This document shows positions 1 to 64,000 of a stretch of DNA of 64,000 nt, in pieces. The stretch comes from Caldimonas mangrovi (GTDB taxonomy: Bacteria; Pseudomonadota; Gammaproteobacteria; Burkholderiales; Burkholderiaceae_C): assembly GCF_023721835.1 (NCBI RefSeq), contig NZ_JAMKFE010000001.1, forward strand, positions 372,001 to 436,000, in the 5' to 3' direction. Positions within the stretch are counted from its first letter, which is position 1. Every line of letters starts with the position of its first letter. Position numbers and translations under genes: made by a program. The notes below the pieces were generated by a model. It did not search any database. It saw only the letters and a program-made list of their open reading frames with translations, and was not told the DNA's origin.

Positions 1-200
1 AGGCCTGGGGCCGGACACTGGACCAGCAGGCCGGCCGCATTGAAACCCTGGCGCAGGAGATCGGCACCGGCAACGACAAGCCGGCCGCGCTCACGGAGCT
101 GAGTGCCGAGTCGCTCAAGATGAGCTTTCTCGCGAACAGCTCGCACACCTCGCTGTCCAGCGTCGGCAGCGCGCTGGAGACGATGGCGCGCAAGCAGTAA
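1..200 (+). CDS. Partial T3SS protein, probably the needle subunit SctF (3' end only)
   Basis: The 5' end lies outside the window; about 65 C-terminal residues are readable, ending in TAA at 198-200. The visible part is small, polar and helical, and ends SALETMARKQ. Its size, lack of cysteine and position directly before sctI and sctJ fit the needle subunit, because F-I-J order is usual in Bsc, Prg and Mxi loci. No diagnostic motif is visible, so another small SctI-like or HrpB-like protein remains possible. It lies 30 nt before sctI and probably shares its transcript. Confidence 0.5.
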   Translation, partial: AWGRTLDQQAGRIETLAQEIGTGNDKPAALTELSAESLKMSFLANSSHTSLSSVGSALETMARKQ

Positions 201-230
201 GCCCGGTCGTTTCGAACCAAGGAGCAAGGC

Positions 231-623
231 ATGTCTTTCGAACTCGCAGCCCTGGCGGCTGTCGCCCCTGTAGCGCAGGGCGCGGCTCAGCCGCCGCTGT
301 GGCAGCCTGCAGGCTACGGCGCATCGCTGACCGACGTGACGGCGTTCTCGCAGTCGCTGGAACGCGCGCAGCAGCGCGCGCAGGCGGTGCCTTCCGAGGC
401 CGTGCGCAGCGTGGTCCGGCCGCTGGAGCACATCAACGTCGAGGCCAGCCAGCTTGCCGCGCACGCCAAGGCGGCGATGGCTTCCGGCAATGAGCTGACG
501 CCCGGCGAGATGATCATGCTCACCGTGCGCTGTCACGAGTTCATGTTCCACTGCCAGCTCACGTCCAACATCGCGAACCGAACCTCGGACGGGCTGCAGC
601 AGTTGTTCCGCCAGCAGGCCTGA
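231..623 (+). CDS. sctI: T3SS inner rod protein SctI (YscI/HrpB family)
   Basis: A 130-residue protein with the C-terminal signature of inner rod subunits: LTPGEMIMLTVRCHEF, then a polar helix ending GLQQLFRQQ. This matches the YscI/PrgJ pattern of a P-x-E/D-LM-LM segment followed by an amphipathic helix. Rod subunits polymerise between the export gate and the needle in the periplasm. ATG at 231 follows an AAGGAG Shine-Dalgarno sequence at 219-224. The sctJ start lies 5 nt beyond the stop, so the two genes are co-transcribed. The N-terminal half is Ala-rich and carries little family information. Confidence 0.8.
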   Translation: MSFELAALAAVAPVAQGAAQPPLWQPAGYGASLTDVTAFSQSLERAQQRAQAVPSEAVRSVVRPLEHINVEASQLAAHAKAAMASGNELTPGEMIMLTVRCHEFMFHCQLTSNIANRTSDGLQQLFRQQA

Positions 624-628
624 CCGCG

Positions 629-1381
629 ATGGCACGCGCACGCTCTGCTGCCTGGCGGCCGCTCGCGGCCGCGGCCCTGCTTGCCGGCTGCGGCGCGCAG
701 GAGCTCTACGGCCGCGTCGGTGAGCGCCAGGCCAACGAGATGGTGGCCCTGCTGCGCAATGCCGGGCTCGACGCCGACAAGGAGTCGCGCGAGAGCGAGA
801 CCTTCGCAGTCACCACTGCGCGCGGCGACTTCGCCCGCGCTGTCGAGCTGCTGCATGCGCACGGCTACCCGCGCGACAGCTTCGACACCATCGGGCAGGT
901 GTTCAAGAAGGAGGGTTTCGTCTCCTCGCCGCTGGAAGAACGTGCCCGTCTGATGCATGCGCTGTCGCAGGAGATGGCAAACACCATTGGCAGCATCGAC
1001 GGTGTCGTGATGGCGCGGGTGCACCTGTCGGTCCCGGAGAAGGACCCGCTCGCGCAGCAGGCCAGGCCGGCGGTGGCCTCCGTGTTCATCAAACATCGTC
1101 CGGGACGCGACCTGTCGCAGAACATGGGGCAGATCAAGTCGTTGGTGGTCAACAGCGTCGAAGGTCTGCCGTACGACAACGTCACAGTGGCGCTGTTTCC
1201 TGCCGAACCGTGGCCGGGCGGACAACCCGCAGCCGGCTCGGCGCGGGCCGGGGCCGACACGCCCCTGATCGTCGCCGCAGGCGGCGGTGGAGCTGCGGCT
1301 GCGCTCGGCGTGGCGGCAATGGTCGGATGGCGCCGCCGCACGGCGGCCGCTCCAGCTCGACAAGGAGGCAAACGTGCTTGA
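629..1381 (+). CDS. sctJ: T3SS inner-membrane ring lipoprotein SctJ
   Basis: 250 residues. A lipoprotein signal with lipobox LLAGC is followed by the YscJ/HrcJ/FliF-like ring-building domains: ELYGRVGERQANEMVALLR near the N-terminus, then FVSSPLEERAR and the conserved VVMARVHLSVPEKDP. A C-terminal transmembrane helix (about residues 212-232) ends in a basic tail. SctJ forms the inner periplasmic ring of the injectisome basal body with SctD. The start lies just after sctI. The 3' end overlaps the likely GTG start of sctK, which shows translational coupling. Confidence 0.93.
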   Translation: MARARSAAWRPLAAAALLAGCGAQELYGRVGERQANEMVALLRNAGLDADKESRESETFAVTTARGDFARAVELLHAHGYPRDSFDTIGQVFKKEGFVSSPLEERARLMHALSQEMANTIGSIDGVVMARVHLSVPEKDPLAQQARPAVASVFIKHRPGRDLSQNMGQIKSLVVNSVEGLPYDNVTVALFPAEPWPGGQPAAGSARAGADTPLIVAAGGGGAAAALGVAAMVGWRRRTAAAPARQGGKRA

Positions 1382-1883
1382 GATCGCGCGGGCGAGACAG
1401 GCTCGCTGTCAGTTGCATGAGGCGGCGAGGTGGTGGGACGCACGTCCGGCGCAGCCCGGCCTGCCCTGGGCGGTGCTCGAGGACTTGCCCGGCTGGTGCT
1501 GCTGGCCTGAGCCCCGGCGGGCCCGGCTGCAGCACCTGGCCGGCGCGCTGTTCTGCGGGCCTTCGCTGAAGCGCTGGATCGATGCCCGCCGCGTCGATTC
1601 GGTGCGCCGCCTCCTCGGCGAGGGCGATTTCGATGCGGTCTTGCAGGCGTTGCCCGGCATGCCGGCCGCGCCCGATCTGCCGCGCGAGGAAGAGCCGGTG
1701 CAGGCGGTGCGGCGCAGCGGCGCCTGTGTGATGGCGGCCGGCAGTGCGTCGCCGGTGCTGCGCGAGGCGCTGCTGCTTTGGCTGCTGCCACATGGCGGCG
1801 GCTTCACGGTTGCGCCCGCCGTCGCCGGCGCCTTGATGCAGCAGGCGCTGCACCTGATGCTGCCCCAGGAGGAAACGCGGTGA
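1374..1883 (+). CDS. sctK: T3SS sorting-platform accessory protein SctK
   Basis: 169 residues from GTG 1374, chosen because AAGGAGG at 1362-1368 sits 5 nt upstream and the start overlaps the sctJ stop. An upstream in-frame ATG at 1287 would bury the N-terminus inside sctJ. The protein has the YscK/OrgA/MxiK-like layout: a Trp-rich N-terminal segment, then a conserved helix around FCGPSLKRWIDARRV. SctK links SctQ/SctL pods of the cytoplasmic sorting platform to the inner ring. The family is poorly conserved, so position between sctJ and sctL carries much of the call. Confidence 0.75.
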   Translation: MLEIARARQARCQLHEAARWWDARPAQPGLPWAVLEDLPGWCCWPEPRRARLQHLAGALFCGPSLKRWIDARRVDSVRRLLGEGDFDAVLQALPGMPAAPDLPREEEPVQAVRRSGACVMAAGSASPVLREALLLWLLPHGGGFTVAPAVAGALMQQALHLMLPQEETR

Positions 1884-2527
1884 ACTACCTGCTATGGACC
1901 GGTGGGCGCGACCTGCGCGTGGTGTCGCGCCGCCAGGTGGTGCCGGCCCACGAGGTGCCGCTGCTCGACGACGCACAGGCCCTGGTCGCCTCGCTGAGGC
2001 GGGCGCAGCACGCTCAGGCCTTGGAGGTCGAGGAGGCTGCCCGCGAGGCTGCCAGGCAAGCCGAGACGCGGGCGAACCAGGCGGCCGCCGCTGCTGCGCG
2101 GGAATCGCTCGCAGAACATCTGGTGGCGCTGGCCGGCCGGTTGCGCGACGAGCAGGAGGCAGCGCGCCGTCTGGCCGTGCGGCTGGCGGTGCAGATCGTG
2201 CGCAAGATTGCCGCCACTGTGGGGCCGGCCGACACCGTGGCCGCGCTGGCCGAGACCGCGGCTCGCAGTCTGCAGCCTGACGAGCCGTGCGTGCTGCACC
2301 TTCATCCCTCGCTGGCCGAGAGCGTGGGCGAGCGCTTGCAGCGTTGGTCGTTCCAGGCGCCGGGCGCGCGTCCTCTGCTCGAGGTGATGGCCGACGAGGA
2401 CTGCGGGCCGTTCGACTGTCGCCTGGTCACCGCGCTCGGCTCGCGCAACGCGGGACTCGAGGTGCAGCTCACGCTGATCGAGAACGCTCTCAACCTGGCT
2501 GGAGACCCGCATGACGAACCGGCTTGA
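1880..2527 (+). CDS. sctL: T3SS ATPase regulator (stator) SctL
   Basis: 215 residues from GTG 1880, preceded by AGGAGG at 1867-1872 and overlapping the sctK stop. It has the FliH/YscL arrangement: a short N-terminal segment, a long Ala/Glu/Arg-rich coiled coil (about residues 35-110) and a globular C-terminal domain with LHLHPSLAESV and a DCGPFDCRLVT segment near the end. SctL binds the SctN ATPase, restrains it and tethers it to SctQ/SctK. It overlaps sctN by 17 nt, so stoichiometric coupled expression is likely. Confidence 0.88.
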   Translation: MNYLLWTGGRDLRVVSRRQVVPAHEVPLLDDAQALVASLRRAQHAQALEVEEAAREAARQAETRANQAAAAAARESLAEHLVALAGRLRDEQEAARRLAVRLAVQIVRKIAATVGPADTVAALAETAARSLQPDEPCVLHLHPSLAESVGERLQRWSFQAPGARPLLEVMADEDCGPFDCRLVTALGSRNAGLEVQLTLIENALNLAGDPHDEPA

Positions 2528-3839
2528 AGATCGCGCGCTGGACCGCCGCCTGACGCGCCTGCTGCAGCACACCCGCTCGGTGGTCCAGCGTGGCCGCGTC
2601 GTGCAGGCGGTAGGGACCACTTTGCGCGTGACCGGCCTTGCCGCGCGCATCGGCCAGCAGTGCCGCGTGCTCGACCCGGACAGCGGCGCCGACCTGCGGG
2701 CCGAAGTGGTGGGGGTGGCCGATGGCCACCTGCTGCTGGTGCCCTTTGCGCCGTTGCAGGGCATCACGCTGGAATCGGAGGTCGAGCTGCTCGGCAGCGA
2801 TGCGCAGATGTCCTGCGGGGCCGCCTTGCTGGGCCGGGTGATCGATGCCTTCGGCCGGCCGCTTGACGGAACGGCCCTTCCGGCGGGGCTGCCTGCGCAG
2901 CCGCTGTACGGTGAGGCGCCCAATCCCCTGCAGCGCCGCCCGATCGGCCAGTCGCTGTCCACCGGCGTGCGTGCGATCGATGCGCTGCTGACCGTGGGCG
3001 AGGGTCAGCGGGTCGGCGTGTTTGCAATGGCCGGCGGCGGCAAGTCGACGCTACTGGGCATGCTGGCCCGGCACGCGCGCGCAGACGTGAACGTGGTCGC
3101 GCTGATCGGAGAGCGCGGGCGCGAGGTGCGCGAGTTCCTGGACGACAACCTCGGCGCCGAGGGGTTGGCGCGCTCGGTGGTGGTGGTGTCGACGTCCGAG
3201 CGGCCCGCGATGGAGCGTGTGCGCGCCGCTCATGCGGCCACCGCGATCGCCGAGGGCTTGCGCGCGCGCGGGCAGCGCGTGCTGCTGCTGATGGACTCCG
3301 TCACCCGCTACGCCCGTGCCCTGCGTGAGATCGGTCTGGCGGTCGGTGAGCCGCCGGTGCGGCGCGGCTATCCGCCCTCGGTCTTCGCAGAGCTGCCGCG
3401 CCTGTTCGAGCGGGCAGGCAATGATGCGCAAGGCTCGATCACCGCCTTCTATACCGTGCTGGTCGAGGACGAGGACGGCAGCGATCCTGTCGCCGAGGAA
3501 GTGCGCTCGATCCTCGATGGCCATGTGGTGCTGTCCCGGCAGCTTGGCCAGGCCGGGCACTACCCGGCGATCGACGTGCTGGCGAGCGCGAGCCGTGTGT
3601 TTCCCCGCGTCACGGCGCCTTCCCATCAGGATGCTGCGCGCCACGTGCGGGCGCTGCTTGCCCGGCATGCAGAAATCGAGTTCCTGTTGCGCGTGGGTGA
3701 GTACGAGCGCGGCAGCGACTCGCTGGCCGACGAAGCGATGGTGAAGCTGCCTCGGCTGCAGGCCTTCTTGCGCCAGCGACCCGATGAGGCGGATGCTTTC
3801 GACGCAACGGTGGCCACATTGCAGGAGCTCGCGGCATGA
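2511..3839 (+). CDS. sctN: T3SS ATPase SctN
   Basis: 442 residues, the usual size for the family. It has an N-terminal beta-barrel, a RecA-like core with a P-loop (AMAGGGKST, about residues 172-180), a Walker B strand ending LLLMDSVTRYARALREIG, and a C-terminal chaperone/effector-binding domain. It is the hexameric ATPase that unfolds and strips chaperones from substrates at the export gate. The P-loop has M and G where most homologues have G and V (GAGVGKST), but Lys and Ser/Thr are retained. The start overlaps sctL and the stop overlaps sctO (ATGA). Confidence 0.97.
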   Translation: MTNRLEDRALDRRLTRLLQHTRSVVQRGRVVQAVGTTLRVTGLAARIGQQCRVLDPDSGADLRAEVVGVADGHLLLVPFAPLQGITLESEVELLGSDAQMSCGAALLGRVIDAFGRPLDGTALPAGLPAQPLYGEAPNPLQRRPIGQSLSTGVRAIDALLTVGEGQRVGVFAMAGGGKSTLLGMLARHARADVNVVALIGERGREVREFLDDNLGAEGLARSVVVVSTSERPAMERVRAAHAATAIAEGLRARGQRVLLLMDSVTRYARALREIGLAVGEPPVRRGYPPSVFAELPRLFERAGNDAQGSITAFYTVLVEDEDGSDPVAEEVRSILDGHVVLSRQLGQAGHYPAIDVLASASRVFPRVTAPSHQDAARHVRALLARHAEIEFLLRVGEYERGSDSLADEAMVKLPRLQAFLRQRPDEADAFDATVATLQELAA

Positions 3840-4330
3840 GCGCGAACACCGCAGCTTTCGCGCAACTGCTGCGGCTGCGCGGTCTGCGCGTGCAAGCGGC
3901 GGAGCGCGTCCTGCGCGAGCGGCAGGCCGAGCGCACGGCGGCGCTGCAAGCGGTTGCCGAGCGCGAACGGCGTATCGCGTCGCACCGCCGGCAGATCGAT
4001 GAGCTCGCCGTGGCCACCGTGGACGATTGCGCCCTCCGGATCGGCCGCTGGGCCCCGTGCATCGGCGCGTGGCGGGAGAAACTCGATGACCTGCTGGAGC
4101 GCGACGAGCACGGCCTGATCGACGACCAGGATCATCTGGCCGAGGTCGATGAGCGCTGTGCGCAGGCCCGGCGCCAATGGCAGCGCGAGCAGGCACGCGA
4201 GGGCGTGGCGCGCGAACTGCTGCAACAGGCGCGCAAGCGCCGGTTGCGTGCAGAGCAGGCCGCCGCGGACCTCGAATTCGAGGAGCGCCGGCCATCCGGT
4301 GGCGAAACCCGGCGAGGAGTGCCGGCATGA
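3836..4330 (+). CDS. sctO: T3SS stalk protein SctO (YscO/FliJ-like)
   Basis: 164 residues, almost wholly a charged helical hairpin rich in Arg, Glu, Ala and Leu, as in YscO/HrpO/FliJ proteins, which sit in the pore of the SctN hexamer and connect it to SctV. Sequence conservation in the family is weak; the call rests on coiled-coil composition, length and the N-O-P gene order. ATG 3836 overlaps the sctN stop as ATGA, and its own TGA overlaps the sctP ATG. Confidence 0.8.
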   Translation: MSANTAAFAQLLRLRGLRVQAAERVLRERQAERTAALQAVAERERRIASHRRQIDELAVATVDDCALRIGRWAPCIGAWREKLDDLLERDEHGLIDDQDHLAEVDERCAQARRQWQREQAREGVARELLQQARKRRLRAEQAAADLEFEERRPSGGETRRGVPA

Positions 4331-4929
4331 CGGCACTCACTGGCACCGCGCCCGCACTGCCGCAAGCGTCTGCAACCTTGCTGGAGGAAGCACCCTCGTT
4401 GCTGGGCGCCGAGGGGTTCGCCGCAGCCGTGGCCTTCGCGCAGCGGCAGGCGGCCATGGCGGCGGCGTCTCCTGCCGGGGCGCCGGTCCACGTCGCCGCA
4501 GTCCCGGAGCATGCAGGGTCTCGCGCGTCGGCAGGGCGGCGGCAGCCGATGCCGGAGGAGCCGGCGCGCGAGCTGGAGATGCCCGCCGTCCTGCTGGCCG
4601 CCGCTTCCCCGTGGCTGCCCGTGGCCGAGCCGGCGCCCGCGTCGGCCGGGCTCACGGCCCACGACGTGGCCGGGTGCGTGCGGCAGCTGTGGGCTCCGGC
4701 GAGCGAACGCGATCCTGTATGGCAACTGGCGTTGCAGGACGCCGGTGCGCCGGCGTTGCAGTTGACGGCAGTGCCCGGGGCGCAGGGCTGGGCCATCACG
4801 CTCAGCAACGTCCCGGTGCTCGCGTCGCTGAACGCCGAGCGCCTGCGAGAACGCTTGCTGCTGCGGGGCCAGCGCATCAAGGCGCTGCACATCGAGCCGG
4901 ACGCGCAAGCGGAGGGGGAACGTTCATGA
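4327..4929 (+). CDS. sctP: T3SS needle-length/substrate-switch protein SctP (probable)
   Basis: 200 residues from ATG 4327, which overlaps the sctO stop. The N-terminal two thirds are low-complexity, rich in Ala, Pro and Glu, as in molecular rulers. The C-terminal 70 residues are globular (WQLALQDAGAPALQLTAVPG followed by a WAITLSNVPVLASLNAERL segment) and fit a T3S4/HpaP-like domain that contacts SctU to switch substrate specificity. Short SctP/HpaP proteins of this size are known in Hrp and Bsc systems. Assignment relies on composition and position rather than on a clear motif. Confidence 0.65.
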   Translation: MTALTGTAPALPQASATLLEEAPSLLGAEGFAAAVAFAQRQAAMAAASPAGAPVHVAAVPEHAGSRASAGRRQPMPEEPARELEMPAVLLAAASPWLPVAEPAPASAGLTAHDVAGCVRQLWAPASERDPVWQLALQDAGAPALQLTAVPGAQGWAITLSNVPVLASLNAERLRERLLLRGQRIKALHIEPDAQAEGERS

Positions 4930-5576
4930 CCCTCGTCGCCGAAGCGCCGCTGCAACTCGACAGTCGTCGCCTGCGGCTGCGCGAATTCGAGCCGGCCGAC
5001 CGACATGCGCTGGTGGCGATGCATCGCGACCCGCGTGTGCGCGATGCGCTGCTCGACGACTGGCCTTTGGACCGCCACGTCGTCGCCGCGCAGTTCATCG
5101 AGCGCCTGCACGAGATGCGGCGCCAGGAGCCCGGGCTTGGCATCTGGTGCGCCGAGCGCGTCGACCGAACGGCCGATGACCGCACGCTGTACCGCTTCGC
5201 CGGCTGGTTCAGCCTGATGCGCATGCCCGGCCGCGACGGCGCGGTGGAGCTCGGCTGCCGGCTGCTACCAGAGACCTGGGGCAGCGGTCTCGTGCTCGAC
5301 GGCGGCGAACTGCTGCTGGACCACGCACTGCACCGTCTGGCGCTGCCGGAGCTGTGGGCGGTCTGCCACCCTGCGCAGCGCTCGGTGCCGTACTGCCTGC
5401 ATGCGCTCGGGTTCGACGACGAGGGCCACGCGCCCTACGAGGGCCTCGCCGCGCGCTGGTTCCGGCTGCCGATGACGCGCTGGCGCACTTGGCGCGGGCG
5501 GCCGCGCCGCGAGCGAGTGCGCGCGGCAGTGGCTGCGCAATACGCGCTCTGCAACGCCCGAGCCACCCGCAGCTGA
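4926..5576 (+). CDS. GNAT-family N-acetyltransferase inside the T3SS operon
   Basis: 216 residues from ATG 4926, overlapping the sctP stop by ATGA, so it is a genuine operon member. It looks like a RimJ/RimL-type GNAT: LDSRRLRLREFEPADRHAL at the start, a central strand LGCRLLPETWGSGL that resembles the acetyl-CoA-binding region, and a C-terminal AVCHPAQRSVPYCLHALGF segment typical of motif B. The C-terminal 30 residues are very Arg-rich. Acetyltransferases are not core T3SS parts; it may modify a secreted protein, a chaperone or the following gene product. Substrate unknown. Confidence 0.72.
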   Translation: MTLVAEAPLQLDSRRLRLREFEPADRHALVAMHRDPRVRDALLDDWPLDRHVVAAQFIERLHEMRRQEPGLGIWCAERVDRTADDRTLYRFAGWFSLMRMPGRDGAVELGCRLLPETWGSGLVLDGGELLLDHALHRLALPELWAVCHPAQRSVPYCLHALGFDDEGHAPYEGLAARWFRLPMTRWRTWRGRPRRERVRAAVAAQYALCNARATRS

Positions 5577-5599
5577 ACGAGAGCAAGAAAGGACCACAC

Positions 5600-6232
5600 G
5601 TGCCCCCCCATGTTCAACGACAGCAAGCCACCCAGATCCTCGCCGCCGATATTGGCCGGCTGTTGCAACAAACCCTGCAACGCTTCGCCGCGAGCGAGAG
5701 CGAGGCGCCGCAGCTGTGGGTCGACGCGGCCGCCCCTCCGATCGCGCCCGCCCGCCTGGCCCGTATGCACCCAGGCGGCCGAAAGGCGCAGCAGCAGGCC
5801 GAGCAGCTCTACCTGCGCTGTCTCTCGCAGTACCGGCAGAGCGTGCGTCCGCAGGATCTGCGCCGCGGGCAGGACGACGTGGCCGCCGCGCTGGCCTTTT
5901 TCGTCGCTGCCAGCTGCCGTGCGCACCAGGGCGTCGAAGTCGAAGCCGCCGCGCTGCGTGCGGTGGAGCGGCAGATGGGCCGCATCCTGTGCCTGAGCGA
6001 GCGCTGGCATGGCGCGGAGCTGACCGAGAAACAGTGCTACGTCGAGCAGTCCGCCGTACTGGGCGTGCTGATGGCCGACTCGTGGACGCAGGCGCGTCCG
6101 GCCGGCGGCGCCGCGGTCTCGAACGTGCGCCGGGCCGCGCGCAGCTACCTCGGGCAGCTGGTCGGGCTCGACCCGGCGCGCATCACGCTCGGCCCGCAGG
6201 GGCTGGCCCTGCGCGACGCCATCACGCATTGA
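5600..6232 (+). CDS. Conserved unknown protein in the T3SS operon
   Basis: 210 residues from GTG 5600, preceded by AAGAAAGGA at 5585-5593; the reading frame stays open upstream but only as overlap with the acetyltransferase gene. It is a helical soluble protein with RRGQDDVAAALAFFVAAS in the middle, a central RAVERQMGRIL helix, EKQCYVEQSAVLGVLMA and a C-terminal GLDPARITLGPQGL. The pattern recalls DUF6683-type hypothetical proteins, from memory only. No signal peptide or membrane segment. It lies 23 nt after the acetyltransferase and 13 nt before the kinase gene, so it belongs to the operon; function unknown. Confidence 0.6.
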   Translation: MPPHVQRQQATQILAADIGRLLQQTLQRFAASESEAPQLWVDAAAPPIAPARLARMHPGGRKAQQQAEQLYLRCLSQYRQSVRPQDLRRGQDDVAAALAFFVAASCRAHQGVEVEAAALRAVERQMGRILCLSERWHGAELTEKQCYVEQSAVLGVLMADSWTQARPAGGAAVSNVRRAARSYLGQLVGLDPARITLGPQGLALRDAITH

Positions 6233-6245
6233 GCCTGCCGCCTCG

Positions 6246-7316
6246 ATGAATCAGCCAGAGATCTTCCCGCCCGAACTGTTCGGTGACGCCGTGCTGGTGT
6301 TGCCCGAGCACGCCCACCAGCCGGTCGCCTGGGCCTCGACGCAGGCGCGCATGCGCTGGCCCGAGCTGGTGCAGGCGCCGCGCGCAGCGTGGGAGGCGTG
6401 CTTTCCAGCGCTGGCCGATCTGTGGTCTGCCGTCGAGGCACAGGGGAGCTTGTCGATCGCCGGTGCCGGCGCTGTGGAACGCTACGAACTGCAGTACGTC
6501 CGCCGGGAGCGCGGCTGGTGGACCCGCTGGCACGATCTGGCCGAGCGCGAGCGCCTGCTGCAGCGCCACCTGGAAGACCGCGAAAAGCTGCTGTTCACCT
6601 CGCGCGCGATCTCCATCGGCGAGATGGCCTCGACGCTCGCTCATGAGCTGAACCAGCCGATCGGAACCATCGTCAACCTGCTGCGCGGCGTGCGCATGCG
6701 GCTGCCGAGCGGCGACACCGACGACGCGCTCGCCAAGGCGCTCGAGAGGGCTGGCGAGCAGGCGCTGTTCGCGTCACGGGTGATCGCGCGCATCCGCGAA
6801 TACACACATTCGCGCAAGCCGCGCAAGGACCGCGTCGACCTCGGTGCGCTGCTGACTGGCTCGCTCTCGCTGCTGGATTGGGAGATCCAGCGCGACGGCG
6901 TCTGCGCGACGCTCGACGTGCCGCCCGAACCGATGTGGGTGCTGGCCGACGCCGTGATGCTGGAGCAGGTGTTCGTCAATCTGCTGCGCAACGCACTCGA
7001 TGCGATGCGCGGCTGCCCCGACCGCCGCCTGCATGTCCAGGCGAATGCCGACGCGGAGCAAGTGAGCGCGGCCATCGGCGACAGCGGCGGCGGCATCGAC
7101 GGTGAGGCCGAACAGCGGCTGTTCGTGCCTTTTTCATCGAGCAAGCCCAGCGGCATGGGCATCGGGCTCAACATCTGCCGCTCCTTCATCGAGCTGCATC
7201 AGGGCCGGCTGTGGTTCACCCGCAATCCGCAGGCCGGCTGCACATTCCATATCGCGTTGCCGCCCGCTCCGGCGCGCGTGCGCATCGCCGTCACCCGCGA
7301 AGGAGAAGCTGCATGA
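6246..7316 (+). CDS. Cytoplasmic sensor histidine kinase of the T3SS locus
   Basis: 356 residues. The N-terminal 115 residues resemble a degenerate PAS-like input domain and end in a coiled coil (RERLLQRHLEDREKLLF). Next come a HisKA dimerisation segment with phospho-acceptor His near residue 132 (TLAHELNQPIGTIVN), an N-box (FVNLLRNALDAM), a G1 box (GDSGGGI) and a G2 region (GMGIGLNICRSFIELHQG). No transmembrane helix is visible, so the signal is likely intracellular. Its TGA overlaps the ATG of the regulator gene, which makes them a cognate pair. It resembles FixL/DctB-type kinases. Confidence 0.92.
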   Translation: MNQPEIFPPELFGDAVLVLPEHAHQPVAWASTQARMRWPELVQAPRAAWEACFPALADLWSAVEAQGSLSIAGAGAVERYELQYVRRERGWWTRWHDLAERERLLQRHLEDREKLLFTSRAISIGEMASTLAHELNQPIGTIVNLLRGVRMRLPSGDTDDALAKALERAGEQALFASRVIARIREYTHSRKPRKDRVDLGALLTGSLSLLDWEIQRDGVCATLDVPPEPMWVLADAVMLEQVFVNLLRNALDAMRGCPDRRLHVQANADAEQVSAAIGDSGGGIDGEAEQRLFVPFSSSKPSGMGIGLNICRSFIELHQGRLWFTRNPQAGCTFHIALPPAPARVRIAVTREGEAA

Positions 7317-7999
7317 GCCAGCGCACCGTCTTCATCGTCGACGATCACCGCGAGTTCCGCGAGTCGGCCCGCTGGTGGCTCAGCGGCGCGGGCTTCGAGG
7401 TCCAGGGCTTCGACAGTCCGCATGAGGCGCTGGAGCACCTGAGCCGCTGGAACGCCAGCGACCCGGCCTGCCTGCTGCTGGACGTGCGCATGCCCGGCAT
7501 GTCGGGCCTGGAGTTGCACGATGCACTGCTGCAACGCTGCGTGGCTCTGCCGGTGATCTACATGACGGGCCACGGCGATGTGCCGCTCGCGGTGGAGGCG
7601 ATGCAGCGCGGCGCGGTGACCTTTTTGGAAAAGCCCTTCGCGAATGCGGCGCTGGAAGAAGCACTGGAACGCGCCTTCCGCAGCCCGCCGCGCGTGACGG
7701 CCGTCACGGTAGGCGACGAGGAGGCGCCGGAACCCGCAGCTGCGCCTGAACACCACTGGATGCCGGCAGCGGACGACGAAGCGGCGCGCGAATACGTGCG
7801 CCGCCACGACAAGCTCACGCCGCGTGAGCGCGAGGTGCTGCAATGGGTGGTCGAGGGCAAGCTCAACAAGACGATCGCCGACCTGCTGGGCATCAGCATC
7901 AAGACGGTGGAACTGCATCGCTCGCGCGTGATGGCGAAGCTGCAGGCGCGTTCGATCACGCAGTTAATGCGCATGGTCGTGAGCCGGCGCGTGTCATGA
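7313..7999 (+). CDS. FixJ/LuxR-type response regulator of the T3SS locus
   Basis: 228 residues from ATG 7313 (AGGAG at 7301-7305), overlapping the kinase stop. The receiver domain has the acidic pair DD at the start, phospho-acceptor Asp57 (LLLDVRMPG), Thr (YMTGHGDVP) and Lys (EKPF). A linker is followed by a C-terminal LuxR/FixJ helix-turn-helix: LTPREREVLQWVVEGKLNKT and a recognition helix containing SIKTVELHRSRVMAKL. It is a transcription factor; nearby candidate targets are the three CTGGGG-n4-CCC boxes at 10574, 10869 and 13877. The operon continues into sctQ 15 nt later. Confidence 0.94.
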   Translation: MSQRTVFIVDDHREFRESARWWLSGAGFEVQGFDSPHEALEHLSRWNASDPACLLLDVRMPGMSGLELHDALLQRCVALPVIYMTGHGDVPLAVEAMQRGAVTFLEKPFANAALEEALERAFRSPPRVTAVTVGDEEAPEPAAAPEHHWMPAADDEAAREYVRRHDKLTPREREVLQWVVEGKLNKTIADLLGISIKTVELHRSRVMAKLQARSITQLMRMVVSRRVS

Positions 8000-8014
8000 G
8001 GGAGTGAACGAGCG

Positions 8015-8830
8015 ATGGCAATGCAGGGGGCCTTTGTCGACGGCTGGAGCTTTCTTGCGTCCACGCCCTGGGGCGAGCTTCGCCTGGTGCTGCCGGATGC
8101 GGGCGCGGACGGGCGGGCGGCCACGCTGCAGGCTGCGGCCGCGCTGGAGGCCGCAGAGCCGAGACTGCAGGGGCTGGAAGACTGGCTGGGCCGCGGGCTG
8201 ACCCCCCGGCCTTTGCTGGACGAGAGCGGGCAGCCGCGGCGCCGGTCGGCCGTGCCGGCGGCGGCAGCCTGGGCCTGCTGGAAGGAAGCCGGGGCAGGAA
8301 CGATGCACCTCGCGCTGCCGCTCGCGCGCCTGCGCGAATGGCCCGCACCGCCTGCGGTGCTGCAGTGGCAGGCGATCGACTGCGCATGGACGCTTGGCAG
8401 CCTCGAGCCCGACGCGGACGACCGCGCGGCGCTGGAGCCCGGCGCCGCGGTCGTTCTGCCGCTATGGCCATCCGGTGGATGGCGCGGACGGCTGCATGCG
8501 CTGCAGGAGCCCGCTGCGCATGCTCTCGTGGAGGCGCAGTGGGATGCACGCCGCGCGCGTCTGCTCGGCCCCGCGGTCGACGAACGCCTTGCCGCGCTGC
8601 AGCTCGAATGCGTTGCGCTGGCGCCGCTGCCCGTGCCGGCCGATTGCCTCGCTGGTTGGCGCAACGACCCCTTCGAGCTGCCGCTGCGAGCCCCGCCCGT
8701 CGCGCTGCAGGCGCGCCGTGGAGGCGAGGCGGTTCGGATCGGCGGCGGGGTGCTGTTGCCCTGGTTCGACACCTGCGCCTTGCACCTCGATCAGCTCGAC
8801 AACGACAGCTGGGCCCGCGCATGGACCTGA
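8015..8830 (+). CDS. sctQ: T3SS C-ring/sorting-platform protein SctQ (divergent)
   Basis: 271 residues, placed directly before sctR and overlapping it by 10 nt. The N-terminal part fits the divergent SctQ region (WGELRLVLPDAG), and a central SpoA1-like strand set is visible (LEPGAAVVLPLWPSGGWRG). The expected C-terminal SpoA2 domain, with a strongly conserved V-x-L-x-V-x-L-G pattern, is hard to recognise: the protein ends LLPWFDTCALHLDQLDNDS plus a short tail. It may be a short HrcQa-like form or a degenerate SctQ. The start ATG 8015 follows GGGAG at 7999-8003. Confidence 0.7.
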   Translation: MAMQGAFVDGWSFLASTPWGELRLVLPDAGADGRAATLQAAAALEAAEPRLQGLEDWLGRGLTPRPLLDESGQPRRRSAVPAAAAWACWKEAGAGTMHLALPLARLREWPAPPAVLQWQAIDCAWTLGSLEPDADDRAALEPGAAVVLPLWPSGGWRGRLHALQEPAAHALVEAQWDARRARLLGPAVDERLAALQLECVALAPLPVPADCLAGWRNDPFELPLRAPPVALQARRGGEAVRIGGGVLLPWFDTCALHLDQLDNDSWARAWT

Positions 8831-9474
8831 CGCAGTTTTCACCCGCTTCGGCGCTGGTCACCGTGGTGCTGCTCGCGCTCGCGCCTTTCGTCGCCGTGAT
8901 GGTCACCTCCTTCACCAAGCTGGTGGTGGTGCTGAGTCTGCTGCGCAACGCGCTGGGTCTGCAGCAGGTGCCGCCCAACGTCGTGCTCAACGGCCTGGCT
9001 CTCGTACTGACCGTCTACGTGATGTTCCCGGTCGGCCAGCAGATGGCGGCGCGCGCGGCCGGCATCGAGCAGCTCGGTCGCAGCACGGAGTCGCTGCTGC
9101 AGGCGGTGAACCAGGCCAAGGAGCCGCTTCGGGAGTTCCTGATCCGCCACAGTCATGCACGCGAGACGGCGTTCTTCCTGAAGACGGCGCAGAAGAGTCT
9201 GCCCGCGCAAGAGGCAGCAAAGCTGACCGAGCGCGATTTCATTGTGGTCGTCCCGGCTTTCACCGTCAGCGAGCTGGCGACGGCCTTCCAGATCGGATTC
9301 CTGATCTTCCTGCCCTTCCTGGTGATCGACCTCGTGGTGTCCAACATCCTGATGGCGATGGGGATGATGATGCTGTCGCCGACCACCGTCTCGCTGCCGT
9401 TCAAGCTGCTGCTTTTCGTGCTGGTGGACGGGTGGGTCAAGCTGACGCACGGCCTCGTGCTGACCTACCAGTAG
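8821..9474 (+). CDS. sctR: T3SS export gate protein SctR
   Basis: 217 residues from ATG 8821, overlapping the sctQ stop (ATGGACCTGA). It shows the FliP/SctR hallmarks: an N-terminal membrane helix, the conserved MVTSFTKLVVVLSLLRNALG, VPPNVVLNGLAL, a periplasmic loop, then EKPFLAV-like FQIGFLIFLPFLVIDLVVSN and a Met-rich MAMGMMMLSPTTVSLPFKL. Five SctR copies form the core of the export gate with SctS and SctT in the inner membrane. Length and motifs are normal. Confidence 0.97.
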   Translation: MDLTQFSPASALVTVVLLALAPFVAVMVTSFTKLVVVLSLLRNALGLQQVPPNVVLNGLALVLTVYVMFPVGQQMAARAAGIEQLGRSTESLLQAVNQAKEPLREFLIRHSHARETAFFLKTAQKSLPAQEAAKLTERDFIVVVPAFTVSELATAFQIGFLIFLPFLVIDLVVSNILMAMGMMMLSPTTVSLPFKLLLFVLVDGWVKLTHGLVLTYQ

Positions 9475-9482
9475 GAGACCGG

Positions 9483-9755
9483 ATGCTTGACAGCGATGCC
9501 CTCCAGCTGACGCAGCAGGCGCTGTGGCTCGTACTGCTGCTGTCGGCCCCGCCCATCGTCGTGGCGGCCGTCGTCGGGCTGCTGATCGCCTTCGTGCAGG
9601 CGGCCACGCAGTTGCAGGAGCAGACCATGCAGTACGTGATGAAGTTCTTTGCGATCGTGCTGACGATCTTCGTGACGGCCTCGCTGCTCGGCGGCAGTCT
9701 CTACCACTTCTCGGACCGCGTGTTCTCCGGCTTCGCTGGCATGGTGCGCAAGTAG
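9483..9755 (+). CDS. sctS: T3SS export gate protein SctS
   Basis: 90 residues, two transmembrane helices. Start ATG 9483 lies 8 nt after the sctR stop; the long upstream reading frame is an overlap with sctR and is not coding. The conserved FliQ/SctS features are present: LWLVLLLSAPPIVVAAVVG, LIAFVQAATQLQEQTMQYVMKF, and a second hydrophobic hairpin. Four copies pack against SctR/SctT in the export gate. Normal length for the family. Confidence 0.96.
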   Translation: MLDSDALQLTQQALWLVLLLSAPPIVVAAVVGLLIAFVQAATQLQEQTMQYVMKFFAIVLTIFVTASLLGGSLYHFSDRVFSGFAGMVRK

Positions 9756-9764
9756 GGGAGGCGC

Positions 9765-10559
9765 ATGCAGTCGCTCGGCATCTTCGACCCGCTGTCGTCC
9801 TCGGCGCTGTTGCTGGGTCTCTCGGCCACGCGCATCGCGGTGGCCTTTCTGCTGCTGCCGATTTTCTCGAACGAGCTGGTGCCCGCGCTCGTCCGCAACG
9901 CGATCTTCCTGGCGCTTGCGGTGGTGGCGCTGGTGCTGCCGCCGCCGCTGGACGCCTCGACGCTACAGGCGGTGGACTGGATGATGCTGTTCGCGAAGGA
10001 GGCCTTCGTCGGCGCGGCGGTCGGTCTGCTGTTCGGCAGCCTGTTGTGGGCGTTCGAGGCGGCGGGGCAGGTGATCGACATGAAGGTCGGGGCGACGATG
10101 GCGCAGGTGATCGACCCGCTGTCGGGTCACCAGACCTCGCTCACCGGCGCCTTCCTCGGCCGGCTGGCGAGCTTCGTGTTCGTGTTCTCGGGTGGGCTGA
10201 TGCTGCTGGCGGGGACGCTGGTCGAAAGCTATGCGCTGTGGCCCGTGGTCTCGCTGCTGCCGTCGATGGAGCCGGCCGGCGTCACGGTCTTTGAACGCGA
10301 GTTCGCGCGGCTGATGATGCTCACGCTGCTGATCGCCGCGCCGGCACTGGTGGTGCTGTTCGTGATCGACGGCGTGCTGGGCCTGATCAACCGCTACGCA
10401 CAGCAGCTCAACGTGTTCGCGCTGTCGCTGTCCTTGAAGGCGTGGGCCGCCACGGCGGTCGTGCTCGTGACGATGGGCACGCTGGTGCAGTTGCTGCTGG
10501 ACGATCTTTTCGGCCGCGGCGACGTCGTGCTGCGCACGCTGCATCGCTTGTTCGGCTGA
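9765..10559 (+). CDS. sctT: T3SS export gate protein SctT
   Basis: 264 residues with about six hydrophobic segments. FliR/SctT features include an early SATRIAVAFLLLPIFSNELVP, the KEAFVGAAVGLLFGSLLWAFEAAGQVID segment and a C-terminal NVFALSLSLKAWAATAV. SctT caps the SctR/S/T export gate complex. It lies 9 nt after sctS and ends the long plus-strand operon; box 1 and an inverted repeat follow within 60 nt. sctU is not next, as in Bsc or Ysc loci, but sits 3.6 kb away on the other strand. Confidence 0.96.
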   Translation: MQSLGIFDPLSSSALLLGLSATRIAVAFLLLPIFSNELVPALVRNAIFLALAVVALVLPPPLDASTLQAVDWMMLFAKEAFVGAAVGLLFGSLLWAFEAAGQVIDMKVGATMAQVIDPLSGHQTSLTGAFLGRLASFVFVFSGGLMLLAGTLVESYALWPVVSLLPSMEPAGVTVFEREFARLMMLTLLIAAPALVVLFVIDGVLGLINRYAQQLNVFALSLSLKAWAATAVVLVTMGTLVQLLLDDLFGRGDVVLRTLHRLFG

Positions 10560-10573
10560 GTCCGAACGAGCGG

Positions 10574-10591
10574 CTGGGGTCTGCCCCAGCT
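10574..10591 (+). promoter_or_regulatory. T3SS box 1 (candidate operator)
   Basis: CTGGGGTCTGCCCCAGCT, with a near-perfect dyad CTGGGG-tctg-CCCCAG. It starts 15 nt after the sctT stop. The same 18-bp pattern recurs at 10869-10886 and, on the minus strand, at 13877-13894. A weak -10-like CCTAAC lies 36 nt downstream. A second inverted repeat (CACGCC...GGCGTG, 10596-10614) follows, so a role in ending the sctT transcript cannot be excluded. Binding by the FixJ-type regulator encoded at 7313 is inference. Confidence 0.5.
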
Positions 10592-10670
10592 CGGGCACGC
10601 CATAGCTGGGCGTGTCCGGACGGGCCGCCTAACGTGTCGGAAGAACGCTGGCGCATCGGAGGACCGTCCC

Positions 10671-10804
10671 ATGAGCATTCCAGATCCCGTTTCAGCCTGC
10701 AGTTCGGCTTCGACGACATTTCCGATCTCGGCCGGGCCAGTGAGCGGCGTGACCGCTGGATGGAGGAGCACCTCGAGCCGGGCGCACAGGTGATCTGGTC
10801 GTAG
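10671..10804 (+). pseudogene. Small unknown ORF with an apparent frameshift
   Basis: ATG 10671 has a strong Shine-Dalgarno sequence (GGAGG 10658-10662) and reads MSIPDPV before running into a non-coding-like frame that stops at 10793. The frame one base earlier, from about 10688 to TAG 10802-10804, shows strong G/C third-position bias and a protein-like sequence (FGFDDISDLGRASERRDRW, then MEEHLEPGAQVIWS). A single missing base near 10690 would join the two into a ~43-residue protein. Alternatively the second frame starts at GTG 10634 (57 residues), which lacks a clear ribosome site. It lies 80 nt after box 1. Function unknown. Confidence 0.35.
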
Positions 10805-10868
10805 ACAGGTGTGGGTGGGGTGGGCGGGAGTGCGCCCTAGGCGAATGCGAGCCTGACCGATGGGCGAC

Positions 10869-10886
10869 CTGGGGTCCACCCTAGCT
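10869..10886 (+). promoter_or_regulatory. T3SS box 2 (candidate operator)
   Basis: CTGGGGTCCACCCTAGCT, matching box 1 at 15 of 18 positions. It lies 64 nt before the ATG at 10951, and a -10-like CACTAT lies 34 nt downstream (10921-10926). The stretch 10560-10950 otherwise holds only box 1, an inverted repeat and the small frameshifted ORF. Confidence 0.55.
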
Positions 10887-10950
10887 GGGGCTGCCGGCGC
10901 TTGTCGAGGCCGCAGCCGGCCACTATCGTCTCTGCATCGAGGTTCCCGTC

Positions 10951-11196
10951 ATGAACGTCAACGACCCGTCCTTCCGCCCGCGCTTGCCGGGCGCCGCATC
11001 CTGGGCCGATGCCGGCGCGTCGCGCCCCCCTGCCGCAAGCTTGGGCTTGCGGGGCGATGCCGGGCTGTTCGACGCCGACGTGCTGGCGCATGACCTCGCT
11101 CATAAAGCCGGCCTGCTGACCGTGTCATCCCGCGGCACGATGGTTGACGTGAACGCGCTGGCGCACGCCGTCATCGGTCATCTCTGCGAAGAGTGA
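10951..11196 (+). CDS. Small unknown protein downstream of T3SS box 2
   Basis: 81 residues, not recognised. The N-terminal 35 residues are Pro/Ala/Ser-rich and look disordered; the C-terminal half is helical (DADVLAHDLAHKAGLLTVSS, then VDVNALAHAVIGHL). It has no signal peptide or membrane helix. Size and composition are compatible with a T3SS chaperone, an early secreted protein or a regulator, but no motif decides. The upstream sequence ATCGAGGTTCCCGTC has a GAGG. Its TGA overlaps the GTG start of the next gene, so the two are co-translated. Box 2 lies 64 nt upstream. Confidence 0.6.
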   Translation: MNVNDPSFRPRLPGAASWADAGASRPPAASLGLRGDAGLFDADVLAHDLAHKAGLLTVSSRGTMVDVNALAHAVIGHLCEE

Positions 11197-11831
11197 GGCT
11201 GCGCCGCGAACCCGATTGGCGCGCCGCCGCCCAGAGCCTGGTCGATGGCTGCGCCTCGCTGGACGGCGTCGAACCGCGCGTGCAGCTTGTGGAGCGCGTG
11301 TGCGTGCGTCTGGGTGACGAGCTCTATCCGGCCTTTCTCAAGGTGATGTGCCTGGTGGGAGCCTGCGGCGACGCCCAGGCACGCCGCCTCGTGGCCGGTG
11401 CGCTCGCGCATGCGGTGGCCACCGGGCGGCTGCCCAGCGGCCGGCTGGCCGCCTGGGGGAGCAGCGGCGGGCTAGAGCAAGCGCCGCGCACTGCGGGCCT
11501 GGGGCCGATCGAATTCCTCTGTGCGTGGTACGAGCGGCCCGCCGGTCCGCAATTGCTGTCGGCAGCCGCTTTCGAACGTGCCGCGGGTCCGCTGATCGAA
11601 CTCGTGTCGACCGATGACACGGCCCGTTCACTTTACTGCGCCAAGCTGCAGGCCGATGCGGAAGACCCGCTGATCGGTGGAGCCTGGTCGCGCAGCGGCC
11701 GCACGGCGCTTGCAGCGCTCGCCCGGTCGTGGCGCGCGGGCGAGCCGGCCACGCAAGTGATCGAGCGCTATCTGGACGCCTTCAACGGTCCGGGCGCCTG
11801 GCCGCCCGCGGCGCCGGCGCGCTTCGGCTGA
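11193..11831 (+). CDS. Unknown protein coupled to the small T3SS-associated ORF
   Basis: 212 residues from GTG 11193 (GTGA overlap with the preceding gene). Soluble and mainly helical, with a cysteine in CLVGACGDAQARRLVAGALA and an FLCAWYERP segment. It has no signal peptide, membrane helix or recognised catalytic motif. Its coding bias is normal for the region. Because it is translationally coupled to the gene behind box 2 it is probably part of the T3SS regulon. It could be a cytoplasmic chaperone, a regulator or an effector; nothing in the sequence decides. Confidence 0.6.
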   Translation: MRLRREPDWRAAAQSLVDGCASLDGVEPRVQLVERVCVRLGDELYPAFLKVMCLVGACGDAQARRLVAGALAHAVATGRLPSGRLAAWGSSGGLEQAPRTAGLGPIEFLCAWYERPAGPQLLSAAAFERAAGPLIELVSTDDTARSLYCAKLQADAEDPLIGGAWSRSGRTALAALARSWRAGEPATQVIERYLDAFNGPGAWPPAAPARFG

Positions 11832-11969
11832 CAACAACGGGGTCACGCGCGGGCCGGTGAGAGGGCGATGAGGACCCGGTGCGTCGGGGGGCGCAATGCC
11901 GCGGCCCGGGCGGTCGTCGGAATCCAGCGCCTGCATCACGCCGCTGGTGAGAGAGGGTTTCGGCAGCCT

Positions 11970-12983
11970 TCACGCCGACCAGCCGATGCTGCCGCTCCCC
12001 GATACCAGCTTGTCGCCGCGCGTGCGCAGCAGGTGCCCGGCGTTGATCGGCACCGTCTCTCCGGCGGCCACGGGCACGATGAAGACCACCAGCGAGCCGG
12101 TCACGACACCGACCTCGCCGACGGAGCCCAGGCCCAGGCAGGCGACGTGCTTGCCGTCGGGCGACCACACGGGGCGCACCTTGCGCAGCGTGCTCTCGGT
12201 CAGCTTCCATTGCATGCCGGCCTGGCGGTCGTGCACCCAGATGCGCTCCTCGAACTGGTAGGCGATGTAGCGGCCATCGGGGCTGGCTGTGGCGCCGGCG
12301 AGCAGGTCGGTCTCAGGGATCGGCAGCTCCTCGACGGTGTCGAGGGCGGTATTGACCAGGTGTACGCCGCCTTCGTCGCCGCAGGCGAGCAATTCGCCCT
12401 GCGCCGTGAACGCGGGGTCGCGCACGCCGCGCACGGCCCGCAGCAGCTCACCGGTGGAAGAGGAAAACACGAGCACCTTGTTGACGAATTCGCTGCTGTC
12501 CGGCGTGACCGTTTCGCTGACACCGCAGGCAAAGCGCGAGCCGTCTGCGCTCAAGGCGGCCTGATCCAGCAGGATGGAGGCGTAGTCCTCGCGCGAAATC
12601 ACGTGCGTGCGCGCGGTGTCACCGTCCAGGTCGAGCAGGCTCACTCGCCAGTGGCCGTTGCCGCTCGCATCCCATAGCTCGGTGAAGAGCCTGTTGCGCG
12701 AGGCGCTGGTGCCGTCGCCGCCGTCGTCGCGCACTGCAATGGCCCGTGCATCGCCGCTTGCGAGATCGACGAGGGTGAACTCGTTGTCGTCGCGCACGAC
12801 GATGGTGCCGCTGGGGTTCGAGCTGCCGCCGCCGTTGCCGCCAACATCGTCGCCCCCGCCCCCTCCACAAGCCGCCATCAGCGCGCTGGCGCCCATGCCG
12901 AGCAGCAGGTGGCGGCGGGTCGGACCGAGGGACAGGCGAGGAAGGTCGGTGGGAATCAACGACACGGGGCGGCGGCGTTGCAT
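11970..12983 (-). CDS. Tat-type lipoprotein with a TolB/WD40-like beta-propeller
   Basis: 337 residues. ATG 12983 is preceded by AAGGAG. The N-terminus has a twin-Arg segment (PTRRHLLLGMGASALMAAC) whose end is also a lipobox, then a Gly-rich linker of about 20 residues. The rest is repeated beta-strand blades with ALSADGSRFACG, ATASPDGRYIAYQFEERIWV and VWSPDGKHVACLGLG, the S-x-DG-R/K pattern of TolB/WD40-type propellers. It should be an exported, membrane-anchored propeller protein. It lies between T3SS genes and is convergent with the 11193 gene; a role in secretion is possible but not shown. Confidence 0.75.
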   Translation of the reverse strand: MQRRRPVSLIPTDLPRLSLGPTRRHLLLGMGASALMAACGGGGGDDVGGNGGGSSNPSGTIVVRDDNEFTLVDLASGDARAIAVRDDGGDGTSASRNRLFTELWDASGNGHWRVSLLDLDGDTARTHVISREDYASILLDQAALSADGSRFACGVSETVTPDSSEFVNKVLVFSSSTGELLRAVRGVRDPAFTAQGELLACGDEGGVHLVNTALDTVEELPIPETDLLAGATASPDGRYIAYQFEERIWVHDRQAGMQWKLTESTLRKVRPVWSPDGKHVACLGLGSVGEVGVVTGSLVVFIVPVAAGETVPINAGHLLRTRGDKLVSGSGSIGWSA

Positions 12984-13011
12984 GTGCGACTCCTTGAACG
13001 GGGCATGAGAA

Positions 13012-13043
13012 GAAAAAGGGAAAACGCCGGATGGCGCTTTCCC
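13012..13043 (-). terminator. Rho-independent terminator on the minus strand
   Basis: On the minus strand a hairpin (GGGAAAGCGCC, loop ATCC, GGCGTTTTCCC; plus coordinates 13018-13043, one mismatch) is followed by TTTTT at 13013-13017. It lies 48 nt after the end of the EspA-like gene and so separates that gene from the downstream lipoprotein gene. Confidence 0.75.
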
Positions 13044-13090
13044 CTCGAGATGCGTTGCGCTACCACCTCCCGGCGGCAGCGCGGGCGGGA

Positions 13091-13708
13091 TCACTTGCGC
13101 ACGGCAGCGGCGTTGGCGTCGCCGATCGTCTTGATGGCGTTGGTGAAGGTTTGCATCATGATGTCGAACTCCTTCGTCAGTGCCTGGTACTCGATCATCT
13201 CGGACGGGTTCTCGTTGTTGATGTTCTTTCCCATCTCGGTCAGCTCCTTGGCCTTGGCATCGGCCATCTTGCCGAAGGCCTGGGCCAGCGCGAGCAGCCA
13301 GCTCTTGCTGCCGGACTTGCCGCCGGCCGTGCCCGCCCCAGCCGCTTCCAACTCCTCGCGGGACTCCTTGGTCTTCTCCACGAGGTCGGTGGCGAGGTCG
13401 TTGGAGAATTGCTTCATGAAATCGCCGTACTTGCCCTCGGTGTAGTCGTCCACCTCCGGCGACGACGGCTGCTTCTGGCCGGGCAGTATCTGGTCGACGA
13501 GATCCGAGACGCAATCGCGGATGAACTTCGGCATGCAGGATTGCTGCATCAGCATGTCGACCGCCTGCTTGATGGCGCCGCCGACCGCATCGACCAGCAT
13601 GTTGCTGAGCGAACCGAGCAGGGCAGCCGGCGGGAAGAACGTGGAGGCCACGTTGAGCGCGAGGCCGAGGATGTTGTTGCCGAACACGTTGTTCAGAGCA
13701 GAGGACAT
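13091..13708 (-). CDS. Candidate T3SS-secreted filament/translocator-like protein
   Basis: 205 residues. ATG 13708 is preceded by AAGGAGAAG with 5 nt spacing; longer upstream frames lack a ribosome site. There is no Sec signal. The N-terminus is Ser/Asn-rich (MSSALNNVFGNNILGLALN), followed by amphipathic helices (LLGSLSNMLVDAVGGAIKQ), a Gly/Ala linker and a C-terminal helix (EFDIMMQTFTNAIKTIGDA ending AVRK). The C-terminal pattern resembles EspA/SseB-type filament proteins, and the size resembles Bsp22-like tip filaments. It has its own box-3 promoter region and terminator, consistent with high expression of a secreted component. The family call is inference. Confidence 0.55.
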   Translation of the reverse strand: MSSALNNVFGNNILGLALNVASTFFPPAALLGSLSNMLVDAVGGAIKQAVDMLMQQSCMPKFIRDCVSDLVDQILPGQKQPSSPEVDDYTEGKYGDFMKQFSNDLATDLVEKTKESREELEAAGAGTAGGKSGSKSWLLALAQAFGKMADAKAKELTEMGKNINNENPSEMIEYQALTKEFDIMMQTFTNAIKTIGDANAAAVRK

Positions 13709-13874
13709 TTCGCTTCTCCTTCCTGGACTGAAGTGGGAGGAGGCCGCATGCACGGAACGGGCTTCCGGCCGCAACCGCCTTGCTGTTGCCGGCGATCCCC
13801 GCGGTGCATCGTGGCGTCGCCTGACGAAACGAATTAAAGGCGTTGCGGCGCATGGCGTGTAGTTGCGGCGTGCG

Positions 13875-14168
13875 CTAGCTAGGGTCGGCCCCAGCACTGC
13901 CGCGAGCGCAGGGCAGCGGCTTGCGCGAGAGCAGCGAGATCGATCCGGCTGTCACGCCCAGCACCCATTCCTCCCCCTCGTAGTGCAGCACGACGACCCG
14001 CTCGCGCGAACCCACCGGCAGAGCGCGCACGAAGCGCAGTCCTGGGTTGCCGCGTGCCGGCGCTTGCACGCGCCGCAGCAGCCAAAGGCTGCCCCAGGCG
14101 AGCGCCAGCACCAACGCCAGGGCCACGGTGGTGGCAGCCGCCGATGCGACGAAGGAGCCTTCGATCAT
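13875..14168 (-). CDS. FliO-like membrane protein coupled to sctU
   Basis: 97 residues. One N-terminal transmembrane helix (about residues 8-32) is followed by a short cytoplasmic domain with GLRFVRALPVGSRERVVVL and WVLGVTAGSISLLSR. This is the FliO/FliZ pattern: a basic segment, then R-E-R-hydrophobic strand, then LGVT-x-G. FliO is a flagellar factor that helps assemble the FliP (SctR) ring, and dedicated FliO homologues are not usual in non-flagellar T3SS. ATG 14168 overlaps the sctU stop by ATGA. No flagellar gene is present in the window. Confidence 0.7.
   Translation of the reverse strand: MIEGSFVASAAATTVALALVLALAWGSLWLLRRVQAPARGNPGLRFVRALPVGSRERVVVLHYEGEEWVLGVTAGSISLLSRKPLPCARGSAGADPS
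13877..13894 (-). promoter_or_regulatory. T3SS box 3 (candidate operator)
   Basis: Read on the minus strand: CTGGGGCCGACCCTAGCT, sharing the CTGGGG-yCnr-CCCyAGCT pattern with boxes 1 and 2. It overlaps the stop codon of the FliO-like gene and lies about 168 nt upstream of the candidate secreted-protein gene. A -10-like TTTAAT is 38 nt downstream (13838-13833). In both box 1 and box 3 GCACGCC follows the box after 3 nt. Confidence 0.55.
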
Positions 14169-15355
14169 CGCGGTGCTCCAGCTGCGTTTCCGTCGTAGCG
14201 GGTCTGGTCCTCACCGGGGACCGGCACGCGCGCCCGCCCCTGCAAGTCCGCACCGCCGCGCTGATGCTCCATCTCCTGCCGCGCCTCGCGTGCCCACAGG
14301 ATCACTTCTGCGACGATTTCGAACAGGTCGGGCGGTACGGCGTCGCCAACGTTCGTGCGTGCAAGCAGGTCGCGTGCGAGATCCACGTTGCGAACGATGG
14401 GCACGCCCGCGTCCTCGGCGGCCTCGCGCATGGCGCGCGCCACATGGTCCTCGCCCTTGGCCGCCACACTCGGCACCGGGCAGGTCTCACGGTCGTAGTC
14501 GAGCGCGATCGCGACGTGCGTGGGGTTGACCACCAACACGTTGGCGGCGCGTACCGCTTCCACCGCGTTGCGCTGCGACCATTCCTCGTGCGCCTGGCGC
14601 CGCTGTGCCTTGATGTGTGGATCGCCCTCGTTGTCCTTGACCTCCTGCTGGATGTCACGCCGGCTCATGCGCAGCTTCTTGATGAAGGAGTGGTGCTGGT
14701 AGGCTGCATCGAGCATCGAGACCAGCGCGAACACGCCCACCGTCCAGCCCAGCGTGCGCAACGTGACGTCCCACAGCGCCGGCCCCAATGCAGCGACCGA
14801 GGCGAGATCCGCCCGGCGAGCGAGCGAGACGATGTCGGCCAGTGCGGCACGCAGCACCAGCCAGCCGATCAGGCCGAGAAGTGCGGTCTTGAACACCGCC
14901 TTGACGACCTCGACGAGGTTGTCCATCGTGAACATGCGTTTGATGCCTTCTGCCGGGTTGAGATGCTCCAGCTTGGGCTTGATCTTCTCGAAACTCAGCA
15001 CCGGCCCGGCCTGCAGGTACTCCGCCAGCCAGCCGGCCGCCGCGACTGGAAGCGCGGCGATGGCAGTCAGCCACAGCAGCATCTCCAGCGACAACCATCC
15101 GATCGAGCGCAGTGAAGTGATGAAGCGGCCGTCGGCCGCGCCGGTTGGCACCAGCGCCAGCACCTGCTCGGTCAGCGCGCCCAGGCGAGCACCGAGCCCG
15201 GCGCTCACCGCCGCACCGAACGCCAGGACAACCACGAGCTGGAAGGTGCTGGTCACCTCGCGGCTTTTCGCGACCTGGCCCTTCTTGCGCGCCTCCTGCA
15301 GGCGTTTGGGTGTCGGCTTCTCGGTCTTGTCGCCACCGTCGTTCTTGTCGGCCAA
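14165..15355 (-). CDS. sctU: T3SS export switch protein SctU
   Basis: About 396 residues. It has the FlhB/SctU layout: a basic N-terminus (DKTEKPTPKRLQEARKKGQ), four transmembrane helices, the linker SFIKKLRMSRRDIQQEVKD, and the autocleavage motif NPTH (VLVVNPTHVAIAL) with a C-terminal SctU-CC domain. A Pro-rich/Arg-rich tail extends beyond most homologues. The frame could start at GTG 15364, but GGGAGG ends directly on it; TTG 15355 sits 8 nt after GGAGG and is preferred. It is followed by the coupled FliO-like gene. sctU is separated from sctRST and on the opposite strand. Confidence 0.95.
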   Translation of the reverse strand: MADKNDGGDKTEKPTPKRLQEARKKGQVAKSREVTSTFQLVVVLAFGAAVSAGLGARLGALTEQVLALVPTGAADGRFITSLRSIGWLSLEMLLWLTAIAALPVAAAGWLAEYLQAGPVLSFEKIKPKLEHLNPAEGIKRMFTMDNLVEVVKAVFKTALLGLIGWLVLRAALADIVSLARRADLASVAALGPALWDVTLRTLGWTVGVFALVSMLDAAYQHHSFIKKLRMSRRDIQQEVKDNEGDPHIKAQRRQAHEEWSQRNAVEAVRAANVLVVNPTHVAIALDYDRETCPVPSVAAKGEDHVARAMREAAEDAGVPIVRNVDLARDLLARTNVGDAVPPDLFEIVAEVILWAREARQEMEHQRGGADLQGRARVPVPGEDQTRYDGNAAGAPR

Positions 15356-15517
15356 GTCGCGCACCTCCCATGGGGACGAAAGTGAGCAAACGCCGAGGCG
15401 CGGTGTGGAGCCGGCCTGCGGGGTTTCGATGACATCGGTCCTGATGCTCCTGCCTGTGCACCAGCATCGTCGGCCGGGTCTGTCACGGCACGGCGGTTGC
15501 GGCGAACGCGGCGGAGC

Positions 15518-16231
15518 CTAGACCTCCAGCCACTCCTTGCGGATGGGGGCGTTCGCCATCAGGTCGGCGGGAGCGCCCTCGAACACGATGCGGCCGTGGC
15601 CCATGACGTAGCAGCGCTCGGAGATCTCCAGCGCAATCGCAAGCTTCTGCTCCACCAGCAGCACGGACACCCCGCGGTGCTTGAGTTCCTTCAGGTACTC
15701 GGCCACCAGTTCGACGATCTTGGGCGCCAGCCCCTCGGTAGGCTCGTCGATCATGATGAGATCGGGGTCACCCATCAGCGTGCGGCACAGCGTGAGCATC
15801 TGCTGCTCGCCGCCCGACAGCACGCCGGCTTCGGTGTGCTGTCGTTCCTTGAGCCTCGGGAACATCCGGTACATGTCGTCGAAGCTCCAGCGCGGCTCGC
15901 TCTTCCCGTTGCCGCGGCGCTTCTCGCCGAGCTGCAGGTTCTGGTGCACGGTGAGCGCAGGAAAGATGTCTCGGTTCTCCGGCACGTAGCCGATGCCGAG
16001 GTGCGCGATCTCGTAGGCCTTGCGGCCCTGGATCTCCTCGCCATTCCACTTGATCGAACCCTGCCCGTCCACCAGGCCCATGATGGCCTTCACGGCCGTG
16101 GATCGGCCCGAGCCGTTGCGGCCGAGAAGGCTCACGATCTCGCCGGGCTTGACGTCGAGCGTGACGCCGTGCAGCACGTGGCCCTTGCCGTAGAAGGCGT
16201 GCAGGTTCTCCAGACGCAGACCGCTGCTCAT
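15518..16231 (-). CDS. livF: Branched-chain-type ABC transporter ATP-binding protein LivF
   Basis: 237 residues, normal length. LivF-type ATPase with YGKGHVLHGVTLDVKPGE, signature LSGGEQQ, Walker B LIMIDEPTEGLAP and the H-loop equivalent VLLVEQ. The Walker A reads GRNGSGRST: codon CGA (Arg) replaces the usual Lys. I recall this variant in related LivF proteins, so loss of function should not be assumed. ATG 16231 overlaps the livG stop. It is the last gene of the esterase/ligase/transporter operon. Confidence 0.93.
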   Translation of the reverse strand: MSSGLRLENLHAFYGKGHVLHGVTLDVKPGEIVSLLGRNGSGRSTAVKAIMGLVDGQGSIKWNGEEIQGRKAYEIAHLGIGYVPENRDIFPALTVHQNLQLGEKRRGNGKSEPRWSFDDMYRMFPRLKERQHTEAGVLSGGEQQMLTLCRTLMGDPDLIMIDEPTEGLAPKIVELVAEYLKELKHRGVSVLLVEQKLAIALEISERCYVMGHGRIVFEGAPADLMANAPIRKEWLEV

Positions 16232-17019
16232 CCATGTGCTCCGGCCGCTGCGGCCTGCTGTTCGGCCAGCACCGAGCCCAGGTAGGCTTCCTGCACGCGG
16301 GCGTTGGCGCGCACCTTGTCGGGCGTGTCGAAGGCGATCACTTCGCCGTACACCAGCACCGCGATCTTGTCGGCCAGCCCGAACACCACACCCATATCGT
16401 GTTCTACCGTCAGCAAGGTCTTGCCCTCGGTCGCCTCGCGGATCAGCTGCACGAAGCGCTGGGTCTCGCTCTGGCTCATGCCCGCGGTGGGTTCGTCGAG
16501 CAGCACGACACTCGCGCCGCCGGCGATGGTCATGCCGATTTCCAACGCACGCTGCTCGGCGTAGGTGAGGTTCATCGCCAGCGCGTTGCGCTTCCTGTCG
16601 AGCTTGATCATCTCCATGACCTGTTCGGTGCGATCGTTCACATCGTGCATATCGGACAGGAAGCGCCAGAAGGCATAGTGCGCCTTCATGCTCCACAGCA
16701 CCGCGCAGCGGATGTTCTCGAACACCGACAAGCGGGTGAACAGGTTGCTGACCTGAAAGCTGCGGCTGAGGCCTCGGCGGTTGATTTCGTACGGCGGCAT
16801 CCCGTCGACGCGTTCGCCGTTGAGCCGGATCTCGCCGCTGCTGGCGGCGAAGCGTCCGCTGATGAGGTTGAACAGCGTGGACTTGCCCGCGCCGTTAGGT
16901 CCGATGATGGCCACCCGTTCGCTTGGCCTCACCTGCAGGTTGGCGCCACGGATGATCTCCGTCTTGCCGAAGCGCTTGCGGACGTCGCGCAACTCGACGG
17001 CGTAGGTCTCAGTGCTCAT
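16228..17019 (-). CDS. livG: Branched-chain-type ABC transporter ATP-binding protein LivG
   Basis: 263 residues from ATG 17019. Canonical Walker A (GPNGAGKST), Q-loop region RSFQVSNLF and Walker B VVLLDEPTAGMS. The signature motif is degenerate (LTYAEQRALEIGM instead of LSYGEQR). The C-terminus carries the LivG-specific extension ending in a Gln/Ala-rich tail. It pairs with LivF on the LivH/LivM channel. It overlaps livM upstream and livF downstream by 4 nt each, so the ATPase genes are translationally coupled. Confidence 0.94.
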   Translation of the reverse strand: MSTETYAVELRDVRKRFGKTEIIRGANLQVRPSERVAIIGPNGAGKSTLFNLISGRFAASSGEIRLNGERVDGMPPYEINRRGLSRSFQVSNLFTRLSVFENIRCAVLWSMKAHYAFWRFLSDMHDVNDRTEQVMEMIKLDRKRNALAMNLTYAEQRALEIGMTIAGGASVVLLDEPTAGMSQSETQRFVQLIREATEGKTLLTVEHDMGVVFGLADKIAVLVYGEVIAFDTPDKVRANARVQEAYLGSVLAEQQAAAAGAHG

Positions 17020-18320
17020 CGCTCCTCCTCGTTCACCAGCTCGCTTTCGATCTGCAACTGCACTTCGTTCCATTCCCTGCGGAAGCGTCGCCGCGCATGC
17101 GACAAGCACCACAGTCCCAGTACGGCTGCCAGGCCGGCACCCAACCAGGCCGGCATGCCCTGCGCATCCAGTGTCAGTCCGAGGTGGTGCAGCGGCGGCG
17201 ATTCGGCACCGTGCTGGCGTAGGTGATAGGTCATCTCGACGAGCGCCGATGTACCGGCCAGCGTGAGCAGCAGCGATGCAACCATGCCGAGGTAGGCGAG
17301 GCGCATCTGTGCCAGCCTGCGATAGCGCAGCACGCGCGCGAGCGCTGCTGCCAAGCCTGCGATGCCGCCCGGCGCATGCATCACCATCAGCACGAAAGCC
17401 ACGCCGAGGTAGAGCGACCAGGCGGGCGTGAGTTCGGAAAGCAGCACCAGCGACAGCACCATCAGCACCGCGCCGATGATGGGGCCGAAAAAGTGCGCGG
17501 TGCCGCCCACGAATACGAACAGCAGGTAGGTGCCCGATCGCGCCGCGCTCACCATTTCGGCGGTCACGATCTCGAAGTTCAGCGTGCTCAGTCCGCCCGC
17601 GATGCCGGCGAAGAAGCCTGAGATCATGAATGCGATGTAGCGCACGTGCCGGGTCGAGTAGCCGATGAACTGCACGCGCTCCGGGTTGTCCCGTACAGCG
17701 TTGAGCAAGCGGCCGAGCGGCGTGCGGGTGAACGCGAACATGGCCGCGGTACAGACGAAGCAGTAGGCGGCAATGAGGTAGTAGACCTGGATCTGTGGGC
17801 CGAAGCTGATGCCCAAGGTGGTGAGGCCGGCCACGCGATTGCCCGCCACACCCGCTTCGCCGCCGAAGAATTCGGGCAGCATCAGCGACATCGACCACAC
17901 CAGTTCCCCGATGCCCAGGGTGATCATCGCGAAGGTGGTGCCTGCTTTTTTGGTGGTCACGTAGCCGAACAGCGCTGCGACTCCGAGGCCGGCCGCGCCG
18001 CCCACCAGCGGTATCAGACTCACCGGCAGCGCCAACCCGCCGGCCGACACGAGATTGAGCGTGTGGATCGAAAGGTAGGCGCCGAGTCCGCTGTAGACGG
18101 CATGGCCGAAACTCAGCATGCCGCCCTGCCCCAGCAGGATGTTGTAGGCCAGGCAGGCGACGACGGCAATGCCGATCTGCGACAACAGGCTCTGCGCAAA
18201 GTCGCTGTGCCACAGCAGCGGCGCCGCAAGCAGCACGGCTGCGAAGCCGATCCAGGGAGCCAGGCCGGCATCGAGGCGCTGCGGCGGGCGCGGCAGCGCG
18301 AGGGAAGGGGTGGAGTGCAT
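17016..18320 (-). CDS. livM: Branched-chain-type ABC transporter permease LivM
   Basis: 434 residues with about ten hydrophobic segments. LivM hallmarks: LLGQGGMLSFGHAVYSGLGAY, then FAMITLGIGELVWS and FFGPIIGAVLMVLSLVLLSEL. The C-terminal ~80 residues add an extra membrane helix pair and a cytoplasmic tail (RRRFRREWNEVQLQIES) beyond a minimal LivM (~350 residues). ATG 18320. It follows livH after 21 nt and overlaps livG. Confidence 0.94.
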   Translation of the reverse strand: MHSTPSLALPRPPQRLDAGLAPWIGFAAVLLAAPLLWHSDFAQSLLSQIGIAVVACLAYNILLGQGGMLSFGHAVYSGLGAYLSIHTLNLVSAGGLALPVSLIPLVGGAAGLGVAALFGYVTTKKAGTTFAMITLGIGELVWSMSLMLPEFFGGEAGVAGNRVAGLTTLGISFGPQIQVYYLIAAYCFVCTAAMFAFTRTPLGRLLNAVRDNPERVQFIGYSTRHVRYIAFMISGFFAGIAGGLSTLNFEIVTAEMVSAARSGTYLLFVFVGGTAHFFGPIIGAVLMVLSLVLLSELTPAWSLYLGVAFVLMVMHAPGGIAGLAAALARVLRYRRLAQMRLAYLGMVASLLLTLAGTSALVEMTYHLRQHGAESPPLHHLGLTLDAQGMPAWLGAGLAAVLGLWCLSHARRRFRREWNEVQLQIESELVNEEER

Positions 18321-18341
18321 GGCGGGGTGTGAGGCCTTGGT

Positions 18342-19364
18342 TCAGTCGCTGCGGGTGCCCAGCAGGCCCTTGGGCCGGAAGATCAGGACCAGCACCAGCA
18401 ATAGGTAAGGCAGGATCGGCGCAGCCTGCGCGAGCGTGATGCGCAGCAGCGGCCAGCCCGTTGTCTGCGGGCCGACTTCGGCGCCCAGGCTGTTGGCCAC
18501 ACTGGCGAGCGAGGCGTCCACCGTGAGCGGCAGCGTCTGCAGCAAGCCGATCAGCATCGAGCCGGCAAAGGCGCCTGCCAGCGAGCCCATGCCGCCGACC
18601 ACAACTGCCACGAAGACGATCGAGCCGACGATCGCCGCCATGGGCGGTTCGGTGACGAAGGTGACGCCGCCGATGACACCGGCCAAGGCCGCCAGCGCAC
18701 AGCCGCCGCCGAACACGGCCATGAACACACGTGGCACGTTGTGCCCCAGCGACTCGGCCATCTCGGGATGTGTGAGCGCGGCCTGTATGACCAGTCCGAT
18801 GCGCGTGCGCGTCAGCAGCAGCCACAACGACGCCAGCATCAGCAGCGCGACGAGCATCATGAAGGCGCGCGTGGCGGGGAACGCGGAGCAGGAGACACCG
18901 GCGGCGGCGCAGGCCGAAGCCGGCGCCTTGCCGGCCATGAGCGAGAGGCCGGCATCGGGAGGCTGCACGATGGTGAAGGCCGCGCCCTGCAGCAGCTCGG
19001 GCGGTGCGAAGGGCACGGCGCTGCGCCCCCATACCAGCTGCACCAGCTCCAGGATCACATAGGAGGCGCCGAAGGTGACGAGCAGCTCCGGCACGTGGCC
19101 GTAGCGATGCACATGCCGCAGTGCCGCGCTCTCGAACCATGCGCCGATGCCGCCCACCAGCAGCGGGGCCAGCAGCAGCGCGGCCCAGAAGCCGAGCGCG
19201 CCGGCCAGGGCGTAGCCGAAATAGGCGCCCATCATGTAGAAGCTGGCGTGGGCGAAGTTCAGCACGCCCATCATGCTGAACACCAGCGTCAGGCCCGAGC
19301 TGAGCAGGAACAGCAGCAACCCGGAGCTGATACCGTTCAGGAGATTGATGAGTAGCTGGTCCAT
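18342..19364 (-). CDS. livH: Branched-chain-type ABC transporter permease LivH
   Basis: 340 residues. LivH-type permease: NGISSGLLLFLLSSGLTLVF, the conserved MGVLNFAHASFYMMGAYFGY, and VGGMGSLAGAFAGSMLIGLLQ near the C-terminus. A central periplasmic loop with three cysteines (ACAAAGVSCSAF) is longer than in typical LivH. It lies 34 nt after the substrate-binding gene and begins the permease/ATPase part of the operon. Confidence 0.94.
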   Translation of the reverse strand: MDQLLINLLNGISSGLLLFLLSSGLTLVFSMMGVLNFAHASFYMMGAYFGYALAGALGFWAALLLAPLLVGGIGAWFESAALRHVHRYGHVPELLVTFGASYVILELVQLVWGRSAVPFAPPELLQGAAFTIVQPPDAGLSLMAGKAPASACAAAGVSCSAFPATRAFMMLVALLMLASLWLLLTRTRIGLVIQAALTHPEMAESLGHNVPRVFMAVFGGGCALAALAGVIGGVTFVTEPPMAAIVGSIVFVAVVVGGMGSLAGAFAGSMLIGLLQTLPLTVDASLASVANSLGAEVGPQTTGWPLLRITLAQAAPILPYLLLVLVLIFRPKGLLGTRSD

Positions 19365-19398
19365 GGCGGTCGGGCTTTCGTCGTCAGGGCAGGCTGCC

Positions 19399-20646
19399 TC
19401 AGCTCGGCGAGACAGGCAGCTTCATCTGACAGGTCGTGGGCGTGCTGGCCACCCAAGCGTCGAACTTCTTCACGGGTGCAAAGGTGTAGCCGGTGTTCTC
19501 AACGCTGTACTTGTTCTTGTCGTCGACCTTCTGCCATGCCGCGATGTACAGGCTCTGCTGCAACTGATGGTCGGTCTTGCGCATCTCGACGTCACCGTTG
19601 AAGCTCTTGAACTTCAGGCCGTGCATCGCGGCGGCCACCTTCACCGGGTCGATGGACTTGGCCTGCGCCATGGCGGATGACAGCATTGCCAGGGTGGCGT
19701 AGGTCGAGTTGACGTACCAGTCCTCGTTGAAGCGGGCCTTGAACTCTTCGGCCAGCTTGCCCGTTTCCCCGCCCATGTTCGGGTGGCTGTAGGCCACCGT
19801 GAACACACGTCCGGTCGACTCGGCGCCCAGGGTCGTCGGCGTGCCGGTGGCGTTGGCGTAGTACGTGTAGAACTTGGTCGCGAGGCCGGCATCGTGGGCG
19901 GCCTTGACCAACAGCGTGAGGTCGGAGCCCCAGTTGCCGGTGATCACGGTATCGGCGCCCGAGGCCTTGATCTTGGAGATGTAGGGTGCGAAGTCACGCA
20001 CCTGGGCCAGCGGATGCAGGTCGTCGCCGACGATCTCGATGTCAGGGCGCTTGCGCGAGAGGGTGTCCTTTGCGAGCTTGGAAACCTGATGACCATGCGC
20101 GTAGTTCTGGTTGATGAGGTAGACCCGCTTGATGTCTTTCTGGTCTTTCATGAAGGTGGTGAGGGCCTCCATCTTCATCGAGGTGTCGGCGTCGACACGG
20201 AAGTGCCAGTACGAGCACTTGCTGTTCGTGAGTTCGGGGTCGACCGCGGCATAGTTGACGTACACCACCTCCTTGCCGGGATTGCGTTCGTTGTGCTTGT
20301 TGATCGCGTCGACCAGCGCACCAGCCACTGATGAGCCGTTGCCCTGCACGATGTAGCGTGCGCCGTCGTGGATGGCCGACTTCAGCGCGTTCAGGCTTTC
20401 GGACGGGGACAGCTTGCTGTCGAACGGCGCGAGCTCGAACTTCACGCCGGCCGGGTTGCGCTTGTTGAAGTGCTCGACGGTGAACTGGAAGCTCTTGAGC
20501 ATGTTCTGGCCTATCGGCGCCATCAGGCCCGATTGCGGGTCGATCCACGCGATCTTCACGGTCTGGCCCTGCTGGGCGGCAGCCGGCAGCGCGCAGGCCG
20601 CCAGTGCGGCGGCCGAGGCGAGAGTGCGGCAGAGTTTGGGCGTCAT
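19399..20646 (-). CDS. Periplasmic substrate-binding protein of the Liv-type transporter
   Basis: 415 residues. A Sec signal peptide (LASAAALAACALPAAAQQ) is followed by a type I periplasmic binding fold: VKIAWIDPQSGLMAPIGQN, RYIVQGNGSSVAGALVDAI, ADTVITGNWGSDLTLLVKAA. The substrate is not readable from sequence; this family imports amino acids, amides, aromatic acids and other carboxylates. It lies 77 nt after the acyl-CoA ligase and 34 nt before livH, so the natural cargo may be the acid that the ligase activates. ATG 20646 is preceded by AGGAG. Confidence 0.9.
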   Translation of the reverse strand: MTPKLCRTLASAAALAACALPAAAQQGQTVKIAWIDPQSGLMAPIGQNMLKSFQFTVEHFNKRNPAGVKFELAPFDSKLSPSESLNALKSAIHDGARYIVQGNGSSVAGALVDAINKHNERNPGKEVVYVNYAAVDPELTNSKCSYWHFRVDADTSMKMEALTTFMKDQKDIKRVYLINQNYAHGHQVSKLAKDTLSRKRPDIEIVGDDLHPLAQVRDFAPYISKIKASGADTVITGNWGSDLTLLVKAAHDAGLATKFYTYYANATGTPTTLGAESTGRVFTVAYSHPNMGGETGKLAEEFKARFNEDWYVNSTYATLAMLSSAMAQAKSIDPVKVAAAMHGLKFKSFNGDVEMRKTDHQLQQSLYIAAWQKVDDKNKYSVENTGYTFAPVKKFDAWVASTPTTCQMKLPVSPS

Positions 20647-20723
20647 GGTGGTCTCCTGTGAGCTGGAAAAACGTGCGAACGCAAGCAGTTCGCTTGTCGC
20701 GAACGGGTTGAAGGGCAGGGAAG

Positions 20724-22373
20724 TCAGGCGGTCGGCAGCACGTGGTCCTTGAGCTGCTCGCGCAGGCGCAGCTTGTGGACCTTGCCGGTGGCGGTGTGGG
20801 GCAGCGCCTCGACGAATACGACGTCGTCGGGGATCTGCCAGGAAGCGATCTTTCCACGGTAGTGCTCGAGCAGCGATTCACGCGACAGCGCGGCGCCAGG
20901 CTTGGGCACCGCCACCAGCAACGGGCGCTCATCCCACTTGGGGTGAGGGCAGGCAATGGCAGCCGCTTCCTGTACGCCGGCATGCGACATCGCGATGTTC
21001 TCGAGGTCGATCGAGCTGATCCACTCGCCACCGGACTTGATGACGTCCTTGCTGCGATCGGTGATCTGCATGAAACCGTCAGGGTCGATGGTGGCCACGT
21101 CACCGGTGGGGAACCACTCGCCCTCACCGTCCACGCTCACCAGCGGCGAGGCGGGCAGACCCAGGTAGCGCTCGATCACCCAGGGCCCGCGCACCACCAG
21201 ATCGCCGGCGGTCTGGCCGTCCCACGGCAGCGATCGGCCTTGATCGTCGACGATGGCCATGTCGAGCCCGAACACCGCGCGGCCCTGCTTCTCGAGCACG
21301 CGCTGTTGCTGGGCGGCGCTCTGCACCGCATGTTTGGCCTTCAAGCGAGACAGCGTGCCCATCGGCGACAACTCGGTCATGCCCCAGGCATGGATCACTT
21401 CGATGCCGAAGTCCTGGCGCAGCGTGTGCAACATGGCCGGCGGGCACGCCGAGCCGCCGATCACCGTGCGTTTGAAACTGGAGAAGCGCAGCCCGTTGGC
21501 GCTGATGTAGTTCAGCAGCCCCAGCCACACAGTGGGCACACCGGCGCTGAACGTGACCTGCTCTGACTCGAACAGCTCATAGAGCGACTTGCCGTCCAGA
21601 TCGGGCCCGGGCAGCACCAGCTTGGCGCCCACGAGCGCGGCCGAGTAGGGCATGCCCCAGGCGTTGACGTGGAACATCGGCACCACCGGCAGCATCACTT
21701 CGCGGGCCGAGCAGCCCATCGCGTCCGGCAGCGCGGCGGCATAGGCGTGCAGCATCGCCGAGCGGTGGCTGTAAACGGCTCCCTTCGGGTGGCCGGTAGT
21801 GCCCGAGGTGTAGCAAATGCTCGAGGCCGTGTTCTCGTCGAACTGGGGCCAGCGGTACCGGCCGTTCTCCTGCCCGACCAGTTCCTCGTAGCACAACAGG
21901 TGGGGCAGCGTCGTCGCGGCCGGCATGTGCGCACGGTCGGTCATCAGCACGAAGTGCTCAACGCTGGTCAGCTGTGGGGCGATCTTCTCCACCAGCGGCA
22001 AAAAGGTGAGGTCGAAGCACAGCACACGGTCGCCCGCGTCGTTGGCGACCCAGGCGATCTGCTCGGGATGCAGACGGGGGTTGATGGTGTGGCACACCAG
22101 GCCCGAGCCCGAGCTGGCGTAGTAGATCTCGAGGTGCCGGTAGCCGTTCCATGCCAGGGTGCCGATGCGGTCGCCGGGCATGCAGCCCAGCCGTGCGAAG
22201 GCCTGTGCCATCTGCCGCGAGCGCAGCTCGGCGCCGGCCCAGTCGTAGCGGTGAAGGCCACCCTCGGCGCATTTCGAGACGATCTCGGTGTCCGCCGCAT
22301 GGCGGGCCGCGTGCTGGATCAACGACGAGATCAACAGCGGCATCTGCATCATCTGGCCGCGCAGTGCGGTCAT
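20724..22373 (-). CDS. Acyl-CoA synthetase (AMP-forming fatty-acid/carboxylic acid:CoA ligase)
   Basis: 549 residues from ATG 22373 (AGGAG upstream; the 24-residue longer frame is less likely). ANL superfamily motifs: P-loop-like [17 protein letters not shown]5 motif [12 protein letters not shown], hinge [21 protein letters not shown], then [13 protein letters not shown] and the catalytic lysine region [15 protein letters not shown]. It activates a carboxylic acid to its CoA thioester via an acyl-adenylate. It resembles medium-chain/long-chain FadD-like ligases. It lies 34 nt after the carboxylesterase gene in the same operon. Confidence 0.93.
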
Positions 22374-22407
22374 GGGTTTCTCCTGAAGGTTTGAAAGGGG
22401 CGCGGGA

Positions 22408-24147
22408 TCACTGCACGCTGATCTGCTGGCGCGTGAGGCTCGCATCGAAGTGGAGTCGCGCCGGCCACGGAGCCCAGGTGACGCCCAGCGAGGCGTTGTT
22501 GGGGTCGCCGGTGCGCATGAAAGCGCCGAGCGTGCGCATCATCGACGCTGAAAGCGCCCGCCTGCCGGGATCGTTGGCGGCGCTGTTGACCACGTTGGCA
22601 AACAGCGATGGTCCGAAGTTGCCGAACAGGAAAGGCAGGTCGAAGGCGTGCGCGGCGCCGTAGATGTCGTTCCACGGCGCCGGCTGCTGCGCCCATTTGA
22701 AGTGGTAGTACCAAACGTCGGCCTGCTGCGACTTCAACGTGTCGAGCACGTTGTCGCGGCTGGGCACCATGAAGACGGCATTGAGCGTCGCGGTGCGCGC
22801 GTTCCAGCCGGTGCCGGCCGCATCCACCGGCAGGTAGGAGGGATCGATCACCTGGTCGATCGTCGTCGCCGCTGCCTGCGCCGCATCGGCCATCACCGCG
22901 AAGCGCGTCGCGTCGTTCATGATGAAACCGGGTTTGCCGCCCAGCACCGGCGACAACGCCAGGAAGGACCCGAACAGCTTGCCTTCGTCGGCCGTGTTGC
23001 CCGCCAGCACCGGGACCTTGTTGTAGTTGCCCGCTGCGATGGCGGCGGTCGGGTCCGTGGGCAGCACGGTGCCTTCGGGGATGGGGCCCGAGCCGGTGAG
23101 GCCCTTGGTCGACAGCGTGGTGAGGATGGTGGCGGCGCTTTTGCCTCGCAGGTAATCGGCCACCTGCTGCGGGGCGAGTGCGGCGATGTGGTCGGTTGCC
23201 GCCGACAAGTCGGCCGCTGTGCCGTCGGCCACCATCAGTTGGGCCAGCAGCGCGTTGGCCTGGGTGGCGTATGTGGCGGCGGGATTCAGCATCGGGACCG
23301 TGCCGGGCGGCAGGTTGCCTGCTAGAGAGATGCCGCCGCTCAAGGGCACGGCCTTGTGGAACAGTCCCACCGCCTTGGGCGAAGCGAGCAAGGCCCAGGT
23401 ATTGATGGCGCCGGCCGACTGGCCCATCACGGTGACGTTGCTGGCGTTGCCGCCGAATGCGGCGATGTTGTCCTGCACGAACTTCAGCGCCTGGATCAGG
23501 TCGAGGAGCGCGAAGTTGCCGGAGTCGCCGTCGGGGTCGGTGCTCGTGCCGCCGCTGGCCGTGGTCTTGAGCTGCGCCAGGTTGAAGAAGCCGAACGGTC
23601 CCAGGCGGTAGTTGACCGTCACGACGACGGCGTTGGCCGCCTTCGCGAGCTTCGCCCCGTGATAAACCGGGTCGGCCGTGTAGCCGGAGATGTTGCTGCC
23701 GCCGTAGATGAAGAACAGCACCGGCAGGTCCGGCTCGCTGCTGGCAGGGCGCCAGATGTTGAGCGTGAGGCAGTCTTCGCTGCCCACCGGCGTGTTCAGC
23801 GAGGTGCCGATGGTAGCGTCGTAGGTGTTGTTGGTGCCGGGGCCATAGATGCGGCCGTTCTGGATGCAGGCATTGCCGAAGGCCTTGGCCTCGCGCACGC
23901 CGCTCCAGGCATCGGGAGTCATCGGGGCCTTCCAACGCAAGTCGCCCACCGGCGGCTTGGCGTAGGGCACGCCGAGCCAGGCGTAGGTGCCGCCGCTGCT
24001 CGCCTCGTCGAGGCCGGCGAGCTTGCCGAGGCGAGTCTGGCGCTCCAGCGGAGAAGGCAGGTGCTCGTCGTTGTTGCCGCCGCAGGCAGACATGACGGTC
24101 AGCAGCGCGAAGCCGGCGGTGGCCACCGGTTTGAGCTTGATGAACAT
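22408..24147 (-). CDS. Lipoprotein carboxylesterase, type B
   Basis: 579 residues from ATG 24147 (AAGGAA upstream). The signal peptide ends in a lipobox (LLTVMSACGG), so the enzyme is exported and probably lipid-anchored. Type B carboxylesterase features: YAWLGVPYAKPPVGDLRW, EDCLTLNIWRP, an oxyanion-hole segment FFIYGGSN (the usual HGG is YGG) and the nucleophile elbow GQSAGA (Ser near residue 243). It would hydrolyse an ester outside the cytoplasm, releasing acid and alcohol. First gene of the minus-strand operon; a TCGGAAATTTCCGA palindrome lies 71 nt upstream. Confidence 0.9.
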   Translation of the reverse strand: MFIKLKPVATAGFALLTVMSACGGNNDEHLPSPLERQTRLGKLAGLDEASSGGTYAWLGVPYAKPPVGDLRWKAPMTPDAWSGVREAKAFGNACIQNGRIYGPGTNNTYDATIGTSLNTPVGSEDCLTLNIWRPASSEPDLPVLFFIYGGSNISGYTADPVYHGAKLAKAANAVVVTVNYRLGPFGFFNLAQLKTTASGGTSTDPDGDSGNFALLDLIQALKFVQDNIAAFGGNASNVTVMGQSAGAINTWALLASPKAVGLFHKAVPLSGGISLAGNLPPGTVPMLNPAATYATQANALLAQLMVADGTAADLSAATDHIAALAPQQVADYLRGKSAATILTTLSTKGLTGSGPIPEGTVLPTDPTAAIAAGNYNKVPVLAGNTADEGKLFGSFLALSPVLGGKPGFIMNDATRFAVMADAAQAAATTIDQVIDPSYLPVDAAGTGWNARTATLNAVFMVPSRDNVLDTLKSQQADVWYYHFKWAQQPAPWNDIYGAAHAFDLPFLFGNFGPSLFANVVNSAANDPGRRALSASMMRTLGAFMRTGDPNNASLGVTWAPWPARLHFDASLTRQQISVQ

Positions 24148-24217
24148 GCGCAGGGATTCCTTGGAGCAGGGGTGCTCGCTGGGGATGGACGATAGGGATT
24201 GCGTCGCGACGGGGCCA

Positions 24218-24231
24218 TCGGAAATTTCCGA
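24218..24231. promoter_or_regulatory. 14-bp palindrome, candidate operator (copy 1)
   Basis: TCGGAAATTTCCGA, a perfect palindrome, 71 nt before the esterase start. An identical copy lies at 25472-25485, and both are preceded by CA on the plus strand. A NarL-type response regulator is encoded close by (26675), a family that usually binds short dyads. Assignment of binding protein is inference. Confidence 0.6.
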
Positions 24232-24236
24232 GCGCC

Positions 24237-24256
24237 GGCCCGGGTAAGCCCGGGCC
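24237..24256 (-). terminator. GC-rich hairpin between the second binding protein and the esterase
   Basis: GGCCCGGG-TAAG-CCCGGGCC, an 8-bp perfect stem, 12 nt beyond the stop of the upstream binding-protein gene on the minus strand. No T-run follows, so it is either a weak terminator/attenuator or an mRNA-stabilising hairpin. Confidence 0.4.
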
Positions 24257-24268
24257 AGCCACCGTGCG

Positions 24269-25384
24269 CTAATGAACAAGCTTGCCGTTCCAGCCGATCA
24301 TCGACAGGGTCACCGAATGCGGAAGCACACCCGGTGTGCCGGCCCGGGAGATCGGCATGCCGTGGATCTCGCGTCGCACCAGTTGCTGCATTGCTTCTTC
24401 CATCGTGCGGCGCGGAGTGCTCGTGTAGGCGACGCGGGCGGCCTCCACCGCCACCATCGCGGCAACGTAGCCTTCGAGCGAGAAGTAGCTGAACTTCTCT
24501 TCCTCGCTGAAGCGTCGCATGTCCTGCTGGTAGCGCTGCACGAGCGTGGTACTGGGAAGGTGAGGGTTGGGCATGACCTGCGAGATGACCGTGCCCCGTG
24601 CCGCCTGGCCCACTGTGCTGGAGAGCATCTCGCCGTTGACGATGGACAACGCATACGGCGTGAACCGGTAGCTGCCATCCGACCCGACGCCCGACAGCAC
24701 CTTGGCTGCGCATGGCGTGACACACAGCATGAACAGCGCGTCCGGCTTGGCGGCGCGCACTGCCGCAGCCACGGCTGCAGCATCCATGGACTTCAGCGAC
24801 ACGGCCTGTTGCCCCACAAGCGTGATTCGGGCGTCCTTCAGTGCGGCTTCGAGCGCGTCGAAGGCGTCCCGGCCCAGGCCGTCGTCCTGCCAGACGGCGA
24901 ACACGCGCGATTGCGCGACGGCCTGCACCTGGGCGACCAGGCGACGCACCTCATCCGCATAGCTGGCGCGCAGGTGGTAGATCAGCGAGCGCTGTGCATC
25001 GCGCAGCACCATGGCGCCGCTCATCGTGCCGATCAGCGGCTTGCCGGACTTCTGCACGATCGGGTAGGCCGCGTCGATGTGCGAGGTGCCGGCCGACAGC
25101 ACCAGTGCGGCGACCTTGTCCTCTTCGAGCAACTGCCTGACGTTGGCCACATGCCGCTCGACCGAATACCCGTCGTCGAGCATGCGCAGCACGACCTTGC
25201 GGCCGGCCACGCCGCCCTCGCTTTGCACGCGAGCCAGATAGGCGTCCATGCCTGCCTTGACCGATCGGCCGGCCACCCCGAGCGGGCCCGACAGCGGCCC
25301 GGATTGCCCGATGACGATCGGTTCTCCAGCGTAGCTGACATTGCAGAACAACAGGAGGCAAACAAGTTTGAGCCAGTACTGCAT
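24269..25384 (-). CDS. Second periplasmic binding protein (branched-chain amino acid type)
   Basis: 371 residues from ATG 25384 (GAAAGGA upstream). A Sec signal (WLKLVCLLLFCNVSYAGE) is followed by a type I binding fold: IVIGQSGPLSGPLGVAGRSVK, VRMLDDGYSVERHVANV-like strand-helix, LVLSAGTSHIDAAYPIV and VFAVWQDDGLGRDAF. It has no adjacent permease of its own and may share LivHMGF or act as a sensor-associated binding protein. It is divergent from the PAS kinase gene and its promoter region holds palindrome copy 2. Confidence 0.88.
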   Translation of the reverse strand: MQYWLKLVCLLLFCNVSYAGEPIVIGQSGPLSGPLGVAGRSVKAGMDAYLARVQSEGGVAGRKVVLRMLDDGYSVERHVANVRQLLEEDKVAALVLSAGTSHIDAAYPIVQKSGKPLIGTMSGAMVLRDAQRSLIYHLRASYADEVRRLVAQVQAVAQSRVFAVWQDDGLGRDAFDALEAALKDARITLVGQQAVSLKSMDAAAVAAAVRAAKPDALFMLCVTPCAAKVLSGVGSDGSYRFTPYALSIVNGEMLSSTVGQAARGTVISQVMPNPHLPSTTLVQRYQQDMRRFSEEEKFSYFSLEGYVAAMVAVEAARVAYTSTPRRTMEEAMQQLVRREIHGMPISRAGTPGVLPHSVTLSMIGWNGKLVH

Positions 25385-25471
25385 GCGGCTTCCTTTCAGG
25401 CCTGGTGTGCAAGACGTCACGATCTATTTGTGACTAAGTGCAACAGTACCGGCCGCGGGCTTCGCCACCCA

Positions 25472-25485
25472 TCGGAAATTTCCGA
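25472..25485. promoter_or_regulatory. 14-bp palindrome, candidate operator (copy 2)
   Basis: TCGGAAATTTCCGA, identical to copy 1 at 24218. It sits between the divergent binding-protein gene (start 25384) and the histidine kinase gene (start 25587), 88 nt from the former, so it could control either or both. Confidence 0.6.
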
Positions 25486-25586
25486 ATCGGCGTCGGGGAA
25501 AGCCGCCTGCTCTTGAACCCCTAGAGTCACTCCCGCGAGGGAAACGGTTGCCTATCATGGGGCACCCCTTGGAGCAGTACCGTCCC

Positions 25587-26624
25587 ATGAGTGAAATCAC
25601 GCAGCTGCCCGACATCCCGTTCGATGCCATCGTCGAGCAGTCGGTGGTGGGCATATACGTGATCCAGGATGACTGTTTCGTGTATGCCAACGCTCACTGG
25701 GCAGCCATCGGCGGCTATACCCCTGCCGAGTTGATCGGCATGCCGCTCGCGAGCATCGTGCCTCCGGACTTTCTGGAGACAGTTCGTTCACGCGTGGCCC
25801 AGCGCCTCGCCGGGGACCCGCCGAGCATGCGCTTCATCACTCGCGGGTTGCATCGCGATGGCCACATGGTGCTGGTCGAAGTTCATGGCTCGCGCATAAC
25901 GTACCGAGGGCGACCGGCGGTGATGGGGGTCGGGATCGAGGTGACCGAGCGGCTGCGTAACGAAGATGAGCTGCGGCGCTCGCGCGAGCAACTGCAAGCG
26001 CTCACGGCGTACACGGAAGCCAAGCTCGAAGAACAACGCCTGGCGATTGCGAGGGAGGTGCATGACGTCCTAGGCGGCATGCTCACGTCGATCAAGATGG
26101 ACGTCGCTCGCTTGCAGCGCCGCGCCGACAGCACCGAACTGCAGGCGCTCACGCAGGATCTGCTGAGCTTGACGCAACAGACCATCGAAACCGTCAAGCA
26201 GATCTCCGAAACGCTGCGCCCGGCGGTGCTCGACCACCTCGACCTTCCGCTAGCGCTGGCGCACGAATTGCACCAGTTCACGCACCGTTCAGGCGTGTTG
26301 CACGAACTCGAAGCCGACAACCCTACCGTGCGCCTGCCGCCCAAGCGCATGACGGCCGTCTTCCGCGTGTTCCAGGAGGGGCTCACGAACGTGGCACGGC
26401 ACGCTCAGGCGCGGCACGTGAGAGTGTCGATGCGAGTGGACGGCGACCTGCTCCGGCTCGCGCTGCGCGACGATGGCTGCGGCTTCGACCCGGCAGCGCC
26501 CGGTCGCAATGCGTTGGGGCTGCTGTCCATGCGCGAGCGTGCGCGGGAGATCGGTGGCGAGTTGGGCATCGAATCGGTGCCTGGCCGGGGCACGGAGCTC
26601 AAGCTGACCGTGCCGTTGCTCTGA
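25587..26624 (+). CDS. PAS-domain sensor histidine kinase (NarX/DegS-type)
   Basis: About 345 residues from ATG 25587 (GGAG 14 nt upstream); ATG 25557 is an alternative. The N-terminus is a PAS domain (IVEQSVVGIYVIQDDCFVYAN, then GYTPAELIGMPLASIVPPD). A coiled coil leads into a HisKA_3 dimerisation domain with His near residue 159 (AIAREVHDVLGGMLTSIKMD), then an HATPase domain (FQEGLTNVARHAQA, RDDGCGFDP, GLLSMRERAREIGG). No membrane helix is visible. It lies 50 nt upstream of the NarL-type regulator gene, its likely partner. Confidence 0.92.
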   Translation: MSEITQLPDIPFDAIVEQSVVGIYVIQDDCFVYANAHWAAIGGYTPAELIGMPLASIVPPDFLETVRSRVAQRLAGDPPSMRFITRGLHRDGHMVLVEVHGSRITYRGRPAVMGVGIEVTERLRNEDELRRSREQLQALTAYTEAKLEEQRLAIAREVHDVLGGMLTSIKMDVARLQRRADSTELQALTQDLLSLTQQTIETVKQISETLRPAVLDHLDLPLALAHELHQFTHRSGVLHELEADNPTVRLPPKRMTAVFRVFQEGLTNVARHAQARHVRVSMRVDGDLLRLALRDDGCGFDPAAPGRNALGLLSMRERAREIGGELGIESVPGRGTELKLTVPLL

Positions 26625-26674
26625 CGTGTGGCGACAAAGGCCCGCGATGTCGTGCACAGAGGAAGACCGGGACC

Positions 26675-27307
26675 ATGATTGACGTTCTACTGGTCGATGA
26701 CCACACCATCTTTCGATCCGGCGTGCAGCGGCTGCTGCTGGACGAGTCCGACATCCGCGTGACGAGCGAGGCCAGCAACGGCGTCGAGGCGCTCGACCAG
26801 ATCCGCCATCGTCGTTTCGACGTGGTGCTGCTGGACATCAACATGGAGGGGCGCAACGGCCTGGACGTGCTGGCGTCGATCCGCCATGCGCAGCCTGGCC
26901 TGCCGGTTCTGATGCTGTCGATGTACCCCGAGGAACAGTACGCGCTGGTGGCGGTGCAAGGTGGCGCGGCCGGCTATGTCGCCAAGGACGCCGAGGCCGC
27001 CGAGCTGGCGCTCGCTATTCGCAAGGTGGCCGCAGGCGGCCAGTATCTGAGCGCCCGCGCCGCTCCGCTGGTGCGTGATCAACTGCAAGGCAAGGACGAG
27101 CGCCCCGCACATCAGCGCCTCACCGTGCGCGAGCACCAGATCATGTTGATGATGCTCAAGGGCATGTCGCTCACCGAGATCGGCGAGGAGATGCTGATCA
27201 GCGTGAAGACCGTGAGCACGCATCGCACCAACATCTTCGAGAAACTGGGGGTCGCGAGTACCGCGGAACTCGTGTTGTATGCGGTGCGCCAGGGAATGAT
27301 TCACTGA
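26675..27307 (+). CDS. NarL/FixJ-family response regulator
   Basis: 210 residues. The receiver domain has DD at residues 8-9 (VLLVDDHTIFR), phospho-acceptor Asp54 (VVLLDINMEG), a conserved LMLSMY and Lys in VAKDA. The C-terminal LuxR-type helix-turn-helix includes LTVREHQIMLMMLKGMS and the recognition helix SVKTVSTHRTNIFEKLG. It is the cognate regulator of the kinase upstream. The repeated 14-bp palindromes near the binding-protein and esterase promoters are its most likely targets. The hairpin at 27418-27443 may terminate the transcript. Confidence 0.94.
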   Translation: MIDVLLVDDHTIFRSGVQRLLLDESDIRVTSEASNGVEALDQIRHRRFDVVLLDINMEGRNGLDVLASIRHAQPGLPVLMLSMYPEEQYALVAVQGGAAGYVAKDAEAAELALAIRKVAAGGQYLSARAAPLVRDQLQGKDERPAHQRLTVREHQIMLMMLKGMSLTEIGEEMLISVKTVSTHRTNIFEKLGVASTAELVLYAVRQGMIH

Positions 27308-27417
27308 AGTACCTTCTCGTTCCAGCCGCCGTGGGGCCTTGGATGATGGCCTGGGACCACCTGATGTTGTTTCAACGGTTGGATGCCAGAAACTGTTCCC
27401 TTCACCCGCTCAAGACA

Positions 27418-27443
27418 AAAAGGGCCGCCTCGTGCGGCCCTTT
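27418..27443 (+). terminator. Probable rho-independent terminator after the regulator gene
   Basis: AAAAGGGCCGC, loop CTCGT, GCGGCCCTTT, then a T-containing tail (GCTTTGC). The A-run on the other side would also serve the minus strand. Apart from this hairpin, the stretch 27308-27639 shows no gene; the longer open frame through it is a non-coding upstream extension of the 27640 gene. Confidence 0.65.
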
Positions 27444-27639
27444 GCTTTGCAGCGCGCAGGATGGGCCATCCGGTCGATTTCCCACGCCGTCAGACGTGTC
27501 CGACATACCAAGTCGTGTCCGGCCGACGCAGGCCGGCCTCGTCGGGAACGCACGTTGCCGCAATCTTCTTGCGGTCGTTCCGACACCTCATTCAAGGCGG
27601 TCGGCCGCTGACACCACTCACGAACTGCAGGAGATCGAT

Positions 27640-27915
27640 ATGAGCAAGATTCGCATGAGCGTTGCCGCAGCCGTTGCCTCCCTGATGGCGCTTTCCGGCG
27701 CGGCCCAGGCACAGTCCGCCAACACCGACGAAAGCACCAGCCAATCCGAGATGCAACGCGGCGTGCCGGGCGTGGACGTGGACGCCGGCCGGCGGGCCGA
27801 CGGCGCGGTGGACGTCGACACCAACGCGGGCCAGAACCGGCAAGCGGAACAGGACTTGAATGCGCAGGGAGCGGCGGACGCCGATACCCGCGCGCCGCGC
27901 GCCGACCGCAACTGA
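27640..27915 (+). CDS. Small secreted protein, unknown function
   Basis: 91 residues from ATG 27640, preceded by AGGAG at 27628-27632. A Sec signal peptide (AAAVASLMALSGAAQAQS) leads to a short, polar, probably disordered mature part with a repeated V-D-V-D motif (GVDVDAGRRADGAVDVDTNAG) and Gln/Ala/Asp-rich tail. It is not recognised. Its own hairpin follows at 27935-27956, so it is monocistronic and probably periplasmic. Confidence 0.7.
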   Translation: MSKIRMSVAAAVASLMALSGAAQAQSANTDESTSQSEMQRGVPGVDVDAGRRADGAVDVDTNAGQNRQAEQDLNAQGAADADTRAPRADRN

Positions 27916-27934
27916 CGTTCAGACAGCACCAGCG

Positions 27935-27956
27935 ACGCCCGGCGCACGCCGGGCGT
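27935..27956 (+). terminator. Strong hairpin after the small secreted protein gene
   Basis: ACGCCCGGCG-CA-CGCCGGGCGT, a perfect 10-bp stem 19 nt after the stop codon. The tail (TCGCCTGTCC) is not a T-run, so termination is likely but may need another factor. Confidence 0.5.
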
Positions 27957-28258
27957 TCGCCTGTCCTGTTCTGCCTGCCGGCAAGGGCCGTGCAGGACCT
28001 CCGACCCACTCGAGCAGCCGCGCGGCGCTGGCGAGAAGGAGCAGGCTGGCGCCCGTCTCAGGGCTCGCGATACCGCGTTCACCTTCATGCGCGGTCGTGA
28101 CGAACGCGAGCAGAGCCAGCAGGTGCAGCGTCACCCGTTGCGCCTGCATCCCATGCGTGAGAAGTGCACAGCACGCCGGCCGCCCCATGGCGCCGCGTCG
28201 GTAGCGCCTGGAAACGTTCTGGCCGCACGGAAATTGCTCCCTGAGATACAAGCGAGGC
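27957..28258. other. Intergenic stretch without a supported gene
   Basis: No frame here combines a ribosome site, good codon bias and a plausible protein. A minus-strand frame (28260 to 27919) contains two hydrophobic segments but no ribosome site. GAGATACAAGCGAGGC just before ATG 28259 provides the weak ribosome site of the next gene. Confidence 0.5.
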
Positions 28259-29803
28259 ATGTCGTTGGAAGTCTTGTGGTCTGCGGCACTTGTACGGTGG
28301 ATGCTGGCCGGTGCATGCCTGCTGACGGGTTGTGCCAGCTTGCCGGCGCCGGCCCATGCGCCGCCCAGCCGGGCTTATCCGCAACCGCACGACACCCCGC
28401 TAGGACGGTTGGCCGCGGGATCCGCGCCGCACCCCCGGTTGTCCGGTTTTCGCCTGCTGGTGTCAGGAGAAGATGCGCTGGGCTCGCTGATGACACTGGC
28501 CGACCACGCACGGCACACGCTCGACCTGCAGTACTACCTCATACACAACGACGAATCGACACGGGAGATTCTCCAGCGCGTCAGGGCTGCCGCCGACCGG
28601 GGCGTGCGCGTGCGTTTCCTGCTCGACGACATTCACACGGCGGGCGAGGACGACAAGCTGCTCGCGCTGGACGATCATCCGAACATCGAGGTGCGGCTGT
28701 TCAATCCCTTCCCGAGCGGGCGCTTCTCGATGATCACGCGGCTGGCGTTGTCGCTGACAGACATTCCGCGCATCAATCAGCGCATGCACAGCAAGATGTT
28801 CGTGGCTGACAACGCGCTGGCGATCACCGGCGGCCGCAACCTGGGCGACCCCTATTTCGTGCGCAGCCCCACGAGCAATTTCCTCGACCTGGACGTGGTC
28901 GCCGCCGGCCCGGTGGTGCGGCAGCTGTCGGCCTCGTTCGACGAGTTCTGGAACCATCGGCTGGCCTACCCGGTGCGCACGCTCGCCACGGCGCGGCCGT
29001 CGGCCTCCGACGACGCCGCGCCGAGCCTGGCCGCGCCGACGAGCGAGTCGGCGCTGCCCCATGACGCCCGGTTGGCACGCGAGCTGGAGCGCGGGCGGCT
29101 CGACCTCGTGTGGGCGCCCGCGGTCATCCTCAGCGACAAGCCCGCCAAGATCGTCAGCGAGGGGGATCCCGGGCGGGAAGAAAACATTGCGCAGGACGTG
29201 TACTCGCTGATGCGCTCGGCACGCAGCGAGCTGATCGTGATCTCGCCCTATTACGTGCCCGGGGAGCGCGGCATGGCGCTGGTGCGCGAATTGCGCTCGC
29301 GTGGGGTGCGCGTGCGGGTGCTGACCAACTCCCTGGCGGCCACCGACGCGCCTGTCGTGCACATCGGCTATGCGCGTTACCGCAAACGCCTGGTCGCAGC
29401 CGGCGTGGAGTTGCACGAACTGCAGCCACGACTGGCAGGCGGCCGTAGCCGGATCGGCTCGTTCGGTTCGTCGCGCGCCAGCCTGCACGCCAAGGCCTTG
29501 ATCATCGACCGCCACACGGTGCTGGTGGGCTCGATGAACATGGACCCCCGTTCCGAAAAGCTGAACACCGAGATCGGCATGGTGGTGCGCAGCCGGCCGC
29601 TGGCCGGGCAGCTGGTCAAGCTGTACGAGGACGTGACCCTGCACAGCAGCTATCGCATCGCGCTCACCGGCGACGACGAGGTGCGCTGGCTCAAGGAAGC
29701 GCCCGAGGACCGCGAGGCGCATGACAGCGAACCGGAGGCCAGCCGCGGGCTGCGCCTGCTGCTGTTCCTGCTGACGCCGTTCGCGGCCGAAGAAATGCTG
29801 TAG
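28259..29803 (+). CDS. Phospholipase D-family lipoprotein (cardiolipin synthase-like)
   Basis: 514 residues. A signal peptide ending in a lipobox (LAGACLLTGCASL) anchors it to a membrane. Two PLD domains each carry an HKD motif: HSKMFVADNALAITGGRN (about residue 177) and HAKALIIDRHTVLVGSMNMDPRS (about residue 410). Other family signatures are LDLQYYLIHNDESTREI and VISPYYVPGERGMALVREL. This type matches ClsC/YmdC-like phosphatidyltransferases or hydrolases of phospholipids. It stands alone on the plus strand and ends 35 nt before the convergent dehydrogenase gene. Confidence 0.9.
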   Translation: MSLEVLWSAALVRWMLAGACLLTGCASLPAPAHAPPSRAYPQPHDTPLGRLAAGSAPHPRLSGFRLLVSGEDALGSLMTLADHARHTLDLQYYLIHNDESTREILQRVRAAADRGVRVRFLLDDIHTAGEDDKLLALDDHPNIEVRLFNPFPSGRFSMITRLALSLTDIPRINQRMHSKMFVADNALAITGGRNLGDPYFVRSPTSNFLDLDVVAAGPVVRQLSASFDEFWNHRLAYPVRTLATARPSASDDAAPSLAAPTSESALPHDARLARELERGRLDLVWAPAVILSDKPAKIVSEGDPGREENIAQDVYSLMRSARSELIVISPYYVPGERGMALVRELRSRGVRVRVLTNSLAATDAPVVHIGYARYRKRLVAAGVELHELQPRLAGGRSRIGSFGSSRASLHAKALIIDRHTVLVGSMNMDPRSEKLNTEIGMVVRSRPLAGQLVKLYEDVTLHSSYRIALTGDDEVRWLKEAPEDREAHDSEPEASRGLRLLLFLLTPFAAEEML

Positions 29804-29837
29804 CGGGCGCCGTTCCCGGGGAGCCGCCGGGAAAGGG

Positions 29838-31316
29838 CTATTTCTGGATGTCGCCCAGGCAGAGGTACTTGACCTCGACGTAGTCGTCCATGCCGTGGTG
29901 CGAGCCTTCGCGGCCCAGGCCCGACTGCTTGACGCCGCCGAACGGCACTTCTGCCACGGCGATCAGGCCGGTGTTGATGCCCACCATGCCGTATTCCAGC
30001 GCCTCGCCGACACGGAAGATGCGGCCGATGTCGCGACTGTAGAAATAGCTCGCCAGGCCGAACTCGGTGTCGTTGGCCAGCGCGATGACCTCGTCTTCGG
30101 TGCGGAAGCGGATCACCGGCGCGACCGGGCCGAAGGTTTCCTCGCGCGAGCACTGCATCTCCGAGGTCACGTCGGCCAGCACGGTGGGCTCGAAGAAGCG
30201 ACCTTCGATGCGCTTGCCGCCCGTCAACACCCGGGCACCCTTGCCGACGGCGTCGGCCACGTGCTGCTCCACCTTCGCGATCGCGTTGTCGTCGATCAGC
30301 GGGCCCTGGTTGACGCCGTCCTCGAAGCCGTTGCCGACCTTCAAGGCCTTGGCTTTTTCGGCGAGGCGCTCGACGAAGGCGTCATAGATGTCCTCCTGCG
30401 CATAGAGGCGGTTGGCGCACACGCAAGTCTGGCCGGCATTGCGGTACTTGCTCTGCATGGCGCCTTCGACGGCGCTGTCGAGGTCGGCATCGTCGAAGAC
30501 GATGAAGGGGGCATTGCCGCCGAGCTCGAGCGAGAGCTTCTTGATGGTTGGTGCGCATTGCTGCATCAGGATGCGCCCGACTTCGGTCGAGCCGGTGAAG
30601 GACAGGTGCCGCACCGTGTCGCTGCCGCACAGCACCTTGCCGACGTCGATGGATCGGTCGCTGTCGGCCGTGACGATGTTCAGCACGCCGGCCGGGATGC
30701 CGGCGCGCACCGCAAGTTCCGCCGTCGCCAGCGCCGACAGCGGCGTCTGCTCCGCCGGCTTGATCACCACCGGGCAGCCGGCGGCCAGGGCCGGCGCCAC
30801 CTTGCGCGTGATCATCGCGATCGGGAAATTCCACGGCGTGATCGCTGCGCACACGCCGATCGACTGCTTGATGACCAGGTAGCGCTTGTTGTTGTCGGTG
30901 GTCGGAATGGTTTCGCCATAGACGCGCTTGGCCTCTTCGGCGAACCACTCGATGAAGCTGGCGGCATAACCGACCTCGCCCTTGGCTTCGGCGAACGGCT
31001 TGCCCTGCTCGGCGGTCATGATGCGGGCGAGGTCGTCAGCGTGGTCCTGCAGCAGCCTGAACCACTTCAGCAGGATGGCCGCGCGCGCCTTCGCGGTGGT
31101 GGTGCGCCAGGTCTTCCAGGCGGTATCGGCCGTGGCGACGGCTTGCGCGGTCTCGTCGGCACCCAGGTTGGCGACGTCGGCGAGCTTGAGGCCCGTGGCG
31201 GGGTCGTGCACGTCGAAGCGGGCGTGGCCCTTGACCCACACGCCGTTGATCAGCGCGTCGGTCTTCAGCAGGCTCGGGTCCTTCAGGGCGGCCAGGGGAG
31301 AGGTCTTCATGTCCAT
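29838..31316 (-). CDS. gabD: NAD(P)-dependent succinate-semialdehyde dehydrogenase
   Basis: 492 residues from ATG 31316 (GGAG upstream); ATG 31310 is a possible alternative. Aldehyde dehydrogenase motifs: AAITPWNFPIAMITRKVAPAL, LSFTGSTEVGRIL, the general-base Glu in LELGGNAPFIV and catalytic Cys in NAGQTCVCANR (near residue 297). The sequence fits the GabD class (semialdehyde to succinate, GABA and related catabolism). No gabT lies next to it in the window. It is transcribed divergently from alaS. Confidence 0.9.
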   Translation of the reverse strand: MDMKTSPLAALKDPSLLKTDALINGVWVKGHARFDVHDPATGLKLADVANLGADETAQAVATADTAWKTWRTTTAKARAAILLKWFRLLQDHADDLARIMTAEQGKPFAEAKGEVGYAASFIEWFAEEAKRVYGETIPTTDNNKRYLVIKQSIGVCAAITPWNFPIAMITRKVAPALAAGCPVVIKPAEQTPLSALATAELAVRAGIPAGVLNIVTADSDRSIDVGKVLCGSDTVRHLSFTGSTEVGRILMQQCAPTIKKLSLELGGNAPFIVFDDADLDSAVEGAMQSKYRNAGQTCVCANRLYAQEDIYDAFVERLAEKAKALKVGNGFEDGVNQGPLIDDNAIAKVEQHVADAVGKGARVLTGGKRIEGRFFEPTVLADVTSEMQCSREETFGPVAPVIRFRTEDEVIALANDTEFGLASYFYSRDIGRIFRVGEALEYGMVGINTGLIAVAEVPFGGVKQSGLGREGSHHGMDDYVEVKYLCLGDIQK

Positions 31317-31445
31317 GTTCGGGGCTCCGGTACGGCGGGGAAGGCCGGGAAAAGCGTGAAAACCATCATAAATGGCGCTGCTGAAAGCCACCTGTCGCGC
31401 CCGTGCCACCGCCTTGCGCCATGGGTCTTCCGTGCCTGCCCCACC

Positions 31446-31451
31446 TATAAT
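31446..31451 (+). promoter_or_regulatory. Possible -10 element of the alaS promoter
   Basis: TATAAT, a perfect consensus -10 hexamer in otherwise GC-rich DNA, 77 nt before the alaS ATG. No good -35 hexamer is found at 16-18 bp spacing. Confidence 0.4.
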
Positions 31452-31528
31452 CGAAAACTTCGTCAAATCAAGCATTTACGCCGCCTTCAGCCGCATTCGG
31501 CACGGCAGCGAGCCAGAAAGAGACCCGG

Positions 31529-34156
31529 ATGAAAGCCGCCGAGATCCGTCAGACGTTCCTGAAGTTCTTCGAATCCAAGGGCCACCAGATCGTCGCCTCC
31601 AGCGCGGTGGTGCCTGGCGACGATCCGACGCTGCTGTTCACCAACGCCGGCATGAACCAGTTCAAGGACGTCTTCCTCGGTTTCGACAAGCGCCCCTACA
31701 CCCGCGCGACCACCGCGCAGAAATGCATCCGGGCCGGCGGCAAGCACAACGACCTGGAGAACGTCGGCTACACCGCGCGTCACCACACCTTCTTCGAGAT
31801 GTTGGGCAACTTCAGCTTTGGCGACTACTTCAAGAAGGACGCCATTGCCTATGCCTGGGAGCTGCTGACGGAAGCGTTCAAGCTGCCGAAGGACAAGCTG
31901 TGGGTTACCGTCTACGCCGAGGACGACGAGGCCTACGAGATCTGGAACAAGCAGGTGGGCGTGCCGGCCGAGCGCATCGTGCGCATCGGCGACAACAAGG
32001 GTGCTCGCTACGCGTCCGACAACTTCTGGATGATGGGCGACACCGGGCCCTGCGGCCCGTGCACCGAGATCTTCTACGACCACGGCCCCGACGTGGCGGG
32101 TGGCCCCCCGGGCAGCCCGGATGAAGACGGCGACCGCTACATCGAAATCTGGAACAACGTGTTCATGCAGTTCAACCGCGACGAAGCGGGCGTGATGCAC
32201 AAGCTGCCGAAGCCGAGCGTGGACACCGGCATGGGCCTGGAGCGCATCACCGCGGTGCTGCAGGGCGTGCACTCCAACTACGAGATCGACCTGTTCGTGG
32301 CCCTGCTCGCTGCGTCGAAGAAGGCCGTGGACGCAGCCGGAGGCGGTGACTGCGACAAGGACAGCCCCAGCCTGAAGGTGATCGCCGACCACCTGCGGGC
32401 TTGCACCTTCACGGTGATCGACGGCGTGATCCCCAGCAACGCCGGCCGCGGCTACGTGCTGCGCCGCATTGCACGCCGTGCCATCCGCCACGGCTACAAG
32501 CTCGGCGCGCGCAAACCTTTTTTCCACACGCTGGTGCCGGCGCTGGTCGAGCAGATGGGCGAGGCCTACCCCGAACTGCGCCAGGGTGCACAACGCGCCG
32601 CGGAAGTGCTCAAGCAGGAAGAAGAAGGCTTCTTTCGCACCATCGCCAACGGAATGGAGATCCTGGAGCGTGCGCTCGCCACGGGCACCCGCCAGATCGA
32701 CGGCGAGACCGCCTTCAAGCTGCACGACACCTATGGGTTCCCGATCGACCTGACAGCCGACGTGTGCCGCGAGCGCGGCGTCACGGTGGACCAGCCTGGC
32801 TTCGATGCGGCGATGGAGCGGCAACGCAAGGAAGCTCAGGCCGCCGGCAAATTCAAGATGGCGCAGGGCCTCGAGTACACCGGCGCGGCCACCACCTTCC
32901 ACGGCTACGAGGCGCTGCTGCACGAAACCGCCAAGGTCACGGCGGTCTATGTCGACGGCACGCCCGTCGAGGCTGCGCGTGCCGGCGACGACGCCGTGGT
33001 CGTGCTCGATCACACGCCGTTCTATGCCGAGTCGGGCGGCCAGGTGGGCGACACCGGCGAGCTGCGAAACAACACCACCCGGTTCATCGTCGAAGACACG
33101 CTGAAGGTCCAGGCCGAGGTCTACGGCCACCACGGCCGTATGGTCGAAGGCGAGATCAAGGTGGGCGACACGATCACTGCCCGGGTCGACGCAGATCAGC
33201 GCGCCAGGACCGTGCGCAACCACAGTGCGACGCACCTGATGCACAAGGCCTTGCGCGAAGTGCTGGGTGCACACGTGCAGCAGAAGGGTTCGCTGGTGAA
33301 TGCCGAGCGCACCCGCTTCGACTTCGCGCACAACGCGCCGGTGACCGATGAGCAGATCCGCAAGGTCGAGGCCCTCGTCAACGCCGAGATCCTGGCGAAC
33401 CACCCGACGAACGCGCGCGTGATGCCGATCGACGAGGCGCAGAAGCTGGGCGCGATGATGCTGTTCGGCGAGAAGTACGGCGACAACGTGCGCGTGCTCG
33501 ACATCGGCAGCAGCCGTGAACTGTGCGGCGGCACACACGTGCAGCGCACCGGCGACATCGGGCTGTTCAAGATCGTCTCCGAAGGCGGCGTCGCCGCCGG
33601 CGTGCGCCGCATCGAGGCGGTGACCGGCGACAACGCGCTGGCCTACCTGCAGTCGCTCGAGTCGACCGTCAACCAGGCCGCGGTCACGTTGAAGGCCGCG
33701 CCGGCCGAGTTGACCGGGCGGCTGGCCCAGGTGCTCGACCAGGTGCGCGTTCTCGAGAAGGAGCTCGCCGCGCTGAAAGGCAGGCTGGCCTCGGCCCAAG
33801 GCGACGAACTGCTCGCCAAGGCGGTCGACGTGAAGGGTCTGAAGGTGTTGGCCGCCACGCTGGAGGGCGCTGACGCTAAGGCGCTGCGCGAGACCCTGGA
33901 CAAGCTCAAGGACAAGCTCAAGAGCGCAGCCATCGTGCTGGCCGCGGTTGACGGCGGCAAGGTGCAGCTGGCGGCTGGTGTCACCAGCGACAGCACCGCC
34001 CGGGTCAAGGCCGGCGAACTGGTCAACTTTGTCGCCCAGCAAGTCGGCGGCAAGGGCGGCGGCAAGCCCGACATGGCGATGGCCGGGGGCACCGACCCGT
34101 CCAAGCTGGGTGTGGCCCTCGCGTCGGTGCAGGGCTGGGTGGCCGAGCGGGTGTGA
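31529..34156 (+). CDS. alaS: Alanyl-tRNA synthetase
   Basis: 875 residues, usual bacterial length. It charges tRNA-Ala. The class II catalytic core begins [19 protein letters not shown], with [14 protein letters not shown] and [18 protein letters not shown]. The editing domain has the zinc-binding HSATHLMHK (HxxxH) and the C-x3-H of [14 protein letters not shown]. The C-terminal C-Ala domain ends with the [13 protein letters not shown]-type motif. The next gene follows closely, suggesting read-through transcription. Confidence 0.98.
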
Positions 34157-34167
34157 CGGAGCCCACC

Positions 34168-34854
34168 ATGCTTTCTGTTGTGGCTGCTCCCGGCTGGCAC
34201 CGAAAGGCGGCGTCCTGCCTGCTCGCCTGGGCCACCGCTGTCGCCGTGCCGGCGGCCGCGCAACCCCAGGCCGTGACGCAGCCCGACGTGCGGGCCATGC
34301 CGCTGGACGGTGCACCTGCCATCGGATGGGTGGCGCCGCCAGACCCCGAGGCAGTCGCGCGCGCGTTCGTCGAAGGCTGTGTCGCGCATGAGGGCGACAT
34401 GACGGCCATCGTCGACTGGGCCTTGTCCGAAGGCTATGAACCACGCGATGCGCTCGCACCCGAGTCGCAGACCTTGCTGGAGGGGCAGGCCGGGACGGTC
34501 CTCGCGATGCCCGGAGCCGCCTTGCCGGTGTATCTGGTGGCCTTGACGGGCCAGCGTTGCATCGTGTGGGCCGAGGGCGCGGCCGGACCGGCGCTGCACC
34601 AGGCCTTCCTGCTGGCACTCGGCCGACTGGAAAGCAAGACCGGCCGGGTCGACAAGCTGCTGGAGCGCAATATCGATCGCGGCGGGACCTGGCGGCGCCA
34701 GCTGCAGCTGCGCTACCGGCGTGCCGGGGGTAGCCAGGACTTCGGCATCAACGCGGTGACGACACTCAACGATCAACTCGGCGTGCAGGCCTTTCACCTC
34801 GCACCCGCCGCGCGCGAAGCCACCTACGCACCCGACGGCATGCCGACGAGGTGA
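34168..34854 (+). CDS. Secreted protein of unknown function
   Basis: 228 residues from ATG 34168, chosen because GGAG at 34158-34161 precedes it; GTG 34153 overlapping the alaS stop is an alternative. A Sec signal (CLLAWATAVAVPAAAQ) precedes the mature domain, which has AVARAFVEGCVAHEGDM, VYLVALTGQRCIVWAEGA and a C-terminal strand-rich part (WRRQLQLRYRRAGGSQDF). It has two cysteines that may form a disulfide. No known family recognised. It lies 11 nt after alaS and 7 nt before the HNH gene. Confidence 0.75.
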   Translation: MLSVVAAPGWHRKAASCLLAWATAVAVPAAAQPQAVTQPDVRAMPLDGAPAIGWVAPPDPEAVARAFVEGCVAHEGDMTAIVDWALSEGYEPRDALAPESQTLLEGQAGTVLAMPGAALPVYLVALTGQRCIVWAEGAAGPALHQAFLLALGRLESKTGRVDKLLERNIDRGGTWRRQLQLRYRRAGGSQDFGINAVTTLNDQLGVQAFHLAPAAREATYAPDGMPTR

Positions 34855-34861
34855 TCGGCCG

Positions 34862-35200
34862 ATGGTGGCGCGCCGTTCGCTGCGGGGCTCGCAACCCTTC
34901 GGATCCCCTGAGCCCGCGATCGCACCGTGCCCATTGTGCGGGCGGCGCATCGTGCCGGGCGCGAGCGCCGACGAGCATCACTTGGTACCGCGCAGCGAGG
35001 GTGGGCGCGACAAGACCCTGGTGCACCGCATCTGTCACCGCAAGATCCACGCGACCTTCTCCGAGAAGGAACTGGCGCGCGACTACGCCACTTGGGAGGC
35101 ATTGCGCGCCCACCCGGAGATCGCCGCGTTCGTCGACTGGGTGCGCAAGAAGCCGCCCGAGTTCTACGACGGCAGCGCGAGGCCGAACCGCAGGCGCTGA
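34862..35200 (+). CDS. HNH endonuclease-domain protein
   Basis: 112 residues. A zinc-knuckle Cys pair (CPLCGR) is followed by DEHHLVPRSEGG, LVHRICHRKIH and a short helix, which together form a His-Asn/His-His-type HNH fold. Small stand-alone HNH proteins of this shape are common in Proteobacteria; their roles (DNA nicking, repair, or none) are unknown. The stop lies 28 nt before the convergent cydB stop. Confidence 0.8.
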   Translation: MVARRSLRGSQPFGSPEPAIAPCPLCGRRIVPGASADEHHLVPRSEGGRDKTLVHRICHRKIHATFSEKELARDYATWEALRAHPEIAAFVDWVRKKPPEFYDGSARPNRRR

Positions 35201-35228
35201 AGGCGTGCCGTCGAAATGACGCCGTCGA

Positions 35229-36224
35229 CTACGCGTAGCGCAATTCGGCAGTCTTGCCCCAGAACACGCGGTAGGCAAACACCGTGTAGCCGATGATGGC
35301 CGGCACCGAGATGGCCGTGCCGATCAGGATCACGACCAGTGAAGCCGGCGCGCTGGCGGCCTGCCAGATCGTCATGCGGTCCATCACGACATAGGGATAG
35401 AGGCTGTACGCCAGACCGAAGAAGCCGAGCACGAACACCACGACGACCAGCACGAAGGGCACCCAGCACAGCTTGCCGCGAATGCGCGACGAATTGAGCA
35501 GGGCGCGCACGGCGGCCAGCGTCAGGGCGGTCGTCAGCGGGATCGGCAGCAGCGCGATGAAGGCCGGCATGCTGAACCAGCGCTCGCGCACGGTGGTGCT
35601 GACGATCGGCGTGGCGAGCGAGATCAGCGCGATGCCGATCACCACCGGCGGCCATGCCAGCTTGGCCCACCGGACGGCCTTGGCTTGCAGCGCACCGTCG
35701 GTCTTCATGATGAGCCAGGTGGCGCCGAGCAGCACGTAAGCGGCCGGCAGCGCCAGTGCGATGGCCGCCGCGAAAGCGGTGAACAGCGGTCCCTCGGCAA
35801 ACCCCGTCACATAGCGGCCGAGCATCCAGCCCTGCGCCAGCGCGGCCACACCGGAGCCGGCGAAGAAGGCGCGATTCCACAGCGGCTTGTGCCGTGCGTG
35901 TGCCTTGACGCGGAAGTCGAACGCGACACCGCGCAGGATCAGGCCGATCAGCATCGCGGCGGTCGGCAGGTACAGCGCGGTCAGCACCATGCCGTGCGCC
36001 TTCGGAAAGGCGATCAGCAAGATGCCGACCCCGAGCACCAGCCAGGTTTCGTTGGCGTCCCAGAACGGCCCGATGGAGGCGACCAGGGTGTCCTTCTCGT
36101 GTTCGTCGGCGCGCGGCATCAGCAAGCCGACGCCGAGGTCGTAGCCGTCGAGGATGACGTAGGCGAGCATCGCCAGGCCCATCAGGGCCATGAAGATCAC
36201 GGGCAGCAGGGTATCGATGTTCAC
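35229..36224 (-). CDS. cydB: Cytochrome bd-type quinol oxidase subunit II
   Basis: 331 residues, eight to nine transmembrane helices. Start GTG 36224 overlaps the cydA stop (GTGA). CydB hallmarks: LAYVILDGYDLGVG, the FWDANETWLVLGVG motif and RGVAFDFRVKA. The short length fits the cyanide-insensitive (CioB-like) subfamily. There is no room for a cydX gene between its stop and the convergent HNH gene. Confidence 0.95.
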   Translation of the reverse strand: MNIDTLLPVIFMALMGLAMLAYVILDGYDLGVGLLMPRADEHEKDTLVASIGPFWDANETWLVLGVGILLIAFPKAHGMVLTALYLPTAAMLIGLILRGVAFDFRVKAHARHKPLWNRAFFAGSGVAALAQGWMLGRYVTGFAEGPLFTAFAAAIALALPAAYVLLGATWLIMKTDGALQAKAVRWAKLAWPPVVIGIALISLATPIVSTTVRERWFSMPAFIALLPIPLTTALTLAAVRALLNSSRIRGKLCWVPFVLVVVVFVLGFFGLAYSLYPYVVMDRMTIWQAASAPASLVVILIGTAISVPAIIGYTVFAYRVFWGKTAELRYA

Positions 36225-37612
36225 GCGGGGCTCCGATCGGAAGGCTGGACGCCGGTCATCGCACCCGGCGGCGTATGGCGGCGCTCGGACGCTTCGTGCT
36301 GCAGCACTTCCTCTGGTTTCTCAGCCATGTAGCGCAGCACCGTCACATAAGCGACGATCAGCCCGAGGTAGACCGTCACGTAGGCCGCCAGCGTGAACGC
36401 GACCATCGGCGGCGGTACGTTGGAGACGACCTCTGCCGTGCGCAGCAGGCCGTGCACGATGTAGGGCTGGCGGCCGATCTCGGTGACGTACCAGCCCGCG
36501 ACGGTGGCCAGCCAGCCCGAGAAGCTCATCGCGGCGAGCGTCCACAGCAAGGGGCGCGGCAGTCGCTCGGCGGCCCACGCCCGTCGCTTGTAGAGCCACA
36601 AGCCCACCCAGCTCACCACGAGCATCAGCACGCCGGTGCCGACCATGATGCGAAAGCCGAAGAACAGCGGGGCGACCGGCGGATGCGCGCCGGTGAAGTC
36701 GTTCAGGCCCTTCAGCTCGCCGTCGGCCCGGTGCGTGAGAACCCAGCTCGCGCCGCGCGGAATGCCGATGGCGTAGCGGTTGACCCGCTGCGCCGCGTCC
36801 GGCAGCGCGAACAGCAGCAGGGGCGCGCCGCGCTCGGTCTCCCAGATGCCTTCCATGGCGGCGATCTTCTGCGGCTGGTGCTCCAGCGTGTTCAGGCCGT
36901 GCAGGTCGCCGACGAAGATCTGCACCGGGATCAACACGGCCCCGAGGGTCAACCCGACCCGCAGCGTCATCGACGTGGCACGGTTCGCGGTGCCGCGCAG
37001 CACCTGCCAGGCGCTGACGCCGGCCAGCAGGAAGGCGACCGTGAGCCCCGAGGCGAGCAGCATGTGTGCCAGCCGGTACGGGAACGACGGGTTGAACACC
37101 ACCTCGAGCCACGACCGCACATGGAACTCGCCGTCGATGATCTCGTAGCCGGCGGGCGTCTGCATCCACGAGTTGAGGCTCAGGATCCAGAACGCCGACA
37201 TCGTGGTGCCGAAAGCCACCAGGAAGGTCGCGATCAGGTGCACCCGCTCGGACACCTTGCCATGGCCGAACAGCATCACGCCGAGGAAGGTGGCTTCCAG
37301 GAAGAAGGCCGTCAGCACCTCATAGCCCAGCAGGGGGCCGGCGACATTGCCGACGCGCTCCATGAAGCCGGGCCAGTTGGTGCCGAACTGGAAGCTCATC
37401 GTGATGCCCGAGACGACCCCGAGCGCGAAGGTCAGCGCGAACACCTTGGTCCAGAACCGGTAGGCGGTGAGCCAACCGGCGTGCGCAGTCCTGAGCCAGC
37501 GCCAGCGGAAGAACAGCAGCGCCCAGCCCAGCGCGATGCTGATCGTCGGGAACAGGATGTGGAAGGTGATGTTGGCTGCGAACTGCAGGCGGGCGAGCAG
37601 CAGGGCGTCCAT
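36221..37612 (-). CDS. cydA: Cytochrome bd-type quinol oxidase subunit I
   Basis: 463 residues, about nine membrane helices. Features: early ALLLARLQFAANITFHILF with the haem b-ligand His, the GRQPYIVHGLLRT motif in the C-terminal half and a short Q-loop region (after about residue 240), typical of CioA/short-loop CydA rather than the long E. coli type. It oxidises quinol and reduces oxygen to water. ATG 37612 lies 1 nt after the stop of the regulator gene, so regulator and oxidase form one operon. Confidence 0.95.
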   Translation of the reverse strand: MDALLLARLQFAANITFHILFPTISIALGWALLFFRWRWLRTAHAGWLTAYRFWTKVFALTFALGVVSGITMSFQFGTNWPGFMERVGNVAGPLLGYEVLTAFFLEATFLGVMLFGHGKVSERVHLIATFLVAFGTTMSAFWILSLNSWMQTPAGYEIIDGEFHVRSWLEVVFNPSFPYRLAHMLLASGLTVAFLLAGVSAWQVLRGTANRATSMTLRVGLTLGAVLIPVQIFVGDLHGLNTLEHQPQKIAAMEGIWETERGAPLLLFALPDAAQRVNRYAIGIPRGASWVLTHRADGELKGLNDFTGAHPPVAPLFFGFRIMVGTGVLMLVVSWVGLWLYKRRAWAAERLPRPLLWTLAAMSFSGWLATVAGWYVTEIGRQPYIVHGLLRTAEVVSNVPPPMVAFTLAAYVTVYLGLIVAYVTVLRYMAEKPEEVLQHEASERRHTPPGAMTGVQPSDRSPA

Positions 37613-37613
37613 G

Positions 37614-38174
37614 TCAGGCCTTTCCTCCGGGCAGCACCTTCACCTTGCCGGTGAACTCCAGCAGCTTCTGGACCTTGGCGCCCATGCGCATCAGCTGCGA
37701 CAGCGTCTGCGCGTCGAGCCGCTGCACGTCGTCGAACCAGTTCATCATCAGCTCGATCAGATCGTGCATGCTCTTCATGCGTTCCTGCGCGATGCGGTCC
37801 TCCTCGGTGGCCGGCGTTTCGAGCAGCGCGTTGCGCAGCATCGACAGCGTCGGTTCGATCTCGCGGCGACGGCGTTCCTCGGCCAGGGTGCGGAAGATCT
37901 CCCAGGCATCGGTGGGGGCCTCGAAATACTCGCGCCGGTCGCCGGGCAGATGGCGCAGCTTCACGAGCCGCCAGGCCTGCAGCTCCTTCAGGCCCATGCT
38001 GACGTTCGAGCGAGAAAACTCCAGCTGCTCGGCCATCTCGTCGGCATTCAGCGGCTGCGGCGAAACGAAAATCAGCGCGTAGATCTGGCCGACCGTGCGG
38101 TTGATGCCCCAGCGACTGCCCATCTCGCCGAAATGCGAGACGAAGCTACGGACCAGCGGCGACAGCGTGCTCAC
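37614..38174 (-). CDS. GbsR/MarR-type winged-helix regulator of the cyd operon
   Basis: 186 residues from GTG 38174, preferred because GGAG sits 6 nt upstream; TTG 38204 would add 10 residues without a ribosome site. The winged helix is visible in GINRTVGQIYALIFVSPQPL, DEMAEQLEFSRSNVSMGLKELQAWRLV and the wing HLPGDRREYFEAP. The C-terminal half is helical and probably dimerises. It directly precedes cydA, so control of the terminal oxidase and autoregulation through the palindrome at 38215-38238 are likely. Confidence 0.88.
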   Translation of the reverse strand: MSTLSPLVRSFVSHFGEMGSRWGINRTVGQIYALIFVSPQPLNADEMAEQLEFSRSNVSMGLKELQAWRLVKLRHLPGDRREYFEAPTDAWEIFRTLAEERRRREIEPTLSMLRNALLETPATEEDRIAQERMKSMHDLIELMMNWFDDVQRLDAQTLSQLMRMGAKVQKLLEFTGKVKVLPGGKA

Positions 38175-38214
38175 TTGAAGCTCCAGCGGTTTGCGTAGCC
38201 TCAAGTATCGTTTG

Positions 38215-38238
38215 AATTTTCAGTAATTACTGAAAATT
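38215..38238. promoter_or_regulatory. 24-bp perfect palindrome, candidate operator of the gbsR-cydAB operon
   Basis: The half-site AATTTTCAGTAA is followed by its exact reverse complement TTACTGAAAATT. It lies 40 nt upstream of the regulator's GTG start and is strikingly AT-rich in a GC-rich genome. Winged-helix dimers of the GbsR/MarR type bind such dyads. The TlpA-like gene lies on the other side (start 38363), so shared control is possible. Confidence 0.7.
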
Positions 38239-38362
38239 AAAGAAGTCCCACTCAGACAGTCGGGCAGTCGGAATCACGGAAGTGGCAGCCTCCCGGTATC
38301 CACACGCGGGCAGGAGGCTCGCGCGAGGCCGATAATCGCCGCCACGTTGTCCGCGGATTCCA

Positions 38363-38914
38363 ATGTCCCTACGCCTCACGCGACGCACTCTTCTGCTGGC
38401 CGCCGGCGTCGGCGCCTTGCCGGTTGCCCATGCCCGCGCTCTGGTACGCCCCTGGCCTGCGGACTGGGCGGTACCGTCATTGCGGTTGCCGGACCTGCAA
38501 GGGCTGGAACACACGCTCGAGCCACTGCGTGGCCAGGTGGTGGTGCTCAACTTCTGGGCCAGCTGGTGTGAGCCGTGTGTCGCTGAAATGCCGAGCCTGC
38601 TGCGACTGGCCGAGACGCGTGCCAACGACGGGGTCATCGTGTTGGCCGTCAACTACCAGGAGGGCGCCGACAAGGTCCGCCGTTTCCTCGACACCGTGCT
38701 CGGCGAAGTGCCCGGCTCGATGCCGGTGCTGCTCGACCGCGATGGCGCGGCCGCAAAAGCCTGGACGCCGCGCGTGTTCCCATCGACCGTGCTGATCGAC
38801 CGCGATGGAAGCCCGCGCTGGGCAGTGATCGGCGAGCTCGACTGGACCGGCGAGCAGGCGAGCACGCTGCTCGCCCCGCTGGTGGCCGGGCCCGCGCCCG
38901 GGCAGCGCCGATAA
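38363..38914 (+). CDS. TlpA-like thioredoxin-fold protein, exported
   Basis: 183 residues. A twin-Arg-like signal (LTRRTLLLAAGVGALPVAHA) precedes a redoxin domain: VVVLNFWASWCEPCVAEMPSL with active-site C-x2-C (WCEPC), then VLAVNYQEGADKVRRFLD and the cis-Pro region VFPSTVLIDRDG. It should be a periplasmic thiol-disulfide reductase or resilience factor, as in TlpA/ResA proteins. ATG 38363 is divergent from the gbsR-cydAB operon. No strong ribosome site is seen (GGATTCCA). Confidence 0.87.
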   Translation: MSLRLTRRTLLLAAGVGALPVAHARALVRPWPADWAVPSLRLPDLQGLEHTLEPLRGQVVVLNFWASWCEPCVAEMPSLLRLAETRANDGVIVLAVNYQEGADKVRRFLDTVLGEVPGSMPVLLDRDGAAAKAWTPRVFPSTVLIDRDGSPRWAVIGELDWTGEQASTLLAPLVAGPAPGQRR

Positions 38915-38956
38915 TCCGGCCCGTTTCCTCCGCTTCAGAAAAGAGAGAGCTGCGCC

Positions 38957-40057
38957 ATGACTTTCCCTCCGCGTCGCCGATTCATCCAGGCCGCTGGCGC
39001 CTTGCTGGCCGGTGCCGGCCTTCCCCTTGCAAGTGCGCAGGCCGAGCGTCGCTTCACGCCGACGCCGGGGCGCTGGCGCCGTTTCGAAGTCACGACGCGC
39101 ATCGAACTGCTCGACGCGCAAGGTGCGTCGCAGGTCTGGTTGCCCGTGCCTTCGCTCGACACCGGCTACCAGCGCTCGCTGGCCAGTCGATGGACGGGCA
39201 ACGCCGGCGTGGCCCGCATCGTCAGCGACCAGAAATACGGCGCGAAGATGCTGCATGCGCAGTTTGTCGCCGGCACCGCGTCGCCGATGATCGAGCTGGT
39301 CAGCACCGTGCAGACGCAGGACCGGGCGACCGACTGGAACCGGGCCGTGCCCGGTGCCGACGATGCAGCAAGCCTGCGCGCGTGGACCACCGCGACCGAG
39401 TTGATACCGATCGACGGCATCGTGCGCGAAACAGCGATCGAGGTCGCGCGCGGTGCGATCTCTGACGTCGACAAGGTGCAGCGCATCTACGAATGGGTCG
39501 TCAACACGACCTATCGCGAGCCCCTGGTGCGCGGCTGTGGCGTCGGTGACGTCAAGTCGATGCTGGAGACCGGCAACTTCGGCGGCAAGTGCGGCGACAT
39601 CAATGCGCTGTTCGTCGGCTTGTGCCGTTCGGTCGGCGTGCCGGCGCGCGACGTCTATGGCCTGCGACTCGCTCCGTCGGCCTTCGGATACCGCGAGCTG
39701 AGCGGCAACCCGGCCAAGTTGCAGGGCGCACAGCACTGTCGCGCCGAGGTCTACCTGAAGCAGCACGGCTGGGTCGCGATGGACCCGGCCGACGTCGGCA
39801 AGGTGATGCGACTCGAGACCGGTACATGGATCAAGGACACCCGCCATCCCGTCGTCGCACCGGTGATGGAGGCGCTGTTCGGCGGGTGGGAGGGCAACTG
39901 GCTCGGCTACAACATGGCGCACGACGTGGCACTGCCCGGCTCGGACGGGCCGGTGCTCGGCTTCCTGATGTACCCGCAGGCCGAGAACGCGAAGGGCCGC
40001 TACGACCCGCTCGAACCGGACCGCTTCCGCTACACCATCACGGCGCGCGAGGTGTGA
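38957..40057 (+). CDS. Exported transglutaminase-like protease/ligase fold protein
   Basis: 366 residues. A twin-Arg signal (PPRRRFIQAAGALLAGAGLPLASAQ, read in part) exports it. The transglutaminase core has the Cys-His-Asp triad: GGKCGDINALFVGLCRSVGVPARDV (Cys near 213), GAQHCRAEVYL (His) and VAMDPADVGKV (Asp). The fold cleaves or cross-links peptides; the substrate is unknown. GAGAG before ATG 38957 serves as ribosome site. coaBC follows with an ATG overlapping its stop, which suggests shared transcription although the functions are unrelated. Confidence 0.85.
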   Translation: MTFPPRRRFIQAAGALLAGAGLPLASAQAERRFTPTPGRWRRFEVTTRIELLDAQGASQVWLPVPSLDTGYQRSLASRWTGNAGVARIVSDQKYGAKMLHAQFVAGTASPMIELVSTVQTQDRATDWNRAVPGADDAASLRAWTTATELIPIDGIVRETAIEVARGAISDVDKVQRIYEWVVNTTYREPLVRGCGVGDVKSMLETGNFGGKCGDINALFVGLCRSVGVPARDVYGLRLAPSAFGYRELSGNPAKLQGAQHCRAEVYLKQHGWVAMDPADVGKVMRLETGTWIKDTRHPVVAPVMEALFGGWEGNWLGYNMAHDVALPGSDGPVLGFLMYPQAENAKGRYDPLEPDRFRYTITAREV

Positions 40058-41301
40058 TGAGCGCACTTCTCGAACTGCAGGGCCGGCGCATCGTCCTCGG
40101 TTTGTCGGGCGGTATTGCCTGCTACAAGAGCGCCGAGTTCGTGCGCCTGCTGACGAAGGCCGGCGCGAGCGTGCAAGTCGTGATGACGGAAGCGGCGGAG
40201 CAGTTCATCACCGCCGTGACGATGCAGGCCTTGTCCGGGCAGCCGGTGGTCACCAGCCAGTGGGACGCGCGTGAGCCGAACAACATGGCGCACATCAACC
40301 TCACGCGCGGTGCCGACGCGATCATCATCGCGCCGGCGAGCGCCGATTGCATCGCGAAACTGGCGCAGGGAAGGGCCGACGACCTGCTCAGCCTGACTTG
40401 CCTGGCACGCCCGTGGGCGGCGGGTGCCGGGCGCTGCCCGCTGCTGATCGCACCGGCGATGAACCGCGAGATGTGGGCGCATCCGGCCACGCAGCGCAAC
40501 GTCGCGCAGGTGGTCGCCGACGGCGCCGTGATCCTCGGCCCCGGCAGCGGCGACCAGGCCTGCGGCGAGACCGGTGACGGCCGCATGCTGGAGCCGGCCG
40601 AACTGTGGCTGGACCTGGTGGCGTTCTTCCAGCCCAAGGCGCTGCTCGGCAAGCGCGTGCTCGTGACGGCCGGCCCCACCTTCGAAGCGATCGACCCGGT
40701 GCGCGGCATCACCAACCTGTCGAGCGGCAAAATGGGCTTTGCCATTGCGCGCGCGGCGCGCGAGGCAGGGGCCGAGGTCACGCTGGTGGCCGGGCCGGTG
40801 GACTTGCCGACACCGCGCGGTGTGGCGCGCATCGATGTGCGCAGTGCACAGCAGATGCATGACGCGGTGCTGCCGCGAGCGGTTCGGCACGATGTGTTCG
40901 TCGCCACGGCCGCGGTCGCCGACTGGCGCCCGGCGACGCTGTCGGAGCACAAGATCAAGAAGGATGGCAAGAAGCTTGCGCCGAGCTTCGAGTTGACCGA
41001 GAACCCGGACATCCTCGCCGCTGTCGCAGCACTGCCCGAGCGGCCCTATTGCGTGGGCTTCGCCGCCGAAAGCGAGAACCTGCTTGCACATGCACGCGCC
41101 AAGCTGCAGCGCAAGCGCGTCCCATTGATCGTCGGCAACCTCGGGCCAGCCACCTTCGGCCGCGACGACAACGCACTGCTGCTGGTCGACGAACAGGGCC
41201 AGCGCGAGCTGCCAGAAGGCGGGTCCACCGCCGACAAACTCAGCCTCGCGCGCCAGTTGGTGCGCGAGATCGCCGCCCGCATCGCCGCCGGATCTGCATG
41301 A
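40057..41301 (+). CDS. coaBC: Bifunctional phosphopantothenoylcysteine decarboxylase/synthase
   Basis: 414 residues from ATG 40057, which overlaps the preceding stop. The CoaC half has the flavoprotein strand [19 protein letters not shown], the APAMNREMW substrate motif and the catalytic Cys segment [11 protein letters not shown]. The CoaB half starts at about residue 200 with [21 protein letters not shown] and has VADWRPA and KIKKDGKKL. Two consecutive steps of coenzyme A synthesis. Usual length and order; dut overlaps its stop. Confidence 0.97.
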
Positions 41302-41753
41302 CCACGAAGACGATCGACCTGAAGGTGCTCGACCCCCGCATGGGCGAGCAATTGCCCGCGTATGCCACCCCCGGCAGCGCCGGCCTGGACCTGCGCGCCT
41401 GCCTCGACGCACCCCTCCTGCTGGAGCCCGGGCAGACGCAGCTGATCCCGACCGGCCTTGCGATTCACATCGGCGACCCCGGCCTGGCCGCGCTGATCCT
41501 GCCGCGCTCGGGCCTCGGCCACAAGCACGGCATCGTGCTCGGCAACCTGGTCGGCCTGATCGACTCGGACTACCAGGGGCAGCTGATGGTGAGCTGCTGG
41601 AACCGCGGCCAGTCCACGTTCACGATCCAGCCGATGGAGCGCATGGCGCAGCTCGTGATCGTGCCGGTCGTGCAGGCCGCCTTTCGCGTGGTCAGCGACT
41701 TCGACGCGTCCGACCGAGGCGAAGGCGGCTTCGGCTCCACCGGCAAGCGATAG
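41298..41753 (+). CDS. dut: Deoxyuridine 5'-triphosphate nucleotidohydrolase
   Basis: 151 residues from ATG 41298 (ATGA overlap with coaBC). All dUTPase motifs are present: [48 protein letters not shown] and the C-terminal P-loop-like [11 protein letters not shown] trimer hydrolyses dUTP to dUMP and so keeps uracil out of DNA. coaBC-dut order is common in Proteobacteria. Confidence 0.97.
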
Positions 41754-41836
41754 CTCCTGCTGCGCACCTGCCGGCCAGACGATGCGGACAGATCGAGTGG
41801 TGCCGCGGATCCGGCTCCGCCGGTCGGCTGGCACAG

Positions 41837-41850
41837 GCCCCTCGAGGGGC
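41837..41850. terminator. GC palindrome between convergent dut and slyD
   Basis: GCCCCTCGAGGGGC forms a 5-bp stem with a TCGA loop between two convergent genes. No T-run follows on either side, so terminator function is tentative. The rest of 41754-41870 shows nothing else. Confidence 0.3.
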
Positions 41851-41870
41851 GTGCTCAGCGCGTAGAGGGG

Positions 41871-42392
41871 TCAATGAACTCCCGAACTGGGCGGCACGGT
41901 GTTCAGCACCGTGAGGACGGGTTGGCCCACCGAGCGGTTCTCGATCTCTTCGCCGCTCGCTTCACGCACGTCGCGCACCTTCAGGCTGAGGCGCAGCGCG
42001 ATGCCGGCCAGCGGGTGGTTGCCGTCGAGCACCACGTGGCTGTCGTAGACCTCGGTGATCGTGTAGATCAGGTCGTTGGGCATGCCCTGCGTCGTGGAGC
42101 CTTCGGGCAGGCCGTCGAACTGCATGCCCGGCTCGACGTGCTCGGGAAAGATGCCGCGTTCCTCGAAGAACACGAGGTCAGGGTTGTAGTCGCCGAAAGC
42201 CTGTTCGGGCTCGAGCTGCAGCCTGGTTTCGAAGCCGGTCTGCTGGCCTTCGATGGCCTCTTCGACCTTGCCGAGCAGGTCGTCGCCGCCGAAGAAGAAC
42301 TCGACCGGTTCGGTGAGTTCGTCGATCAGGTGGCCCAGGGTGTCTTCGAGTCGCCAGGTGAGGCTGACGACACAGGGAGTCGAAATCAACAT
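41871..42392 (-). CDS. slyD: FKBP-type peptidyl-prolyl isomerase, SlyD-like
   Basis: 173 residues from ATG 42392; the longer frame upstream overlaps the divergent cupin gene. SlyD features: VVSLTWRLEDTLGHLIDEL, the insert-in-flap region (ETRLQLEPEQAFGDYNPDL), GMQFDG, and the FKBP strand DGNHPLAGIALRLSLKVRDV. The C-terminal His/Cys-rich metal tail of E. coli SlyD is missing; this protein ends shortly after the core. It acts as a folding helper in the cytoplasm. Confidence 0.88.
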   Translation of the reverse strand: MLISTPCVVSLTWRLEDTLGHLIDELTEPVEFFFGGDDLLGKVEEAIEGQQTGFETRLQLEPEQAFGDYNPDLVFFEERGIFPEHVEPGMQFDGLPEGSTTQGMPNDLIYTITEVYDSHVVLDGNHPLAGIALRLSLKVRDVREASGEEIENRSVGQPVLTVLNTVPPSSGVH

Positions 42393-42417
42393 CAGGCAAT
42401 CATCGCACAATGCCCGC

Positions 42418-43548
42418 ATGCGAACGGACCAAAAACTCTCCCTGCTCGGGGGGCTCACGCCCGAGCAGTTCATGCGGCGGCACTGGCACAAGAAGCCGCT
42501 GCTGATCCGCCAGGCGATGCCGGGCATTGCGCCGCTGGTGCCGCGCGCCGGCCTGTTCGAGCTGGCCTCGCGCGACGACGTCGAGTCCCGGCTCATCGTG
42601 CACGAGGGTCATCAAGCGTGGACGCTCAAGCGGGGGCCCTTGCCGCGTCGCGTGCTGCCGCCGCTGTCGCAACCCGGTTGGACGGTGCTGGTGCAAGGCG
42701 TCGACCTGCACGTCGAGCCGGTGCACCGGCTGATGCAGCAGTTCCGCTTTGTGCCGGATGCGCGCCTGGACGACCTGATGATCTCGTATGCGACCGACGG
42801 CGGTGGCGTCGGGCCGCACGTCGATTCCTACGATGTCTTCCTGCTGCAGGTGCATGGGCGCAGGCGTTGGCGCGTCGGCCGCCTCGACGACCCGCAATGG
42901 GTGCCTGGCGTGCCGTTGAAGATCCTGCGCAACTTCGAGCCCGAAGAGGAATGGGTGCTCGAGCCCGGCGACATGCTGTACCTGCCGCCCGGCTGGGCGC
43001 ACGATGGCGTGGCCGAAGGCGAATGCATGACCTACTCGATCGGTTTTCGCTCGCCGCGCCGCCACGAACTGGCGCGCGAGGTGCTGGTGCGCATGCTCGA
43101 AGCCCAGGAGGACGACGAAGCGCTCTACCGTGATCCGAAACAGGCGGCGACGACGACACCGGGGTTGCTGCCCCCGGACTTGCGGGCGTATGCGGGCGCA
43201 GCGGTCGCCGCACTGTTGCGCGACGAAGCTTCGCTGGATTGCGCCCTCGGTGAATACCTGACGGAGCCGAAGCAGGAGGTGTGGTTCGCTGCGGGCGACG
43301 GCGGCGACGTCTCGGGCGGCGTGAGGCTCGATCGGCGCACCCGCATGATGTACGACGCGAAGCACATCTACATCAACGGCGAGTCGTACCGTGCTGCCGG
43401 CCGCGATGCCACACTGATGCGCCGGTTGGCCGACGCGCGCGAACTTGACGCGGCGCAGGTGCAGCGCCTCGGCGAAGGCGCACGGGCCTTGCTTGAACAG
43501 TGGGCCGACGACGGCTGGCTGGGCCCACCGGCGATTGAGAAGGAGTGA
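42418..43548 (+). CDS. Cupin-4/JmjC-type oxygenase, ribosomal protein hydroxylase (RoxA/YcfD-like)
   Basis: 376 residues from ATG 42418. The Fe(II)/2-oxoglutarate site has HxD in GGGVGPHVDSYDVFLLQVHG and the distal His in YLPPGWAHDGVAEGECMTYSIGFR. N-terminal PEQFMRRHWHKKPLLIRQA and a C-terminal winged-helix-like dimer region match YcfD-type Arg hydroxylases of ribosomal protein L16. The start lies 26 nt from the divergent slyD start. AAGGAG at its 3' end serves the next gene. Confidence 0.88.
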   Translation: MRTDQKLSLLGGLTPEQFMRRHWHKKPLLIRQAMPGIAPLVPRAGLFELASRDDVESRLIVHEGHQAWTLKRGPLPRRVLPPLSQPGWTVLVQGVDLHVEPVHRLMQQFRFVPDARLDDLMISYATDGGGVGPHVDSYDVFLLQVHGRRRWRVGRLDDPQWVPGVPLKILRNFEPEEEWVLEPGDMLYLPPGWAHDGVAEGECMTYSIGFRSPRRHELAREVLVRMLEAQEDDEALYRDPKQAATTTPGLLPPDLRAYAGAAVAALLRDEASLDCALGEYLTEPKQEVWFAAGDGGDVSGGVRLDRRTRMMYDAKHIYINGESYRAAGRDATLMRRLADARELDAAQVQRLGEGARALLEQWADDGWLGPPAIEKE

Positions 43549-43550
43549 AG

Positions 43551-44051
43551 ATGGATGCACCACCGACATCACAGGTCTACCGGCGTTTCGAATCACGCAA
43601 CGAATTCCAGACCGCGGTGCGCGCCGCCTTCGAACTCGCTGCCGAGCAGGGCTCGCGTGAACTGTGGCTGTGCGACACCGACTACGCCGACTGGCCGCTC
43701 GGAGAACGAGCCGTCGTCGAGGCCTTGACCCGCTGGGCCTACGGGCATCGCCGACTGGTCGTGTTGGCAGGCAGCTTCGACGAGATCGTGCGCCGGCACG
43801 CGCGGTGGGTGCAATGGCGCCGCGAATGGGCGCACATCATCGAGTGCCGTGCCATCGAGCAACTGCCGCCGCAGCAGGTGCCGCGCATGTGGCTGGCGCC
43901 CGGGCAGCACCTGGTGCGCTTGCTCGACCCGCTGCACTATCGCGGCGTGGTCGAGAACCACGGCGTCGATCTCGTCGCGGCCCACGAAACGCTGAACGAA
44001 ATGTTGCAGCTTAGCGTCGACGCCTTCCCGGCACACACTTTGGGCCTATGA
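43551..44051 (+). CDS. Conserved unknown protein coupled to the RoxA-like gene
   Basis: 166 residues from ATG 43551, preceded by AAGGAG at 43540-43545. Soluble alpha/beta protein with RELWLCDTDYADWPLGERAVVEAL, RRLVVLAGSFDEIVRRHARW and a C-terminal VENHGVDLVAAHETLNEML. No catalytic motif is clear. The pattern (DxDYxxWPL...) is common downstream of roxA-like genes in Burkholderiales, from memory. It lies 2 nt after the oxygenase, so the two are co-expressed. Confidence 0.72.
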   Translation: MDAPPTSQVYRRFESRNEFQTAVRAAFELAAEQGSRELWLCDTDYADWPLGERAVVEALTRWAYGHRRLVVLAGSFDEIVRRHARWVQWRREWAHIIECRAIEQLPPQQVPRMWLAPGQHLVRLLDPLHYRGVVENHGVDLVAAHETLNEMLQLSVDAFPAHTLGL

Positions 44052-44072
44052 ATTCTGGTTTACCCGCAGATA

Positions 44073-44078
44073 TAATTT
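44073..44078 (+). promoter_or_regulatory. Possible -10 element upstream of the small lipoprotein gene
   Basis: TATAAT, perfect consensus, in an AT-richer patch 141 nt before the ATG at 44219. A matching -35 is not evident. The long leader (44085-44218) shows no clear structure. Confidence 0.4.
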
Positions 44079-44218
44079 TGGGCTGGCGTGGAAATGCTCA
44101 CATGTCCACTCACGTCACTCGCGGATGGGGGTGTGCGTCTCGCGCTCGGTTGGAACTCAGACCGTCGGGTTCCGGCTGATTACCGGTGATTGGTCGAAAA
44201 CTTTCTGAGGAATAAGGA

Positions 44219-44437
44219 ATGAAAAAGTCGCTTCTGTTGGCTTCCGTGATCGCTGCCCTGGCCCTGGCTGCTTGTGGCAAGAAGGAAGAGCCGGCGCCCG
44301 CCCCGGCCGTCGAAGCTCCGGCTCCGGCTCCGGCCCCCGCAGCTGAGCCGGCCTCCGAAGCCGCTGCTCCCGCCGCTCCCGCGTCCGAAGCTGCTCCGGC
44401 TGCTGCTGAGCCTGCTTCCGCTCCCGCCTCGATGTAA
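44219..44437 (+). CDS. Small Ala/Pro/Glu-rich lipoprotein
   Basis: 72 residues. MKKSLLLASVIAALALAAC is a canonical lipoprotein signal with lipobox LAAC. The mature 53 residues are a low-complexity Pro-Ala-Glu tail with repeated APAPA and PASEAA units, probably an extended spacer in the periplasm. The ribosome site is GAGGAATAAGGA, just before ATG. A strong terminator follows, so the gene is monocistronic. Such proteins are common and functionally unassigned. Confidence 0.85.
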   Translation: MKKSLLLASVIAALALAACGKKEEPAPAPAVEAPAPAPAPAAEPASEAAAPAAPASEAAPAAAEPASAPASM

Positions 44438-44454
44438 TTCCCCGAAGCGAGACC

Positions 44455-44482
44455 AAAAAAGCCGCCTTCGGGCGGCTTTTTT
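44455..44482 (+). terminator. Rho-independent terminator
   Basis: AAAAAAGCCGCC, loop TTCG, GGCGGCTTTTTT: a perfect stem with a T-run, 18 nt after the lipoprotein stop. The A-run upstream also makes it active for the convergent MBL gene on the minus strand. Confidence 0.92.
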
Positions 44483-44521
44483 GTTGCGTGGTCGTAAGCA
44501 AGGAAAATGGCTGTGCGCAGC

Positions 44522-45301
44522 CTATGCTTGCAACCACCCGAAGCCGTGGTCGGGTGTCGCGACGATGATGTCGTCGGCCTGACAGCTCAACGCACCGGCC
44601 AGTGCCGCTGCTGCGTGAGCCGGGGTGTTGTTCTGTTCGCTGAGGTGGGCGGCCACCACATGCCGTAGCGCCGAGTGCCGGCAGGCGGCAAGAATCTCGG
44701 CAGCCGTCCCGTTGGACAGATGGCCGAGCCGCCCGGCAATGCGCGCTCTCAGCGATGGCGGGTAGCGCGAGGCTTGCAGCATCTGCGGGTCGTGATTGCA
44801 CTCGAGGAGCAGGGCGCTGCAAGCCCGCAGTTGCTCGACGAGATGCGCGGTCGCGCAGCCCGCGTCGGTGAGGATGCCGAGCTTCGAGTCGCCGTCGGTG
44901 CAGGTCAGCTGCAACGGCTCTCGGGCGTCATGGGGCACCGTGTAGGGCGTCAGCTCGAGGTTGCCGACGGTGAACGGTGTCAGGTCGCGCACCAAGTGCA
45001 GCGGCACGTCCGCGGCATCGGGCTCTCCGATCGCGCGCCAGGTGCCGTGGCTCATGTAGAGCGGAATACCGTGGCGGCGCGACAGGCTGACGGCGCAACC
45101 GACGTGGTCGCCGTGTTCGTGCGTCACGAACACGGCGGCCAGCGCGGCCGCTTCCACACCTGCACGCGCCAGTCGCGTGTCCAGTTCGCGCAGCGAAAAG
45201 CCGCAGTCGACCAGCACGCGCGTGACGTGACCGCCGGCGGCGGCTTCGATCAGCGTGGCATTGCCGGTGCTGCCGCTGCCCACGCTGCAGAAGCGAATCA
45301 T
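44522..45301 (-). CDS. MBL-fold metallohydrolase (YycJ/WalJ-like)
   Basis: 259 residues from ATG 45301. Metallo-beta-lactamase fold: RFCSVGSGSTGNATLIEA, LVDCGFSLRELDTRL, metal site THEHGDHVGC, LGILTDAGCAT, ECNHDP and a late His in AAHLSEQNN. The order matches the YycJ/WalJ branch, a 5'-3' exonuclease-like group, in which the H-x-H-x-D-H metal site is intact. The gene follows bamC on the minus strand after 22 nt and probably shares its transcript. Confidence 0.88.
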   Translation of the reverse strand: MIRFCSVGSGSTGNATLIEAAAGGHVTRVLVDCGFSLRELDTRLARAGVEAAALAAVFVTHEHGDHVGCAVSLSRRHGIPLYMSHGTWRAIGEPDAADVPLHLVRDLTPFTVGNLELTPYTVPHDAREPLQLTCTDGDSKLGILTDAGCATAHLVEQLRACSALLLECNHDPQMLQASRYPPSLRARIAGRLGHLSNGTAAEILAACRHSALRHVVAAHLSEQNNTPAHAAAALAGALSCQADDIIVATPDHGFGWLQA

Positions 45302-45323
45302 GGGCGGCGCCCTGTCGTGCGGC

Positions 45324-46478
45324 TTACTTCAGGTCTTCGGCGAGCAGCTTGACGATGCGCTGCGCCGCCTCCCCGGACTCCGGTGCCCCCTGGGCATTCA
45401 GCACCGAGACCAGCGTGCGCTGCTCCCCTTCGCTCTTGACCGCGACACGGTAGCGGGACGGGCCGGCGTCGGCCGCGTTTCCTCCGCTGCCGAACCAGCG
45501 CGACAGCAAGCCGGGCTCGCGCCGGCCGTCGTCGCCCGAAGGCATGACGTAGCGCACGAAGTAGAGGCCTTGTGCACGATCGCGGTCTTCGACCGTGAAT
45601 CCACTGCGATCGAGCGACAGCCCGACACGGCGCCAAGCACGATCGAAGCTCTCGTCCAGCTGGACCGCCGGCGTGCCGCCGCTCGTGACCACGCGCGCGC
45701 GCTCGGGGGCGGCGGGCGTCGCGATCACTTTCGCTTCGGCCTGCTCGCGCTCGGTCTTGGCGCCGAGCTTCACCATCAGCCGGGCCAGGATCTGTGCTTC
45801 GAGTTCGGTGTCCGACCCGGCCGGCTGCCACTTGGTGTGGTCCTGCAGCTGGTTGGTGTAGACCTCTTCCATGCGGCGATGGCTGATGTAGATCTCCGTG
45901 CCGGCCGACGTGCGCTCGATGCGCGTGCGGAAGCGGTCCAGTTCGCCGGTCGAATAGAACGACTCCAGCACCCGGCCGACGGTACGGCGCACGATGTCTT
46001 GCGGCAGCTTGGCGCGGTTTTCGGCCCAGTCGGTTTCCATCACGCCGGTTTGCGGCGAGTCGGTGGTGAGATTGAAGCCGAGGTCCTGCCAGAACTCCTT
46101 GAGCTGCGGCCAGACCTGCTCGGGCGCCTGCTGGAGCACCAGCCAGCGCTGGTTGCCGGCACGCTCGATGCGGATGTCACCGATCGCATCAGGCGCCACT
46201 GTCGCAGCGGCCTGGGCCGCCGGGGCGGCTGCCGCCTGCTGCTGGTAGGCCGCTGCGCTGACGCTGCCGCCGGGTGCCTGGTAACGCGGGTCGCGGGCCA
46301 GCTGAGTCAGGTCGGGGGGAACTTCCAGCCGAGCCGACTTGGAGCCGCCGGAGCGGTAATCGACCTTGTCGCCTTCGAGCATCGAGCCGATCGAGGAGCA
46401 GCCGGCCAGCGTGGCGGCCAGGGCCAGGGCGGTCAGGCGGACGGCAGGCCGGTTCAGGGGCGCATTCACAGAAGACAT
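45324..46478 (-). CDS. bamC: Outer membrane protein assembly factor BamC
   Basis: 384 residues from ATG 46478. Lipobox LAGCSSIGSML is followed by the BamC unstructured segment with DYRSGG and LEVPPDLTQL, then two helix-grip domains (RWLVLQQAPEQVWPQLKEFWQ; DESFDRAWRRVGLSLDRSGF). BamC is a lipoprotein of the Bam beta-barrel assembly complex. It lies 53 nt after dapA, an arrangement typical of Burkholderiales and gammaproteobacteria. Confidence 0.94.
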   Translation of the reverse strand: MSSVNAPLNRPAVRLTALALAATLAGCSSIGSMLEGDKVDYRSGGSKSARLEVPPDLTQLARDPRYQAPGGSVSAAAYQQQAAAAPAAQAAATVAPDAIGDIRIERAGNQRWLVLQQAPEQVWPQLKEFWQDLGFNLTTDSPQTGVMETDWAENRAKLPQDIVRRTVGRVLESFYSTGELDRFRTRIERTSAGTEIYISHRRMEEVYTNQLQDHTKWQPAGSDTELEAQILARLMVKLGAKTEREQAEAKVIATPAAPERARVVTSGGTPAVQLDESFDRAWRRVGLSLDRSGFTVEDRDRAQGLYFVRYVMPSGDDGRREPGLLSRWFGSGGNAADAGPSRYRVAVKSEGEQRTLVSVLNAQGAPESGEAAQRIVKLLAEDLK

Positions 46479-46531
46479 CTCCGTTTGGGCTGAGGCACGC
46501 CGGCACGTGGATCGGGCCGGCTGGGCGGCGC

Positions 46532-47413
46532 TCAGATCAGATTCGCTTCGCGCAGGGCTTGTTCCAGCGCGGCATGGTGAGGGGTGGACAGCGGCACCAA
46601 TGGCAGGCGCAGCGCGGGGCCGATCTTGCCGATGCGGGCCAACGCCCACTTGACGGGGATCGGGTTCGATTCGACGAACAGCAGCTTGTGCAGCGACAGC
46701 AGTTGCAGGTGCAGCTCCGCTGCCCGTCTGGCGTCGCCCGCCACGGCGGCGCGGCACAGTTCACTCATTGCCCTGGGGGCCACGTTTGCCGTGACGCTCA
46801 CGTTGCCGTGGCCGCCGAGCAGCATCAGTGCCACCGCGGTGGGGTCGTCGCCCGAGTAGATCGAGAAACCCTTGGGGGCCTGTTTGATGAGCCAGGCGGC
46901 GCGGTCGATGTTGCCGGTGGCCTCCTTGATGCCGACGATGCCCGGGATCTGCGCCAGGCGCAGCACCGTCTCGTGCTGCATGTCGGCGACGGTGCGGCCG
47001 GGCACGTTGTACAGCACCATCGGGATGTCCACCGCTTCGGCGATGGCGCGGAAGTGTTGGTACTGGCCTTCTTGCGTCGGCTTGTTGTAGTAGGGCACGA
47101 CCTGCAGCGTGCAGTCGGCGCCGATCTTCTTCGCGTGGCGGGACAGCTCGATGGCCTCGGCGGTGGAATTGGCCCCGGCGCCGGCCATGATGGGCACCCG
47201 GCCCTTCGCGTGTTCGACCGCGACACGGATGATCTCGGCCTGCTCCTCGACCGTCACGGTCGGGGACTCGCCGGTGGTGCCGACAACACCGATGCAATTC
47301 GTGCCTTCGGCGATGTGCCAGTCGATCAGCGCGCGCAGCGTGCCGTAGTCGACGCGGCCGTCTTCGTGCATCGGCGTCACGAGCGCGACGATGCTGCCAA
47401 CAATCGGGGTCAT
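46532..47413 (-). CDS. dapA: 4-hydroxy-tetrahydrodipicolinate synthase
   Basis: 293 residues. DapA features: [44 protein letters not shown] with the proton-relay Tyr, and Schiff-base Lys in [14 protein letters not shown] (near residue 162). It condenses pyruvate with aspartate semialdehyde in the lysine/diaminopimelate pathway. ATG 47413. bamC lies downstream in the same direction. Confidence 0.97.
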
Positions 47414-47459
47414 GGGGTCAGTTCCTCAGTATCCGGCGATTTTACCCACGGGGCCGGGC

Positions 47460-48008
47460 TCATCCCGGCAGTGGGTAGCGCGGCAGGGCGCGGCCCGGGA
47501 CCTCGCGCACGGCCGCCAGCCGCTGAAGGTAGCGTGGCGGCGCGTCGGCGTAGCCGTCCTCGTAGCCGAGCGGCCGCAGGTGGCCCTGCACCGCCTCCAG
47601 CAATTCACCGGGCCTCAGCAGGAAGGCGGGGTTGGACGGCCGGCCGACGGTCTGGTTGCCGAAGGCAAAGGTTTCGTAGATCAGCACGCCGCCCGGCGCG
47701 ACGCGGTCGACCAGCAGCGGCAGCAGCGGGCGCCACAGATAGTTGGTGACCAGCACGGTGTCGAACCGGCGCTCACCCAGCGGCCACGAGCCTTGCTCGA
47801 TGTCGGCAATCACCACTTCGGCGCAGTCCTGCAGCGGGCGCACCGCCGCCTCGTCACGGTCGAGCGCGGTCACCCGGCAGCCCCGGCTCGCAAACCAGCG
47901 CACATGCCGGCCCGAGCCGCAGGCGACGTCGAGCACCGCGCCCCCGACGGGCACCAGATGCGACCAACGCTGCACCCAGGGCGACGGGCTGATGCCGGCA
48001 TGGTTCAT
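47460..48008 (-). CDS. Class I SAM-dependent methyltransferase
   Basis: 182 residues from ATG 48008, overlapping the SDR stop by ATGA. Rossmann methyltransferase motifs: VGGAVLDVACGSGRHVRWFASRG (motif I), VTALDRDE, VVIADIEQGSWPL and FDTVLVTNYLWRPLLPLLVDRVAPGG. It is short and resembles TehB-like methyltransferases. Substrate unknown. It ends a minus-strand operon that begins with the MFS gene. Confidence 0.85.
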   Translation of the reverse strand: MNHAGISPSPWVQRWSHLVPVGGAVLDVACGSGRHVRWFASRGCRVTALDRDEAAVRPLQDCAEVVIADIEQGSWPLGERRFDTVLVTNYLWRPLLPLLVDRVAPGGVLIYETFAFGNQTVGRPSNPAFLLRPGELLEAVQGHLRPLGYEDGYADAPPRYLQRLAAVREVPGRALPRYPLPG

Positions 48009-48808
48009 CGGTCCGACCCCGATTTGTTCAGCGCTGCGAGCGCCATGCGGTCGACCCAGCCGGGCGCCAGCAGCTTCATCCAGCGCCCGAGCTTGCCTTT
48101 GGCGCTCATCACGACGTCGCGCTGCCGGCGGTCCATGCCTCGCAAGATCAGGCGCGCGCAGTCTTCCGCGCTCATCGCACCGCGTTCGTCGAGCCCGCTC
48201 TTGCCGGCCGGTTGTCCGGCGGCGTTGTAGCCGCGGCGGCGGATCTCCGTGGCAACGACGCCGGGGTAGGCGATGGTCACGCCGACGCCGGCTTCGGCCA
48301 GCTCGACGCGCAAGGCCTCGAAGAAGCCGTTCATGGCGAATTTCGTGGCACTGTAGGCGGTGCGCCCGGGCACGCCGACCAGCCCGGCGAGACTGCTGAC
48401 GGCAACGATCTGCCCGCGGCTGGCCTTCAGGTGCTGCAGCGCCGCGTGGGTGCACCAGACGGCGCCCCAGTGGTTGGTGCGCATCAGGTCTTCGTACCAA
48501 CCGAGATCGCCGACCTCGTCGAGCCGGGCGTGGGCCGACATGCCGGCATTGTTGATCAGCACGTCGAGCCGGCCATAGGTTTGAACCGCCGCCTGGATCA
48601 ACGTGCGGCAATCGGCCTCGACCGAGACGTCGGTGCGTTGCACCAGCACGTCGCCGGCGCCGCGGTCGCGGCACTGCTGCGCCACCGCTTGCAGCTTGTC
48701 GAGGTTGCGCGCGGCCAGCACCAGCGTGGCGGGCCGCAGCGCCAACTGGCGCGCCAACTCGGCACCGATGCCGTCCGAGGCACCGGTGATCACGACCACC
48801 TTGTTCAG
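48005..48808 (-). CDS. Short-chain dehydrogenase/reductase, likely CTG start
   Basis: 267 residues if started at CTG 48808, giving NKVVVITGASDGIGAELAR, the usual SDR N-terminus. GGAG lies 6 nt upstream and CTG overlaps the TGA of the 47-residue ORF (CTGA). The GTG alternatives at 48799 and 48793 are too far from the ribosome site or truncate the Rossmann fold; an in-frame ATG 48922 would overlap the small ORF entirely. Motifs: TGASDGIG, NNAG, catalytic Ser and YSATK. The C-terminus resembles DHRS7-like SDRs. Substrate unknown. Confidence 0.85.
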   Translation of the reverse strand: MNKVVVITGASDGIGAELARQLALRPATLVLAARNLDKLQAVAQQCRDRGAGDVLVQRTDVSVEADCRTLIQAAVQTYGRLDVLINNAGMSAHARLDEVGDLGWYEDLMRTNHWGAVWCTHAALQHLKASRGQIVAVSSLAGLVGVPGRTAYSATKFAMNGFFEALRVELAEAGVGVTIAYPGVVATEIRRRGYNAAGQPAGKSGLDERGAMSAEDCARLILRGMDRRQRDVVMSAKGKLGRWMKLLAPGWVDRMALAALNKSGSDR

Positions 48809-48948
48809 AAGCAGCTCCAGAGTTGGTTGGCCAGCTCCACCATCAGTGCAGGCTGCTGGTACCAGGCGAACACCGCGAGCAGCAGCGCCACGGCCAGCGC
48901 CCATAGCAGGGCGCGCAGCCACAGTGGGGCGGGGCGGTGCGCGTTCAT
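48805..48948 (-). CDS. 47-residue single-pass membrane peptide
   Basis: A short ORF that starts ATG 48948, 7 nt after the MFS stop, and ends TGA 48805-48807 overlapping the SDR start. The sequence is MNAHRPAPLWLRALL, then a hydrophobic helix (WALAVALLLAVFAWY) and a short C-terminal helix (MVELANQLWSCF). GC-rich codon bias and exact packing between two genes support coding. The ribosome site (GGGA directly before ATG) is weak. It may be an MFS accessory peptide or only a coupling ORF. Confidence 0.5.
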   Translation of the reverse strand: MNAHRPAPLWLRALLWALAVALLLAVFAWYQQPALMVELANQLWSCF

Positions 48949-48955
48949 TCCCGCA

Positions 48956-50170
48956 TCATGCCGCGGCGGACGCCGGCCGTGAAATGGCGCTTTCCCGCAC
49001 GGGGAGATTCACCAGCGCGGCAAACACGCCGAGGGCGACCGCCAACCACCAGACGATGTCGTAGCTGCCGGTGGCGTCGTAGAGCTTGCCGCCCAGCCAG
49101 ACGCCAAGGAAGGAGCCGATCTGGTGCGAAAAGAACACGAAGCCGCCCAGCATCGACAGGTATTGCACGCCGAAGATCTGTGCGACCACCGCATTGGTCG
49201 GCGGCACGGTGGACAGCCACAGCACGCCCATGATCGCCGAGAACACATACACGCTCATTGGCGACAGCGGCACGGACAGGAAGACGATGATCGCGATGGA
49301 ACGCAGCAGGTAGATGGTGGAAAGGATGTAGCGCTTCGGCAGCCGCTGCCCCAGCGTGCCGGCGGCATAGGTGCCGAACACGTTGAACAGGCCGATCAGC
49401 GCCAGCGCGTAGGTCGCCACTTCCGGCGACAGGCCGTGGTCCTTCAGGTAGCTGGGCATGTGCACGCCGATGAACACCACCTGGAAGCCGCAGACGAAAT
49501 AGCCGGCCATCAGCAACTGGAAGCTCGGGTAGCCGAAGGCTTCGCGCAGCGCCTGGCCGATGCTCTGCTGCACACCGGTGGGCGCGGCGGCTTTCGGCTC
49601 CTTCAGGCCGATGGCCAGCGGCATGATGGCAAGCGCCAGGCAGCCGAGGATGAACAGTGCGTTCTGCCATCCCACACCACCGATCAGCCAGTTCTCGACC
49701 GGCACCATCAGGAACTGGCCGAACGACCCGGCGGCGGCGGCCACGCCCATGGCCCACGAGCGCTTTTCCGGTGCGACGTTGCGGCCGATGACGCCGTAGA
49801 CGATGGCGTAGGTCGTGCCCGCCTGAGCCATGCCCAGCATCAGACCGGCGCTGCCGGTGAAGGCGAGGCCCGAGGTCGCCAGCCCCATCAGCACGAGGCC
49901 GCCGGCGTACAGCAGGGAGCCCGCCAGCAGCACGCGGAAGGCGCCGAAGCGGTCGGCCAGCATGCCGGCGATGGGGCCGGTGGCGCCCCACATCAGGTTC
50001 TGAATGGCGATCGCGAAGGCGAAGGTCTCGCGGCTCCAGCCACGCTCCATCGTGATCGGCTGCAGCCACAGGCCGAAGCCGTGGCGGATGCCCATCGACA
50101 GCGTGACGATCATCGCGCCGCAGATCAGCACCTGGGTCATCGAGAGTTTGGGGGGCGTGGGGTGCGTCAT
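48956..50170 (-). CDS. MFS transporter (OFA-like)
   Basis: 404 residues, twelve hydrophobic segments. The N-terminus has SMGIRHGFGLWLQPITMERGWSRETFAFAIAIQNL, and the A-motif region is GMLADRFGAFRVLL. Sequence resembles monocarboxylate/oxalate-formate-type MFS antiporters. The cargo cannot be read. ATG 50170 is divergent from parE. It heads an operon with the 47-residue peptide, the SDR and the methyltransferase. Confidence 0.9.
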   Translation of the reverse strand: MTHPTPPKLSMTQVLICGAMIVTLSMGIRHGFGLWLQPITMERGWSRETFAFAIAIQNLMWGATGPIAGMLADRFGAFRVLLAGSLLYAGGLVLMGLATSGLAFTGSAGLMLGMAQAGTTYAIVYGVIGRNVAPEKRSWAMGVAAAAGSFGQFLMVPVENWLIGGVGWQNALFILGCLALAIMPLAIGLKEPKAAAPTGVQQSIGQALREAFGYPSFQLLMAGYFVCGFQVVFIGVHMPSYLKDHGLSPEVATYALALIGLFNVFGTYAAGTLGQRLPKRYILSTIYLLRSIAIIVFLSVPLSPMSVYVFSAIMGVLWLSTVPPTNAVVAQIFGVQYLSMLGGFVFFSHQIGSFLGVWLGGKLYDATGSYDIVWWLAVALGVFAALVNLPVRESAISRPASAAA

Positions 50171-50265
50171 GGTGGCGTCGACTGTAACGAAAGCCGCACG
50201 ATCGTGCTGGCGAGGGGGCGCCGGCGCCGAGCAGGGTTTTCGACCCGCCTAGAATCCGCCGCCAT

Positions 50266-52250
<1,985 letters not shown>

Positions 52251-52251
<1 letters not shown>

Positions 52252-52778
52252 TGATCGGCAATGCGCGCATCCGGCTGCGGCCGACGCTGACGGACGATCT
52301 CGACTACGTGCTCACGGTCGAGAACGACCCGGTCAACCGGCCCAGCATCACGCCATGGGAACGTACGCAGCACGAAGCGGCGGTGCGTTTTCCGGACTTT
52401 CGCCACTTCATCGTCGAAGCCGGCGACGCCCAGGAGCCGGTCGGCTTCGTGATCCTGGTGGGTTGCCGCAACCATCACAAGTCGATCGAGCTCAAGCGCA
52501 TGGTGATCCAGAGCAAGGGCCGCGGGCTGGGTCGCGCCTGCCTGCGGCTGCTGAAGAAGATCGCCTTCGAGGACCTGGGCGCGCACCGCTTCTGGCTCGA
52601 CGTGAAGACCCACAACGTGCGCGCCAAGGCGCTGTACGACAAGGAAGGCTTCGTCGAGGAAGGCCGGCTGCGCGAAAGCGTGCGCACCGATGCGGGCTAC
52701 GAGTCGCTGGTGGTGATGTCGCTGCTCGAAAGCGAATACGCCGAGCGGTGCACCGCGGGCCTGGAAGCAGCCGCCTGA
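52251..52778 (+). CDS. GNAT-family N-acetyltransferase between parE and parC
   Basis: 175 residues from ATG 52251, overlapping the parE stop by one base. RimJ/RimL-type: [29 protein letters not shown], the acetyl-CoA loop [20 protein letters not shown] and [20 protein letters not shown]. It is co-translated with parE and ends 22 nt before parC. Substrate unknown; it may be a protein N-terminal or ribosomal acetyltransferase, with no evidence that topoisomerase is modified. Confidence 0.9.
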
Positions 52779-52800
52779 CAAGAACGAGTTTGCAGACACG

Positions 52801-55122
52801 ATGACACAAGAAACGATCGACCTGTTCGACGGCACCATCGGCGGTGGCGGCGACGACCTGACGCTGGCTCGCTACGCCGAGCGAGCCTATCTGGAATACG
52901 CGCTGTCGGTGGTGAAGGGCCGCGCGCTGCCCGACGTGACCGACGGGCAGAAGCCGGTGCAGCGGCGCATCCTGTTCACGATGGAGCGCATGGGGCTCAC
53001 CTTCACCGGGGCCGGTGGGGCCAAGCCGGTGAAGAGTGCGCGGGTGGTCGGCGACGTGCTCGGCAAATACCACCCGCACGGCGACCAGGCCGCGTACGAC
53101 GCGCTGGTGCGCATGGCACAGGACTTCTCGCAGCGCTATCCGCTGATCGACGGGCAGGGCAACTTCGGTTCGCGCGACGGCGACGGCGCGGCGGCGATGC
53201 GCTACACCGAGGCGCGGCTGGCGCCGATCGCCAGGCTGCTGGTCGACGAACTCGACGAAGGCACGGTCGACTTCGTGCCCAACTACGACGGCTCGTTCCA
53301 GGAGCCCCGGCAGCTGCCGGCACGCCTGCCCTTCGTGCTGCTCAACGGCGCGAGCGGCATCGCGGTGGGCCTGGCAACCGAGATCCCGAGCCACAACCTG
53401 CGCGAGGTGGCCGCGGCCGCCGTGGCGTTGATCAGGAACGACAAGCTCACCGACGACGAGCTGTTCGCGCTGCTGCCGGGACCGGACTTTCCTGGCGGCG
53501 GCCAGATCATCAGCAGCGCGGCCGACATCCGCGAGGCCTACGCCAGTGGACGCGGCAGCCTGAAGGTGCGGGCACGGTGGAAGATCGAGGACCTGGCACG
53601 CGGGCAGTGGCAACTGGTCGTGACCGAGTTGCCGCAGGGCACCAGTGCGCAGAAGGTGCTCGAAGAGATCGAGGAGCTGACCAACCCGAAGGTCAAGGCC
53701 GGCAAGAAGGCGTTGACCGCCGAGCAGCAGCAGCTCAAGGTGACGATGCTGGGTGTGCTCGATGCGGTGCGCGACGAGTCGAGCAAGGACGCGCCGGTGC
53801 GCATCGTGTTCGAGCCGAAGACCAGCCGCATCGACCAGCAGGACCTGGTGCGCACGCTGCTCGCGCACACCAGCCTCGAAAGTTCGGCGCCGATCAACCT
53901 GACGATGGTGGGCGGCGATGGCCGGCCCACGCAGAAGTCGCTGCGCCAGGTGCTGGGCGAATGGATCGCGTTCCGCCTCGCGACGGTGCAGCGCCGTACG
54001 CGGCACCGGCTCGACAAGGTGCTCGACCGCATCCACGTGCTCGAAGGCCGCCAGCTGGTGCTGTTGAACATCGACGAGGTGATCCGCATCATCCGCAACT
54101 CGGACGAACCCAAGGCGGCGCTGATCGAGCGCTTCCGGCTCAGCGACCGGCAGGCGGAAGACATCCTCGAACTGCGCCTGCGCCAGTTGGCGCGGCTGGA
54201 GGCGATCAAGATCGAGCAGGAGCTGGAAGCCCTGCGCACCGAACAGGCCAAGCTCGAGGACATCCTCAACAGCCCCGCCAGCCTGCGCCGCACGGTGGTC
54301 AAGGAGATCGAGGCCGACGCGAAGCAGTACGGCGATGAGCGCCGCACGCTGATCCAGGAAGACAAGCGCGCGGTGGCCGAGGTCAAGGTGGTCGACGAGC
54401 CGGTGACGGTGGTGGTCAGCCAGAAGGGCTGGGTGCGTGCACGACAGGGGCATGGGCACGAAGCCGGGAGCTTCGCGTTCAAGGCTGGCGACGGGCTGTA
54501 CGGCACCTTCGAATGCCGCACCGTCGACACGCTGCTGGTGTTCGGCTCCAACGGCCGCGTCTACACGGTGGCAGTGTCCGCCCTGCCGGGGGCGCGCGGC
54601 GACGGCCAGCCGGTGACGACGATGATCGAGCTCGAATCGGGCTCGCAGCTGGCCCACTACTACGCCGGCCCGGCCGACACGACGCTGCTGCTGGCCAACA
54701 CCGCAGGCTACGGGCTGCTCGCCAAGATCGGCGACATGATGTCGCGCCAGAAGGGCGGCAAGAGCTTCCTGACGCTCGACGAGGGCGCGAAGCTGCTGCC
54801 GCCGGCGCGCGTCGGCGACGCGTCGCGCGTCGCCTGCCTGTCGTATGCGGGGCGGTTGCTGGTGTTCGGGCTCGAGGAGCTGAAGCTGCAGTCCAATGGT
54901 GGACGCGGTCTGACGCTGATGGACGTCGAAGCGAAGGATCCGCTGGTCTCGGTGGCGCCGTTCAAGGACGCGGTCGTCGTGCAGGGCCTGGGCCGCGGCG
55001 GCAAGCCGAAGGAAGAGACCTTGCGCAGCGCGGCGCTGTCGGCCTATGCCGGCAAGCGAGCCCGCAAGGGCCGCCCGACAGAACTCGGCATGAAGCCGCC
55101 GCAGCGGGTGCTGCCGGCGTGA
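52801..55122 (+). CDS. parC: DNA topoisomerase IV subunit A
   Basis: 773 residues. The winged-helix/tower part has [42 protein letters not shown] and the catalytic Tyr near 135 ([10 protein letters not shown]). The C-terminal beta-pinwheel lacks a GyrA-box, consistent with ParC. It cuts and rejoins DNA in the ParC2ParE2 tetramer. In the quinolone-resistance region the sequence [18 protein letters not shown] is readable. A deletion or frameshift is not seen. Confidence 0.96.
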
Positions 55123-55133
55123 TGCTGCGCGTC

Positions 55134-55481
55134 TCAGCGGCTGCGCTTCTTGCGCAGGCGCTTGACGTTGGCATTGACGGTCGTGCTGTACGGCAGCATC
55201 ACCTGGTTGGCCAGCCGCACGGCGTCGCGCGTGGTTCGCGCGTGCGAGCCCGAAAGCGCGCGCCCGCCGACCCACAGGCTGGGCAACATGGTGGTGTAGA
55301 TCGACAGGCCCGCCTGCCAGGCGGCCATCATCTTTTCCCACACCATCAGTTGTGATTCGAGCACCGTGGCGACCGGCCAGGGGCCGGGCTGGCCCATCAT
55401 CGCCAGCCGGCGATGGATGACCTCGGGCGCGCCCATCGCGATGTCGGCCGAGCGGGTCCAGAAGGTGAGCCAGGGAATCAT
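55134..55481 (-). CDS. Phasin-like/PHA-granule-associated small protein (tentative)
   Basis: 115 residues from ATG 55481. A helical amphipathic protein: WLTFWTRSADIAMGAPEVIHRR, MVWEKMMAAWQAGLSIYTT and a basic C-terminus (NANVKRLRKKRSR). It resembles short proteins annotated as polyhydroxyalkanoate granule-associated in Burkholderiales, from memory; no definite phasin motif is visible. It lies 10 nt after the convergent parC and follows the terminator of dsbB. Confidence 0.55.
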   Translation of the reverse strand: MIPWLTFWTRSADIAMGAPEVIHRRLAMMGQPGPWPVATVLESQLMVWEKMMAAWQAGLSIYTTMLPSLWVGGRALSGSHARTTRDAVRLANQVMLPYSTTVNANVKRLRKKRSR

Positions 55482-55505
55482 GCGCTGCCTTTCGCTGCTG
55501 AAGAA

Positions 55506-55524
55506 AAGGCCGCGTTGCGGCCTT
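55506..55524 (-). terminator. Rho-independent terminator after dsbB
   Basis: On the minus strand AAGGCCGC, loop AAC, GCGGCCTT is followed by TTCTTC (T-rich). It lies 70 nt beyond the dsbB stop and 25 nt before the phasin-like gene. Confidence 0.75.
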
Positions 55525-55594
55525 GACGTTCAGCTTACCGAGGCGGCTGGGCCGGCCCGTAACAAGCTTGCCGGCGACAGGGGCAAGCGCACGT

Positions 55595-56086
55595 TCAGCG
55601 GCGCACCGCCGCGACCGCGCAAGCGGCACCGAGCAGCAAGAAGAGCGCTCCGCTCCAAGCCTCGTAGGGCCATCCGAGCAGCGACACCGCCGCGTCGGCG
55701 CATGACGCCTGGATGCCGAACAGGAAGGGCGCCAGGCTTTCGAGCCTGAGGGCACCGATCACCCGGTCGGCGAAGGTCAGGGCACACGATGCCGATTGCG
55801 CGGCGACGAAGTGCTGCCAGCCTGCAGCGACCACGCCGGCGGCAGCCATGAGCACCGCCAGCAGCGCCAGCGCCCGCTTGACGGCTCGGGCCGGTAGCAG
55901 CCAGGCGACGCCGCTCACGACACCGATCAAGACGAAGACGAAGCGCTGCAAGATGCACCACGGGCAGGGCAGCATGCCGAACTGATATTGCGAGAGCAGC
56001 GCGGCACCGACGGCGGCGAAGCTGGCGATGCAGGTGAAGCCGAGCAGGGCGTTGCGAGACAGGCGCAAGGTCAGGTCACTCCACAT
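55595..56086 (-). CDS. dsbB: Disulfide bond formation protein DsbB
   Basis: 163 residues, four transmembrane helices. First redox pair CPWC in LPCPWCILQRFVF, with the quinone-site Arg following; second pair Cys in QSASCALTF and QASCADA. It reoxidises DsbA and passes electrons to quinone. ATG 56086 lies 15 nt after the RidA-family gene. Normal length for betaproteobacteria. DsbA is not in the window. Confidence 0.95.
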   Translation of the reverse strand: MWSDLTLRLSRNALLGFTCIASFAAVGAALLSQYQFGMLPCPWCILQRFVFVLIGVVSGVAWLLPARAVKRALALLAVLMAAAGVVAAGWQHFVAAQSASCALTFADRVIGALRLESLAPFLFGIQASCADAAVSLLGWPYEAWSGALFLLLGAACAVAAVRR

Positions 56087-56101
56087 GGCGAAACGGCTGG
56101 G

Positions 56102-56557
56102 TCACTCGATTTCGGCAATGAGTTCGATCTCGACGCAGGCACCGAGCGGAATCTGCGCGACGCCGAACGCGCTGCGGGCATGCGTGCCCTTGTCGCCGAA
56201 CACCTGGCCGAACAGCTCGGAAGCGCCGTTGGTCACCAGGTGCTGCTCAGTGTAGTCGGGCGTGCTGTTGACCAGACTCATCAGCTTGACGATGCGACGC
56301 ACCTTGTTCAGGTCGCCCACGGCGGCGTGCAGCGTGCCCATCAGGTCGATCGCGACGGCACGCGCGGCGGCCTTGCCTTCTTCGGTGGCGAGGTTCTTGC
56401 CGAGCTGGCCAACCCAGGGCTTGCCGTCCTTCTTCGCGATGTGGCCGGACAGGAACACCAGGTTGCCGGTGCGCAGGAAGGGCACATAGGCCGCGGCAGG
56501 GGTGGCGACCGGCGGCAGCTCGATGTTCAGGGCCTTGAGTTGGTCGTAGACGGACAT
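56102..56557 (-). CDS. RidA/YjgF-family protein
   Basis: 151 residues from ATG 56557 (AGGAG upstream). RidA-like (YjgF/YER057c/UK114) fold: RTGNLVFLSGHIAKKDG, LMGTLHAAVGDLNKVRRIVKLMSLV and a C-terminal HARSAFGVAQIPLGACVEIELIA with conserved R and GACVEIE. It is longer than E. coli RidA (128 residues) and fits the YjgH/Rid2-7-like branch. It probably hydrolyses enamine/imine intermediates; the exact branch is not certain. Confidence 0.9.
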   Translation of the reverse strand: MSVYDQLKALNIELPPVATPAAAYVPFLRTGNLVFLSGHIAKKDGKPWVGQLGKNLATEEGKAAARAVAIDLMGTLHAAVGDLNKVRRIVKLMSLVNSTPDYTEQHLVTNGASELFGQVFGDKGTHARSAFGVAQIPLGACVEIELIAEIE

Positions 56558-56631
56558 GCGTGAAGCTCCTGTTGCTGTTTTGAATGAGCGGCCATCCTAC
56601 ACTTGCGCCGACCACGGGGAGAGACACAAGA

Positions 56632-59091
56632 ATGAGGCAGCAGGGGAGGTCCGGCCCGGCCGTCTGGCTGGTGCCGTCGGGGGTGGTGCTGGGTGCGGCA
56701 CTGCAGTTGCAGCAGCGGGCGCTGACGGCATCGGCGGTCTACATCGGCGCGACCCTCCTGGCGTTTGCGCTGCTGGCCGTGCTCGCCTGGTGGCGGCCGC
56801 GGCGACATGCCTGGGCTGCTGCGTTGGCCGCGTTGACCTTCGGTTGGGGGGCAGCGGGCTGGCAGGCCGGCGTGAAGCTCGCAGACCGTCTGGTGCCCGA
56901 GCTCGAAGGCGTGGATCTCGACGTCACGGGCGTGGTCTCGTCGATGCCGCGCTTCCATCCGTTGGGGGTGAGTTTCCGGTTCGACGTCGAGACGGCGAGC
57001 GATGCAGCCGGGCCGGTCACCTTGCCGCGCAGCGTGCAGCTGGGCTGGTATGCCGGGCTGCGCGAAGGCAGCCTGAACGCACGCCCGCATACCGAGCTGA
57101 AGGCTGGCCAGCGCTGGCGTTTCAAGGTCCGCCTGAAACAGCCGCACGGCACCCTCAACCCGCACGGTTTTGACTATGAGTTGTGGCTGTTCGAGCGGGG
57201 CATGGGCGCGACCGGCTCCGTGCGGGCGACACAGGTCGCGCTGCCGCAACGGCTGGCCGATCGTGCCGGCTACCCGGTGGAACGGCGGCGGCAGGAGGTG
57301 CGCGATGCGATCGAGGCTCAGGTCACTGACGAGCGCGCCGCCGGCGTGCTGGCCGCGCTGGTCACCGGCGATCAGGCCGCCATCGACCGCGAGGATTGGG
57401 ACGTCTTTCGCATCACCGGCGTGGCGCATCTGATGGCCATCAGCGGGCTGCACATCACGATGTTCGCCTGGGTGGCGGCCGCCGTCGTGCGGCGTGCATG
57501 GCGCTGCAGCGCGCGGTTGATGCTGACAGTGCCGGCGCCGACGGCGGCCCGCTGGGGTGGACTGATGCTGGCCGCCGGCTACGCCGTCTTCGCGGGCTGG
57601 GGCGTGCCGGCTCAACGCACGGTGCTGATGCTCGCGACGGTCACCCTCGCCGCTCAGGCGGGCCGGCGGTGGCCGTGGCCGGCGGTGCTCTGCGTCGCGG
57701 CGGGCGTGGTCACGGTGGTCGACCCGTGGGCAGTGCTGCAGGCAGGGTTCTGGCTGTCCTTCGTCGCGGTGGGCCTGCTGATGGCGTCGCGGCGCGATCC
57801 TGCGACGGCCACGCCACCGCCCGAGGAGACCGGTTGGCGCCGATCACTGCACGGAGTCGGCGCGGCCGCGCGCGGCATGGTGCGCACGCAGCTCATCGCG
57901 ACGGTGGGACTGGCGCCGCTGACGATGGCGTTCTTCCACCAGGTCTCGCTGGTCGGGCTGCTGGCCAACCTGGTGGCGATTCCGGTGGTCACGCTGGTGA
58001 TCACGCCGCTCGGCCTGCTGGGCGTCGGGTGGCCGCTGTTGTGGACGCTCGGCGCGACGGGCCTGCAGTGGCTGGGTGTGCTGCTGCAGGCAATGGCGCA
58101 ATGGCCCGCGGCCTTGTGGTTGACGGCCGCGGCACCGTCCTGGGCGGTGGCCGCTGCGGTGCTGGGCGGGGTGCTGGCCGTGCTGCCGTTGCCGCGTGGC
58201 GTGCGCCTGCTGTCCCTGCCCTTGCTGCTGCCGCTGCTGTGGCCGGCACCCCCGCGGCCGGCGTCCGGCAGTTTCGAGCTGCTGGCCGTCGACGTCGGGC
58301 AGGGCGGGGCGGTGCTGGTGCGCACCGCTTCGCACACCTTGCTGTACGATGCCGGCCCCCAATATTCGCAGGACAGCGACGCCGGGCAGCGGGTGCTGGT
58401 CCCGTTGCTGCGCGCGTTCGGTGAGCGCCGACTCGACCGGCTCGTGCTGTCGCACAGCGACATCGATCACGCCGGAGGGGCGCGGGCGGTGCTCGAAGCC
58501 TACCCCGATGCCGCGCTGTGGAGCTCGCTGGCGCCGGGGCATCCTTTGCTCGCCGCAGCCAGCGCGTCGGTGCGCTGCGAAGCCGGCCAGTCGTGGCAGT
58601 GGGACGGCGTGCGCTTCGAAATGCTGCACCCCGGGCCGGACGACCATGCCCCACCGCTCAAGCCGAACCGCGTGTCTTGCGTGCTGAAGGTGAGCGGCGG
58701 CGGCCAAACGGTGCTGCTGGCCGGCGACATCGAGCGGCGCGAGGAATCCCGGCTCGTCGTGCACCAGGCCGAAGCATTGAAGGCCGATCTGCTGCTGGCA
58801 CCGCACCACGGCAGCAAGACGTCGAGCACGGCCGGTTTCCTCGAGGCCGTCGCGCCCCGCGTCGCGGTGTTCCAGGCCGGCTACCGGAACCGCTTCGGCC
58901 ACCCGGCCGTGCAGGTGCTGGAGCGCTACGAAGAGCGCGGCATCGAGCGCATCGTCAGTCCGGCCTGCGGAGCCTACCGCTGGGCCGACGGCGTCGGTGT
59001 CTGCGAGCGTGACCTGCGGCGCCGTTACTGGCACCATGGCACCCTGAACCCGGAAACCCCACCGGATGAGCAGGCGGAGAGCGAAGGATGA
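56632..59091 (+). CDS. comEC: DNA internalization protein ComEC/Rec2
   Basis: 819 residues from ATG 56632 (GGGGAGAG 9 nt upstream; ATG 56584 is possible but has no ribosome site). N-terminal DUF4131 region, a multi-helix competence domain (VAHLMAISGLHITMFAWVAAAVV, WGVPAQRTVLMLATV), and a C-terminal MBL domain (LAVDVGQGGAVLVRTASHTLLYDAGP, LSHSDIDHAGGARAVLE, LAPHHGSKTSST). It forms the inner-membrane channel for DNA uptake. Its stop overlaps the next start by ATGA. Confidence 0.94.
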   Translation: MRQQGRSGPAVWLVPSGVVLGAALQLQQRALTASAVYIGATLLAFALLAVLAWWRPRRHAWAAALAALTFGWGAAGWQAGVKLADRLVPELEGVDLDVTGVVSSMPRFHPLGVSFRFDVETASDAAGPVTLPRSVQLGWYAGLREGSLNARPHTELKAGQRWRFKVRLKQPHGTLNPHGFDYELWLFERGMGATGSVRATQVALPQRLADRAGYPVERRRQEVRDAIEAQVTDERAAGVLAALVTGDQAAIDREDWDVFRITGVAHLMAISGLHITMFAWVAAAVVRRAWRCSARLMLTVPAPTAARWGGLMLAAGYAVFAGWGVPAQRTVLMLATVTLAAQAGRRWPWPAVLCVAAGVVTVVDPWAVLQAGFWLSFVAVGLLMASRRDPATATPPPEETGWRRSLHGVGAAARGMVRTQLIATVGLAPLTMAFFHQVSLVGLLANLVAIPVVTLVITPLGLLGVGWPLLWTLGATGLQWLGVLLQAMAQWPAALWLTAAAPSWAVAAAVLGGVLAVLPLPRGVRLLSLPLLLPLLWPAPPRPASGSFELLAVDVGQGGAVLVRTASHTLLYDAGPQYSQDSDAGQRVLVPLLRAFGERRLDRLVLSHSDIDHAGGARAVLEAYPDAALWSSLAPGHPLLAAASASVRCEAGQSWQWDGVRFEMLHPGPDDHAPPLKPNRVSCVLKVSGGGQTVLLAGDIERREESRLVVHQAEALKADLLLAPHHGSKTSSTAGFLEAVAPRVAVFQAGYRNRFGHPAVQVLERYEERGIERIVSPACGAYRWADGVGVCERDLRRRYWHHGTLNPETPPDEQAESEG

Positions 59092-60524
59092 GCCCGATGT
59101 TCGATGAAATGCACGCCACCAGCACCGCGGTGCGCGAGCACTACCGCACGTATGACCGGTGGCTGGCGCGGCAGCCGAGGGACGTGATGCGTTCGCGGCG
59201 CGAGGAGGCGGAAGTGATCTTCCGCCGGGTGGGGATCACGTTTGCGGTGTACGGGGCCAAGGACGAGGACGGGGCGGGCACCGAGCGGCTGATCCCGTTC
59301 GACCTGATCCCGCGCATCATCCCTGCGCACGAATGGCGCGAGATGGAGCGCGGGCTGGCGCAGCGCGTGTCGGCGCTCAACCGGTTCATTCACGACGTGT
59401 ACCACGGGCAGGAGATCATCAAGGCCGGGCTGATCCCGCCCGAGCAGGTGTTCGGCAACAGCCAGTTCCGCCCCGAGATGCTGGGCGTGGACGTGCCCGG
59501 CGGGGTGTACGCGCACATTGCCGGCATCGACATCGTGCGGGCGGCCAACGCCGACGGCTCGGGCAGCTACTACGTGCTCGAAGACAACCTGAGGGTGCCC
59601 AGCGGGGTGAGCTACATGCTCGAGAACCGCAAGATGACCATGCGGCTGTTTCCCGAGCTGTTCAGTGAACACCGCATTGCGCCGGTGGCGCACTACCCCG
59701 ACCTGCTGCTCGAATCGCTGAGGGCGGTGGCGCCGGCCAGCGTCAACGACCCGACGGTGGTGGTGCTGACGCCGGGGATGTACAACTCCGCCTATTTCGA
59801 GCATGCCTTCCTGGCGCAGCAGATGGGCGTCGAGCTGGTCGAAGGGCAGGACCTGTTCGTGCGGGACAACTTCATCTACATGCGCACCACGCAGGGCCCC
59901 AAGCGGGTGGACGTGATCTACCGGCGCGTGGACGACGATTTTCTGGACCCGTTGGCGTTCCGTGCCGACTCCACGCTGGGGTGCGCGGGACTGCTGAGCG
60001 TGTACCGGGCGGGCAACGTGACGCTGGCCAACGCGATCGGCACCGGCATCGCCGACGACAAGTCGATCTACCCGTACGTGCCGAAGATGGTGGAGTTCTA
60101 CCTGGGCGAGAAGCCGATCCTGAACAACGTGCCGACGCACCTGTGTCGCGAGCCGCAGCAGTTGCAATACGTGCTGGAGCACCTGGAAGAGCTGGTGGTC
60201 AAGGAGGTGCACGGGGCGGGCGGCTACGGCATGCTGGTGGGGCCGGCGGCGACGAAGGCGGAGATCGAGGCGTTCAGGCAGCAGTTGAAGGCCAACCCGG
60301 GCAACTACATCGCGCAGCCGACGCTGTCGCTGTCGACGTGCCCCACGTTCGTCGAAAGCGGCATCGCGCCGCGGCACATCGACCTGAGGCCGTTCGTGCT
60401 GAGCGGCAAGACGGTGCAGATGGTGCCGGGGGGGCTGACGCGGGTGGCGCTGAAGGACGGCTCGCTGGTGGTCAACAGCAGCCAGGGCGGGGGCACCAAG
60501 GACACCTGGGTACTCGAAGGGTAA
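59088..60524 (+). CDS. Circularly permuted type 2 ATP-grasp protein
   Basis: 478 residues from ATG 59088 (AAGGATG). Family of circularly permuted ATP-grasp proteins (DUF404/DUF407): ITFAVYGAKDEDGAGTERLIPFDLIPRI, RPEMLGVDVPGGVYAHIAGID, ADSTLGCAGLLSVYR, and the ATP-grasp loop VVKEVHGAGGYGMLVGP. Proposed to ligate an amine to a carboxylate in an unassigned peptide-like pathway. It is followed by the alpha-E and transglutaminase genes, the usual neighbours. A ~760-bp repeat array separates it from the alpha-E gene. Confidence 0.93.
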   Translation: MSPMFDEMHATSTAVREHYRTYDRWLARQPRDVMRSRREEAEVIFRRVGITFAVYGAKDEDGAGTERLIPFDLIPRIIPAHEWREMERGLAQRVSALNRFIHDVYHGQEIIKAGLIPPEQVFGNSQFRPEMLGVDVPGGVYAHIAGIDIVRAANADGSGSYYVLEDNLRVPSGVSYMLENRKMTMRLFPELFSEHRIAPVAHYPDLLLESLRAVAPASVNDPTVVVLTPGMYNSAYFEHAFLAQQMGVELVEGQDLFVRDNFIYMRTTQGPKRVDVIYRRVDDDFLDPLAFRADSTLGCAGLLSVYRAGNVTLANAIGTGIADDKSIYPYVPKMVEFYLGEKPILNNVPTHLCREPQQLQYVLEHLEELVVKEVHGAGGYGMLVGPAATKAEIEAFRQQLKANPGNYIAQPTLSLSTCPTFVESGIAPRHIDLRPFVLSGKTVQMVPGGLTRVALKDGSLVVNSSQGGGTKDTWVLEG

Positions 60525-60527
60525 AGG

Positions 60528-61338
60528 ATGCTGTCACGCACTGCTGACCACTTGTTCTGGATGGCCCGGTACATGGAGCGGGCGGCTCAAGCGGCTGCGG
60601 CGCTTGGACGGCGCGGCCATCAGAGTACCGCGCACGCGCCCGCGTGCAGCGGTGTTGCCGGCCTGGGAGCTTGCTGAAATGCTGTCACGCACTGCTGACC
60701 ATTTGTTCTGGATGGCCCGGTACATGGAGCGGGCGGCTCAAGCGCCTGCGGCGCTTGGACGGCGCAGCCGTCAGAGTACCGCGCACGCGCCCGCGTGCAG
60801 CGGTGTTGCCGGCCCGGGAGGTTGCTGAAATGCTGTCACGCACTGCTGACCATTTGTTCTGGATGGCCCGCTATATGGAGCGGGCGGCTCAAGCGCCTGC
60901 GGCGCTTGGACGGCGCAGCCGTCAGAGTACCGCGCACGCGCCTGCGTGCAGCGGTGTTCTCGGCCTGGGAGGTTGCTGAAATGCTGTCACGCACTGCTGA
61001 CCATTTGTTCTGGATGGCCCGCTATATGGAGCGGGCGGCTCAAGCGCCTGCGGCGCTTGGACGGCGCAGCCGTCAGAGTACCGCGCACGCGCCTGCGTGC
61101 AGCGGTGTTCTCGGCCTGGGAGGTTGCTGAAATGCTGTCACGCACTGCTGACCATTTGTTCTGGATGGCCCGCTATATGGAGCGGGCGGCTCAAGCGCCT
61201 GCGGCGCTTGGACGGCGCAGCCGTCAGAGTACCGCGCACGCGCCTGCGTGCAGCGGTGTTCTCGGCCTGGGAGGTTGCTGAAATGCTGTCACGCACTGCT
61301 GACCATTTGTTCTGGATGGCCCGCTATATGGAGCGGGC
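60528..61338 (+). repeat. Tandem array of 151-bp units (five plus a 56-bp partial) at the 5' end of the alpha-E gene
   Basis: Unit starts (ATG of MLSRTADHL) lie at 60528, 60679, 60830, 60981, 61132 and, as a 56-bp partial copy, 61283, exactly 151 bp apart. Each full unit is ATG, 49 codons, TGA, one base, next ATG. Codons 1-18 duplicate the start of the alpha-E gene; the remaining ~95 bp (starting GCGGCTCAAGCG) encode a tail ending in LGGC or similar. GGGAGG sits 8 nt before the ATGs of units 2-5. Units 3-5 look identical, unit 2 differs slightly and unit 1 most. Because 151 is not a multiple of 3 no fusion protein arises. Confidence 0.93.
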
Positions 61339-62242
61339 CGAGAACACCGCCCGCATGCTGGACGTCAACTACCAGATGGGCCTGTTGCCGCAGTCGGCCG
61401 AGATGGCCGAGCAGGGCTGGCGCAGCCTGCTGAGCATCAGCGAGTTGACCGAGGATTTCACGCGGCGCTATGCAGACTTCAGCCCACGCGAGGTGATGAA
61501 CTACATGGTGCACGACGAGAGCAATCCGTCGAGCATCTCCAGCTGCCTGAAAGCCGCACGCGAGAACGCGCGCGCGGTGCGCGGCGCCCTGACGACCGAG
61601 GTGTGGGAGACACAGAACCAGACCTGGCTGGAATTCCACCGCCAGTTCGACGGTGCGCGCTTCCAGCGCGACCCCAGCGAATGCTTCGAGTGGGTCAAGT
61701 TCCGCTCGCACCTGTCGCGCGGTGTCACGCTGGGCACCATGCTGCAGGACGAGGCCTTTCATTTCCTGCGCATCGGTACCTTCCTGGAGCGGGCTGACAA
61801 CACCGCGCGGCTGCTCGACGTGAAGTTCCACGGCATGGGTGACGAATTTTTTGGTGCCAGTAGCCAGAAGGACGTCGAGTACGACTTCTATCACTGGTCG
61901 GCGATCCTGCGCTCGGTCTCGGGCTTCGAGGTCTATCGCAAGGTCTATCGCAACGTGATCCAGCCGGAGAAGGTAGCCGAACTGCTGATCCTGCGCGCCG
62001 ACATGCCGCGTTCGCTGGCCGCGTGCATGAACGAGGTCGTGGCGAATCTGCTGGCGGTGGCGAACGAGCAGTCGAGCCAGACGCAGCGGCGTGCCGGGCG
62101 GCTGCGGGCCGATCTGCTGTACGGGCGCATCGACGAAATCCTGGCGACCGGGCTGCATGCCTATCTGACGCAGTTCCTCGACCGCGTGAACGATCTGGGC
62201 GCCGGCATCAGCCAGGACTTCCTGGTGCCGGTGACCGGCTGA
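61283..62242 (+). CDS. Alpha-E domain protein (DUF403)
   Basis: 319 residues from ATG 61283, with GGGAGG 8 nt upstream; an in-frame ATG at 61097 only extends into the repeat array. Alpha-E family features: MLSRTADHLFWMARYMERAENTARMLDV, ARENARAVRGALTTEVWETQNQTWL, and FLRIGTFLERADNTARLLDVKFH. Such all-helical proteins occur next to circularly permuted ATP-grasp proteins and transglutaminases and probably act together in peptide-bond chemistry. The last stop is 165 nt before the transglutaminase start. Confidence 0.92.
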   Translation: MLSRTADHLFWMARYMERAENTARMLDVNYQMGLLPQSAEMAEQGWRSLLSISELTEDFTRRYADFSPREVMNYMVHDESNPSSISSCLKAARENARAVRGALTTEVWETQNQTWLEFHRQFDGARFQRDPSECFEWVKFRSHLSRGVTLGTMLQDEAFHFLRIGTFLERADNTARLLDVKFHGMGDEFFGASSQKDVEYDFYHWSAILRSVSGFEVYRKVYRNVIQPEKVAELLILRADMPRSLAACMNEVVANLLAVANEQSSQTQRRAGRLRADLLYGRIDEILATGLHAYLTQFLDRVNDLGAGISQDFLVPVTG

Positions 62243-62406
62243 CAGGCCCTGCCACATGGCTGCTCGAACCGATCGAACGCGCTCGCTCGTCGTCGCAAAC
62301 GCTCGTCGCAGCGCGGGCTGCCGCGCCTTGCGCCTGGATGGCCGGGAGCGTGCGAGCGGCCCGTCGAGCCCTGCCGGACGGGCTCCTATCCGCTGACGGA
62401 CGCACC

Positions 62407-63243
62407 GTGCGGCTGCAGATCCACCACGCCACCCACTACGAGTACGGCCAGCCCGTGATGCATGCGGTGCAGGCGCTGTGCTTGACGCCCCGCAGCTCGG
62501 CGCATCAGACGGTCGAGCGCTGGGAGGTGCGGGCACCGGGGCGCCTGTTCGAGTCGGTCGACGGTTTCGGCAACCTGACGCACACCTACACGCTGAGCGG
62601 CCGGTTGACGAAGGGCACGATCCGGGCCGAAGGGGTGGTCGAGACCCACGCTTGCCCGGAAGTGATCGACGCACCGGGCCTGCCCCCGCCGCAGCTCTAC
62701 CTGCGCGCCACAGCGCTGGCCGAACCCCACCGGCGCGTCGCCGAGTTCGCGGCGCCGCACCTGGACGACGGGGCCGACCCGGCGCGCCTGCTGATGCTCG
62801 CCGAAGCCGTACGTGCGCAGGTGGTCTACCGGCCGGGGGCGACCGGCGTGCACACGACGGCGCTCGAGGCGTTCGACTGGGGCAAGGGCGTGTGCCAGGA
62901 CCAGGCACATGTGTTCATTGCCGCCTGCCGCAGCCATGGCGTGCCGGCTCGCTACGTCAGCGGGTACTTCCATGCCGTCGACGCGCCTGAACTGGCCAGC
63001 CACGCGTGGGCCGACGTCTGCATCGACGCGGCGGCGAGGCGGTGGCTCAGCATCGACGTCACGCATGCCTGCCTGATGGACGAGCGGCACGTGCGCCTGG
63101 CGATCGGCACCGACTACGCCGCCTGCCCGCCGGTCAAGGGCATACGCACGGGCGGGGGCGAGGAAACGATGCAGGTGCACATCGACATGCAACGGCTGCC
63201 CCCCGATTTCCGGGCCCCTGTTTCAGGGGTACACAGCGCGTGA
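62407..63243 (+). CDS. Transglutaminase-like protein with N-terminal beta domain
   Basis: 278 residues from GTG 62407 (no strong ribosome site), giving RLQIHHATHYEYGQPVMHAVQ, the usual N-terminal domain of this family. The core triad is visible: WGKGVCQDQAHVFIAACRSHG (Cys), ASHAWADVCID (His) and WLSIDVTHACLM (Asp). It belongs to the alpha-E/ATP-grasp neighbourhood. The 62243-62406 gap shows no gene. Cytoplasmic; no signal peptide. Confidence 0.9.
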   Translation: MRLQIHHATHYEYGQPVMHAVQALCLTPRSSAHQTVERWEVRAPGRLFESVDGFGNLTHTYTLSGRLTKGTIRAEGVVETHACPEVIDAPGLPPPQLYLRATALAEPHRRVAEFAAPHLDDGADPARLLMLAEAVRAQVVYRPGATGVHTTALEAFDWGKGVCQDQAHVFIAACRSHGVPARYVSGYFHAVDAPELASHAWADVCIDAAARRWLSIDVTHACLMDERHVRLAIGTDYAACPPVKGIRTGGGEETMQVHIDMQRLPPDFRAPVSGVHSA

Positions 63244-63286
63244 TGCGAGGTGGATAGTTCTCCCACGCAGTCGTGGAAGGACGTCT

Positions 63287-63505
63287 ATGGTCCTGTTCAA
63301 CAGCAAGAAGGGTGCACCTGCGGCGCGCGGGGGCATCGCCTCATCCCGGGCTCGGGTCGACGCCGGTTTCTCGGCCAGCCCGCCGGACGCGCGCGAGCGC
63401 CGCTCGTGGATGGATTCGTCCTTGGACCTGAAGCAGGGACTGGACGTCATCGAGCTCGACGAGCTGCCGGACGAACTGTTCGGCAGCTTGCCGGCCAGCC
63501 AGTGA
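63287..63505 (+). CDS. Small unknown acidic protein
   Basis: 72 residues from ATG 63287, preceded by GAAGGA. A basic, Ala/Ser/Arg-rich N-terminal half and an acidic C-terminal half (LDVIELDELPDELFGSLPA). No signal peptide. Not recognised. It lies 43 nt after the transglutaminase gene and may be part of that operon. Its stop is 21 nt from the convergent mltB-like stop, with a short hairpin (63510-63526) between. Confidence 0.65.
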   Translation: MVLFNSKKGAPAARGGIASSRARVDAGFSASPPDARERRSWMDSSLDLKQGLDVIELDELPDELFGSLPASQ

Positions 63506-63509
63506 CGCC

Positions 63510-63526
63510 CGGCGCCTTTCGCGCCG
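63510..63526. terminator. Short hairpin between convergent genes
   Basis: CGGCGC-CTTTC-GCGCCG, a 6-bp stem directly before the stop of the mltB-like gene. No T-run. Possible weak bidirectional terminator. Confidence 0.35.
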
Positions 63527-64000
63527 TCAGGACCCCGATCCCGGAGGGCGCGACCGGTACAGCGCTTCCACCGAGCGGCCGAGGTCGATCACGGCCATCG
63601 CGTAGTAGCTCGACCAGTTGTAGCGGGTGATCGCATAGAAGTTCGAGGTGCCGGCCACATAGCTGGGGGCGGCGTCGCCGTTCTGCAGTTCCACCAGCGC
63701 GAGCAGGCCTGGGTATTGGCGGCCCTCGGGAGACAGGCCGGCGCCGCGGGCGCTGAACTCTTCGGCGGTGAAGCTGGGCAGGATGTCGGGCTGGAGCAGG
63801 TGCGCGCGGTCGCTCGTCTGCGTGGGGGCGGCCACTTCAAAATGCGTCGGCTGCCCGCGTTGCCAGCCGAACTCGGCAAGGTAGTGTGCGACGCTGCCGA
63901 TCACGTCGGCGGCATTGCCGTGCAGGTCGACGTGGCCGTCGCCGTCGAAGTCGACCGCGTACTTGTTCCAGCTGCTCGGCATGAACTGCGGCATGCCCAT
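63527..64000 (-). CDS. mltB: Lytic murein transglycosylase B (5' part outside the window)
   Basis: The C-terminal 157 residues are present; the start lies beyond position 64000. MltB-type features: GMPQFMPSSWNKYAVDFDGDGHVDLHGNAADVIGSVAHYL, which is the substrate-cleft segment with the EF-hand-like DFDGDGHVD, and the C-terminal SNFYAITRYNWSSYYAMAVIDLG. It cleaves peptidoglycan with 1,6-anhydro product formation. The catalytic Glu lies outside the window. Confidence 0.9.
   Translation of the reverse strand: MGMPQFMPSSWNKYAVDFDGDGHVDLHGNAADVIGSVAHYLAEFGWQRGQPTHFEVAAPTQTSDRAHLLQPDILPSFTAEEFSARGAGLSPEGRQYPGLLALVELQNGDAAPSYVAGTSNFYAITRYNWSSYYAMAVIDLGRSVEALYRSRPPGSGS

Follow-up and report, generated by a model that had tools for sequence, protein, structure and literature searches.

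Why should a gene be preceded by five copies of its own beginning, and do those copies serve it? The question is raised by a 64,000-nucleotide stretch of Caldimonas mangrovi DNA (contig NZ_JAMKFE010000001.1; hereafter the window), in which TRF delimited a tandem array at 60528-61338 with a period of 151, 5.4 copies, 98% matches, no indels and a score of 1510. Five full 151-bp units (60528-61282) are followed by a sixth, partial copy, which is the first 56 bp of an alpha-E gene (PF04168, 319 aa, 61283-62242), all on the forward strand; the five tandem start copies described in an earlier note on this DNA were thus confirmed. The units lie at 60528-60678 (unit 1; mini-ORF 60528-60677, 49 aa), 60679-60829 (unit 2; 60679-60828), 60830-60980 (unit 3; 60830-60979), 60981-61131 (unit 4; 60981-61130) and, adjoining the gene, 61132-61282 (unit 5; 61132-61281), and each holds a 49-codon ORF from ATG to TGA, then a single A and the next ATG, again as had been noted. 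Unit 5 is composed of a gene-start copy (61132-61187) and an insert (61188-61282) in which a Shine-Dalgarno-like GGGAGG (61269-61274) precedes the alpha-E ATG. BLAST with a unit-5 query (window 61130-61290, with a few flanking bases included) gave 100% identity for units 3-5, 96% for unit 2 and 94% for unit 1, which agrees with the noted identity of the last three units and fits the recent expansion on the 3' side that had been proposed. Because 151 is 3x50+1, in-frame fusion of a window unit is impossible, as the earlier note had also reasoned. The same query returned no match at E <= 0.001 beyond the array in the 5.5-Mb draft genome, and no promoter or terminator pattern was found within the array. 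The array is inside a 530-kb contig of this 53-contig draft, and the number of identical 151-bp units (three) could be an assembly miscount.

The array sits within a recognizable gene neighbourhood. The assignment to the alpha-E family (PF04168) was confirmed, as was the match of the first window mini-ORF to residues 1-23 of that family. Upstream, on the same strand, is a circularly permuted ATP-grasp gene (PF14403, 59088-60524) whose stop begins 6 bases ahead of the unit-1 ATG, and downstream a transglutaminase-like gene (PF01841 and PF08379, 62407-63243, forward strand, start codon uncertain). Searches for a solved relative of alpha-E gave none by sequence and none by fold at E <= 0.001 (best E 0.74). 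PMC3597751 links alpha-E to a peptide synthesis or modification system, of which operons combining alpha-E, ATP-grasp and transglutaminase genes are there said to be part.

The earlier note had treated the array as a local duplication, and surveys of related genomes revealed that the arrangement recurs. When 60 relatives were searched at the DNA level, whole-unit matches, 68-75% identical, turned up in four further genomes, in each case where alpha-E begins. Among named genomes, 79 of 80 loci were examined (L112 was left out, its start motif not fitting) and six carried a unit (L039, L047, L049, L062, L097 and L115), the genomes being those of Rubrivivax gelatinosus DSM 1709 (L039, with a single unit), a laboratory phototroph, and of Acidovorax sp. 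FJL06, together with four metagenome assemblies. A pattern survey of 399 genomes of the family, 305 of them with any match (<=2 mismatches), detected at least two adjacent copies of the alpha-E start in 30 genomes from 18 genera and no adjacent second copy in the other 275. When 17 of the adjacent-copy genomes were searched again, all 17 had copies 138-206 bp apart (the locus of G023 being the same as L009). Extending the survey to the order (300 genomes, of which 66 gave a match) added two further adjacent pairs, one at 188 bp in a genome of another family (G617) and one at 140 bp, with one copy decaying, in a genome of the same family (G162), and a class-wide survey (115 genomes, 23 with a match) found no adjacent pair except that of the window genome.

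The module so defined lies ahead of alpha-E and consists of copies of that gene's start, between one and five in number, with a hairpin-rich insert after every copy. Our working set contained 40 such loci with 52 units, 32 loci having a single unit and eight having two to five, after L038 had been dropped as a duplicate of L020; these loci are related, so that counts over them are of non-independent events, and at L168 and L170, which lie near contig ends, the unit number is a lower bound. For comparison there were 89 leaderless loci, L174-L176 being excluded from the tests of constraint, stop splicing, complementarity, tree and blind third-base pairing, and 92 in the count of TCTAG motifs described below. 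Unit periods extend from 137 to 206 bp, with all three classes modulo 3 represented, and unit number varies between one and five among species (one genome per species compared). Since the module is widespread and 32 of the 40 loci have one unit, what recurs is a leader module and not copy number. Some genomes carried more than one alpha-E locus: G294 has two (L165 and L166), each with its own leader units, at periods of 140 and 149 bp, while G206 (L170 on contig 151, L176 on contig 143) and G405 (L174 on contig 63, L175 on contig 70) each have two alpha-E genes, with the first 99 bp identical in the former and an identical start of ~116 bp in the latter. These two gene pairs diverge after the shared start, at about 30% of all compared bases, and their contigs end just upstream, which suggests either that loci have exchanged their gene starts or that assembly is responsible.

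We also asked whether the unit occurs elsewhere. Searches with an insert covariance model and BLAST (12 genomes; own genome) gave strong matches at alpha-E only, for which reason a mobile element inserted at several unrelated sites was set aside as a candidate, with the proviso that diverged copies could escape the insert model. This model was weak on diverged inserts, missing the known unit of G031 and giving chance-like values for G018 (E 0.009) and G023 (E 0.001). Eight weaker loci that it returned were inspected, and most overlap long ORFs, one resembles a terminator hairpin and none has the unit arrangement; among 30 loci from this search, a flanking direct repeat was present at alpha-E loci only. 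A scan of 1,610,295 bases (the window, G000 contig 1, G257 and G294) for direct repeats 70-319 bp apart found no clear case of another duplicated gene start. Other tandem repeats were seen in the scanned DNA, namely tRNA pairs, an intergenic repeat and one at a gene 3' end. The last of these (L236 18096-18359, at about 454.1-454.4 kb of G000 contig 1) repeats the 3' end of a 657-codon gene, acetyl-CoA synthetase-like by eye, together with the downstream stretch, 125 bp apart; three tandem repeats of G257 (L188 15517-15748, L198 7844-8143 and L199 17795-17964; 132, 100 and 84 bp) have no visible tie to a gene start.

One rival account of such a pattern is neutral: replication slippage at hairpins would have produced tandem duplications that are functionless debris beside a working gene. 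The patchy distribution of the module and the presence of other tandem repeats in these genomes are in keeping with it, as is the near-identity of many copies to their own gene, codons 2-18 being identical at 7 of the 40 loci, and one close pair of loci reads as a clean loss. We nevertheless consider neutral duplication quite unlikely, both because the 1.61 Mb scanned held no other clear gene-start duplication and because of the four features that follow, namely the kind of differences between unit and gene, the sharp boundary of their identity, the position of the stops and the covariation of the insert with the gene.

Comparison of each gene-proximal unit with its own gene over codons 2-18 yielded, for the 40 loci, 121 codon differences, of which 110 were synonymous and 11 changed an amino acid. 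A random substitution in these codons is synonymous in 22% of cases (32% for transitions), and a unit free to change, with equal rates on both sides, would be expected to show ~190 amino-acid differences per 110 synonymous ones (55 synonymous on the unit side x 0.776/0.224). Gene conversion would erase both kinds of difference alike, so the ratio is not its product; nor is divergence lacking, at least one synonymous difference being present in 32 of the 40 loci and at least three in 19, with amino-acid differences in nine. At every codon from 2 to 19 unit and gene encode the same residue in no fewer than 38 of the 40 loci, and identity then falls abruptly, to 18/40 at codon 20, 4/40 at codon 21, 3/40 at codon 22, 21/40 at codon 23 (Ala) and 0/40 at codon 24. 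Between sister species, in pairs that were hand-chosen and overlap, mini-ORF tails of equal unit length had 62 synonymous and 291 amino-acid differences, and the copied part had 185:32 against 208:6 for the gene's own start. By this comparison of sequences the unit copies are under constraint, somewhat less than the gene's own start, and a few of them look decayed (L047, L178). The earlier note, which had divided the unit into gene start and other sequence, overlooked both this constraint on residues 1-18 or 19 and, as shown below, an arm of the insert that covaries with gene codons 19-23.

Constraint of this kind suggests a leader that is translated and whose N-terminal residues are of consequence. 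It would also be expected of a trans-acting microprotein of 39-70 residues, a decoy or subunit made of the alpha-E N-terminus, for which the coupling to the gene would be secondary. Among the constrained residues 2-19 is a Glu-Arg pair, which may correspond to Pfam's ER motif, and an AlphaFold model (mean pLDDT 76) has residues 4-33 as one helix, both of which would suit such a protein. The tail is unconstrained, however, and varies in length and frame, and the placement of the stops and the covariation between insert and gene require a role in cis, which makes a microprotein acting in trans an unlikely primary function.

The stops are placed with some precision. In all 52 units of the 40 loci the mini-ORF, 39-70 codons long and open for at least 20 codons past codon 19, ends within the range -21 to +8 relative to the next ATG, through tails of varying length and frame. 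When leaders were spliced in silico to the 89 leaderless alpha-E starts, a stop by +8 was expected at 13.7 of 40 gene-proximal positions, and 40 of 40 were observed; where the stop falls within the gene (29 loci), an average of 0.09 per locus was expected. Different devices achieve the same end: in 26 units the stop, at +4, is a TGA or TAA formed from codons 2 and 3 (e.g. ATGCTGA, ATGCTAA, ATGTTAA), in nine it is a TAG, at +8, within TCT-AGR, and in 17 it falls ahead of the next ATG. One of the Shine-Dalgarno-like 4-mers GGAG, AGGA or GAGG precedes 49 of the 52 next starts. The reinitiation ladder proposed for the window in the earlier note thereby gains comparative support, as a property of leaders that mostly occur singly.

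In many loci the insert is predicted to form two or three hairpins, and its 3' arm, which we call arm C, is a 14-base segment starting 24-40 bases ahead of the ATG. In the window, folding of the unit-5 insert predicts H1 (61192-61210, CAAGCGCC TGC GGCGCTTG), H2 (61211-61225, GACGGC GCA GCCGTC) and H3 (61226-61263), all on the forward strand; arm C (61253-61266) is complementary at 14 of 14 positions to codons 19-23 of the gene (61337-61350), and because it is overlapped by the 3' side of H3, that hairpin competes with the leader-gene stem. Over all leader loci arm C matched its own gene's codons 19-23 at a mean of 12.5 of 14 positions, compared with 11.0 when it was set against genes from the remaining loci and 8.6 when upstream sequence was shuffled, and complementarity of at least 12/14 was found in 31 of 40 leader loci and in none of the 89 leaderless ones. 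In the best-match register the third base was complemented in 40/40 loci at codon 19 (gene C 20, A 16, T 3, G 1) and in 39/40 at codon 20 (gene A 22, G 17), the covariation at codon 20 having a Fisher p of 2e-11 over 39 loci, uncorrected for kinship. As that register is chosen by the best match to the locus's own gene, which favours the gene, the alignment was also set blind to the third bases of codons 19 and 20; these then matched in 39/40 and 38/40 loci, together 77/80, with 17/87 and 24/89 for leaderless loci treated likewise. Where the third base differs in the unit's own copy, arm C under the blind register agreed 33 times with the gene, once with the unit and once with neither, and under the unblinded one it agreed with the gene in 35/35; over all aligned columns at which gene and unit copy differ, the unblinded counts were 188 for the gene, 10 for the unit and 17 for neither. 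On a quick tree codon 20 changed 11 times among leader loci, and the five pairs on supported branches were all concordant (p 0.06). Taken as comparative evidence, the amino-acid constraint, the stop placement and this covariation point to selection.

A mutational origin of the covariation was weighed as well, in which template switching repeatedly rewrites arm C as an inverted copy of the gene and the pairing has no function. Arm C is indeed an inverted copy of gene codons 19-23, and quasi-palindrome correction is a known mutation process. Such templating would be expected to remove mismatches, and these persist: a G stands opposite A at position 1 of codon 22 in 25/40 loci, and positions 1 and 2 of codon 20 are mismatched in 9/40 and 14/40. 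Templating moreover leaves the stop placement and the peptide constraint unexplained, and we regard it as very unlikely.

What the arm would do is less readily read from static folding. The stem between arm C and the gene had a predicted probability above 0.5 in 33 of the 40 loci (mean per locus) and of only 0.0035 in the window, where a competing fold wins and hairpin H3 uses arm C. The start codon was predicted to be on average more open with arm C than without it (locus averages 0.47 and 0.35), the reverse being predicted in the window (0.49 with and 0.61 without), which does not support a simple hiding of the start; in these models arm C looks like an arm with two partners and not a simple start cover. 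Searches for a known RNA family (Rfam 15, seven loci) gave nothing above the gathering score, the best hit in the units being chrB-b with 24.0 against 36.5 bits; that match is on the reverse strand of the insert (L007 1572-1626, 1723-1777 and 1874-1928, minus) and is probably due to chance. RNAalifold on A1 was weak, with a covariation term of -0.17. A hand-set cloverleaf of seven sequences was only modestly above shuffles (its covariation score was reached by 15 of 500 and its both-sided pairs by 106 of 500), and nothing was rested on it. The hairpin loops have a character of their own, being of the form c(GNA)g or c(GNNA)g in 43 of 71 hairpins whose stem is 5 or longer and in 11 of 22 whose stem is 7 or longer; among control hairpins with stems of that latter length, taken from 30 of 78 stretches and counted by slightly different rules, the figure was 7 of 459. 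Loops of these types are very stable in single-stranded DNA, so that the insert hairpins may conceivably have a role at the DNA level.

We think it somewhat probable, on balance, that the module is a translated and translationally coupled leader ORF that controls alpha-E by means of an RNA arm with two partners, and that is sometimes lost or amplified. In this scheme ribosomes would initiate at the ATG of a unit and translate its copied codons and then its hairpin-rich tail; on reaching the stop, which lies at or beside the following ATG, they would begin anew at that ATG, while arm C would pair either within the unit or with gene codons 19-23. With two partners available to the arm, ribosomes moving along the leader would switch the RNA structure near the start of alpha-E, and selection on residues 1-19 suggests that the leader peptide is probably itself a signal, whether nascent or free, as it might be in feedback by the alpha-E and ATP-grasp partners; the extra units of the window would add relay steps. 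We infer translation of the leader in cells, reinitiation as the main route and the switching function of arm C, as we do the regulation of alpha-E, the sign of that effect and the thing sensed. Several observations weigh against the coupled leader: the window's own stem between arm C and gene is predicted to be rare, the unit copies are less constrained than the gene start, most relatives with alpha-E (275/305) do without the module, its presence calls for many gains or losses, and the covariation at codon 20 comes down to only five independent supported pairs.

The history of the module bears on the last of its proposed properties. When mapped on a quick tree built from 129 alpha-E proteins, its presence required at least 23 changes, 13 of them on supported branches, compared with 34 for shuffled labels, a pattern that indicates repeated gain or loss. 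In the close pair L068 and L151, the former consists of the upstream context of L151 unit 1 joined to the gene copy of L151, which reads as scarless loss of a unit, and L068 retains a TCTAGA stop device with no apparent present use. TCTAG(R) was found in 13 of the 92 leaderless loci (L025, L026, L054, L061, L064, L068, L070-L074, L076 and L105), and such TCTAGR motifs may be relics of leaders since lost. Within the window array, arm C matches the gene at 14/14 positions in units 3-5 and at 12/14 in units 1-2, and it seems to be the gene-proximal unit that was amplified. A phase-variable locus, in which unit number changes within populations and sets alpha-E output, would account for the identity of units 3-5, for the range of one to five units among loci and for a close pair with and without a unit. 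With a single unit in most loci, and synonymous differences between unit and gene that indicate that the exchange of copies has not been rapid in the 32 loci that have them, we do not think phase variation a likely explanation.

A further reading is that the leader start also makes alpha-E, ribosomes bypassing the insert after codons 1-19 and picking up again at codons 19-20 of the gene, with arm C, able in many folds to pair with either edge of the gap, as their guide. If true, this would be programmed joining of ORFs over 137-206 nt in bacteria, and it would explain why residues are constrained up to codon 19 and not beyond. According to PMC5009743, programmed bypassing in T4 gene 60 and Magnusiomyces mitochondria involves a structured gap with matched sequence at both ends, and the alpha-E insert is likewise a structured gap with matched ends whose length need not be a multiple of three. 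It differs from T4 gene 60, as described there, in the size of the gap (50 nt in the phage gene, 137-206 nt here) and in having no stop directly after the possible take-off codon. Leaders that stop at the next start suit reinitiation better, so that bypassing fits the placed stops less well, and we hold it to be highly improbable.

A coupled leader of the kind favoured here would, if real, be an unusual control design, in which a gene is regulated by a copy of its own beginning, the leader peptide sampling the N-terminus of the gene product and the leader RNA reading the gene's own codons. The 40 loci constitute an evolutionary record of third-base covariation and of varied stop-start devices, and the module offers a handle on the alpha-E, ATP-grasp and transglutaminase operons. 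Gene finders could easily miss such leaders, as they resemble truncated gene fragments.

Among the literature matches listed we found no description of a leader built from its target gene's own start, and the nearest known systems each share part of the arrangement. Mobile hairpin repeats of the REP/MITE type are short, hairpin-rich and sometimes in tandem, and so are the alpha-E units, which unlike those repeats were found at alpha-E only, in searches of limited sensitivity for diverged copies. In the erm and cat translational attenuators a short upstream ORF with its own ribosome-binding site stops at the next start, amid competing RNA structures. The alpha-E leader resembles them in being a short upstream ORF with a ribosome-binding site, a stop at the next start and predicted competing structures, whereas it differs in being a copy of the first 18-19 codons of its own target, in having an arm predicted to pair with gene codons 19-23 and in its capacity to occur in tandem. 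CruR (DUF2946), encoded by a Bordetella upstream ORF and controlling the genes that follow through its nascent product, is presented in PMC9426467 as an independent copper-sensing family that acts via Rho-dependent termination. On that description CruR and the alpha-E leader are both bacterial upstream ORFs with control, proposed in our case, through the nascent product, and they differ in origin, since the alpha-E leader derives from the very gene that it would control.
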